This document shows, piece by piece, positions 1 to 38,137 of a stretch of 38,137 nucleotides of DNA. Under the pieces are notes generated by a model that saw nothing but the letters and a program-made list of their open reading frames with translations, was not told the origin of the DNA and ran no database searches. Positions within the stretch are counted from its first letter, which is position 1; every line of letters starts with the position of its first letter. The position numbers were made by a program, and so were the translations under genes. This DNA is from Terriglobia bacterium (lineage in GTDB: Bacteria; Acidobacteriota; Terriglobia; Bryobacterales; Bryobacteraceae), in assembly GCA_010084195.1 (NCBI GenBank), contig RGPS01000034.1:1-38137 (forward strand). The letters run 5' to 3'.

Positions 1-2
1 AA

Positions 3-131
3 CAAACCCAAATCGTGCCCCGCAATGCCGACTGCCCCTGCGGCTCCCGTGAAAAATTCGAGCGCTGCTGCGGCAAAGACGCTCCCCCCGTGCCCGGCGA
101 CTGGCTCCGCAGCCTGAAACCCACCGCCTGA
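3..131 (+). CDS. SEC-C motif protein, C-terminal end (partial)
   Basis: Only the last 42 codons are inside the window, and the reading frame is open to the left edge. The frame carries a SEC-C zinc-binding motif: CPCGS, six residues, then CCG, close to the C-terminus. This motif occurs at the end of SecA and as an add-on in many other proteins. The 16 or so residues after the CCG do not look like the usual very end of SecA, so a different SEC-C protein is as likely. The stop is TGA at 129-131. It is not part of the flagellar cluster, which runs toward it on the opposite strand. The frame and motif are clear; the identity of the whole protein is not. Confidence 0.7.
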   Translation, partial: QTQIVPRNADCPCGSREKFERCCGKDAPPVPGDWLRSLKPTA

Positions 132-422
132 TCGGGTCGAATGATGTCCCTTCTCCAGTCCGTATGCCCGACGTGTGCCTGCCCGGTCTCTCAGCGCATT
201 TTGCGGTCGCATTCTGCGCTTCAGTCCTTTATCCTTGGCTAGTTAGTTAGCAAGAGTTTCCGAACTTTTCCGAACAAACCATTTGGATCAGGGGCTGTTA
301 TTGCCGCCCTCATTTGACGACTGGTTGCCGGGGGAGCCCCAGATAGCCGCAAGGCAGTAACGATCCTCCGGCAATGCCGGGGGAACTCCCTTGGTGATTA
401 GTTAGACGAAGAACGGGAAGTT
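132..422. other. Noncoding stretch between the SEC-C gene and tRNA-Arg
   Basis: I see no convincing gene here. It holds two similar short segments, around 235-255 and 397-415, that share a TTAGTTAG core. Two GCCGGGGGA-type segments occur near 328 and 376. A small palindrome (CCGGC-AAT-GCCGG) lies at 368-380. The palindrome could be the end signal of the minus-strand flagellar operon or the tRNA, but it has no following T run, so I do not call it a terminator. Confidence 0.4.
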
Positions 423-499
423 TGGTAGGCGCGGCAGGACTCGAACCTGCTACCACCGGCTTAGAAGGCCGGTGCTCTATCCAGATGAGCTACGCGCCC
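423..499 (-). tRNA. tRNA-Arg (anticodon UCU)
   Basis: The minus strand folds as a full cloverleaf of 77 nt with an encoded CCA end. The acceptor stem is GGGCGCG/CGCGCCT, whose first pair is a G-U wobble, with discriminator base A. The anticodon stem is CCGGC/GCCGG around loop CTTCTAA, giving anticodon TCT. The T arm carries GGTTCGAGTCC. Its first 23 nt lie inside the end of the fliJ reading frame, so it is probably transcribed at the tail of the flgB-fliJ operon, unless it has a promoter inside fliJ. Confidence 0.95.
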
Positions 500-932
500 G
501 TCCCTTCTCTAATTGTAGCTTGGCCAGAAACGACTCGGCGGCGAAAGCTTCTAATTCCCTGTTCCAATCTGCAATCCAGCGGTCGTGGCGGATTTGGCGG
601 AGGTTCTGCAAGAGACGCAACCGGCGGTCAGCTTCTACCAATGAAGCCCGGCAGGCCGTGAGCGCCGCTTCAGCCTCCTGCGCTTGGGATTCAAGCTCGG
701 CAATCTGCTTGCGCGTGGTTTTGTAAAAGGTACCCCACACGCCAAGCTCAACTCCCGTCGTTCCCCCGTGGTAGCCGAGGGCTCCCGTGCGCAACTGGCT
801 CTCCAGTGCGTTGATATGGCGTCGAAGCTCCGCCGCTCGGGCCAGCGCAACCGCAAGCCGTCCCTTTTCCACGTCCACCTGGCTCGACCGCCACTTGAGA
901 ACCTGATCCAGACGAAACTGAAAGGCCTTCAT
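477..932 (-). CDS. fliJ: Flagellar export chaperone FliJ
   Basis: A 151-residue, almost wholly helical, charged protein beginning MKAFQFRLDQVLKWR, the typical FliJ start. FliJ is the coiled-coil stalk of the flagellar type III export ATPase: it sits in the FliI hexamer, contacts FlhA and escorts chaperone-cargo complexes. The length matches the family (about 145-150). It starts 6 nt after fliI and is the last gene of the flgB-fliJ operon. The stop codon (TAG, 477-479) lies 23 nt inside tRNA-Arg, so the last residues (GRARSSSG) are largely written by tRNA sequence and are probably not conserved. Confidence 0.9.
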   Translation of the reverse strand: MKAFQFRLDQVLKWRSSQVDVEKGRLAVALARAAELRRHINALESQLRTGALGYHGGTTGVELGVWGTFYKTTRKQIAELESQAQEAEAALTACRASLVEADRRLRLLQNLRQIRHDRWIADWNRELEAFAAESFLAKLQLEKGRARSSSG

Positions 933-938
933 GGAATC

Positions 939-2267
939 TTACGCCACAAGACCGGCGAGCGTCTCCATCTGCGTCAGCGTGTCCGGAAGGGGTGAAATAT
1001 CGCGAGGCCCCTGGCGGAGAAATCGGATAATGTCAGTCCGGGCCTTGATGGCTGAATCGATTCGCGGGTTGGAACCGGACACATAGGCCCCCAAATTGAT
1101 GAGATCTTCAGATTGCCGATACGTCGCCAGCGCTTCCCGTATCCGCCGGGCGCAATCTGCTTCCTGCGGACTGGCAAGTTTCGACTGGAGGCGGCTGACG
1201 GAATCAAGAACCTGAATGGCCGGATAGTGTCCCGCAGCCCCCAGTTCCCTTGCCAGTGTGATGTGGCCATCCAGAATTGACCGGACCGCATCACAAATCG
1301 GCTCATTGAAGTCATCCCCCTCAACAAGGACCGTAAAAAAGCCCGTAATGGAGCCGGATTCAAAGTTCCCTGCTCTTTCGCAGACCTTGGGGAGAAGACT
1401 GAATACCGAGGGCGTGTAGCCCTTCTGGCTGGGGGGCTCGCCGGCTGCGAGGCCAATCTCGCGCTGCGCCATCGCCAGACGGGTAATTGAGTCCATCACC
1501 AACAGGACGTCCTCCCCCTGATCTCTGAAAAACTCGGCAACCGCAAGCGCCACGAAGCAGGCCCGAACGCGCAAAGGTGCCGGCTGGTCGGAGGTCGCGA
1601 CGATGACTACGGACCGGGCCATGCCTTCAGCACCCAGGTCATGCTCCAGAAACTCCCGGACTTCGCGATTTCTCTCGCCAATCAGAGCGATGACATTAAC
1701 GCCCGCTGAACTGGATCTCGCCATCGATCCGAGCAGGGTGCTTTTGCCCACGCCACTGCCGCCGAAGATCCCGATCCTCTGCCCCTTTCCACAGGGGAGA
1801 AGACCATCGATCACACGGATCCCCGTGGGCAGGCGCTGATCAATGTGCGCTCGGGAGAGAGCGCTCGGGGGCGGTGCGTACAGTGGCTGCCAGACGGGAT
1901 TTCGGAGTCGTGCCCCTCCATCCATCGGATTCCCAAAGCCATCAAGTACCCGCCCCAATAATTCTCGTGAGGCCTTGATGGCACCTTCTCCCCCACGCGC
2001 CACGATGCGGTCTCCCAGGCAGAGGCCACCCGTGTCCTCAAGTGGCATCGAAAGCACCTTGCCGGCACGGAACCCAATCACCTGCGTGCGGATCCGCCGT
2101 CCCGACCTTGTCAGGATTTCGCAAAAATCCCCGATTGCGGCAACCGGTCCCCGGGACTCAACCACCAACCCGACGAGTTCGACCACCTCGCCTTCCATTC
2201 GAACGGGTTCCGCCTGTTCCACAGCCTGAAAAAATCGTGCAAAATCAATCTGCAATCCTGGGCTCAT
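939..2267 (-). CDS. fliI: Flagellum-specific export ATPase FliI
   Basis: A 442-residue F1-beta-like ATPase that powers and orders export of flagellar subunits at the base of the motor. Walker A (GGSGVGKST) is at residues 169-177 and Walker B (LLVMD) at 255-259. The FliI signature AMAQREIGLAAGEPP follows, then KGYTPSVFSLL. The N-terminal beta-barrel domain and the C-terminal helical domain are both present, and the length is normal. The ATG start lies 6 nt after the fliH stop. Position between fliH (its regulator) and fliJ (its stalk) is the usual order. Confidence 0.97.
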   Translation of the reverse strand: MSPGLQIDFARFFQAVEQAEPVRMEGEVVELVGLVVESRGPVAAIGDFCEILTRSGRRIRTQVIGFRAGKVLSMPLEDTGGLCLGDRIVARGGEGAIKASRELLGRVLDGFGNPMDGGARLRNPVWQPLYAPPPSALSRAHIDQRLPTGIRVIDGLLPCGKGQRIGIFGGSGVGKSTLLGSMARSSSAGVNVIALIGERNREVREFLEHDLGAEGMARSVVIVATSDQPAPLRVRACFVALAVAEFFRDQGEDVLLVMDSITRLAMAQREIGLAAGEPPSQKGYTPSVFSLLPKVCERAGNFESGSITGFFTVLVEGDDFNEPICDAVRSILDGHITLARELGAAGHYPAIQVLDSVSRLQSKLASPQEADCARRIREALATYRQSEDLINLGAYVSGSNPRIDSAIKARTDIIRFLRQGPRDISPLPDTLTQMETLAGLVA

Positions 2268-2273
2268 GATTAT

Positions 2274-2981
2274 CTATCCTTCCGCGAGGCGATCTGCCAG
2301 GCCGCGGGCGATCTCGTCAAGCTGTGCCTCCACGGAGGCATCAATCGTTCCCTCCTCGGACCGGACGATAAATGTCCCCGGAGCGCAGCCGGGGTCGGGT
2401 TCGATCCGAACCCTGGAACCCGAATTGCCCGTGAGCGATGCCTGCACGGCCTCCAGAAATCGCGGATGCAGGGTCAGAGTATACCCCTCTGAGCGCGTCA
2501 TCCTGTCAAAGACAACCTTGGCCAAAGCGGATAGAGCATTGGGGTCAGTGGCAAGTTCGCGATGGAGTATACGTTTTGCAATTTGTACAGCTAACTGAAC
2601 AACGTCCTTCTCCGCACTGGCTCGCAGGGTGCTCCTCGCTCCGATAGTGTCCGAGATGGCCTGCTTCATCTTCTCGACTATCGGCACCAGTTCCCGATGA
2701 GCTCGCTGCTCTCCCTGCTGGATTCCGGCATCAAATGCTTGTTTTCGGACCCCCTCCACCTCTTGCTCCAGGCCCGTTGCACGGCTTAAGAGAGCCTTGT
2801 TCTCTGCCGTTACACGAGCACACTCGGCCGCAAGTTCCTGTAAGCGCAATTCCGCTGCGGGCGAACCAATCGGGCTGCCGGGCCAGCCGGGACCTGAAGT
2901 CGCATGGGTCAACGGAGCCGCGTGGAAGGGCGCTGCCTCCAGTCCCATGGCATCCCGAAACGCGATCACTCTAGACAACAT
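2274..2981 (-). CDS. fliH: Flagellar assembly protein FliH
   Basis: A 235-residue protein with a low-complexity N-terminus, a helical middle part (about residues 45-130) and a C-terminal FliH/V-ATPase E-like domain. FliH dimers bind FliI, restrain its ATPase and tether it to the C ring through FliN. Family similarity is seen in the segment EKDVVQLAVQIAKRILHREL and in the C-terminal DASVEAQLDEIARGLADRL. The start codon overlaps the end of fliG by 11 nt, and fliI follows after 6 nt. FliH is poorly conserved, but length, fold and position agree. Confidence 0.88.
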   Translation of the reverse strand: MLSRVIAFRDAMGLEAAPFHAAPLTHATSGPGWPGSPIGSPAAELRLQELAAECARVTAENKALLSRATGLEQEVEGVRKQAFDAGIQQGEQRAHRELVPIVEKMKQAISDTIGARSTLRASAEKDVVQLAVQIAKRILHRELATDPNALSALAKVVFDRMTRSEGYTLTLHPRFLEAVQASLTGNSGSRVRIEPDPGCAPGTFIVRSEEGTIDASVEAQLDEIARGLADRLAEG

Positions 2982-4005
2982 ACTGGTCGCCGCCGGCGCC
3001 CTTCAGACTGATGACGCCTTCCGTTTCCAATTGGCGAATGATCCCGATAATTTGTTGCTGCGCACCCTCCACATCACGAATCCGAACGGGGCCGAGGGCG
3101 TCGATGTCTTCTTTGATCATCTCAACCGCACGCGCAGACATGGTCCCGAAAAAGTGGTCCTTCAGGGCGTCACTGGTACCTTTGAGTGCCAGCGTCAAAG
3201 ACTTGCGATCCACTCTCGCCAGGACTTCTTTTAGTTGATTTGCGTCAATCGCCTGCAGGTCCTCGAACACAAACATCAACTGCCGAATCGTCTCTACCAG
3301 ATTGGGGTTGTGGTTCTCGATGACATCCAGAATTTCCTTGCTGGTACCGGAGTCAAGGCGGTTGAACACTTCAGAAACAGCGCGTACGCCGCCATACGAC
3401 TCGCGACTGAACTCTCCCAACGCCTGAAGCTTCTGGCCGATCACTGTGGCAATCTTGTTGACGATCTCCGGCGATATCTGGTCCAAATTCGCCATTCGCA
3501 GTGCGACATCGGCGCGCATTTCAGCAGGAAGCGAGACCAGCAGTGCGGCGGCCTGGGAGGCATTCAGGTGCGAAAGAACCAGCGCAATCGTCTGGGGGTG
3601 CTCGTTGTGGATGAACTTAGCAAGCTGCTGAGGATCGGCTTTCTGTAACAGGTCCACGCTGGCGAAGTCCGAGCCAAGCGCTTTGTTCAGCCGGTCAATT
3701 AGTTTCTTGGACGCCTCGGGACCAAAGGCTGTCATGAGCATCTTCTTCGCGAAGTCCAGCCCCCCACGCAGCACAAACTCATGCGCGATAGTCATTTGGT
3801 AAAACTCTTCCAGCAGCGCTTCGGCCTGTTCAGAGGTGATGGATTCGATACGTGCCACTTCACGCCCCATCACGTGCACCTCGTCCTCGCTAAGTTGTTT
3901 TACCAGCTCACCGCCAGTTTGCTCCCCGAGCAGGATGAGCAGCATGGCGGCCTTTCGCATCCCACTATCCGTCTCAATCGCCACTGATGCCACGCTGGAA
4001 CTCAT
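2971..4005 (-). CDS. fliG: Flagellar motor switch protein FliG
   Basis: A 344-residue switch protein, the rotor component that contacts the stator and sets rotation direction. The middle-domain EHPQ motif is at residues 135-138. The C-terminal domain has the charged torque helix with conserved Lys, Arg and Asp residues (DRKSL, then KDHFF and RAVEMIKED). The N-terminal domain (MRKAAMLLILLG) is the part that binds FliF. Length is normal. Start and fliF stop overlap as ATGA, giving translational coupling; fliH follows with an 11-nt overlap. Confidence 0.97.
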   Translation of the reverse strand: MSSSVASVAIETDSGMRKAAMLLILLGEQTGGELVKQLSEDEVHVMGREVARIESITSEQAEALLEEFYQMTIAHEFVLRGGLDFAKKMLMTAFGPEASKKLIDRLNKALGSDFASVDLLQKADPQQLAKFIHNEHPQTIALVLSHLNASQAAALLVSLPAEMRADVALRMANLDQISPEIVNKIATVIGQKLQALGEFSRESYGGVRAVSEVFNRLDSGTSKEILDVIENHNPNLVETIRQLMFVFEDLQAIDANQLKEVLARVDRKSLTLALKGTSDALKDHFFGTMSARAVEMIKEDIDALGPVRIRDVEGAQQQIIGIIRQLETEGVISLKGAGGDQYVV

Positions 4006-5711
4006 GCCTTCCGACCTTCTTTCTCAGCCAGCCACGCCCGAAGAATACTCGCCGACGCATGCGGGTCTTTTCCGACCGATTCCCGAATGTGTTTCAGCAG
4101 GACATCTGTGCGCCCCGTCGTGGCGGGAAGTGAGATGCGGGACAGCGCCTCGGCTTCCATCTTGTCCTGTTCCGCTGCCGCTCGTGCCAGTTGAGTTTCC
4201 AGCCGCTCCTCGGACGTCAGCTGTGGTCGTGCGGCAGGTGCCAGCCCTTCCGGCGCGGCGATCGCTCCCGGTGCCGTGTCCGTAGCCTTCGCGTCCTTCT
4301 TCTTGCTCTTGTTTGCCTTCTTGCGACGGAGGAGCAGAAATGCCCCTGCAAGCAGGAAGACCAGGAGAGCTGCCACGCCACCAATAAGTTGTGGCTGTTG
4401 AGTCACGGTCTTTAGGTCAAACGGCTTGGGCGCGGGCAGGGCGGTGGGGGGGGCAGCCGGCGGCGGGGTCGCGACCGTGCTCTCGAAGGGCAGTGATTCA
4501 ACAGTGATCTGGTCTCCCCTTTGTTCAGTAAAGCCCACGATACCTGCGACGATGTCGTGCACACCCTTAAGAACTTCAGCCGAAGGCGGCACGAAAGTCC
4601 TCTTCGCCTTCGGCCCCGCGCCTTCCCAGGTTACGGTCTGATCAATAACGATCGCCGTCGAGACCCGCCTGACGGCTCCGCGAGGAGAAATAACATGCCG
4701 GACCATCCGGCTGGGCTGGAAGGTTAGATTTTCCGTGCGACGATTTACCCCTGTAGCTCCGGAAGCCGAGCGCGCTGCCGGGCGCGGAAGATTCGAGGCA
4801 GTACCCGGAGCACCTCCGGCTTGAGCCGTTGAATTGGACTCCTCGCTGGTTTGCGAGGCAAGCATGGCACCGGCACCTGAATCAAAAGTTTCGTTGTTCT
4901 CTTCTGTCGAAGTGAAGTCAAGGTCCACGTTGACGCCGGCACGAAACTTCTCCGCACCCAGCAGGGGCTCAAGGGCTGAGTTGATCCTTAACATCAGCCC
5001 GGATTCAATCTGCCTGCGGTACTCGAGATCGGCCTCAGCCAGCCGTGTTCCACTGTCCTCGCCAACACTGGGACGATTCAGCAAACGCCCACTGGAATCG
5101 ATAATTGCAACAGCCTCAGGCATCAGCCCGTCAACGGAACTGGCAATCAGATTTGCGATAGCCTGAACGTTCTGCTGGGCAATGCGCGAAGCCCTGCGGA
5201 GTTGCAGGACCACCGTGGCTTTGGCTGGTTGACGCGCGTCCAGGAAGACGGAGTCTTTGGGAAAGGTGAGGTGGATACGTGCCTGCGCCACTTCCGCGAG
5301 GGTCCCGACCGTTCTTTCCAGCTCACCTTCGAGCGCCCGTCGATAGTTGACCTGTTCGGTAAAATCGCTCGCGCCCAGGTTGGCACGATCAAACAGTTCG
5401 AACCCGATCCGGCCTGTACGCGGCAGACCGGCTCCGGCCAGAGCCATTCGGGCCTCTGCAATTCGGGCCGCTGGCACGGAAACTGTTGCGCCAGTCTCAT
5501 CCATGCGAAACTCGATGCCCGCCTCTCGAATCTTCTGCGTCACCGCCGAGGCATCCTCTGCGGAAAGACCGGTGTAGAGAGGGCGGAAACTGCTGTCGTA
5601 TTTGTAACTGGTTAGGCCCCAGAACGCCACGCACAGCACCACCGGGACGACGATCAGGGAGACTCGCTGCCAGATTGTGAGGGAATTCCAGATCTTAAGT
5701 AGTTGCTGCAT
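4002..5711 (-). CDS. fliF: Flagellar MS-ring protein FliF
   Basis: Forms the MS ring in the inner membrane. I chose the ATG at 5711 (569 residues), giving the start MQQLLKIWNSLTIWQR. A TTG start five codons upstream is possible but has no better ribosome site. The first membrane helix is at about residues 16-34 and the second at about 442-461, followed by a basic stretch and a C-terminal FliG-binding tail. Between them lies the periplasmic ring-building region with YscJ/FliF similarity (YTGLSAEDA, AEARMALAGAGLP, ARIHLTFPKDSVF). It overlaps fliG by 4 nt. Confidence 0.96.
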   Translation of the reverse strand: MQQLLKIWNSLTIWQRVSLIVVPVVLCVAFWGLTSYKYDSSFRPLYTGLSAEDASAVTQKIREAGIEFRMDETGATVSVPAARIAEARMALAGAGLPRTGRIGFELFDRANLGASDFTEQVNYRRALEGELERTVGTLAEVAQARIHLTFPKDSVFLDARQPAKATVVLQLRRASRIAQQNVQAIANLIASSVDGLMPEAVAIIDSSGRLLNRPSVGEDSGTRLAEADLEYRRQIESGLMLRINSALEPLLGAEKFRAGVNVDLDFTSTEENNETFDSGAGAMLASQTSEESNSTAQAGGAPGTASNLPRPAARSASGATGVNRRTENLTFQPSRMVRHVISPRGAVRRVSTAIVIDQTVTWEGAGPKAKRTFVPPSAEVLKGVHDIVAGIVGFTEQRGDQITVESLPFESTVATPPPAAPPTALPAPKPFDLKTVTQQPQLIGGVAALLVFLLAGAFLLLRRKKANKSKKKDAKATDTAPGAIAAPEGLAPAARPQLTSEERLETQLARAAAEQDKMEAEALSRISLPATTGRTDVLLKHIRESVGKDPHASASILRAWLAEKEGRKA

Positions 5712-5729
5712 GGGGTCCGGGGCCAAACA

Positions 5730-6038
5730 CTACATGGGCATCCGCATAACTTCCTGGTACGTCTGAACGAGCTTGTTTCGGACCTGCTGAAACAGTTCCA
5801 TCGAGAGTTCTGCGCGTTGCGACATCAGGGCAACCTCATGGATGTCGCCTTTTCCCTTGATCAGGAGATCCTCCGTCCCCTGGCGCGCGACCGTTCGGAC
5901 GCGCTCCACCTCCGAAACAGCGGAGTTGAGTATTGAGGCAAAGCTGACTCCACCCGGTGGGGAAGAACCAGCGGGTCCCGCCAGGTCGGACAGGCCCGCC
6001 GGGCGCGGGATGGCAGGAGCGATTACGGGGATAGTCAT
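5730..6038 (-). CDS. fliE: Flagellar hook-basal body protein FliE
   Basis: A 102-residue rod adapter that joins the MS ring to the proximal rod. The C-terminal half is typical: GDIHEVALMSQRAELSMEL, then QVRNKLVQTYQEVMRMPM at the very end. The N-terminal third is Pro/Ala-rich and less conserved. It lies between flgC and fliF, the usual place. About 18 nt separate its stop from the ATG chosen for fliF. Confidence 0.95.
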   Translation of the reverse strand: MTIPVIAPAIPRPAGLSDLAGPAGSSPPGGVSFASILNSAVSEVERVRTVARQGTEDLLIKGKGDIHEVALMSQRAELSMELFQQVRNKLVQTYQEVMRMPM

Positions 6039-6068
6039 TTGTGCAAGATTCCTTTGCTGCTCTGATCC

Positions 6069-6506
6069 TTACCGAAACAGGTCTATAGATCGGGCGATCA
6101 TGTCCTTAACTGAAGTGATTGCTGCCACATTCGCCTGGTATCCTCGGGACGCGCTCATCAGGTCGACCATCTCTTCGGCAGGGTTGATATGTGGAAACGA
6201 AACATAACCCTGAGGGTCGGCGTCAGGGTGACCGGGAAGATAGCGGCGTTCCGGCTCGGTGCTGTCAATAGTGATCTCTGAGACGGATACGCCGGAAGGG
6301 CCGTCCCCTGCGACATCCATCAGCGCGGCGGCGAAGGAACCCGATAACGCCTGCGAGGCGAAGACGGCGTCTTTTCTCTTGTACGGACCGCCTTCCGGCG
6401 TGCGTGTCGTATCGGCATTCGCGAGATTTTCGGTAATGAGCTCGGCTCGGGTTCGCTGTGCATCCAGGCCGGACGCGCTAACCGCGATGGCATTAAACAG
6501 ACTCAT
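6069..6506 (-). CDS. flgC: Flagellar basal-body rod protein FlgC
   Basis: A 145-residue proximal rod protein. The N-terminal helix and rod motif are present (SASGLDAQRTRAELITENLAN, with the ANADT element). The C-terminal helix PAEEMVDLMSASRGYQANV is the partner motif of the rod/hook family. Length is normal. The start overlaps the flgB stop as ATGA. fliE follows after about 30 nt. Confidence 0.96.
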   Translation of the reverse strand: MSLFNAIAVSASGLDAQRTRAELITENLANADTTRTPEGGPYKRKDAVFASQALSGSFAAALMDVAGDGPSGVSVSEITIDSTEPERRYLPGHPDADPQGYVSFPHINPAEEMVDLMSASRGYQANVAAITSVKDMIARSIDLFR

Positions 6507-6841
6507 GCGTTCTTGCCTTCAGCGATAGCCGAGCGAAGGCCCTTCAGTTCGCCGCGCAACATCTGCGTGACCAGGTTGAAACGAAGAGTGTTTTCTGCCA
6601 GGAGTCTAGCCTCTCTGTCGATACTGACGTTGTTGCCGTCATTTCTCTGGGCCAGATCCGGGGCCTCCACGGGATTTCCGAAGGAACTGGTAAGCACCTC
6701 AGCAAAGCTGGCAGGGGCTGAAATGTCGCGAGCACGATAGCCGGGCGTGTCGGCATTCGCGATGTTGGAGGCGATAACTTCCTGACGTCGCACAAGGTGT
6801 GTCAGGAAGCCGCCGAGCTCAAGTCCGGTACGTTCGAACAT
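6503..6841 (-). CDS. flgB: Flagellar basal-body rod protein FlgB
   Basis: A 112-residue proximal rod subunit. The first helix and rod motif RRQEVIASNIANADTPGYRA are near residues 18-37. The C-terminal helix is ENTLRFNLVTQMLRGELKGL. It is slightly short for the family (about 115-135), missing some of the middle. It is the first gene of the flgB-fliJ operon, behind a 120-nt intergenic region with a sigma-54-like promoter. Confidence 0.95.
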   Translation of the reverse strand: MFERTGLELGGFLTHLVRRQEVIASNIANADTPGYRARDISAPASFAEVLTSSFGNPVEAPDLAQRNDGNNVSIDREARLLAENTLRFNLVTQMLRGELKGLRSAIAEGKNA

Positions 6842-6920
6842 GACAACGAAGAAGCACGAGTGGGGCCATTCTCATCTGACTGAAAATAAGCCTCTTGCAG
6901 CCTCGCCTTGTATCTGAATC

Positions 6921-6936
6921 TGCCAGGATCATGCCC
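6921..6936 (-). promoter_or_regulatory. Candidate sigma-54 promoter of flgB
   Basis: On the minus strand the sequence GGGCATGATCCTGGCA fits the -24/-12 pattern: GG and GC are ten bases apart, with GGCA at -24 and TGGCA at -12. Three positions of the TGGCACG-N4-TTGCA consensus differ. It would give a leader of roughly 70 nt before the flgB ATG. A near copy lies before flgF, and a sigma-54 activator is encoded in the island. Confidence 0.45.
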
Positions 6937-6957
6937 TGTTTTCGGCAAGATCCTGGC
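6922..6957. repeat. Dyad (GCCAGGATC ... GATCCTGGC) upstream of flgB
   Basis: A 9-bp inverted repeat, with a further TGCC/GGCA pairing inside. A related arrangement with the same GCCAGGAT/ATCCTGGC arms is found at 32093-32136 before flgF. The candidate -12 element of flgB is one of the arms. It could be a protein-binding site or an RNA hairpin; the copy at the other operon favours a shared control element. Confidence 0.6.
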
Positions 6958-6965
6958 GTCTGCAA

Positions 6966-7229
6966 TCAGCCGTACCGATTGAAGCCGGATGCCGCCGTCA
7001 GGCGATGTAGAGACTTGACGATATCGGCCCTGACCGTTCGTGCCGAGATGATGGCAGTTCTCAGTGCAAAAAGGTAATGCGTGGTTGCGACCTCACCTTG
7101 CGGTGGGGCCTGCTGTGGCAATAACGCGGTTAGTTCCTCAAGCCTGTCCCAGTCTCCGGACCGTGCGCAGACCTGCAATTCAGCAATCAGAGCGACCGAG
7201 CTCATCCTGTGCACGGCATTATCAGACAT
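6966..7229 (-). CDS. Small protein after fliD, possibly a FliT-like chaperone
   Basis: An 87-residue, mainly helical protein (SSVALIAELQVCARSGDWDRL, and TTHYLFALRTAIISARTVRAD). I do not recognise it by sequence. Small helical proteins directly after fliD are usually FliT-type chaperones that bind FliD, and the helix pattern 'RSGDWDRLEELTALL' resembles the FliT start. I chose the ATG at 7229 because it overlaps the fliD stop by 8 nt, as in a coupled pair; the longer frame upstream lies inside fliD. A FliT assignment is inference from position. Confidence 0.6.
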   Translation of the reverse strand: MSDNAVHRMSSVALIAELQVCARSGDWDRLEELTALLPQQAPPQGEVATTHYLFALRTAIISARTVRADIVKSLHRLTAASGFNRYG

Positions 7230-8607
7230 TTGAGCTCTTTGTTCCGTTATAAGCAGCAAAGAGTCCGGTGACATAACTGACCTGACTTTCGAGCCTGGCG
7301 ATGGCCGCATCAGCTTTAGCCAACTGCGCCGTCAGATTTGTTTGGAGATTGGTTACGCTGGTCTGTTGTTCGACCATCTTCTTCTTTTGAGTGGTTATTG
7401 CTTCTGCCACTGTAGTCTCTTCACCTTTGAAGAGGCCAGTGACCGGATCTTCAAGCGCGCCGAGGAGATCTGTCGCAAGCTTCAGGAACCCACCAGTGGA
7501 AGAACTTCCCAGCGTTGTCAATAGTTGCGGGAAGCGAGTGCTTGCTGCCGCAGACAAGGCAGCGCTGTCTACCGAAAGATGCCCTTCTTTGTCGAGTGAC
7601 ACACCGAACGCTGCGAGCGAGGCCTCGGGGCCACCTCCGCTGTAGGAACTAAGCTGACCCAGCGCTCCCGCGAGCGAGAGCAACAGGCTCGACCCTCGCA
7701 GCGCCCCGCTATTCTCCCCGCGATGCCGGGCAATCGCATCCACCGAGTTATTGTAGGCCCGGGCGAACGAACTCAGGCCCGCAGCGATACCCGTGGCGTT
7801 GTTCGCCACTGTAATCGTTGTTGCCACGCCTGTACTGCTTTTGCTAAGCAGGTTGACGGTCAGCCCTGGCGCCAGCGTCACCGTACGGGAGTCGCTGGTA
7901 ATCGAGGTTGCCAGGCCCTCCACCTTGTAGCTGGCGAGAGTCCCGGCAGTAGATGTGCCAATCAGGCTCACCGAGCTGTCAGTCAGATCCAGAGCGTCTG
8001 ACCCAAGCTTAATCGCCCGGAGAGAGAGGCGGTAGTCCGGCGACGCAGTTGACCCGACGTTGACCAGGGTGGCCTGAACCTGATCCGAGGCCTGCGAATT
8101 GATCGCATCCACGAGGCTGGCCAGCGAAGTGGATGTTGGGGTGATGGTTGTTGTTGTGGTGCCGGTATGAAGAGTGAGACTTGTGGCCGAGGTGATCCCG
8201 GTTGCAGACGGATCGGTCACCGTTATCGGGCCCGCAAGGCTCACCGCTGACGAAAAAGATCCGAGATTCTCGACCTCGATGTTGTATGTCCCCGCCAGAG
8301 CCCCGCTCGAGACTGTCGCTGAAACAATAGAGCCATCAGACACTGAAGAGCTTAGTGTGTTCGACTTTAGAATACTCTGAAGAGATGTCACGCTCTGCTG
8401 CAGCACCAGAAAGCTGGCGTCCAGGGTTTGCAGGGCGCTTTGTCGTTCGCTCAGTGTTGTCAGGCCTGCGTTCAGCGACTGCAAAGGCAAGGCTGCGATT
8501 CCCACCGCCCTGTTCAGAACGGACTGCAGGCTGGTCGCGTACTTGCTCACACCGGCGAAACTACCGGCGATTGAAGATGACAGCGATGGGATTGGTGAAC
8601 TGGACAT
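7222..8607 (-). CDS. fliD: Flagellar filament cap protein FliD
   Basis: A 461-residue hook-associated protein 2, which caps the filament and helps flagellin fold into place. The N-terminal domain (SLQSVLNRAVGIAALPLQSLNAG, LNTLSERQSALQTL) and the C-terminal coiled-coil part (TTQKKKMVEQQTSVTNLQTNL, ending ARLESQVSYVTGLFAAYN) match FliD. The middle is Ser/Thr-rich and variable. A strong AAGGAGG ribosome site precedes the ATG at 8607. It lies directly downstream of fliC with a hairpin between. Confidence 0.94.
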   Translation of the reverse strand: MSSSPIPSLSSSIAGSFAGVSKYATSLQSVLNRAVGIAALPLQSLNAGLTTLSERQSALQTLDASFLVLQQSVTSLQSILKSNTLSSSVSDGSIVSATVSSGALAGTYNIEVENLGSFSSAVSLAGPITVTDPSATGITSATSLTLHTGTTTTTITPTSTSLASLVDAINSQASDQVQATLVNVGSTASPDYRLSLRAIKLGSDALDLTDSSVSLIGTSTAGTLASYKVEGLATSITSDSRTVTLAPGLTVNLLSKSSTGVATTITVANNATGIAAGLSSFARAYNNSVDAIARHRGENSGALRGSSLLLSLAGALGQLSSYSGGGPEASLAAFGVSLDKEGHLSVDSAALSAAASTRFPQLLTTLGSSSTGGFLKLATDLLGALEDPVTGLFKGEETTVAEAITTQKKKMVEQQTSVTNLQTNLTAQLAKADAAIARLESQVSYVTGLFAAYNGTKSSNV

Positions 8608-8620
8608 CCTTTACCTCCTT

Positions 8621-8642
8621 GCGTCCGGCCAATGCCGGACGC
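8621..8642 (-). promoter_or_regulatory. Hairpin between fliC and fliD
   Basis: A perfect 9-bp stem (GCGTCCGGC/GCCGGACGC) with a 4-nt loop. It follows the fliC stop and directly abuts the AAGGAGG site of fliD. There is no T run after it on the minus strand, so it is not a standard terminator. It could stabilise the fliC message, act as a partial attenuator, or be a REP-like palindrome. Confidence 0.6.
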
Positions 8643-8656
8643 ACTAACTCAACTTG

Positions 8657-10162
8657 TTAACCCTTCAGGAGTGCCAGCACCGCTTGCGGCGCGGAATTCG
8701 CCTGGGCCAATGCGGCCAGCGAAGCCTGCTGCAGTACCTGCGCTTTTGTAAGATTCGCCGCCTCAGCTGCCACATCAGCATCGCGGATGCCCGCCTGGGC
8801 CGCAGCGTAGTTGGTGATTTGGGACTGTGCCAGGTTCACGGCGTAATGTAGTTTGTTTTGCCCGGCACCGATCTTACCCTGGACCAGGCCCAGATTCGTG
8901 ACGGCTGCCTGAAGGGCAACCAACGCCGCAATCGCGTTGCCGGAATTTGAAGCGGAACTCTGCGCTGCGGTTACAGTCTGCGCGCCGACCGTGCCGAAGG
9001 CACTGCCGCTACCGCCGCCCGCTCCCGCCGTAAATGCCGTCTCGTTCACACTGAAAGAAGCGGTACTCTGGATGGAAAAATCAGTACCATTCGCGGCCGT
9101 GACCGCATAGATTCCGGATCCAGCCAAAGCGGTATTGATTGTCGTGAGCGCGGCCGTCAAAGTGCCTGCATTCGCGGCCGTCAGGTTGATTGTGTAAGCG
9201 CCAGAAGCGTTCTGGACGACAAACGTTTCGTCTGCAGCCGTGCCGCCGCCTGCTGCGAAAGCAGCGAAAGTGCCACTCCCGATGCTATAGTTTGCCTCGT
9301 TGACTGCCGTTCCCGTACCCGCAATCGGCCCGGTTCCGGCCGCTGTCGTGGTCACCGTGAAGGCAGTTGACCCGCCGAACTCCAGCGTTCCATCGCTCCC
9401 GATCGCCGCAGTCAGGCCATAGGCCTGGAGTGACGTATTCAGGTTCGAAATAACCTGCGTACCCGAAAGTCCTCCACTGCCGCCGGTCACCGAAACGGTA
9501 ACATCCTGGCTTCCCGTACCGGTATTCAGATGGAATGTGAAGCTCTGACTCGTTGCAGTCAGAAAAGTAACGGCCGAATTGTCGAGGCGGACCGTGTTCC
9601 CGGCCAGTTGTGTACCGCCTCCGGCGACACTCGTCGTCGAAATTCCGAGTGCCGTTCCGTCCACCGCGTTGTTGGTACCACTAAGATCGACCGAAATCTG
9701 GGCATTCGCCGATGTCGTACCGCCGCCAACGTAGGTTACGAGGTTGGTATTGTAAACGCCGCCGGTATTCAATTTGACGTTCGACGCCTGACGATCAATT
9801 TCCAACAGGAGTCCCTGATACTCCGTGTTCACTGTAGCTCGATCACCGGTAAAAGTCGCGGAAGCAGATTGAGTCGCCAACGTCCGCAGGCGGTCCAGAA
9901 TATTGGAAATATTATTCAGCCCTCCGTCAATTATCTGTAGGGAACTGATGCCGTTCTGAGCATTCAGCACGCCCTGGGTGAGTTCGGCAGTGTCGCCCCG
10001 GTACTTGTTCGCGACAGCCAGGCCCGCCGCATCATCCGCTGACGAATTGATGCGAAACCCCGAGGAGAGCTGATTGATGGTATCGCTTTGGAAAATAGTG
10101 TTCACGCGGATGTTGTTCTGCGCTGTCAAAGATGCAACGTTGGTCTGAATGGAGAGTGGCAT
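8657..10162 (-). CDS. fliC: Flagellin
   Basis: A 501-residue filament protein. The N-terminal D0/D1 domain (about residues 1-140) is typical: SIQTNVASLTAQNN, then QLSSGFRINSSADDAAGLAV. The C-terminal D1/D0 domain (about 415-501) ends with the helix RDADVAAEAANLTKAQVLQQ. Between them lies a long Gly/Ser/Thr/Ala-rich variable domain exposed on the filament. It is the only flagellin in the window. The leader of about 90 nt starts from a sigma-28-like promoter and holds a hairpin, and csrA and fliW lie just upstream, so CsrA control of translation is likely. Confidence 0.97.
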   Translation of the reverse strand: MPLSIQTNVASLTAQNNIRVNTIFQSDTINQLSSGFRINSSADDAAGLAVANKYRGDTAELTQGVLNAQNGISSLQIIDGGLNNISNILDRLRTLATQSASATFTGDRATVNTEYQGLLLEIDRQASNVKLNTGGVYNTNLVTYVGGGTTSANAQISVDLSGTNNAVDGTALGISTTSVAGGGTQLAGNTVRLDNSAVTFLTATSQSFTFHLNTGTGSQDVTVSVTGGSGGLSGTQVISNLNTSLQAYGLTAAIGSDGTLEFGGSTAFTVTTTAAGTGPIAGTGTAVNEANYSIGSGTFAAFAAGGGTAADETFVVQNASGAYTINLTAANAGTLTAALTTINTALAGSGIYAVTAANGTDFSIQSTASFSVNETAFTAGAGGGSGSAFGTVGAQTVTAAQSSASNSGNAIAALVALQAAVTNLGLVQGKIGAGQNKLHYAVNLAQSQITNYAAAQAGIRDADVAAEAANLTKAQVLQQASLAALAQANSAPQAVLALLKG

Positions 10163-10190
10163 TTACTGGCGTCCTTTTGCCGCATACATA

Positions 10191-10207
10191 CCCGGCATCA
10201 TGCCGGG
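10191..10207 (-). promoter_or_regulatory. Hairpin in the fliC leader
   Basis: CCCGGCA-TCA-TGCCGGG forms a perfect 7-bp stem between the candidate sigma-28 promoter and the fliC ATG. A GGA, the core of CsrA sites, is found in the AAAAGGAC ribosome site next to it. I see only that one GGA in the leader. Confidence 0.5.
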
Positions 10208-10258
10208 CGCAGGTTCTCGCGGATCAACGCGATGCCCGCTGTATCGCTTCGTAGTTAT

Positions 10259-10286
10259 TGATCGGTCAAACGGCACCTGGACTTTA
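10259..10286 (-). promoter_or_regulatory. Candidate sigma-28 (FliA) promoter of fliC
   Basis: On the minus strand TAAA and ACCGATCA are 16 nt apart, against the consensus TAAA-N15-GCCGATAA. The -10 matches 6 of 8. The -35 overlaps the csrA stop codon. The predicted transcript begins about 90 nt before fliC. Confidence 0.7.
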
Positions 10287-10529
10287 TAGCAAGGAGGGAG
10301 TATTCCTGAGGAGCCGAACAATATTCTCCAATCCACTTCCCGCAACCGCCAACGCAGGTGCCTGTTTATTCTCCGCAGCAATGGCGGACGTCTCCCGACG
10401 TGTCACAGAAATAGTTCGGGGTGCCCGAACTCCCAGCTTGACTCTGCTCTTTGAGATTTCCACTACTTCGATCTCGATGTCGGGCCCCAGCAGAATTGCT
10501 TCACCAGCCCGCCGACGAAGGACTAGCAT
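10284..10529 (-). CDS. csrA: Carbon storage regulator CsrA
   Basis: An 81-residue RNA-binding protein. MLVLRRRAGEAILLG and the following IEIEVVEISKSRVKLGVRAP are the canonical CsrA strands with the conserved Arg residues of the binding face. CsrA binds GGA sites near ribosome sites and blocks translation, classically of flagellin. The start ATG at 10529 is fixed by this N-terminus, by a GGGAG site, and by its overlap with the fliW stop (ATGCTAG). The C-terminal tail of about 30 residues is longer than usual for the family and Ala/Leu-rich. Confidence 0.95.
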   Translation of the reverse strand: MLVLRRRAGEAILLGPDIEIEVVEISKSRVKLGVRAPRTISVTRRETSAIAAENKQAPALAVAGSGLENIVRLLRNTPSLL

Positions 10530-11014
10530 ACCGGCTCCCAGGTTCCATCGACCGTCAGTCGGCGTGATCCGTGACGAGGTTCGAGCAGAATCTGAGCACA
10601 CCGATAGTTGCGCAAATTGATTACAATCGGCGCGTCCAGATTCGTCCTGACGGTTTCACCGCAGGGCAGCAACAGCGCCAGACAAAGGTGGTCTTCCCCC
10701 ATCACCAGATTCCTCCCTGGATCAAGATCCAGACCCGCCCGATCATCCTCAGAGATATCGGCGAACGGGGCGTCGACGATACAGGAGACGGGCAGGCATA
10801 CAAAGCAAACGTCCGGGGATCGGACGCTTTGAAGGAAAACGAGTGGCCGCCGGGCCGGGATCTCGACCGGAAGCAGAACATGCTCCGTTTCAAACCCAGG
10901 CAAACCCGCCGGGAGGAACAGTTCGCTGCCCTTGTCCTGCGATATGTCACCGAGGCAAGAAGACAGGATCACCCTTCCAGGTACCGGCTCCCGGACGGTA
11001 AGTGGGGTCGTCAT
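10523..11014 (-). CDS. fliW: Flagellar assembly factor FliW
   Basis: A 163-residue antagonist of CsrA. FliW binds CsrA until flagellin competes it away, linking fliC translation to secretion. Family signs are LFLPAGLPGFETEHVLLPV and a later F-V-C-L-P strand followed by DAPFADI. The start at 11014 gives a normal length and lies 10 nt after the fliM stop; the longer frame would run back into fliM. It overlaps csrA by 7 nt, so the two are probably made together. Confidence 0.92.
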   Translation of the reverse strand: MTTPLTVREPVPGRVILSSCLGDISQDKGSELFLPAGLPGFETEHVLLPVEIPARRPLVFLQSVRSPDVCFVCLPVSCIVDAPFADISEDDRAGLDLDPGRNLVMGEDHLCLALLLPCGETVRTNLDAPIVINLRNYRCAQILLEPRHGSRRLTVDGTWEPVC

Positions 11015-11024
11015 TCCGGCACCC

Positions 11025-11987
11025 TCAGAGCCTGCCCTGCAGCTGTTGGCCGACGCGGAATGCGGCACGTCGACCGGAAGCCACCATCTCACCATTGAAC
11101 TTCTCCTTGCCGTTGAGCGTCATTGTCAGGGCGCGGTTCGCTGGATATTCAAAGCTCACGACATCTCCGCATTCCAGATTGACAAGGTCCCGAAGGAGGA
11201 GTTGAGGTCCGGTGAGGAGGACTTCGGAGTTCAGCAGTGAGGGACGGATCAGGTCAAGCACCCGCGCCTGTTCACCCTCCGTGGAGACGCTCTTTCGAAG
11301 AGACCATTGCTGGTCGAACTTCTGGCGCATCATCTTGATGATGATGGAGGGCATTGCGATGTTCATCATCCCAATGGAATCGCCGATACGGATTTCAATC
11401 GCCACTGCCACAACGGCCTCCGTGGGGGCAAGAATCTGCAGGAATTGCGGCTCCGTCTCGATCGTATCAATGGCGAAGTCTATTAGAGTCACGAAGCGCC
11501 AGGCCTCTCCCAAATCGCGCAGGATGATCCGGAACAGGCCGTCAAGCAGGACCTGTTCGATCTCAGTTATCTCCCTCTGTGAACTGAACTGAAGTTTTCC
11601 GTCGCCGCCCAAAAGGATCTCGAGTATGGGAAAAATGAGAGATGAGTTCAGTTCCAGAACAGCGTTCCCGTCGTAAGGTTTGAGGCTAATGGAAGCGATG
11701 CAGGTAGGAGAGGGAAGGCATTCGAGAAACTCAGCGTACGACAACTGTTCCACACTCACCAGATTTACGATCAGGTATGTCCGGAGGTACGCCGACAGGC
11801 TCGAAACAAGGCTTCGAACGAAGCTGTCGTGAAGCTGGTGGATGGCTCGGAGTTGCGATTTCGCAATGCGGTCAGGACGCCGGAAATCGAACGGAACAGC
11901 CCGCCGGGAGCCCTGTGTTTCCGGCCGTCGGCCCTGTGTATTTTGGAATACAGCATCGATTTCCTCCTGGGTTAGTTGACGGCTCAT
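11025..11987 (-). CDS. fliM: Flagellar motor switch protein FliM
   Basis: A 320-residue C-ring protein. The N-terminal peptide EIDAVF (residues 9-14) is the CheY-P docking segment. The middle CheC-like domain and the C-terminal SpoA domain (VNLECGDVVSFEYPA) follow. Length is normal. It has ATG start and sits 2 nt after flgL rather than with fliN and fliG, an unusual place. The CheY-binding peptide is kept even though the only cheY here looks broken. Confidence 0.95.
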   Translation of the reverse strand: MSRQLTQEEIDAVFQNTQGRRPETQGSRRAVPFDFRRPDRIAKSQLRAIHQLHDSFVRSLVSSLSAYLRTYLIVNLVSVEQLSYAEFLECLPSPTCIASISLKPYDGNAVLELNSSLIFPILEILLGGDGKLQFSSQREITEIEQVLLDGLFRIILRDLGEAWRFVTLIDFAIDTIETEPQFLQILAPTEAVVAVAIEIRIGDSIGMMNIAMPSIIIKMMRQKFDQQWSLRKSVSTEGEQARVLDLIRPSLLNSEVLLTGPQLLLRDLVNLECGDVVSFEYPANRALTMTLNGKEKFNGEMVASGRRAAFRVGQQLQGRL

Positions 11988-11989
11988 GT

Positions 11990-12910
11990 TTACCCGATGT
12001 AGTCGAAGAGGCTCTTTCGCGGCACGGAGGCCTGAGCCGAGAACGCCGCAGACTGTGCAGTGCTCTGGAGGCTCAGATCTGTAGCTGCCTGCACAATGTC
12101 AGTATCCCGAAGCTCAGAAAGACGACTCCTCAGGCCGGTAAGGAAACTGTTGGCGAGAGTTGTTTCATCGGCAATCCGTCTGGCCGACGCACCATATCCG
12201 GCCTGCTTCTGATTCAGCCAGTCGGACCCGGCCCGGAGTTGGGACAGAGCACCGGAAACCGCCGTCGGATCGTTCGAATTGAGTGCCGTGACCAGACTGT
12301 TTAGTCCCGCAAAAATATTGGTGGCAGCGGGGGCCCCCGAAGCGTCTTCAGCATCAAAAATCGCAGATGCCGAGCTGGCCGCGAACACTGGCAGGCCGTG
12401 GGGATCCTCAATGATCCGCGAAGTGGTTTGGGTTGTAAGACGATCCGCCCCTCTGGCGCTGCTGGCATCATACTGATATGGCTGCGCGTCATCCTGGTCA
12501 CCGCCGAACACAAACCTGCCCTCAACCGTCGTGTTTGCGATCCCCACAATCTGCTGCTGGAGGTTGACAACTTCTATCGCGATGTTTTGTCTGTCGGCGG
12601 CTGACGTTACTGAACTCGCCGCCCGCACCGCAAGTTGTCGAGCCCTCTCAATGAGAGTGATGCCGGTTGACAATGCCGTGTCGACTGCTGATGCCTCTGC
12701 CCCCACTCTTCCCAAAGTCGCCAAATATTGCTGGGTTGAGGAGATCGAGGTTCCGAGGCCGATCACATTTGCAGTGTCTTTCGGGGAGTCGGCGGCATCC
12801 TGGATGCGATAGCCAGACGAGATCTGCTTCTGGGTCTTCGTTATTCGTTCCTGAAGGCTACGGACCCCATCAAGAAACCACGCACCGCTAATCAGGTTGT
12901 TGGAGATCAT
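11990..12910 (-). CDS. flgL: Hook-filament junction protein FlgL
   Basis: A 306-residue HAP3 protein that joins the hook to the filament. The N-terminal flagellin-like helix (SLQERITKTQKQISSGYRI) and the C-terminal helix (LSELRDTDIVQAATDLSLQ) match the family. The central part, VEGRFVFGGDQDD, is the usual FlgL signature. The start overlaps the flgK stop as ATGA. Confidence 0.95.
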   Translation of the reverse strand: MISNNLISGAWFLDGVRSLQERITKTQKQISSGYRIQDAADSPKDTANVIGLGTSISSTQQYLATLGRVGAEASAVDTALSTGITLIERARQLAVRAASSVTSAADRQNIAIEVVNLQQQIVGIANTTVEGRFVFGGDQDDAQPYQYDASSARGADRLTTQTTSRIIEDPHGLPVFAASSASAIFDAEDASGAPAATNIFAGLNSLVTALNSNDPTAVSGALSQLRAGSDWLNQKQAGYGASARRIADETTLANSFLTGLRSRLSELRDTDIVQAATDLSLQSTAQSAAFSAQASVPRKSLFDYIG

Positions 12911-14289
12911 CGAATGAGGTTGATCTCCGTGGAAGTGAGCGAGTCAAGGATGCCCACGAGCTTGGCATTTGCCTCAAAGTACCGCTGTAGCGATGTAATG
13001 TTGATGGCCTCCTGGTCCAGAGAAACGCCTGAGATTCTTTGCCGCTCAGCGACAGCCGCAGTTAGGGAACCCCGTGTGACGGAGACCTGGTCTCTGGCGG
13101 AGGCCAGTGCGTGGCCGAGACTCGTGGCTATGGATGAGAACAGGTTCTGTGCAGACACTCCCTGGATCCAGTCCGCTGCGTCCGAAGAGCCGAAAAGCCT
13201 GGCCAGCGCGTTGGCTGCGCCATTGCTCTGAGCGGGTGGCCCCAAACTACCGAGGGCAAGTTGCGACGGCAACACAGTCGGATCCAGGGTGATCGTGCGA
13301 GCGACATTCTGATCGTTTGCTGCGTCGTAGGAATAAACAGGAAGGCCACTTGTGCCCGAGGGAGAAACGGCGTTCGAAAGCAGACTGTTTACCCTCGACG
13401 CAAAGCCTTTTGCCAGCGTGTTCAGGGATCCCGTGTCGCTGCCGCCCCCGCGCAGCGGAGAAAGTGTGTTGTTCTTTATATCAAGGAGAGCTCCGAGCTT
13501 TCCGGAATATGTACCAGGCGAGTTCCCTCCTCCCGCCGAGCTTACCTGTAAAAGCGGCGCGGCGGTCGGGTCTACTGCCAACTGATAGACCTGATCTCCA
13601 AAAACCAGAGGCTGCCGCCCCCCGGTCAGCACGGATACCGACCCGTCGGACGCCACCGAAGTAGTGATGTCAATCAGAGAGGCCAGATCTTCCAGGGCAG
13701 CGCGGCGATTGGCATCTACCCCAGGATCCGGGACCGCCTGCCCCCGGAGTTGTACGTTGAGTTGCCGAATCTGATCCGTGAGACCATTGACCTGCGATGC
13801 TACACCACGGATATCCGCATCGATTTGCAGGGTCTGAGAATCCAGGCGAGCTGCTGCTTTTCGAAATTCAGCAGCGACTGCCCCGGCGGCGTTCAAAGCC
13901 GTACTCCGCAGCGTCTGGTCGTTTGGCGTAACTGCCAGATCCGAGAATGCGGAGCTGAACTTCTGAAACGCAGCCAACAAGCCGGACCCACCGGTAATGT
14001 CGAACAGCTCCTGGATCGACGAAAGTGATTCTGTTCGGTTCTGGCTCCATGCAGCTTCCGAGGTAGCAGCCTGAACGCGCGCATCGGCATGGAAGTCCCC
14101 GGCCGAACTAATGCTGATGTAGTCGGAACCAGGCACCGCAGCCCCGGTTCCGATGGGCTGAATGCTGGAACGAACCGCAGCATACCCGGGTGTGGCCGCA
14201 TTCGCGACGTTGCCTCCCTCAATATCGATGGCTCTGCTGAAGACATTCAGGGAAGCTGACGCGGTGCGCAAGGCTGAGATTAGCGACAT
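12907..14289 (-). CDS. flgK: Hook-associated protein FlgK
   Basis: A 460-residue HAP1 protein at the hook-filament junction. The N-terminal rod/hook motif is present (NVFSRAIDIEGGNVANAATPGYA, near residues 14-37), and the C-terminal partner is DQEAINITSLQRYFEANAKL. An internal QVNGLTDQIRQLNVQL segment is also typical. Length is normal. It follows flgM after 3 nt and overlaps flgL by 4 nt. No flgN-like chaperone gene sits next to it. Confidence 0.96.
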   Translation of the reverse strand: MSLISALRTASASLNVFSRAIDIEGGNVANAATPGYAAVRSSIQPIGTGAAVPGSDYISISSAGDFHADARVQAATSEAAWSQNRTESLSSIQELFDITGGSGLLAAFQKFSSAFSDLAVTPNDQTLRSTALNAAGAVAAEFRKAAARLDSQTLQIDADIRGVASQVNGLTDQIRQLNVQLRGQAVPDPGVDANRRAALEDLASLIDITTSVASDGSVSVLTGGRQPLVFGDQVYQLAVDPTAAPLLQVSSAGGGNSPGTYSGKLGALLDIKNNTLSPLRGGGSDTGSLNTLAKGFASRVNSLLSNAVSPSGTSGLPVYSYDAANDQNVARTITLDPTVLPSQLALGSLGPPAQSNGAANALARLFGSSDAADWIQGVSAQNLFSSIATSLGHALASARDQVSVTRGSLTAAVAERQRISGVSLDQEAINITSLQRYFEANAKLVGILDSLTSTEINLIR

Positions 14290-14292
14290 GTG

Positions 14293-14562
14293 TTAGCCCC
14301 CGGCATGCCGAATGATGGCCTTTCCGATATCCCCGGAAGAGGGCAAATAGGTCCCGTTGGATACTGCTTTGCTGAGGGCGTCAATTCGAGAGGCCCGCTC
14401 GCTGGAGAAACGGTGCAGGGCGCTGGAGGCTCCAGACACCCGCACGCTGTCTCCACCGGATCCAGTGTCGACGGCCCGACCGCCTGCCTGCGCCCGGGTT
14501 GCCGACGGTACCGGTCCGGCAACCGGTGCTTGTGCCAACGAATTATCGAGACTTAGCTTCAT
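14293..14562 (-). CDS. flgM: Anti-sigma-28 factor FlgM
   Basis: An 89-residue protein, low in complexity at its N-terminus. The C-terminal segment RIDALSKAVSNGTYLPSSGD matches the FlgM core that binds sigma-28. FlgM holds FliA until the hook is complete and is then exported. It lies between a FliA-like sigma gene and flgK. Because that sigma factor is the nearer partner, FlgM could bind it, FliA at 22 kb, or both. The ribosome site is weak. Confidence 0.85.
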   Translation of the reverse strand: MKLSLDNSLAQAPVAGPVPSATRAQAGGRAVDTGSGGDSVRVSGASSALHRFSSERASRIDALSKAVSNGTYLPSSGDIGKAIIRHAGG

Positions 14563-14577
14563 GAGAGATTACCAATT

Positions 14578-15231
14578 CTAGAGTTGCGTGAACCCCGAAA
14601 CCCCCCTGCTGTGAAGAGCTTTTTTTAGCCGAATCAGAGCTTTTTGATGCAGCTGACAGACCCGGCTCTCGTTGACGTGGAGTTGTGCGCCAATCTCCCT
14701 GAGCGTGAGTTCTCCGGCGTAGCGCAGTCGAACCAGAGCACGATACTTAGCGGGTAACCTCTCCAGTTCTTCCTGGATAACTGCGGCTCTTTGACGAGTG
14801 AAAAATGGGGATTGCGGGCAACTATCCCCCGAAGCCGGAATCTCTGCGTCACCTGAACTTCTGGCCAAAGCGCTGAAGGTTCGAGTATCGCGCCCGAGGT
14901 GTTTACGCACCAAATCCAACATCTCGCCCCGCACCCGAAACTTGGCATAGCTGAGAATGGGTGATCCGATACCCACCTCGAATGCCTGGACCGCCTTCAG
15001 CAGACCGACATTCCCGGCTTGTACCAAATCTCCGACATCAATTCCACAGCCCTGTGGCAGCCTCGCGTGAAGGCGTCCGGCAAGGGCGCGAACCATGCGA
15101 TGGAAGTCTGGTTCCAGCTCGATTGGAAGTGAAGGAACCGGTCCGGCCAGCGAATTCGGACTGGACGGCGCGGCGGAGGCGACCCCGGCGGATCTGATCG
15201 AGACACATTTGGTGGAAACTTTGTCCGTCAT
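14578..15231 (-). CDS. Short FliA-like sigma factor
   Basis: A 217-residue sigma-70 family protein. Region 2 is present (IDVGDLVQAGNVGLLKAVQAF, then SYAKFRVRGEMLDLVRKH). Region 4 is present too (LTLREIGAQLHVNESRVCQL). Region 3, between them in FliA, is replaced by a short Ser-rich linker. A full FliA is encoded at 21.4 kb, so this is a second, divergent sigma factor of the same type. I chose the ATG at 15231; the frame is open further upstream but that part has no family similarity. It lies between cheX and flgM, under the sigma-28-like promoter of cheX. Confidence 0.85.
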   Translation of the reverse strand: MTDKVSTKCVSIRSAGVASAAPSSPNSLAGPVPSLPIELEPDFHRMVRALAGRLHARLPQGCGIDVGDLVQAGNVGLLKAVQAFEVGIGSPILSYAKFRVRGEMLDLVRKHLGRDTRTFSALARSSGDAEIPASGDSCPQSPFFTRQRAAVIQEELERLPAKYRALVRLRYAGELTLREIGAQLHVNESRVCQLHQKALIRLKKALHSRGVSGFTQL

Positions 15232-15313
15232 ATAGGCAACTGGATATAAAGTGCCGATGCGGCGGATTTTTCTCACCTGGGGAGCAACAAATCCTTCAAC
15301 CTCCCCGGCTTTT

Positions 15314-15844
15314 TTATATGTGAGCGAAGCCAAGGACTGGAATCCTGTTTCGCATACCAACTGCGTCGGACGTCGGCGCCAACGCAATTCGAACCTCAAA
15401 TCGCTGCCCTTCGGCGCGAAAGCCCATGGCAACACCTTGAAGCGCGGAGGCATTTCGGAATTGGAAGTTCCGGCCGTGGATCACGGTCGGCACACTGATC
15501 GCCAGAGGTCCCGTCACGACCTCCAGAGCATTCTTGACGTTTCCAATCATCATATTGGTAACCTCAGCTACCACGTCGAGAACCTCGTCGTCGATGCCCT
15601 GCGCGTCGTTGGCATCAAGGCCCAACATCCGCGAATAGAGCAGGGTAGCGAAGCCGGGCGGGCAACAGAAGCTGCCGGATCCACCCCAGTCGCCGGTAAT
15701 GCCTACGAGCGAAATCAGCCCCGATTCCGACGGCCTGAGGTCGCTGATCAGGCCCGTGTACTCCACCTCCATGTCCAGCATCATGGAGAAGACCTCTGCA
15801 GTCGCGGACGTCACACTTGTCACCAGAAGTTCGTGATCTATCAT
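15314..15844 (-). CDS. cheX: CheX-like chemotaxis phosphatase
   Basis: A 176-residue CheC/CheX/FliY-type protein. The catalytic E-x2-N motif is at residues 94-97 (EVTN), within an amphipathic helix, and the N-terminal strand pattern is that of CheX. These proteins dephosphorylate CheY-P. The ATG at 15844 has an AAGGA site 7 nt away, better than the TTG just before it. It is the first gene of a minus operon, with a sigma-28-like promoter about 65 nt upstream. No intact CheY is present in the window. Confidence 0.85.
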   Translation of the reverse strand: MIDHELLVTSVTSATAEVFSMMLDMEVEYTGLISDLRPSESGLISLVGITGDWGGSGSFCCPPGFATLLYSRMLGLDANDAQGIDDEVLDVVAEVTNMMIGNVKNALEVVTGPLAISVPTVIHGRNFQFRNASALQGVAMGFRAEGQRFEVRIALAPTSDAVGMRNRIPVLGFAHI

Positions 15845-15906
15845 CAAAATGTCCTTTCGGCGACCTGACGCAGCCCAAATGCACTACTCTCATCCGCTCA
15901 GTGAAG

Positions 15907-15934
15907 TCATCGGCCTGGGAGAACAGGAACTTTA
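15907..15934 (-). promoter_or_regulatory. Candidate sigma-28 promoter of cheX-sigma-flgM
   Basis: On the minus strand TAAA and GCCGATGA are 16 nt apart. The -10 matches 7 of 8 consensus bases and the -35 extends to TAAAGTTC. It is the best full sigma-28 match in the window and places cheX, the short sigma factor and flgM in the late class. Confidence 0.75.
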
Positions 15935-15966
15935 GGCTCGGCACGAAATATTCTTCGAAAAAAGAC

Positions 15967-15993
15967 TAAAGGTTTTTGACTTGATGTCGATAG
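15967..15993 (+). promoter_or_regulatory. Candidate sigma-28 promoter of the sigma-54 activator
   Basis: TAAA and GTCGATAG are 15 nt apart, the consensus spacing, with a 6 of 8 match in the -10. Transcription would start near 16000, almost at the start codon. It is back to back with the cheX promoter, which lies 33 nt away. Confidence 0.5.
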
Positions 15994-15997
15994 AGAT

Positions 15998-16014
15998 GTG
16001 GATACCGAATCCAC
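15998..16014 (+). promoter_or_regulatory. Palindrome next to the activator start codon
   Basis: GTGGAT-ACCGA-ATCCAC, a perfect 6-bp inverted repeat with a 5-nt centre. It ends directly before the ATG at 16015. If the sigma-28-like promoter is used, it covers the start of the transcript. It could be an operator or an RNA hairpin that hides the start. Confidence 0.5.
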
Positions 16015-17160
16015 ATGACCCACTCCCTGGAAAATCCCTCTTATGCACATGGCGACTCGTTCGCCGCCAGAACCTCTGACGCCGTGGTACCCGGAAGGCC
16101 GCTTCTGATAAGTAGTGGTGCCCGTTCCGCAGAGTTTGGTCAGGCCAATGGCGCCTGGCCGGGTGGTTCCAGCGGAGCGCCGCCGCTCGTCGGTGCCAGT
16201 CCCGCGATCGCGAGCGTAACTTCGGACGTCGAGCTGGTGGCAAGTCGCACCTGTAATGTTCTAATCGAGGGCGAGACCGGAACGGGCAAGGAGGTCGTCG
16301 CGAGGGCCATTCATGCGCTGGGATCGCGGAGCAAGGGCCCATGGGTGGCTATCAACTGCGGCGCAATTCCCGAGGCCTTATTGGAAGCCGAACTGTTTGG
16401 GCACATTCGCGGGGCCTTTACGGGCGCCATCCAGTCCAGAGCCGGCAAGTTCGAGATCGCTAACCGCGGCACGATCTTTCTGGATGAGATTACCGAGATG
16501 CCAATGGGACTGCAGGCCAAGCTGCTTCGGGTTCTGCAGGAACGTGAGTTGGAACGCCTGGGCGGGAACGAGAAGATTCGGCTGGACATACGTGTTGTTG
16601 CGGCAACAAATGCGGGATTGAGCGAGCGAGTTCGACAGGGGCTTTTTCGGGAGGACCTCTACTATCGCCTGAATGTGTTCCGCATCTGGGTACCACCGTT
16701 GCGGGACAGACGGGATGACATTCCCCTGCTCGCCCGGCACTTCATTGAAAAGATCTGCCGCGCCGAAGGGTGCCGGATCAAGAACCTGGAGGGTGCTGCA
16801 ATGGATAGGCTTATGTGCCACACCTGGTCAGGCAACGTGCGCGAACTGGAAAATATCATTGAAACAAGCATCATCCTGAGCTCGTCAAGGGTGAATATCG
16901 CCGCAGGCGATATTCGGTTCTACTCATCACCGTCAGAGCCCTTGCGGCGCGTGCAGATGACCGCGTCCTCCGGCATGCCGGAAGACGGGCTCGATTTCCA
17001 AAAAGCGGTCGAGGAGTTTGAGCAGAGCCTGCTCACTCACGCTCTGACGCGGGTGCGAGGTAATAAGACGGCAGCTGCAGAGTTACTTGGACTAAAGCGA
17101 ACCACCCTCGCCGCGAAGATGCGGGCCCTCGGGACCCGCATGCCCCGCCTGGTCGCCTGA
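16015..17160 (+). CDS. Sigma-54-dependent transcriptional activator, no receiver domain
   Basis: A 381-residue enhancer-binding protein of the FleQ/FlrC type. After about 60 low-complexity residues comes a full AAA+ domain: Walker A GETGTGKE at 86-93, the sigma-54-contact loop GAFTGA at 133-138, and Walker B TIFLDE at 153-158. A Fis-type helix-turn-helix ends the protein (NKTAAAELLGLKRTTLAAKM). There is no receiver or FleQ domain at the N-terminus. This may be the regulator of the early flagellar genes; sigma-54-like sites are seen before flgB and flgF. It is the only gene on its strand in this part. Confidence 0.9.
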   Translation: MTHSLENPSYAHGDSFAARTSDAVVPGRPLLISSGARSAEFGQANGAWPGGSSGAPPLVGASPAIASVTSDVELVASRTCNVLIEGETGTGKEVVARAIHALGSRSKGPWVAINCGAIPEALLEAELFGHIRGAFTGAIQSRAGKFEIANRGTIFLDEITEMPMGLQAKLLRVLQERELERLGGNEKIRLDIRVVAATNAGLSERVRQGLFREDLYYRLNVFRIWVPPLRDRRDDIPLLARHFIEKICRAEGCRIKNLEGAAMDRLMCHTWSGNVRELENIIETSIILSSSRVNIAAGDIRFYSSPSEPLRRVQMTASSGMPEDGLDFQKAVEEFEQSLLTHALTRVRGNKTAAAELLGLKRTTLAAKMRALGTRMPRLVA

Positions 17161-17367
17161 AAATGAATCAACCCAAAAAACGGCAGTTGAGCGGATCTTC
17201 GGCATAAGGCGTTCCCCAGCATCCTCTTGCACGTAATGCAGTTTTCACCCAAATGGCGGACGGTCGGAGCAGATGTCGCTCCAGCCAAATCAATGATTTA
17301 CCTTGGCCCACGGACGCCAATTGCCGTTTTTAGGATCAATTGGATGGCTAGTCAGGCGTTTGAATCA
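17161..17367. other. Noncoding stretch after the activator gene
   Basis: I see no gene, RNA or clear terminator here. Together with the IS right end it makes a gap of about 345 nt before the transposase. Six-base matches only are seen to sigma-54 or sigma-28 signals. Confidence 0.4.
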
Positions 17368-17456
17368 CTACCGGCTTAAAGCCGGTAGAATGCGTGACGA
17401 CTGAAAGTCGAGGAGTGCGGCTGAAGCCGTCTCAAGGGGTTCCGGCTGAGAGCCGG
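17368..17456. repeat. Four successive REP-like hairpins
   Basis: Four palindromes of 12-21 nt follow each other within 90 nt, with loops TAA, GAA, GA and GAG. The first has the CTACC...GGTAG outer form. A similar CTACC...GGTAG palindrome lies before flgF at 32223-32240. Confidence 0.65.
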
Positions 17457-17505
17457 CTCAAGGCTCGGTGGACACTGTAATCTTGAAGCCCTGGTCGTCT
17501 TCGTC

Positions 17506-17910
17506 CTACTTTTGGCTCTCTATATAGGCTTTGATCGTGGCCTCGTCCACCGCGCCCACCGTCGCGCAGAAGTACCCGCGTGCCCACATATGTTGTCCCC
17601 AATATCGCTTTCGCAGGTCCGGAAGCTCCGCCTGCAAATGTCGGCTCGACCGGCCTTTGATGTACTGCGCCAGCTTCGCCGGCGACAATATCGGAGGTGC
17701 CGACACCAGCATGTGTATATGATCCGGCGACACTGCTCCCCGTATGATCACCACGTCCCGCGCCTGGCAGATCTGGCGGATCAGGTCGCGCACACGCTCA
17801 GCTACTCGCACGCGCCGTATCTTATACCTATACTTTGTGCAGCAGATTAAGTGATACTTCAGCTCGAACACCGCGTGCGCGCTATGCGTGTATGCCGCCA
17901 TTTCCCCCAT
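17506..17910 (-). CDS. tnpA: IS200/IS605 family transposase TnpA
   Basis: A 134-residue Y1 HUH transposase. The metal-binding HIH is at residues 64-66 (SPDHIHMLVSAP) and the catalytic Tyr is at 129 in the last helix (ATIKAYIESQ). The N-terminus HAVFELKYHLICCTKYR and the WARGYFCATVG segment are typical. Length is normal, so the protein may be active. The ATG at 17910 has an AAGG site 6-7 nt upstream. It overlaps the end of the cheX-like frame by 29 nt. The hairpins around it also leave open a REP-associated (RAYT) relative. Confidence 0.9.
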   Translation of the reverse strand: MGEMAAYTHSAHAVFELKYHLICCTKYRYKIRRVRVAERVRDLIRQICQARDVVIIRGAVSPDHIHMLVSAPPILSPAKLAQYIKGRSSRHLQAELPDLRKRYWGQHMWARGYFCATVGAVDEATIKAYIESQK

Positions 17911-18397
17911 TGTCGACCTTCGAAATGGGGCCGCTGAAAGCGGGCCACCTAAAAGGCGGTGGGATTAGACCAGGAGGACGGAGGTAAACGCAAAGGTACA
18001 TCTCGGGCTGATCCGCACCAACTGGAAAGGAATGCGGAAAAGATTCCAGAGCCTCCGTAACAGGAACCGGCACTCCGTACTCAAAGTTTTCGTCCGGCAT
18101 CCACGCCGACATAAAGGTCCCGCATGCCACGTTAGCCAGTTCCCGAACAGTGGCCTCGATTTGTCCGGGCCCAGGCAAGGCAGCTTCACAGGCCAGAAAC
18201 TCGGATGTCATCCTGCTGGTAAGGCCCCTGCTGACCCTCAAGGTGAATTGTCCCCGAATCGGCCCCGTAAACCAGACTGACACCCCAAGGGAGTCTATTT
18301 CGGGTAACGCCTCACCCTGGTAAATGGGCGACATGAAATACATGGTCTCGAGTACCTCAGTCATTGCTTCTGTTATCACGGCTTGTGGAATGTTCAC
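17882..18397 (-). CDS. CheX-like protein with a C-terminus running into the IS element
   Basis: A 171-residue protein. The CheX domain covers about residues 1-140, with E-x2-N at 86-89 (ELAN). The start is GTG at 18397, preceded by GAGG and overlapping the ancestral cheY stop as GTGA. About the last 20 residues (from FRWPAFSGPISK on) are written by IS-end and transposase-leader sequence, so the original C-terminus was probably replaced. Still, the CheX core looks whole. It is a second CheX-like gene beside the one at 15.3 kb. Confidence 0.75.
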   Translation of the reverse strand: MNIPQAVITEAMTEVLETMYFMSPIYQGEALPEIDSLGVSVWFTGPIRGQFTLRVSRGLTSRMTSEFLACEAALPGPGQIEATVRELANVACGTFMSAWMPDENFEYGVPVPVTEALESFPHSFPVGADQPEMYLCVYLRPPGLIPPPFRWPAFSGPISKVDNGGNGGIHA

Positions 18398-18728
18398 TGA
18401 AGGGCCTCGAGAAATGAAAGTAGTTCCCGACGAAGGACCTGCGGCGTAACCGGTTTCATCAGGTAGGTGAAGGCTCCGCAGCCCAGGACTTCGGCGGGCC
18501 TCGCCGGAGCTGGGTGGAGGCGTGCATTTGTTCGATCAGTTCCGAGCCGCTCATCTCCGGCATGTTCAGATTGGTAATGACGAGGTCCGGAACAATGTCC
18601 AGCGCTGTTTCCATACCTTGGCGACCGTTCTTGGCCTCATAGATAGTCGTCTCAAGGCCCGTCATTTGCAACGTCCGGGCGACATAGCGCCGCATTACCG
18701 GCGAATCGTCTACCAGTAGAACTGTCAT
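18394..18728 (-). pseudogene. cheY: Degenerate cheY: Asn at the phospho-acceptor, deletion and frameshift
   Basis: The N-terminal half is a CheY receiver (MTVLLVDDSPVMRRYV, with the acidic pair D7-D8). The phospho-acceptor position in TNLNMPEMSG is Asn53 (codon AAT), not Asp. After MHASTQLR the frame continues to a stop at 18459. A different frame carries the normal CheY end (CGAFTYLMKPVTPQVLRREL), ending in a TGA that overlaps the next start as GTGA. About 13-15 residues around strand beta-4 are absent at the shift. As it stands the gene cannot make a normal CheY. The ATG at 18728 overlaps cheD by 4 nt. Confidence 0.85.
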
Positions 18729-19291
18729 CGTCCGCTCCCTTCCGCGAAGACTTGTATTCGGCCCGGAGCGAGGACACGGCCAGGGGCAGTGCCCTTTCGA
18801 AGATCCCCTTGTCCGGTCCCAAGATCGAGGCGCACGGAGTGGGATTCGTTTCCACCAACGTCTTCGTTGTCCACAAAGATGCCAGCTCTCCAGAACGCCT
18901 TCTTTATGGGCATGCGGTTTCGCTTGCCCATCTCGAAAGATGCCGAATCCGCCATCATGTTGGCCCCTCCGGCCATGCAACACCTGAGTCTGGATTTCGA
19001 AGCCCCGCCGACCTCCAGCCGACGAGGCAGTTCGGGAACCCCTGTATCCACGTAGAGAAAGGGATTTCCAGCGGCCCCCGACGCCGTTCGGTCAATTGCC
19101 GAACCCGGCAGCATCACATGCAGAAGCTCTCCGAGTCTGAGCTTCCAATCCCATGCAACTACGGCAATGCAGGATCCCAGAGCATACGTCGTCAGGGCAC
19201 TTACCGGCCATACTGCCGTCCGGCAATCGCCTACGCCTACCACTACTTCCTGTTGCGTCTGTAGTAGCTGAGGGCTTGAAGATGCAGCCAT
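18725..19291 (-). CDS. cheD: Chemoreceptor glutamine deamidase CheD
   Basis: A 188-residue protein. Thr35, Cys41 and His58 sit in YALGSCIAVVAWD and LLHVMLP with the spacing of the catalytic Thr-Cys-His of Thermotoga CheD (T21, C27, H44). The later GGANMM and EDVGGN motifs are also present. CheD deamidates receptor glutamines and is inhibited or steered by CheC/CheX. It begins directly after the cheR remnant stop (TGA then ATG), with an AGGA site. It looks intact, unlike its neighbours. Confidence 0.92.
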   Translation of the reverse strand: MAASSSPQLLQTQQEVVVGVGDCRTAVWPVSALTTYALGSCIAVVAWDWKLRLGELLHVMLPGSAIDRTASGAAGNPFLYVDTGVPELPRRLEVGGASKSRLRCCMAGGANMMADSASFEMGKRNRMPIKKAFWRAGIFVDNEDVGGNESHSVRLDLGTGQGDLRKGTAPGRVLAPGRIQVFAEGSGR

Positions 19292-20112
19292 TCAGCACTT
19301 CCTGTAGGTCGCCGGCTGAACATAAGTGAGACTTTGCGGCAACCGCAGCAGGGTTTCTGAATGCCCCGTCAAAAGGTGGCCCCCGGGGATAAGTTGTTGC
19401 ACCAGACGCCCCACCAAAAGATCTCTGGTCGGCTGCTCAAAATAGATCATCACGTTTCGGCAGAAAATAACATCGAAGGTTCAAGCTTCCGTACAAGGGT
19501 CCAGGAGATTGAAAGCCCCAAAGCGCATGCAGGAACGAACCTTCCTGGTCACCCGCCACTTCCCTGAGTCCCTGTTGTCCACCTCAAAGAAGAGATTCTG
19601 CCACCCCACCGGCAGAGCTTCCAGACGACTCTCTTCATATTCACCAGCTGTCGCCCTACTGAGGACTGTTCGTGATATATCTGTAGCCGTAATCGCGCAC
19701 CGTACCCCGGCGTCCAGACAGCACATGGCAATTGTGTACGGCTCTTCCCCCGTCGCGCAAGGTCACGAACGAGTCGCGACATCTTCCGGAACAACGTTCC
19801 AACCGCGACCATCCGCATCAACATCGAAGTCTTTTGGACCTCCTGTAAAACGCGGCCTAACTGCATCAGGTTGCGAGACAGAAGAGCATCCCCGACCGGC
19901 CTGGTCTCGCTGCGAGAGAGCTCCGCAACCCGGACGGCACTGGACCTCAGGTCGTGGGGTATCGGCAGCGTAAGGTAGTCATTCAGGGTACTCAGGAGCT
20001 GAGCTGCGCCGGGTCCACCCTCATCGGGGCCCTGGCTCTCCCCGTCAACAGGGGATGTCCCCCTCAGTATTCGCTCAATCGTCGCCGCCGGCAATACGCT
20101 CGTTTCGGTCAT
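19292..20112 (-). pseudogene. cheA'/'cheR fusion remnant with frameshift and internal stop
   Basis: The 5' part (from ATG 20112) ends in a CheA dimerisation-domain segment: LGRVLQEVQKTS, then MRMVAVGTLFRKMSRLVRDLAR. No Hpt domain is seen before it; its first 50 residues are unassigned. The 3' part, in another frame, is the second half of CheR: CATGEEPYTIAM, ATDISRTVLS, FDVIFCRNVMIYF, ending TYVQPATYRKC. The CheA and CheR parts meet near 19745-19760, sharing TGCGCGA. The CheR part has an in-frame TGA at 19481-19483. The kinase core of CheA and the first third of CheR are gone. Neither activity is expected. Confidence 0.8.
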
Positions 20113-20167
20113 AGTCGTCCGCTTTTCAGCAGATCGGCTGCAACACGGGCGGACTTTAGGACCGAGG

Positions 20168-20551
20168 CTATGATTCCGTCCGGATCGTGAGAATCTGCCC
20201 AACCCGGGTGAGAAGTCGAGCCTCACTGGTTGCAATCCCCAGGCTGGAAGCCACCGTTTCGGCAGCAGAACCGCTGCGAAGCATTTGCAGAGCCTGGGAC
20301 CGCACAGACAAATTCAGGCGCCCGCCCCGAAGAGACTCCTGCGCGCTCACCATCCCGGTCTCGAGCGCATGAAGAGCCTCGCGCAACTCGCTGACTTCAC
20401 TCCCACAGTTTGCCTGCACCCTCTCCACCTCGGTGCGCAGCTCCGTCGCATCACGGTGCCACAAAGTGCGGGCGCGTGACAGCAGCCACAGCGACGTCAT
20501 TGCCGCCGCCAGGCCAAACACACTCATCAACCATCCGGAATCGCTGTTCAT
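20168..20551 (-). CDS. Membrane-anchored DUF2802-like protein
   Basis: A 127-residue protein with one N-terminal membrane helix (about residues 6-26), a coiled coil (about 35-80, RTEVERVQANCGSEVSELRE) and a C-terminal helix-turn-helix-like end (AAETVASSLGIATSEARLL). This layout is that of DUF2802 proteins, which often sit in flagellar and chemotaxis clusters and whose function is unknown. The start overlaps the fliN stop as ATGA. The family name is from layout rather than a recognised signature. Confidence 0.65.
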   Translation of the reverse strand: MNSDSGWLMSVFGLAAAMTSLWLLSRARTLWHRDATELRTEVERVQANCGSEVSELREALHALETGMVSAQESLRGGRLNLSVRSQALQMLRSGSAAETVASSLGIATSEARLLTRVGQILTIRTES

Positions 20552-21372
20552 CTTCCTGCTCCTGCGGTCTTTACTGAGCCATCCATCCCGGTTCGCAACC
20601 GGTCTTCACGGCTTGCCAGATGGGTGACCCGAACCCCGTAATTCCCCTCAACTACAACCACTTCTCCGCGTGCGATCACGCAGTCGTTCACGATCACATC
20701 CACCGGTTCCGTCACGAGCCTGTTCAATTCCACAATTGATCCCGTATTCAGTTTCAGTACCTCCCGAATGGGCAGCACCGTCTTGCCGAAGGAGATAGAC
20801 ACCGGCAAGGCGACATCAAGAAGCAAATCAAACGTCTTGGAAAATGCGACGTCGGAAGTACCGGCTGCCGGGGCGGCACGCGGTTCGTACAAAGCGGCCA
20901 GAACCGCAGACCATGCCACACCAAGCTGCCAGCTGACTTCCCCGCTGCTTGCCGTAAGAAAGGTCGTTGAGACTTCCGGCATGGCCCCGATATCTTCACC
21001 CCGGGCCGAACTCACTTCCTGCTGAACATCGCCCGTCACCCGCATGGCGAGACCACCCATCGTCTGGCCCGCGATCTCAAACCAGGTGGACCGGCAATCC
21101 TCTTCGGACGCAGAATCAATGCCGACGGCGGCAAGTACCATGCTTCCCGCCGCTTCCCACAGATCCCTCCCGACCGCCAGCCATACCCCAGGCTCCGGGC
21201 CTGCAGAGAATGTTTGCTGCCAGACTATCGGTTCGTTCAGGTCTTCTGCACCCGATGACCCGGGCGTCACGGTGAACGTCTGCCCCGTCATGCTGGAGAG
21301 TGATTCCGAAAGCGCAGAAATCAGATGCTCCAGCAGCCGCCCGTTGCCCGTCGATGTATATTCCTGTCCCAT
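20548..21372 (-). CDS. fliN: FliN/FliY-type switch protein with a CheX-like N-terminus
   Basis: A 274-residue protein. The C-terminal third (about 185-260) is a SpoA/FliN domain (DVALPVSISFGKTVLPIREV, EVVVVEGNYGVRVTHL). The N-terminal two-thirds resembles a CheC/CheX fold (about 10-140), but the E-x2-N position reads E-x2-G (EIAG, residues 99-102), so phosphatase activity is unlikely. FliN forms the lower C ring and docks FliH. A second, short FliN is encoded at 28.6 kb. It follows fliA after 37 nt. Confidence 0.82.
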   Translation of the reverse strand: MGQEYTSTGNGRLLEHLISALSESLSSMTGQTFTVTPGSSGAEDLNEPIVWQQTFSAGPEPGVWLAVGRDLWEAAGSMVLAAVGIDSASEEDCRSTWFEIAGQTMGGLAMRVTGDVQQEVSSARGEDIGAMPEVSTTFLTASSGEVSWQLGVAWSAVLAALYEPRAAPAAGTSDVAFSKTFDLLLDVALPVSISFGKTVLPIREVLKLNTGSIVELNRLVTEPVDVIVNDCVIARGEVVVVEGNYGVRVTHLASREDRLRTGMDGSVKTAGAGR

Positions 21373-21409
21373 GTTCTTCCTTACGCGATCTCCCCCGGAT
21401 TGCCAGAGC

Positions 21410-22165
21410 CTAGGCCCTCACACCGGGCCACCGCGCCCCGATCGAATTCCGAAGTCGCAGAACCGCCTGCGACTTGATCTGCGACACTCTCGAAAAGTGA
21501 AGGCCCATGACGTCCCCAACCTCCCGCAAAGTGAGTTCCTCAAAATAGTAAAGACTCAGTACCGTGCGCTCCACTGCCGGAATTCGCTCAATCGAAGCCG
21601 TGATCAAACGCTCCAGCTCAGCCCGTTCCAGCTGGACTACCGGAGAGTTCTCTTCCGGATCACTAACGTAACGGTAGGCAGCCGGCAGGCCGCTGTCATC
21701 CCGCAAATACTCCAGCTCGCCAACATCCAGGGCAGCCACCTCGTTGAGCCGCTGCCGGTATTCCCCGACGCCCATCTTCAATTCCGCCGCAATCTCTGCC
21801 TCTTCAGGAACACGCCCCAAACGCCGCGCCGCAACCTCCAGCGCGCTTTCCAGGTCCCTCGCGAGGCGCCGCTTCATTCTGGGTGCCCAGTCCGACTCCC
21901 GAAGGCTGTCGAGGATTGCCCCCCGGATCCGAAATTCCGCATACGTCTTCAGCCGGACATTCTGAAGCGGATCAAAGTTATCAATCGCCTGAATCAGGCC
22001 GACAACGCCAGCCGACATCAGGTCCTCAAACTGGATCGTGTCCGGCAGGCGCTCGTGGATCCGGCGGGCAATCAGGCGCACCTGGGGCAAGTGTTCCAGG
22101 ATGAGTCGTTCACGCTCATCCTCAGACCTTACCTCCTGATGAAAACAGTACGCCGCAGCCGCCAC
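21410..22165 (-). CDS. fliA: Flagellar sigma factor sigma-28 (FliA)
   Basis: A 251-residue sigma-70 family factor. Region 2 (FEDLMSAGVVGLIQAIDNFD, AEFRIRGAILDSLRESDWAP), region 3 (RRLGRVPEEAEIAAELKM) and region 4 (ELTLREVGDVMGLHFSRVSQI) are all present; the DSLRESDWAPR element is a FliA hallmark. It recognises TAAA/GCCGATAA promoters, of which several are in the island. The start is GTG at 22165, with AAGGAGG 7 nt upstream. It follows flhF with a 12-nt gap; flhG, usually in between, is absent. Confidence 0.95.
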   Translation of the reverse strand: MAAAAYCFHQEVRSEDERERLILEHLPQVRLIARRIHERLPDTIQFEDLMSAGVVGLIQAIDNFDPLQNVRLKTYAEFRIRGAILDSLRESDWAPRMKRRLARDLESALEVAARRLGRVPEEAEIAAELKMGVGEYRQRLNEVAALDVGELEYLRDDSGLPAAYRYVSDPEENSPVVQLERAELERLITASIERIPAVERTVLSLYYFEELTLREVGDVMGLHFSRVSQIKSQAVLRLRNSIGARWPGVRA

Positions 22166-22177
22166 CGGGTAGCCTCC

Positions 22178-23428
22178 TTATCCTGCCGCCGGGACGGCCA
22201 TGGCACGTTCCGTGCAAACCGACCGCGCCAGTCTCGCGATATCCAGTTCTTCCAGATCATCCGGGATATCCTGCCCCGTCCCGCTAAATGTAGACCCCAG
22301 ACCCGTTGAAATCATCGTCTCGACCATCGCTCCCGTCGTAAGAGTTTCTTCCGCCCCTGTGAAAAGCAGCCGCAGGTTTCCCAGGGCAGAAAACCGTGAC
22401 ACCATGTACGCAATATCGGCGGATCTGGCGTCGGCCCTTAGGACCAGGTGACGCTCAATTTCAGGGCGGCGCGCAAAAAACCGCCCCAGATCCTGCAGAT
22501 CCCCCGTCGCTGCCGGTGAAATCCCCGGCGTATCCAGCAACACCAGCCCCTTCCAGCCATCCCCGGTCAACGACAGATTCAGACTCTCCAGCGACTCGCT
22601 CGCAAAGAATGGGACCCCAAGAATCGTGGCGTACCGCGCCAATTGCTCCTGACACCCGACACCATGGCTTCCCACCTGATAAATCCGCACCGGAACACGG
22701 TGCGCGATGCCGAATTTGACAGCGACCTTCACCAGACTGGTCGTCTTCCCGCGGCCAGCCGGGCCAACGAACGCCAGCATTCGCGTCTCCCCGGCATGCC
22801 ACTCTTCGAAACGCGACGGGGCGATGCGGCGACAAATTTCGTCGATCAGGTTGCCCTGTGTGTCTCCTCCCCGCGCCGCAGCTGCTTCCACCAGTTCACG
22901 CGCCAGGCTCTCGGAGACACCGTTCCGCTGCATTCGCATCACCATCGGGTTGTCATTGTCTCTGCCCCACGCCCCCGGAAACGGTACCCGCGCAGGCACA
23001 ACAGCAGCCGGTTGCCCATACTCAGAGCCTCCCCCAACGGCTGCGCGAAGAGCTTCCACCTGTCTTCTGAGTTCTTCAAGGTCGTTGTCTGAACGGGACG
23101 CGCGAGGTTGCCGTGATGCTGCCGGTACCGCAAAAGGGTCCGCGGGCCTGTTTTGTGGCGTTGCAGGGCGTGTTTCCGGCCGAAACTCCGACCGTGCGTC
23201 CGAACGTGCGTCCAGGCGGGGCTCGGGCCCCAAGTCGAAACGCCCCCCCGGACGTTGCACCTCTTCCCTGCGTGGTTCGTAGGCAAACGTCACCTCTAGC
23301 CTGCCAAAGGCCCTCGACTCCGCAGCCGCCGGTTTCGAATTCAGGAGCATCGCCTCGGGGCCGAGTTCCTTTCGGGCCACATCCAGCGCCGCCGGTACAC
23401 TGCTCGCAAAATATGTCTTGGTCTGCAT
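22178..23428 (-). CDS. flhF: Flagellar biosynthesis GTPase FlhF
   Basis: A 416-residue SRP-like GTPase that sets flagellar position and number. The N-terminal basic domain begins MQTKTYFASSVPAALDVARK. A low-complexity Arg/Pro/Glu-rich linker covers about 60-115. The NG domain has G1 GPAGRGKTT at 222-230 and a DTPG-type G3 (LLDTPGISPAATGD). FlhF usually works with FlhG, whose gene is not here. It follows flhA after 12 nt. Confidence 0.93.
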   Translation of the reverse strand: MQTKTYFASSVPAALDVARKELGPEAMLLNSKPAAAESRAFGRLEVTFAYEPRREEVQRPGGRFDLGPEPRLDARSDARSEFRPETRPATPQNRPADPFAVPAASRQPRASRSDNDLEELRRQVEALRAAVGGGSEYGQPAAVVPARVPFPGAWGRDNDNPMVMRMQRNGVSESLARELVEAAAARGGDTQGNLIDEICRRIAPSRFEEWHAGETRMLAFVGPAGRGKTTSLVKVAVKFGIAHRVPVRIYQVGSHGVGCQEQLARYATILGVPFFASESLESLNLSLTGDGWKGLVLLDTPGISPAATGDLQDLGRFFARRPEIERHLVLRADARSADIAYMVSRFSALGNLRLLFTGAEETLTTGAMVETMISTGLGSTFSGTGQDIPDDLEELDIARLARSVCTERAMAVPAAG

Positions 23429-23440
23429 TCTTCAGATCTC

Positions 23441-25516
23441 CTACTGGATTACGCCCAGGGATACTACCTTCACCCCGGCAGGAACCTCTCCATGCGAGAG
23501 GAAATATAAATTCGGTATCGCCGACTCGATCATCTGCCGCATAAAGTATCGGCACCCGGAACTCGTGATCACGACCGCCGGCGATTCAACCGGACCTACG
23601 CCCCGGTTGATCCGATCCAGCAGGTCTCGCAGAGAATTCGGGGGCACCGAAACTGTGCTGTTCGATTCCCCGTGCTCCACGGCCCCTTCTACAAAACGCT
23701 CAACCTGCGGGTCCACAAACCACGCCGACAGATCCCCGTTCGCGTTCATGTAGGGCTTCACGATGCTGCGCCGAATCGCCTGCCGGACAAACTCCGTTAG
23801 CAGGACAGGATTTCTGCTCGACGGTGCAGCTTCTCCCAGTGACTCCAGGATGGATACGGCGTCCCGGATAGAAACCCGCTCCCGAAGCAGGTTCTGAAAT
23901 ACTCGTTGAACCGTCGCCAGTTGCAGCAGTTTGGGGACCAGATCTTCCACCACCCGGGGGTGCTCGGCGGCAACACGGTCCAATAGCTTCTTCGCCTCCT
24001 GGCGCGTAAACAGTTCATGCGCAGAACGCTTAATCAGTTCCGCCAAATGAGTGCTCATCACGCTGAGCGGATCAATTACGGTGTAACCCATTCCCCGCAC
24101 TGCATCGGACTGCGAAGAGGGTATCCACCAGGCATCGGCTCCAAAGGCGGGGTCCTTCGCTGCACGTCCCTCCGGTGGCTTCTCCCGGGCTGTTACGGCA
24201 ATTGCAAGGTCACAACCCATGGGAAGCTCAAACCGCGCTACTTCAATTCCTTTGAAGCTAATGGAATATTCACGTGCCCTGAGATTTAGATTGTCTGTTA
24301 CCCGGACAGCCGGAATAACGAAGCCCAGTTCGGAGGCAAGCTGTCGGCGAATCGCACCTATCCGCCGCAGTAAAGGAGAGTTGGCTCCATCCGAGATAAA
24401 GGCCACCAGGCTAACCCCGGTCTCCACTGAAATCAACTCAACTTTCAACAGGTCTTCGATATTGTCTTTAGGTTTTGCAGCGGCCGCGCCCACCTCCGGC
24501 GCAGCGTCCGCCGGGCGGCTCCGCAGTCTCCAGCCAACCATGCCGAGGCAACCGCCCAGGAGCAGGAACGGTATCTTCGGCAAGCCGGGAAACATGGCGA
24601 GAAGAACCATCACACCGCTCGACAACAGTAGCGGTTGGGCTGCGCCAAACAGCTGCCTCTGAAATTCAACGCCGACACGATTTTCTGAACTGGCCCGTGT
24701 AATGATCATGCCGCCCGAGATGGAAATCATCAGCGCGGGAATAACCGTTACCAGGCCGTCGCCAATTGTCAGCACCGTGTACGTCTGCAGCGCCTTCATC
24801 ACATCCAGGCCATGGTCGAAGACACCAATCAGGAGCCCGGCCACAATGTTGATTCCGGTGATGAGCACGCCCGCCACCGCGTCACGCTGAGTAAACCGGC
24901 TGGCACCGTCCATCGCGCCGTAAAACTCCGCTTCGCCCGCCAGTTCTTTGCGCCTCAGTTTTGCGGTCGGTTCATCAATCAGCCCTGCGTTCAGATCGGA
25001 GTCAATCGACATCTGCTTGCCGGGCAGCGCATCCAAAGTGAACCTCGCTGTTACTTCAGAGATTCTGACCGCGCCATGGTTGATGACTACATACTGAATC
25101 GCGATCAGCACCATGAAAATCACTGCCCCGATAATGTAGTTCCCGCCCACAACGAAGTTCCCAAACGCCTGAATGACATCACCAGCGGATGCTGTTCCCG
25201 AATGCCCATTCAACAGAATCAGCCGTGACGACGATACGTTCAGTGCCAGCCGGAACAGGGTGAGCAATAAGAGCGTAGTCGGAAAGACGTTGAACTCCAC
25301 CGGCTTCGTGATGTACAACGCCACCATCAGGACCACAACCGACATCATGATGTCGAAGACAATCAGGAAGTCCAGCAGGATCCCCGGCATGGGGGCGATC
25401 AGCGCCACCACGATGGCCAGCACGGAGATGGGGACCGCAAGTTCGCCGAGTGCTTTCAGCGAGAATCTTGCCCCCCCCAGGGGACCTGTATCGCGTGCTG
25501 GTACGGAAGCGGTCAA
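23441..25516 (-). CDS. flhA: Flagellar export gate protein FlhA
   Basis: A 691-residue export-gate ring protein. Eight membrane helices occupy about residues 20-330, and the cytoplasmic docking domain follows. The FHIPEP-type signature is present in the ITARFTLDALPGKQMSIDSD region. The start is TTG at 25516: it has GGAGG five bases upstream, it overlaps the flhB stop as TTGA, and no ATG occurs before the first membrane helix. Length is normal. Confidence 0.96.
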   Translation of the reverse strand: MTASVPARDTGPLGGARFSLKALGELAVPISVLAIVVALIAPMPGILLDFLIVFDIMMSVVVLMVALYITKPVEFNVFPTTLLLLTLFRLALNVSSSRLILLNGHSGTASAGDVIQAFGNFVVGGNYIIGAVIFMVLIAIQYVVINHGAVRISEVTARFTLDALPGKQMSIDSDLNAGLIDEPTAKLRRKELAGEAEFYGAMDGASRFTQRDAVAGVLITGINIVAGLLIGVFDHGLDVMKALQTYTVLTIGDGLVTVIPALMISISGGMIITRASSENRVGVEFQRQLFGAAQPLLLSSGVMVLLAMFPGLPKIPFLLLGGCLGMVGWRLRSRPADAAPEVGAAAAKPKDNIEDLLKVELISVETGVSLVAFISDGANSPLLRRIGAIRRQLASELGFVIPAVRVTDNLNLRAREYSISFKGIEVARFELPMGCDLAIAVTAREKPPEGRAAKDPAFGADAWWIPSSQSDAVRGMGYTVIDPLSVMSTHLAELIKRSAHELFTRQEAKKLLDRVAAEHPRVVEDLVPKLLQLATVQRVFQNLLRERVSIRDAVSILESLGEAAPSSRNPVLLTEFVRQAIRRSIVKPYMNANGDLSAWFVDPQVERFVEGAVEHGESNSTVSVPPNSLRDLLDRINRGVGPVESPAVVITSSGCRYFMRQMIESAIPNLYFLSHGEVPAGVKVVSLGVIQ

Positions 25517-26583
25517 TTAGGCCTCCAGCCGCGCGGATTCGCGAGACGGAATACGTATGCCAGTATTTCTGCCACGGCACGGTACAGATGCGGGGGAATC
25601 TCCTGGCCCACCTCTACCGTCTTGTACAGAGCCTGGGCAAGGGGTGGATTCTCCACAATGGGCACTCCGTTTTCCAGCGCGCGATGTCGAATACGTGCCG
25701 CCAGATAATTCCGGCCCTTCGCCACCACCTTCGGTGCCGCAAAGCCACTGTGGTCATATCGCAGTGCCACCGCATAGTGAGTTGGGTTCACAATGATAGC
25801 TGTCGCGGTTGCAACATCCTTCATCATGTTCTTGCGCCGCAAATCTCTCTGGAACTTGCGGATCCTGGCCTTTACATGCGGACTGCCTTCGCTCTCTTTG
25901 GACTCATCCCGAATCTCCTGCTTGCTCATCTTCAGGCGCTGGTTGTAGCGAACCCTCTCACGCGCAAACATAACGGTACCCAGAAGAATCAGGGCCCATG
26001 AGGCTTTCTTCAATGCCTCATGGATGAGCCCACCCGTCATCTCTGCGGCCACCGTGGCAGGCATCAGCGGCAACCGCATCAGCTCCGGCAGTTTGTCTTT
26101 TACCAGGTTCCAGGTAATCCACAACATCACCGGGACCATTGCCAGTGCCTGCATCAGACTCGCCAGATTATTCGAGGGCATATCCCGGAGCTTGCCCATG
26201 GGATTGAGCCGCGACATCTTTGGTGCAAGGCGAGCAAAACTCAACCCAACATTGGTGGAAGCGACCTGCAACAGGATAGTCAGAGCCAACAGACCTCCCC
26301 CGAGAACCGCGAGGGGTTTCATGGTTACAATCGTCAGCGTAGTGAATACTGTTATCAGTTCCCCGGGACCGAGCGATTGTCCGAAGGCACGCGCCACGCT
26401 GGCGCGCATCACTGTCTGTAGTTCCTGCAGCCAGCCAGGGAAGTAACTGGCGGCCATCGTCACGAAAGCGAAGAACTGGACCGAGGCGACAAACTCGCGG
26501 GCTGCTGGAAAGTCGCCATCTTTCCGTGCCTTCTCCAGACGTTTCGCGGTCGGCGTTTCTGTCTTTTGGGAGTTGTCAGCCAC
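25513..26583 (-). CDS. flhB: Flagellar export switch protein FlhB
   Basis: A 356-residue export-apparatus protein with four membrane helices and the self-cleaving cytoplasmic site NPTH at residues 266-269, which controls the change from rod/hook to filament export. The N-terminus (QKTETPTAKRLEKARKDGDF) is typical. The start is GTG, directly after the fliR stop (TAA-GTG), with GAGGAG about 10 nt upstream. It overlaps flhA by 4 nt. Its partner, the FliK ruler, is frameshifted. Confidence 0.96.
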   Translation of the reverse strand: MADNSQKTETPTAKRLEKARKDGDFPAAREFVASVQFFAFVTMAASYFPGWLQELQTVMRASVARAFGQSLGPGELITVFTTLTIVTMKPLAVLGGGLLALTILLQVASTNVGLSFARLAPKMSRLNPMGKLRDMPSNNLASLMQALAMVPVMLWITWNLVKDKLPELMRLPLMPATVAAEMTGGLIHEALKKASWALILLGTVMFARERVRYNQRLKMSKQEIRDESKESEGSPHVKARIRKFQRDLRRKNMMKDVATATAIIVNPTHYAVALRYDHSGFAAPKVVAKGRNYLAARIRHRALENGVPIVENPPLAQALYKTVEVGQEIPPHLYRAVAEILAYVFRLANPRGWRPN

Positions 26584-27372
26584 TTAGCGCGCACTCCTCA
26601 ACATGCCTTCAATAAACCGAATGCACTGGGACATCGCCGAATCGAAAAACCTCGGCTGCACGCCAATTCCGGTCGCCAAAAGCAGGGTGGTTGCCAGCAG
26701 CTTCACAGGCATTGTCAGGCTGACAAGCTGAATCTGCGACTGAACTCTGCCCAGCACCGCCAGGGCAGTATCTGCCAATAAGAGCAACGCAATCACGGGA
26801 GCCGCCAGCCGCAGCCCGAGGCCAAAGATGGAACCCGAAAACCGAATCATCGCCTCGGCCCAGTGAGCCTTCAGATGGAACATTGTTGGCGGCACCAGGT
26901 ACATGCTGTCGCCAAGGGCGTGGATCAGCATCCGGTCAGCGCCGGAGGTAAAGAATAAAAGGCCTGCCAGAATCTGGGCCAGTGTCAACAATACCGTCGA
27001 TTCCGCGCCGCTGGTCGGGTCAATGGTCGAGGCAAACCCGAAGCCCGCCTGCACGCTGATCATTTGTGCGGCTATCTGGAAAACTTCCAGCACAATGGCC
27101 ACCGCAACTCCAATAGCGAGACCTAACGCCAACTCTGACAGGACTCCCGACAGGATGACTCCAATGGAAGGAAAGCCCTTTGGTGCCTTCCAGAGAGGCC
27201 ACAGCATCAAGGTGAAGCCCAGCGCAAGCACCACCCGCACAGGTTCCGGGGTAGCCTTGAACGCGGCCAGCGGCAGGAATGCAAGGGCCCCGGACATACG
27301 CGCCAGTGTCAGCAGAAAGCCATAGAGCATTCCACTTTCAATCAGCCTTGCCAACAGTGCGTCAACGGGCAT
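26584..27372 (-). CDS. fliR: Flagellar export protein FliR
   Basis: A 262-residue membrane protein with about six helices, part of the FliPQR export pore. The GFGFASTIDPTSGAESTVLL segment, the fliR/SpaR hallmark, is at about residues 110-128, and the C-terminal part VKLLATTLLLATGI is typical. It starts with ATG, overlaps fliQ by 11 nt and abuts the flhB start. Confidence 0.95.
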   Translation of the reverse strand: MPVDALLARLIESGMLYGFLLTLARMSGALAFLPLAAFKATPEPVRVVLALGFTLMLWPLWKAPKGFPSIGVILSGVLSELALGLAIGVAVAIVLEVFQIAAQMISVQAGFGFASTIDPTSGAESTVLLTLAQILAGLLFFTSGADRMLIHALGDSMYLVPPTMFHLKAHWAEAMIRFSGSIFGLGLRLAAPVIALLLLADTALAVLGRVQSQIQLVSLTMPVKLLATTLLLATGIGVQPRFFDSAMSQCIRFIEGMLRSAR

Positions 27373-27631
27373 ACCGGTTCAGCTCCCCCAGGATTCCAAT
27401 GGTGTAGGCCATGCTCTTGTGCACCATCCACGGCATCAGGACGAGGCACCCACCCAAAAACGCAACGAGGCGCGGAATGGTATTGAATGCCGTATCCTGG
27501 ATGGACGTCACAATCTGCACCAGGCTGATTAGAATCCCGGCCACGAATCCAATAGCCAACAGCGGTGCGGAGATCCAGAAAGCAGCCAGAAACATCTGTC
27601 CTACCATGTGTGCCGCGGCGTCCGGAGTCAT
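27362..27631 (-). CDS. fliQ: Flagellar export protein FliQ
   Basis: An 89-residue protein with two membrane helices, a subunit of the FliPQR pore. The segment GILISLVQIVTSIQDTAFN, then PRLVAFL, is the family core. It lies between fliP (next base) and fliR (11-nt overlap), which is the standard order. Confidence 0.95.
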   Translation of the reverse strand: MTPDAAAHMVGQMFLAAFWISAPLLAIGFVAGILISLVQIVTSIQDTAFNTIPRLVAFLGGCLVLMPWMVHKSMAYTIGILGELNRYAR

Positions 27632-28333
27632 TTAGTAGAACCCTTTCATCAGACTGCCGATCGTCAGGTTCCAGCCGTCCACAAGGACAAACAGCAACAC
27701 CTTGAAGGGTGCCGACACCATCACCGGGGGTAACTGCACCATGCCGATGGAGAGCGTGACCGAAGCGACAATAATGTCGATCAGCAGAAATGGCAGGAAC
27801 AGCACGGCACCAATCTGGAAACCCGCTCGCATCTCCGACAGGATGTACGCGGGAGCCAATATCGTCATCTCGAGGTCTGCCGGTGTCCTGGGAGCCGGAG
27901 CGTGCGTCATCTCAACGAAGAGTCGGATATCTTTCTCACGTACAAAACGCGCCATCCACGTCTTCAGAGGTTTTGTTCCGGCATTCCAAGCCTCTTCCGG
28001 GGTGATCTTGCCGGCCTCGAAGGGCTCCAGTGAGTCCTTGTAGACCTGAATGGCGGTGGGCTGGATCAGGACGAGGGTCAGAAACAAACTCAGGCCTGCG
28101 AGTACCTGATTCGAAGGTGCACTCTGGGTTCCCAGGGCCTGACGCAGAAAGTGCAGAACGATCGAGATCCGCAAAAACGGTGTAAGTGACATCAGGATGG
28201 CTGGCAGCAACGTCAGCAGCGTCATCAGGATGATGATCTGCATCGGCGTTCCCAGTTCTTTCAGGCCGGGAATGGGAACCGACTGTGGGGTGGCCGCCTT
28301 CGTGGCTGCCAGTAACATCAGAGAAGGCATCAT
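27632..28333 (-). CDS. fliP: Flagellar export protein FliP
   Basis: A 233-residue pore subunit. After a signal-like N-terminus come four helices with the signatures MSLTPFLRISIVLHFLRQA and LGTQSAPSNQVLAGLSLFLT. The C-terminal DIIVASVTLSIGMVQLPP is also typical. The frame is open 103 codons further upstream, but that part overlaps fliO and has no family similarity. I start at the first ATG of ATGATG (28333), which overlaps the fliO stop; 28330 is equally possible. Confidence 0.95.
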   Translation of the reverse strand: MMPSLMLLAATKAATPQSVPIPGLKELGTPMQIIILMTLLTLLPAILMSLTPFLRISIVLHFLRQALGTQSAPSNQVLAGLSLFLTLVLIQPTAIQVYKDSLEPFEAGKITPEEAWNAGTKPLKTWMARFVREKDIRLFVEMTHAPAPRTPADLEMTILAPAYILSEMRAGFQIGAVLFLPFLLIDIIVASVTLSIGMVQLPPVMVSAPFKVLLFVLVDGWNLTIGSLMKGFY

Positions 28334-28626
28334 AGCCCTGCCATCCTTTTCCCGTTTCCCGGAGCTTCGTTCGTATTTGTTTCCAGTAACAACTGGCATC
28401 CGGAAGGCGAAGTCCCGAGCACGACCTGACGCTCTCCGATTCTTACCATGTAGAGCGCATGATGCGGACCAAGCATCATACGCTCCGTCACCTCCATGGT
28501 TTTGAGTCGCCCACTCTTCATCCCGAAATTCAGTACTGCATTGCCGCGGTTGCGCAGCACCGCCAGGGTTCCGCCCAGCAGGACCAGAACGAAGACAACT
28601 GCGACGATGGAGTAAAGGGATTCCAC
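28330..28626 (-). CDS. fliO: Flagellar biosynthesis protein FliO
   Basis: A 98-residue protein with one N-terminal membrane helix (about residues 5-24) and a short cytoplasmic domain (RMMLGPHHALYMVRIGERQVVL), the usual FliO layout. FliO helps to assemble the FliP ring. The start is GTG, directly before the membrane helix; no clear ribosome site is seen. It lies between fliN and fliP and overlaps fliP by 3-4 nt. Confidence 0.85.
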   Translation of the reverse strand: MESLYSIVAVVFVLVLLGGTLAVLRNRGNAVLNFGMKSGRLKTMEVTERMMLGPHHALYMVRIGERQVVLGTSPSGCQLLLETNTNEAPGNGKRMAGL

Positions 28627-28631
28627 TTGTG

Positions 28632-28880
28632 TTAGTGATCAATGCGGAAGTCCGTTATACGGACCCCCATTGTGTGTTCAATAATTACGATTTCGCCGTA
28701 GGCTGCCACTTTGGACCCCACAAGAATGTCCAGATTCTCACCCGCTGGTCGATGCATCTCAATCACGCTCCCCGGTTCCAGAGAGAGTATCTCGGAGAGC
28801 TTCATGGGTCTCTGGTCCAGTTGTACTTCGAAGTCGATCAGGACATCGCCTATATGTTGAATTTCCTGTTGTGGTGTCAT
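28632..28880 (-). CDS. fliN: Flagellar motor switch protein FliN (short form)
   Basis: An 82-residue single SpoA domain: DFEVQLDQRPMKLSEILSLE, then GSKVAAYGEIVIIEHTMGVRI. This is the core of FliN without an N-terminal part. I chose the ATG at 28880; a TTG four codons upstream is possible, and neither has a clear ribosome site. It lies between flgE and fliO. A longer FliN/FliY-like protein is encoded at 20.5 kb, so the C ring may have two different FliN proteins. Confidence 0.9.
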   Translation of the reverse strand: MTPQQEIQHIGDVLIDFEVQLDQRPMKLSEILSLEPGSVIEMHRPAGENLDILVGSKVAAYGEIVIIEHTMGVRITDFRIDH

Positions 28881-28896
28881 CAAATGTGCCAAATTT

Positions 28897-30147
28897 TTAA
28901 CGCTTCAAGGCCACAGTTTCCTGCAAAATATCGTCCTGTGTGGTGACCACCTTGGAGTTCGCCTGGTAGCCACGCTCGTAAGTCAGCAGGTTGGTAAACT
29001 CCTTAGCGATATCTACGGTCGAAGTCTCCAGTGCGCCGCCCGTTATGGCACCGCGAGATCCGGTTCCGGGCAGGCCGATCGCGGGAATCGAACTTCGGGA
29101 TGTTACACCAAACGTGTTGTCTCCCAGATCCTGCATAGAATCAGGATTCAGGACCGACGCAATCGCCAGTTGTGCCACCGCAACGGCATCGCCGTTCGAG
29201 TAATGAGCCAGAACCTGACCATTCGAACCGATACTCATCGCCTTCAGCTGTCCGGACGGCGTACCGTCCTGTGTGCTGCCCAGGTTGGCTGAGGCCTGAT
29301 TGTACTGCGTGAGAGTGGCATTTCCGACCGTGTCATAGAGATTCCAGGCCATTGTCATGTCGGAGGCACCGTTATTGAAGCCAGTGATCGCAATGGACAC
29401 GGGACTATTTACCGGAAGCGGCGTAGCAAGGTGGCCCAGCCCGTCGAAAGTGAGGGTACCGGTTGCTAGTGTAGTCGCCGTTCCTGTCCCACCGACTATC
29501 GCAGAACTTGGAATTGTTGCCGTGTAGTTCCAGGTATTTGCTGCAGACTTCACATAAGTCAGGGTCACAAGATGACTATTGCCCTGAGAATCGACTATAG
29601 GAATGGGGGAGCTAAATGTAGCGTCCGGTGTTCCTACAACCGCCGACGCATTCATGTTGGCAGTGATTGTGAACTGTGATGTCGGACTTGGTTGCCGGAG
29701 ACTGGAGATCGGTACCCTGATATCGGCGATCCCGGTGTTTGAACTCAACACTCCGTTCTGAGCGTTCCACCCCTGGAGGTTCTGATTTTGCTGGGTCAGC
29801 AGATGCCCCGACGCGTCCACTTTGAAATTGCCCGCTCTTGTATACACCTGCTCCGCTTTGCTTCGGAGCACAAAGAAGCCGTTCCCCTGAATGGCGGCAT
29901 CAAAAGCCTGGTTAGTCGACTGAATCGAACCCTGCGAGAAGGATCTGGTTGAGAGTGCGACCGTCGAGCCCCCAACGGTAGCGCCCCCGGCACCGGTCCC
30001 CAGACTATCGTTCACCAGATTCTGAAACGACACCTTGCTCTCCTTGTACCCGTAGGTATTCAGGTTTGCAAGGTTACCGCTGATTACGTCGATGGCGAAG
30101 GCATTGGCCTTCAAGCCGGAAAGTGCATTTGAAAACGTTATGGACAT
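28897..30147 (-). CDS. flgE: Flagellar hook protein FlgE
   Basis: A 416-residue hook subunit. The N-terminal motif is present (SGLKANAFAIDVISGNLANL, with NTYGYKESKVSF). The AFDAAIQGNGFFVL segment and the C-terminal KEFTNLLTYERGYQANSKVV are family hallmarks. The middle domains are Ser/Thr/Ala-rich. It starts 3 nt after flgD. Length is normal. Confidence 0.96.
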   Translation of the reverse strand: MSITFSNALSGLKANAFAIDVISGNLANLNTYGYKESKVSFQNLVNDSLGTGAGGATVGGSTVALSTRSFSQGSIQSTNQAFDAAIQGNGFFVLRSKAEQVYTRAGNFKVDASGHLLTQQNQNLQGWNAQNGVLSSNTGIADIRVPISSLRQPSPTSQFTITANMNASAVVGTPDATFSSPIPIVDSQGNSHLVTLTYVKSAANTWNYTATIPSSAIVGGTGTATTLATGTLTFDGLGHLATPLPVNSPVSIAITGFNNGASDMTMAWNLYDTVGNATLTQYNQASANLGSTQDGTPSGQLKAMSIGSNGQVLAHYSNGDAVAVAQLAIASVLNPDSMQDLGDNTFGVTSRSSIPAIGLPGTGSRGAITGGALETSTVDIAKEFTNLLTYERGYQANSKVVTTQDDILQETVALKR

Positions 30148-30150
30148 CGG

Positions 30151-30468
30151 TTATACCGCCTTGTGAAGTTTGGTGGTCGACGCGGTCGCGCCATCTTTCG
30201 CAGTTGTCCCGGCGTCCATGCCGGACATATCTGCCGTTGTGTTCTGACGTATCCCGATCAACTGTTCCAGTTGACTGAAGGCAGTGAGTTGGGAAACGAA
30301 CTGGCTGGTGTCAGGGGGATTCAGAGGGTCCTGATTCTTTAGCTGCGAGACAAGCAACTTGAGAAATGTTTCCTGATTCGCCAACGGATTGCCCGCTGTT
30401 GTTGGTGGTGACACGGGGGTGGATGTGGCCCCTGTGTTTGCTGCCGTGGCATGCGCTACTGCTGTCAT
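30151..30468 (-). CDS. flgD: Hook capping protein FlgD, short form
   Basis: A 105-residue protein that keeps the conserved N-terminal scaffold region (NQETFLKLLVSQLKNQDPLN, then SQFVSQLTAFSQLEQL). The C-terminal Tudor and Fn3 domains of typical FlgD (over 200 residues) are missing, leaving a short low-complexity tail. The N-terminal part is the functional minimum in enteric FlgD, so it may work as a cap. The ATG at 30468 has an AGGAGG site and overlaps the fliK stop. Confidence 0.9.
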   Translation of the reverse strand: MTAVAHATAANTGATSTPVSPPTTAGNPLANQETFLKLLVSQLKNQDPLNPPDTSQFVSQLTAFSQLEQLIGIRQNTTADMSGMDAGTTAKDGATASTTKLHKAV

Positions 30469-32022
30469 AAAACCTCCTGCGGAGACTCGTTCAGGGTTGC
30501 CTGAAACATGGCACCGGCCTTGCGCTCTTGCCGTTCAGCCGGTTGGTATTGTTCGCGTTGCTGCCGCCCGCCGCGTTCCTGCGATGTCCAGGCTTCTGCT
30601 TCATACCCGGCTCCCGCGAGGGCATTCGCCAGGTCACCGATGCCGCTGCGGAGTTGATGGTTCAGCTTCGCGTCGCTGGAATGAAGTGAAACGTGAACTT
30701 CTCCGGCGCGTTCCGACAACTTCAACTGGACATCTGCGGAGCCCTCCGGGGAGAACTCCAGCGAAATGGATTTCAACGGAGCTTTCGGCATCGGCTCGGG
30801 CGGGATCAGTTCGCCGGGCACAGGCCGTACCTCCGGGGTCGCACGGCCTGGTATGTGGCTCGGCAGTTCAGGCGTCCGGGCGGAAAAAACCGGGGCCACG
30901 GCGGATTCGGTTTGGCTGCGCTCGGGAAGTGTCTCCGCAGGAGTGTCACGGGTCACTGGAGAGGGCTTCCTCTCATCCGGCGGACGTTCCCCTTGACGCT
31001 CCGAGCCATGATGCGCCATCGGCCGGGAATCCGGCGAAGCAGATTGTATTCGGATATTTGTCTCTGCTTCCAGGGGCTCGCCTGGCTGCGTAGTGGCGGG
31101 GGCCACCTCAACCTGGCGGTTCCGGACCGCCTCGGGTCTGAGTGATCCTGTCGGCTTCTGTTCGACGGGCTGCTGCTGCTCGACTCGTGTCGGGCGCAGT
31201 GCTGCGGATTGCGCAATCGCAGTACCTTCCGCGGGATCTGGCACCTGCTCCGGCGGCGCCTTTATCCGAAGATGTACGGCGGCTTCCGGCGCCGGCATGG
31301 TTTCCGGGGCTGCCGGAGTTGCCGATAGAGTCACGCCTGCTTTGTCCGTCGGGCCACCACCTGTGGCTGGGCTTGTCTCGGGCATCGGTCGGGCTACCGG
31401 CGGCGGCACGGGAAGCAGGATCCTCACCCCCCGCCGATTCAGTGGTCTGCTGGTCCGGCCTGACACTGGCAAATACGAGTTTCTTCAGATCCTCAGCCCC
31501 GGACCCCGGATCGCTTTCCTCAACTTCAGGCGTCAGCAGTATCTCGGCTGGTATGGCAGGAGCGCCCTCGACCGCTTCAGCCTGGACGGCAAGCGCGACT
31601 GGCGTCGGCCCCGGAGCAGTTAGTAAAGCAACAGGCCACGGAAGGGCTTCCGGACCGGTGCCTGTCCCGATGTCCGCAACTGCAGGCCCCCTCTCTGCTT
31701 GTATTTCCGCTGCGACTGGTTCAACGGTCGCTGCCTGGGCGGCCTGTCGTCCCGGCCCCATGAGGACGCTGGCCCCCTTACCGGGTGTCAGTTGTGCCGC
31801 TCCCCGATGTTCTGTCCCCGGCTGGTTTGTCACCCGTTGGTTTGTCACCCGCTGGAATGAACGCGGGCGAACCAGGGCTTCAGTTTCACTGACCTCCTGC
31901 GCTCGGTCCAGAACTTCGCCGAAGGTCCCCTCATCCTGTAGTCGGTCAGGACGCGCAGCAGTGCTTCCATCTCCCGCAGGAGAAAGGAGGAACGTTGGCG
32001 TTGCGAATGCGATTCCCGTCAC
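30465..32022 (-). pseudogene. fliK: fliK (hook-length control), frameshifted at a G run
   Basis: The frame from ATG 32022 holds a Pro/Ala/Glu-rich ruler-like N-terminus (about 200 residues), then runs off in the wrong frame. The other frame, from about 31430 to the TGA at 30465, carries the rest with the FliK C-terminal core (ISLEFSPEGSADVQLKLSER, then VSLHSSDAKLNHQLR). The switch point is a run of six G near 31427-31432; five G would join the frames to about 518 residues, a normal FliK length. A sequence error, a real mutation, or slippage are all possible. The stop overlaps flgD as ATGA. Confidence 0.78.
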
Positions 32023-32092
32023 GCAGGAGTCATTGCACTCCGCGCGCCACTCCCCAATCCCAATAATTCAAGGCGTTAGCGGTTATCTTCGC

Positions 32093-32136
32093 GCCAGGAT
32101 CCTGGCAGAGGCCGTCGGTTTCGGCAAAATCCTGGC
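32093..32136. repeat. Dyad (GCCAGGAT ... ATCCTGGC) upstream of flgF
   Basis: The same outer arms as the dyad before flgB, with inner GCCG/CGGC pairing. It lies in the 227-nt divergent region between fliK and flgF. The right arm is part of the sigma-54-like element of flgF. Confidence 0.6.
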
Positions 32137-32137
32137 G
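32122..32137 (+). promoter_or_regulatory. Candidate sigma-54 promoter of flgF
   Basis: CGGCAAAATCCTGGCG has GG and GC ten bases apart, with GGCA at -24 and TGGC at -12. Compared with the flgB site, GGCA-N2-ATCC-TGGC is identical. The predicted leader is about 100 nt. Confidence 0.45.
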
Positions 32138-32163
32138 ATTTCCGGGAACTATTCTTAACTACC

Positions 32164-32186
32164 TTATCGGCCATCTGATTCAACTT
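32164..32186 (-). promoter_or_regulatory. Candidate sigma-28 promoter of the fliK operon
   Basis: The -10 on the minus strand is GCCGATAA, a perfect match. The -35 is poor: TCAA at 15 nt or AAAAGTTG at shorter spacing. It faces fliK, whose ATG lies about 140 nt downstream. Confidence 0.5.
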
Positions 32187-32222
32187 TTGAGCACTTTACG
32201 AAGAATATTTGCTTTCGGGCAT

Positions 32223-32240
32223 CTACCTGCTTTCAGGTAG
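32223..32240 (+). promoter_or_regulatory. Hairpin in the flgF leader
   Basis: CTACCTG-CTTT-CAGGTAG is a perfect 7-bp stem whose 3' arm contains AGGT, the only ribosome-site candidate for the ATG at 32250. It could hide the site. The CTACC...GGTAG form resembles the hairpins of the IS200-type element. Confidence 0.55.
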
Positions 32241-32249
32241 CGCAGACAT

Positions 32250-32984
32250 ATGGACGCCATCTCTATTTCGGCAGCAAGCGGCATGAGAGCCCGCATGGAA
32301 TCGCTCGAGTTGCTCGCGAATAATCTTGCCAACGTGGAAACCGGCGGCTTCAAAGCCGACCGCGAATTTTATAGCCTCTATAGCAGTGCCGAGGCGGGAG
32401 AAGACCCGCGCAATGGCCAGTTCACGACCCTTCCCGTTATCGAGAGCCACTGGACCGACCTTCGTCAGGGTGACCTGAAGAACACCGGAAATCCTTTTGA
32501 TCTTGCGATTGACGGGGAAGGCTTCTTCGCCGCGCAAACCCCACAGGGCGTTCGCTACACAAGGAACGGCAGCTTCAGGGTATCCGCCACCGGGCAGCTG
32601 GTTACCGGCGAAGGCCACCCCGTCCTTTCAAAACTGGGAACGCCGATTGCTGTGCGCCAGGATCTCCCTGTTGAAATCCGTCCGGATGGCAGTGTGGTCC
32701 AGCCAGGTCAGACTACCTCTCAACTCGGCATCAGCACCTTCGACGTCGGCGCTGTGAATAAGGAGGGTCACAACTACTTTGCGGCGATTCCCGGGGCCAC
32801 ACCAAAAGCCACCACCGCCGCCGTCCACCAGGGAAAGCTGGAAACCTCCAACGTGGCGGCGCCCGAATCTGCGGTTCGCCTGGTCGCCATCATGCGGCAA
32901 TTTGAGATGCTGCAGCGCGCCGCAGGTGTCGGCAACGAACTCAACAAGCGAGCGATGGAAGAGATCGCTCACGTAACCACATAG
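32250..32984 (+). CDS. flgF: Flagellar rod protein FlgF
   Basis: A 244-residue rod protein. The N-terminal motif (ARMESLELLANNLANVETGG) and the FlgF-type segments DLAIDGEGFFAAQTPQG and YTRNGSFRV are present, and the C-terminal helix is typical. Because of its length and its place just before flgG, I call it FlgF rather than a second FlgG. It is the first gene of the plus-strand rod and ring operon. Confidence 0.92.
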   Translation: MDAISISAASGMRARMESLELLANNLANVETGGFKADREFYSLYSSAEAGEDPRNGQFTTLPVIESHWTDLRQGDLKNTGNPFDLAIDGEGFFAAQTPQGVRYTRNGSFRVSATGQLVTGEGHPVLSKLGTPIAVRQDLPVEIRPDGSVVQPGQTTSQLGISTFDVGAVNKEGHNYFAAIPGATPKATTAAVHQGKLETSNVAAPESAVRLVAIMRQFEMLQRAAGVGNELNKRAMEEIAHVTT

Positions 32985-33030
32985 TCCACTAAACCCGAAT
33001 AACAGCCCACACCGGAAGGTAGTCAAATCA

Positions 33031-33822
33031 ATGATCCGAGCACTCTTTAGCGCCGCCAGCGGCATGACCGCCCAGCAACTCAACATCGACAACATCGCCA
33101 ACAATCTCGCCAACGCCAATACTTCCGGCTACAAAGCGCGCCGCGCCCAATTTCAGGATCTCCTCTACCAAAACATGGTGGCTCCAGGCTCCTCGGCCGG
33201 CCAATCCACTGTCGTCCCCACCGGGCTTCAGCTGGGCCTCGGCACCCGTGCCTCGTCGAACGAAATCATCTTCCAGCAGGGCGATTTCGCCGCCACCAGC
33301 AATCCTTTGGATCTCGTCATTCAGGGGCGAGGTTTCTTCCAGATCAAACGCGCTTCCGGGGAAACCGCGTATACCCGCGCCGGGAGCTTTCATCTGGATC
33401 GCGATGGCAGCATGGTTACCTCTGACGGCGACCAACTCCAACCCCAGATCACGATTCCGGCTACCGCCCAATCTGTAAATATCGCCTCCGACGGAACAGT
33501 CAGTTATATTCTGCCCGGTCAGACCCAGGCGCAGAACGCAGGCCAGATCACCCTGGCCAACTTCCAGAACCCGGCGGGCCTCAACTCTCTCGGCCACTCT
33601 CTCTATACCCCAACCGACGCCTCCGGCGATGCCACCATCGGACCTCCCGGCGGCACCGAAGGCCTGGGCAGCCTCCAGCAGGGCTACCTCGAACAGTCCA
33701 ATGTCAGCGTCGTGGATGAGTTCATTAATCTCATCACCAGCCAGCGTGCCTACGAAGCAAACTCCAAGGTCGTCAAGGCCGCCGACGACATGTACCAACA
33801 GGTCAACAATCTGACAAGGTAG
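33031..33822 (+). CDS. flgG: Flagellar distal rod protein FlgG
   Basis: A 263-residue distal rod protein beginning MIRALFSAASGMTAQQ, the FlgG start. The rod motif NIDNIANNLANANTSGYKA and the C-terminal segment VDEFINLITSQRAYEANSK are typical, and the length matches the family. It follows flgF after about 46 nt. Confidence 0.96.
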   Translation: MIRALFSAASGMTAQQLNIDNIANNLANANTSGYKARRAQFQDLLYQNMVAPGSSAGQSTVVPTGLQLGLGTRASSNEIIFQQGDFAATSNPLDLVIQGRGFFQIKRASGETAYTRAGSFHLDRDGSMVTSDGDQLQPQITIPATAQSVNIASDGTVSYILPGQTQAQNAGQITLANFQNPAGLNSLGHSLYTPTDASGDATIGPPGGTEGLGSLQQGYLEQSNVSVVDEFINLITSQRAYEANSKVVKAADDMYQQVNNLTR

Positions 33823-33830
33823 GTCTTCTC

Positions 33831-34727
33831 ATGAACCGCGCCGCTCTCATTTTCGTCGTTGTCCAAACGGTTTCCGCTGCCTGTATCCCGATCACCGGGG
33901 ACCGTATCTCCGGTGCCGATCTGGCGACGGCGGATTCGTCGCTGGCCGTCTTTCCCGTGGCGATAACCGTCGCCTTTTCTCCACTTCCCGGAGCCAGTCT
34001 GATTCTGTCTGGCGCAGAGATTGCGCGTATCGCAAAGCTCCATGCCGTCGTACTTGCCGCCCCTCCGTCGGATGTCTGCTTCGCCTTTGCCATGCACAAA
34101 CTTTCCCGCGAAGAGGCTGTTGCTGCCATGCAGCGCACTCTCCCCTCGGGGGCCAGTGTCGATATTGTCGAACTGGCGGCAACAGACCTGCCCGTCGGTG
34201 AGCTTCGTTTTTCGCTCACCGGTCTGGAACCTGCCACTTACCCCCGTCAAACAGATGTTCAGGTGTGGCGCGGCTTTGTGCAGTACACCCCGACGCGACG
34301 CGCTTCTCTGCTTGCAAGAGTGCGTGTCCGGAATGGCCTCGAAGAACTGGTTCTCACCTCAGATGTTCCGCGAGGAACGGTGCTCACAAAAGAGATGTTT
34401 TCTAGCACCCCCATACCAGGCCTGGTGCCCAGACAGCCCGTGGCCACCCGCCCGGAACAGGCCCTCGGCAGAGTGGCAAAGACCGACCTGAAGACCGGCC
34501 AGCGGATTCCTCTAGCTTCGGTCGCCTTGCCCTTTGCCGTACAGCGCGGAGACATTGTCAGCGTTGAAATCCGCAGCGGTTCTGCTCGTCTGCAGCTCGA
34601 CGCCATTGCCCAGCGAACCGGTCGCGACGGCGAGGTCATGGATTTCCTGAATCCCCTGAGCGGTAAGACATTCAAAGCGCGGCTCGAAGGCTCCCGGGCA
34701 ATCATCAACCTTGGAGGTTCACTATGA
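33831..34727 (+). CDS. flgA: P-ring chaperone FlgA
   Basis: A 298-residue periplasmic protein with an N-terminal signal peptide (VVQTVSAAC region, cleavage near residue 17) and a C-terminal SAF-type domain (TSDVPRGTVLTKEMF, then LKTGQRIPLASV). FlgA helps FlgI subunits form the P ring. It is longer than the usual 220-240, because of an extended N-terminal half. It starts 8 nt after flgG and overlaps flgH by 4 nt (ATGA). Confidence 0.92.
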   Translation: MNRAALIFVVVQTVSAACIPITGDRISGADLATADSSLAVFPVAITVAFSPLPGASLILSGAEIARIAKLHAVVLAAPPSDVCFAFAMHKLSREEAVAAMQRTLPSGASVDIVELAATDLPVGELRFSLTGLEPATYPRQTDVQVWRGFVQYTPTRRASLLARVRVRNGLEELVLTSDVPRGTVLTKEMFSSTPIPGLVPRQPVATRPEQALGRVAKTDLKTGQRIPLASVALPFAVQRGDIVSVEIRSGSARLQLDAIAQRTGRDGEVMDFLNPLSGKTFKARLEGSRAIINLGGSL

Positions 34728-35431
34728 CTCTCGCTCTAATCGTGATCTCCCTTTCCTTCACTTGCGTCGCCTCGGCAGGTATTTTCAAAGGTTTGCCGAA
34801 GAAGAAACCGGTGGAGCCCACCCTCCTCGAACAGTACATTCGAAGCGCCACTGCCAGCGACAAGGACACTCCGGGCGAGATCGCGCCCGGTGCCATCTGG
34901 TCCCCCTCCTCACGGCTCACCGATCTCGGTCGCGACCTTCGCGCCAGCCAGATTGATGATGTCGTGACGATCCTAGTCAGTGAATCCGTCAACGCCGTCG
35001 CCAGTGGGGGCAGTTCCAGTCAGCGAACTTCGTCCGCCAACGCCTCAGTCAGTTCCCTGGCCGGCAAGACATCGGTGGCCGGTGCTCTCGCCAACCTCGC
35101 GGGCCTCTCCGGCGACCAAAAGCTGAATGGCCAGGGTACGACTACGCGCAATTCCACTCTCAATGCAACGTTGACGGCCCGGGTTGTTCGTGTCCTCCCA
35201 GGCGGCCTCCTCCTCATTGAAGGCGACAAGAGCATCCAGATCAACTCCGAACAACAAGTCATCTCCGTTCGCGGCATCATTCGCACCATTGATGTCACAA
35301 CCTCCAATACGGTCGCGTCCACCCAGGTCGCCGACATGGAGCTTCGGGTCAATGGCAAGGGGATCGTCGGGGATGCCATTCGTCGACCGAATATTCTGTA
35401 CCGCCTGCTTCTCGGTGTCCTGCCTTTCTAA
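34724..35431 (+). CDS. flgH: Flagellar L-ring protein FlgH
   Basis: A 235-residue outer-membrane ring protein. The family core is SQIDDVVTILVSESVNAVAS, with later GLLLIEGDKSIQINSE and VSVRGIIRTIDV. It has a signal peptide (ISLSFTCVASAG), but the only Cys is in SFTC, which is a poor lipobox. An SPase I site (ASA) is equally visible, so it may not be a lipoprotein as in enteric bacteria. It is in the standard place between flgA and flgI. Confidence 0.94.
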   Translation: MTLALIVISLSFTCVASAGIFKGLPKKKPVEPTLLEQYIRSATASDKDTPGEIAPGAIWSPSSRLTDLGRDLRASQIDDVVTILVSESVNAVASGGSSSQRTSSANASVSSLAGKTSVAGALANLAGLSGDQKLNGQGTTTRNSTLNATLTARVVRVLPGGLLLIEGDKSIQINSEQQVISVRGIIRTIDVTTSNTVASTQVADMELRVNGKGIVGDAIRRPNILYRLLLGVLPF

Positions 35432-35437
35432 ATTCCT

Positions 35438-36541
35438 ATGCGCAACCTTACTTTTATTCTCATCCTCGCCACGAGCCTTCTGGCGGTAACGCCCGCGCAA
35501 CGCGGAACCCGCCTGAAGGACCTCGTTACGGTGGAGGGTGTACGGGATAACCAACTCATTGGCTATGGCATCGTAGTCGGCCTCAACGGCACGGGCGACA
35601 AACGCACCACCATCTTCAGTACGCAAAGCCTCGCCAATATGCTGGCGAGGATGGGAGTCGCGGTTGCACCCACCGCGATGCGGGTCCAGAACATGGCTTC
35701 GGTAATGCTGACCGCAACACTGCCGCCCTTCGCTCAGCCCGGGTCAACGATCGATGTAACCGCCGCCGCGGTCGGCGATGCCAGCAACCTCCAGGGCGGT
35801 CTTCTCGTGATGGCCTCCCTGCGTGGTGCCAACGGTGAGGTTTACGCAGTTGCCCAGGGCCCGGTCGTCACCGGAGGTTTCGTCTCCGGTCGAGGTGGCA
35901 ACACCCAGAGCGTCAATCACCCGACCGTCGGACGTATCCCCGGGGGCGCAACGGTAGAACGGCTCGCCCCCTCGGTTGCCCCCACCGGCGAGATCCGCCT
36001 GCAATTGCGGAATTCCGACTTCACCACCTCCTCCCGGGCAGCCGCCGCCATTAACCAGAAATTCCCGTCGCGGACACCAATCGCTCGCGCCCAGAACGGA
36101 GGCCTGGTTCGCGTCGGCACCCCTCCGGAATGGAAGGAGAAGGTCTCCGAGTTTATGGCCAGCCTGGAAGAGATTGAAGTAAAGGTGGACCGCCGCGCCC
36201 GCATCGTCGTCAATGAGCGTACCGGCACAATTGTCATTGGCAAGGACGTCCGCATCGCCGCCGTCGCCATTCTGCACGGCGGGCTTTCCGTCGAGATCCA
36301 GACCAGCCTTCTCGTCTCCCAGCCCAACGCCCTTTCATCCGGAACCACTGAAGTCGTCCCCCAGCAGACTGTTACGACGAAGGAGGAACCAACCCGAAAC
36401 GTTGTCCTTAAGGATGGGGCCACCGTCGAAGAATTAGTCCGCGCCCTCACCGCCGTCGGGTCAACCGCACGAGACATCATCGCGATCCTGCAAAGCCTGA
36501 GAGCAGCAGGCGCTCTCGACGCAGAACTGGAGGTTATCTAG
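35438..36541 (+). CDS. flgI: Flagellar P-ring protein FlgI
   Basis: A 367-residue periplasmic ring protein with a signal peptide (about residues 1-20). The core RLKDLVTVEGVRDNQLIGYG and LNGTGDKRTTIFSTQSL are hallmarks; VVNERTGTIVIGKDVRI and RDIIAILQSLRAAGALDAEL close the protein. Length is normal. It follows flgH after 6 nt and shares one base with flgJ. Confidence 0.97.
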   Translation: MRNLTFILILATSLLAVTPAQRGTRLKDLVTVEGVRDNQLIGYGIVVGLNGTGDKRTTIFSTQSLANMLARMGVAVAPTAMRVQNMASVMLTATLPPFAQPGSTIDVTAAAVGDASNLQGGLLVMASLRGANGEVYAVAQGPVVTGGFVSGRGGNTQSVNHPTVGRIPGGATVERLAPSVAPTGEIRLQLRNSDFTTSSRAAAAINQKFPSRTPIARAQNGGLVRVGTPPEWKEKVSEFMASLEEIEVKVDRRARIVVNERTGTIVIGKDVRIAAVAILHGGLSVEIQTSLLVSQPNALSSGTTEVVPQQTVTTKEEPTRNVVLKDGATVEELVRALTAVGSTARDIIAILQSLRAAGALDAELEVI

Positions 36542-36873
36542 TGGCACCTGGCACCATATCTCTTTCCACCAGCATCCCGGACGCGCCCCTCGACACCGAG
36601 AGACTCAAGCAATCCCACGCCGCAGCTGACTTTGAGAGTCTCCTCATTGCCCAAATGCTCAAATCGAGCCGAGCAGAAGGCTCGGGTTGGCTTGGTTCCG
36701 GCGACGATGGAGCAAGCGATACCGCATTCGGTCTGGGCGAGGAGGAACTTGCCAGGGCCCTCGCGTCAACCGGAGGCTTTGGCCTGGCGAAATTGATCGA
36801 ATCCGGACTCAGAGCAAGAGAAGCCCACTCCACCCCGTCGGAATCCACCGCTACTCCGAACGCGAGAGGCTAG
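36541..36873 (+). CDS. flgJ: Rod-binding protein, FlgJ N-terminal domain only
   Basis: A 110-residue protein with the rod-binding part of FlgJ (AAADFESLLIAQMLKSSR, and then LARALASTGGFGLAKLI). The muramidase domain of enteric FlgJ is absent. This minimal form is widespread outside the gamma-proteobacteria, so it is likely complete; a separate wall lytic enzyme would be needed. The start is GTG, overlapping the flgI stop by one base. It meets fliS tail to tail with a 4-nt overlap. Confidence 0.88.
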   Translation: MAPGTISLSTSIPDAPLDTERLKQSHAAADFESLLIAQMLKSSRAEGSGWLGSGDDGASDTAFGLGEEELARALASTGGFGLAKLIESGLRAREAHSTPSESTATPNARG

Positions 36874-37304
36874 GCCGAAACAGCGAACCGGGAGCACTCA
36901 CCCTCTGCCAGAGGAACGTCTACCCACGCCGGTTGTTCCTGCCTCCGCCGATCCGCCGCCGTCAGCCCGTCCCAGCCCTCTGCCAGCGTTGTCAGCAGCA
37001 TCAGAACTTCAGACAACGGCTCCTCAACCTGGTTCAGGTTCGCCTCAACCAAACGGCTCTGCATATAGCCATACAGGCGGTCCAATTGCCCCGCCATGTC
37101 GGGGGTCGCGTCCCGATCCAATGAATTGATCAACTCCAGCAGGACAATCCATGTATGATTGATCGCCCTGGTGCGCTCTGCAATCTGACCTGCTTTCAGA
37201 TGCTCCCGGGCGTCGCGAACTCCACGAATGGCGCGCTTGTACAGAAGACAAACAATTTCAATTGGACTTGCCGAAAGGATCATCTGGTCGATGTACTGAT
37301 TCAT
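36870..37304 (-). CDS. fliS: Flagellin chaperone FliS
   Basis: A 144-residue helical protein. SASPIEIVCLLYKRAIRGVR, then AQLDR-type segment GQLDRLYGYMQSRLVEANLN, match FliS, which binds the C-terminus of flagellin and keeps it unfolded for export. The C-terminal 25 residues are not conserved. It stands alone, 26 kb from fliC, with its own sigma-28-like promoter, and converges on flgJ with no visible terminator between. Confidence 0.93.
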   Translation of the reverse strand: MNQYIDQMILSASPIEIVCLLYKRAIRGVRDAREHLKAGQIAERTRAINHTWIVLLELINSLDRDATPDMAGQLDRLYGYMQSRLVEANLNQVEEPLSEVLMLLTTLAEGWDGLTAADRRRQEQPAWVDVPLAEGECSRFAVSA

Positions 37305-37355
37305 TGCTGGTCTTCCCCGGGGACATGTATCACTGAGCCGTCTGCGGCCAGTAGT

Positions 37356-37383
37356 CTATCGGTTTCCCGCCCGGCATACTTTA
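37356..37383 (-). promoter_or_regulatory. Candidate sigma-28 promoter of fliS
   Basis: On the minus strand TAAA and ACCGATAG are 16 nt apart. The -10 matches 6 of 8. It is about 50 nt upstream of the ATG and has the same TAAA-N16 form as the fliC and cheX promoters. Confidence 0.65.
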
Positions 37384-37442
37384 GGGCGAAGCGTTCAAAA
37401 ACAGGCTCCCTCGCCTTCACTCCGGCTCTGGTAAACTCCGTT

Positions 37443-38137
37443 ATGCGTCACCGCGCCCTCCTCCCACTAGCTCTGTTCTTTTTCGTACTCCCTGCTTTCT
37501 CCCAGAAAAAAATCACCAGCCCGAAGGAAGCCCTGGGCTTTAACATTGGCGACGACTATCAGGTCGCCAACTACACCCAGCTCGAATCGTACTGGAAGAA
37601 ACTGGCCACCGAATCCGACCGCATGAAACTGGTCGATATCGGCAAGACTGCGGAAGGCCGAACCCACTACATGGCGATCATCACGTCGCCCGAAAACCAA
37701 AAGAACCTACAGAAGTATAAGGACATCGCCCGGCGCCTCGCCCTCGCCGAAGGCGTCACCGAGGCCCAGGCCCATGACCTCGCCCAAACCGGCAAAGCCG
37801 TGGTCTGGATCGACGGCGGCCTCCACGCCACCGAAACCGTCGGCTCCCAGCAGTTGATGGAGACCGTCTACCAGCTCGTCAGCCGCAACGACCCCGAAAC
37901 TCTCCGCATCCTCAACGACGACATCGTCCTCTGCGTCCTCGCCAACCCCGACGGCCAGGAACTCGTCGCCAACTGGTACATGCGCGAAAAAGATCCCCTC
38001 AAGCGCAGCATGACGAATCTCCCCCGGCTCTACCAGAAGTACATCGGGCACGACGACAACCGCGACTTCTTCCTCTCCAGCCAGGTCGAAACCACCAACA
38101 TGAATCGCCAGATGGCCATCGAGTGGTTCCCCCGCAT
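37443..38137 (+). CDS. Secreted M14-family metallopeptidase (partial, open at right edge)
   Basis: The first 231 codons only. A signal peptide (RHRALLPLALFFFVLPAFS, cleavage before QKK) is followed by an M14 zinc peptidase start. The zinc motif H-x2-E is in GGLHATETVG (near residue 127), and ANPDG and GHDDNRDFF are further family features. It is a carboxypeptidase-like enzyme exported to the periplasm or outside. No stop is in the window. It is not flagellar and marks the right border of the island. Confidence 0.85.
   Translation, partial: MRHRALLPLALFFFVLPAFSQKKITSPKEALGFNIGDDYQVANYTQLESYWKKLATESDRMKLVDIGKTAEGRTHYMAIITSPENQKNLQKYKDIARRLALAEGVTEAQAHDLAQTGKAVVWIDGGLHATETVGSQQLMETVYQLVSRNDPETLRILNDDIVLCVLANPDGQELVANWYMREKDPLKRSMTNLPRLYQKYIGHDDNRDFFLSSQVETTNMNRQMAIEWFPR

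Follow-up and report, generated by a model that had tools for sequence, protein, structure and literature searches.

The window analyzed here is the whole stretch of 38,137 nucleotides that makes up contig C258 of a 6.5-Mb draft assembly (628 contigs, 94.4% completeness) from a genus of Bryobacterales. Its minus strand, on which all features given by window coordinates below also lie, carries a long flagellar operon. Pfam searches identified fliI, fliH, fliG, fliF, flgC- and flgB-like rod genes, fliD, flagellin, fliW, fliM, flgK, flhA, flhB, fliR, fliQ, fliP, flgE and fliK, as well as two fliN-type genes, one sigma factor and one SRP54-type GTPase; fliJ was matched solely below the Pfam cut-off. 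From family knowledge and position, we take the GTPase to be flhF and the sigma factor to be fliA. An intact fliN-type switch gene (20548..21372; Pfam FliMN_C, E = 3.1e-21) and an intact gene for a 127-aa protein (20168..20551; DUF2802 match below the Pfam cut-off) precede a cluster in which cheA, cheR, cheD, cheY and cheX were recognized in various states of preservation.

Comparison with two genomes of the same genus, G017 and G018, in which the region aligns at ~71-73%, showed that the cheA half consists of two pieces, 20112-19909 and 19893-19753, with a deletion between them that is additional to the one at the cheA-cheR junction. The 5' piece (19909..20112) starts with an ATG at 20112 and corresponds to CheA residues 1-66 in G018 numbering (62% identity, E = 2.9e-16). 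The other piece (19753..19893) is the end of the dimerisation domain, from residue ~312 onwards, with 84% identity over residues 312-362 of G018 CheA (E = 7.9e-19). The scar between them (deletion 1, 19893..19909) is in frame; blastn gaps (locus L053 6380 to 7111 against window 19913 to 19890, and locus L054 6874 to 7635 against window 19933 to 19892) and alignment place the breakpoint within 19933-19890. With a net size of 708 nt relative to G017 and 720 nt relative to G018, this deletion accounts for the missing CheA residues ~67-311, that is, the phosphotransfer domain, the linker and the first part of the dimerisation domain.

The remnant is read in an ORF of 187 residues (20112-19549) composed of the CheA N-terminus, the dimerisation helix and an out-of-frame tail. 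A Pfam profile search with this ORF gave zero matches, so that the phosphotransfer, dimerisation, kinase and CheW-like domains of a functional CheA are all absent from it by Pfam, whereas all four are present in the 661-aa CheA of G018. The CheA dimerisation profile was silent at the window and matched in this genome on contigs C114 and C628 alone. Just the last part of the domain remains, and homology must therefore be decided by the intact CheA of the relatives. No intact orthologue of the window CheA was found elsewhere in the assembly, in which the two remaining CheAs share 36% and 42% identity with it.

An earlier note on this DNA had proposed that cheA code is joined out of frame to cheR code, and homology to the CheA and CheR of G018 bears this out. 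On the minus strand, MRMVAVGTLFRKMSRLVRDLAR in the cheA frame passes without a gap into CATGEEPYTIAM in the other frame, that of cheR, at 19761-19753. The junction (deletion 2, 19753..19761) was located by blastn gaps (L053 7248 to 8529 and L054 7773 to 9020, both at window 19753-19761) and by alignment with G017 and G018. Its sequence, CTTGCGCGA, gives L-A-R in the CheA frame and C-A-T in that of CheR; as it fits both, up to nine bases were possibly shared. Deletion 2 has a net size of 1254 nt relative to G018 and 1287 nt relative to G017, and took CheA from residue ~363 to its end, with the kinase and CheW-binding domains, plus CheR residues 1-113. The loss of these domains and of the start of CheR, which had been read from the window alone, was thus confirmed against both relatives. 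The supposed loss of further genes between cheA and cheR was not, since the two open frames overlap in G017 and G018 and no gene originally lay between them. The heptamer TGCGCGA does occur in the window at the junction, as had been pointed out; in the relatives it was seen in G017 at the CheR site only (CTGGCACGA stands at its CheA site) and in G018 at neither. Judged from these bases, the exact form of which comes from one draft assembly, recombination at short homology is a plausible origin of the junction, the parental sequences being gone.

The cheR remnant (19295..19759) comprises CheR residues 114-268 in a frame unlike that of the cheA remnant (66% identity to G018 CheR 114-267, E = 3e-66). 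Of the two halves for which a profile search had been proposed, the CheR half was recognized by Pfam CheR (profile positions 36-190, E = 2e-38) and the CheA half had no Pfam match, an outcome that the earlier note had listed as refuting but that, with just the end of the domain left, gives way to the comparison with intact CheA. Translation shows an in-frame TGA within the cheR remnant (19481..19483), at which the ORF in the cheR frame ends. What is left of CheR thus begins at residue 114, past the N-terminal domain (15-63 in G018), and is stopped inside the methyltransferase part. Downstream, cheD (18725..19291; Pfam CheD, E = 1.7e-19) is an open but fast-changing frame. Comparison with relatives showed cheY (18394..18728) to be broken, with residues 1-88 in one frame and 87-120 in another, and ~40 nt net missing, out of frame. 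The frame of cheX, which encodes a CheX-type phosphatase (17882..18397; Pfam CheX, E = 9e-7, scanned at 17914-18397), is open, with its last codons replaced: the end of the gene continues into inserted sequence. The insertion lies between cheX and the downstream flank and encodes an IS200-like (Y1) transposase (17506..17910; Pfam Y1_Tnp, E = 4.9e-41); it is missing at the corresponding place in G017, as indicated by an alignment gap. This genome holds one full-length copy of the IS200-like element, with partial matches at four other places.

The suggestion that most of the che operon has been lost thus holds for cheA, with two deletions, cheR, with the TGA, and cheY, with the frame break, but not for cheD and cheX, the frames of which are still open. 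A receptor (MCP) gene on contig C238 (L204 903-2731) is also damaged, with frame breaks at 1442/1447 and 2298/2306 followed by a further in-frame stop. The region of this gene is collinear with G018:C255 and G017:C80 (74-75% over ~4 kb), where the frames are open in both, and the receptor probably belonged to the decaying flagellar che cluster. All six neighbouring operon genes, in contrast, are single unbroken frames matching G018.

The order in G018 is flhB-flhA-flhF-fliA-fliN-(127-aa gene)-cheA-cheR-cheD-cheY-cheX, with all five che genes intact. Its contig agrees with the public record CANIHR010000160 (Bryobacterales bacterium RE-9nov16-157) in each of eleven proteins compared. Position, order and orientation are as in the window, the remnants of which are 50-84% identical to G018 in protein; the difference is that cheA, cheR and cheY are broken in the window. 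This supports the earlier view that a full che run once stood at the end of the flagellar operon. G017, the closest relative in both the che and the flagellar tree, shares cheA, cheD, cheY and cheX with the window; like G018 it carries an intact cheA at the same place, without the deletions, as the comparison of the same operon in relatives called for in the earlier note revealed. Intact orthologues at this place were found for all five genes in G018 and for all except cheR in G017. The cheR of G017 is also interrupted, but by a lesion independent of the window's: it is split over two contigs (L053 8827-8964 on C206 and L061 11655-11794 on C154), the joining of which we infer. The 137 bp at one of these contig ends have nine full and one partial occurrence in G017, itself included, and both ends carry inverted TG...CA termini as well as a common CTTCT. 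From these repeats, it looks as if a multi-copy insertion element split the gene.

To compare substitution rates, changes private to the window were counted against those private to G017, with G018 as the outgroup. For cheA, cheR, cheD and cheY pooled, there were 74 amino-acid changes in the window versus 23 in G017 (p = 2e-7), and 110 versus 52 changes at codon positions 1+2 (p = 6e-6), while third positions were nearly even at 106 versus 102. The six neighbouring operon genes (flhB in part) showed 108 versus 109 amino-acid changes, and the che genes of G017 show no excess. By gene, the counts were 17 versus 4 for cheA, 22 versus 7 for cheD, 19 versus 3 for cheY and 16 versus 9 for cheR, the last not significant alone (p = 0.23); cheX had no excess (11 versus 10). 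In a trimmed set, from which stops and sites at most 6 codons from a gap or end were removed, the che pool still gave 55 versus 17 (p = 8e-6) and the operon genes 90 versus 89, with cheA reduced to 5 versus 1 (p = 0.22). Trimmed cheX gave 8 versus 8 at the amino-acid level and a non-significant 20 versus 11 at codon positions 1+2 (p = 0.15). Branch lengths pointed the same way, at 0.243 for the window and 0.133 for G017 in the CheA/R/D tree and at 0.108 and 0.118, respectively, in the flagellar tree. The pooled remnants of cheA, cheR, cheD and cheY thus show the relaxed selection of a pseudogene cluster. The count ratios suggest that roughly a third of the window branch after its divergence from G017 passed without constraint. 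As cheX lacks an amino-acid excess and both cheD and cheX are open, the decay is not uniform.

We therefore conclude, with high confidence, that what stands here is a flagellar chemotaxis cluster undergoing decay, in a genome of a Bryobacterales (Acidobacteriota) genus, with the rest of the flagellar operon intact. The same order and orientation as in G018, with pieces missing, uphold the reading as deletions, and the intact genes of G017 and G018 imply that the window and G017 inherited the cluster from a shared ancestor. The original cheA-cheR-cheD-cheY-cheX run, at the 3' end of the flagellar operon, was inactivated by two cheA deletions, the second extending into cheR, by the cheR stop, by the small out-of-frame deletion in cheY and by the IS200-like insertion where cheX ends. 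Since its kinase, methyltransferase and response regulator are broken, the cluster is not expected to signal to the motor. The cells presumably still build flagella, and the cluster may have become dispensable through a change of lifestyle, or because the chemosensory clusters on C114 and C628 suffice.

It could be argued that a junction joins different strains or collapses a repeat, and that an intact che cluster in fact exists in the organism. Fragmentation of the draft genome into 628 contigs makes such an assembly or binning artefact conceivable; it is nevertheless very improbable. Each of the two junctions is collinear with G018 on either side, several independent lesions are spread over cheA, cheR, cheY and the receptor on C238 with none in the six adjacent operon genes, and a substitution excess limited to the che genes is not producible by an assembly join. 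The earlier note had named a chimera as what would overturn its reading, and the collinear flanks, the separate lesions and the relaxed-constraint pattern make one unlikely.

The remains could instead be in new use, either as the 187-residue ORF (20112-19549) or as CheD and CheX working without the rest. Deletion 1 is in frame, cheD and cheX are open, and the 11 versus 10 amino-acid changes of cheX would suit such a role. We give this scarcely any credence, because the cheA remnant has changed faster than its counterpart in G017 (only 5 versus 1 once trimmed), cheD has done so too, and for cheX itself the trimmed set shows a slight, non-significant surplus of changes at codon positions 1+2. 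Moreover, the ORF has no Pfam match, and no comparable pair of CheA fragments was among the matches listed for the other 18 genomes of the genus.

Least probable is a separate gain of the cluster by each carrier lineage, with the window as a partial gain and not the remains of a full cluster. Such a history would leave the internal gaps, the stop and the accelerated change unexplained, and the window pieces group with G017 and G018, the cheA of which is intact; the evidence in its favour comes from the distribution described below. Joining of the two frames by a programmed frameshift or a recoded TGA was rejected, as most of CheA and the first ~113 CheR codons are physically missing, and so was a cheA-cheR fusion gene, as the parts are in different frames.

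The distribution of the cluster was surveyed across the other 18 genomes of the genus. FlhA was found in 17 of them (in G006 as 51 residues at a contig end) and not in G003. Orthologous cheA was present in 10 (G002, G005, G006 and G012-G018), following fliN on one contig in eight, with the two on separate contigs in G005 and G016. Eight of the ten carry all five che genes; in G005 and G006 (L060, L062), only cheR and cheD were matched beside cheA at E ≤ 1e-5, with no cheY or cheX match, and these clusters are possibly partial losses. Within 8-12 kb beyond the flagellar genes, no che matches were found in G001, G004, G008 (main operon), G009, G010 and G011, a scan that remnants too short for the threshold could have escaped. 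None of these six genomes has a CheA above 42% identity except G008:C200 (51%). In G010, what lies past the 127-aa gene corresponds to the sequence flanking cheX downstream in G013, G014, G018 and G002; the contig of G007 stops after fliN. Additional flagellar loci were seen in G008 (L102 = G008:C200 and L200 = G008:C240) and in G017 (L106 = G017:C105). That on G008:C200 also bears che genes, again arranged A-R-D-Y-X; the contamination listed for G008 is 10%.

In the flagellar tree, certain deep nodes of which are weak (33-67%), the absences fall at three places: G009, the clade of G001, G004, G008 and G011, and G010, sister to the che-bearing G013. Counted by hand, each of three histories needs four events: a single gain and three losses, two gains and two losses, or four gains without any complete loss. 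The interpretation of the six che-less genomes as plain losses was therefore dropped. Independent gains would also agree with the placing of G013, which groups with G014, G012 and G016 in the che tree (96%) and elsewhere in the flagellar tree (86%), and with the rarity of the cluster in more distant relatives. Among 64 named loci of Acidobacteriota that extend 6 kb or more beyond flhA, taken from the best 80 of 582 matches, any CheA was found in two: G018's own record, the only one of the 64 with a same-strand downstream cheA, and L119, with a 44% CheA on the opposite strand. In view of this rarity among those loci, a cluster common to the wider group was rejected. One old gain within the genus is nevertheless favoured, since the carriers share one position and order and the che tree mostly matches the supported groups of the flagellar tree, G013 apart. 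A wider pattern of repeated loss in the genus is likely, though not settled.

Two further CheA clusters were identified in the window's genome. That on contig C114 encodes a CheA with receiver domain, CheW, a protoglobin receptor, CheB, CheR and CheX, and that on C628 a CheA with receiver domain, a receptor, CheB and CheR. Another CheA is present in all seven genomes with the flagellar cluster absent or broken versus 5 of the 10 keeping it (one-sided Fisher p = 0.04, uncorrected for descent, with G005 and G006 represented from fragments only). Receptor matches at E < 1e-36, a line set after the list was seen, occurred in all ten che-bearing genomes, in G007 and in one of the six che-less genomes, namely G008, which has the second che cluster on C200. 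The N-terminal region of FliM binds CheY, and its start, QL(S/T)QxEI(D/N)xVFQ, is kept in 13 of the 16 genomes tried (G018 being outside these), with the cluster present or absent; FliM was not found in the loci of G005, G015 and G016. For the six che-less genomes, the CheY-like matches listed at E ≤ 1e-12 have identities of 27-43%. Another CheY-like protein, with 29-32% identity to the cluster CheY, is encoded at G000:C447:20183-20542, and one was also seen on flagellar contigs of G002, G009, G010, G013, G014, G015 and G016, among which G009 and G010 are without the che cluster. If orthology across genomes is assumed, this protein is a candidate motor regulator.

These observations allow a broader, speculative scenario, which we regard as rather doubtful. 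Lineages of the genus would repeatedly discard the flagellar chemosensory cluster and its receptors, keep a complete flagellum and the FliM N-terminus, and leave motor control to other CheA systems present alongside, so that coexistence would come before selective loss; the window would be an intermediate. In the portions of PMC9321776 and PMC10746217 drawn on here, Campylobacterota and Actinobacteria, respectively, are described that likewise kept flagella while the flagellar chemosensory system was lost or its class switched. As described there, those cases are completed, deeper events, whereas in the window the remains are still in place. The same portions of PMC9321776 favour "loss first then gain" over coexistence for Nitratiruptor, and those of PMC10746217 term flagellated species without any chemosensory pathway very rare and give the origin of the class switch in Actinobacteria as not known. 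Among the titles listed in a literature search that mostly lay outside subscription journals, none dealt with this cluster in Bryobacterales or with its disappearance there.

The window thus presents one operon with intact flagellum genes and, at its end, navigation genes in decay, an ordinary decay that is unusually legible. From the stage caught here one can follow the loss of steering genes by swimming bacteria, and a genus with the cluster intact, decaying and absent in neighbouring species provides a series for reading the order of events.
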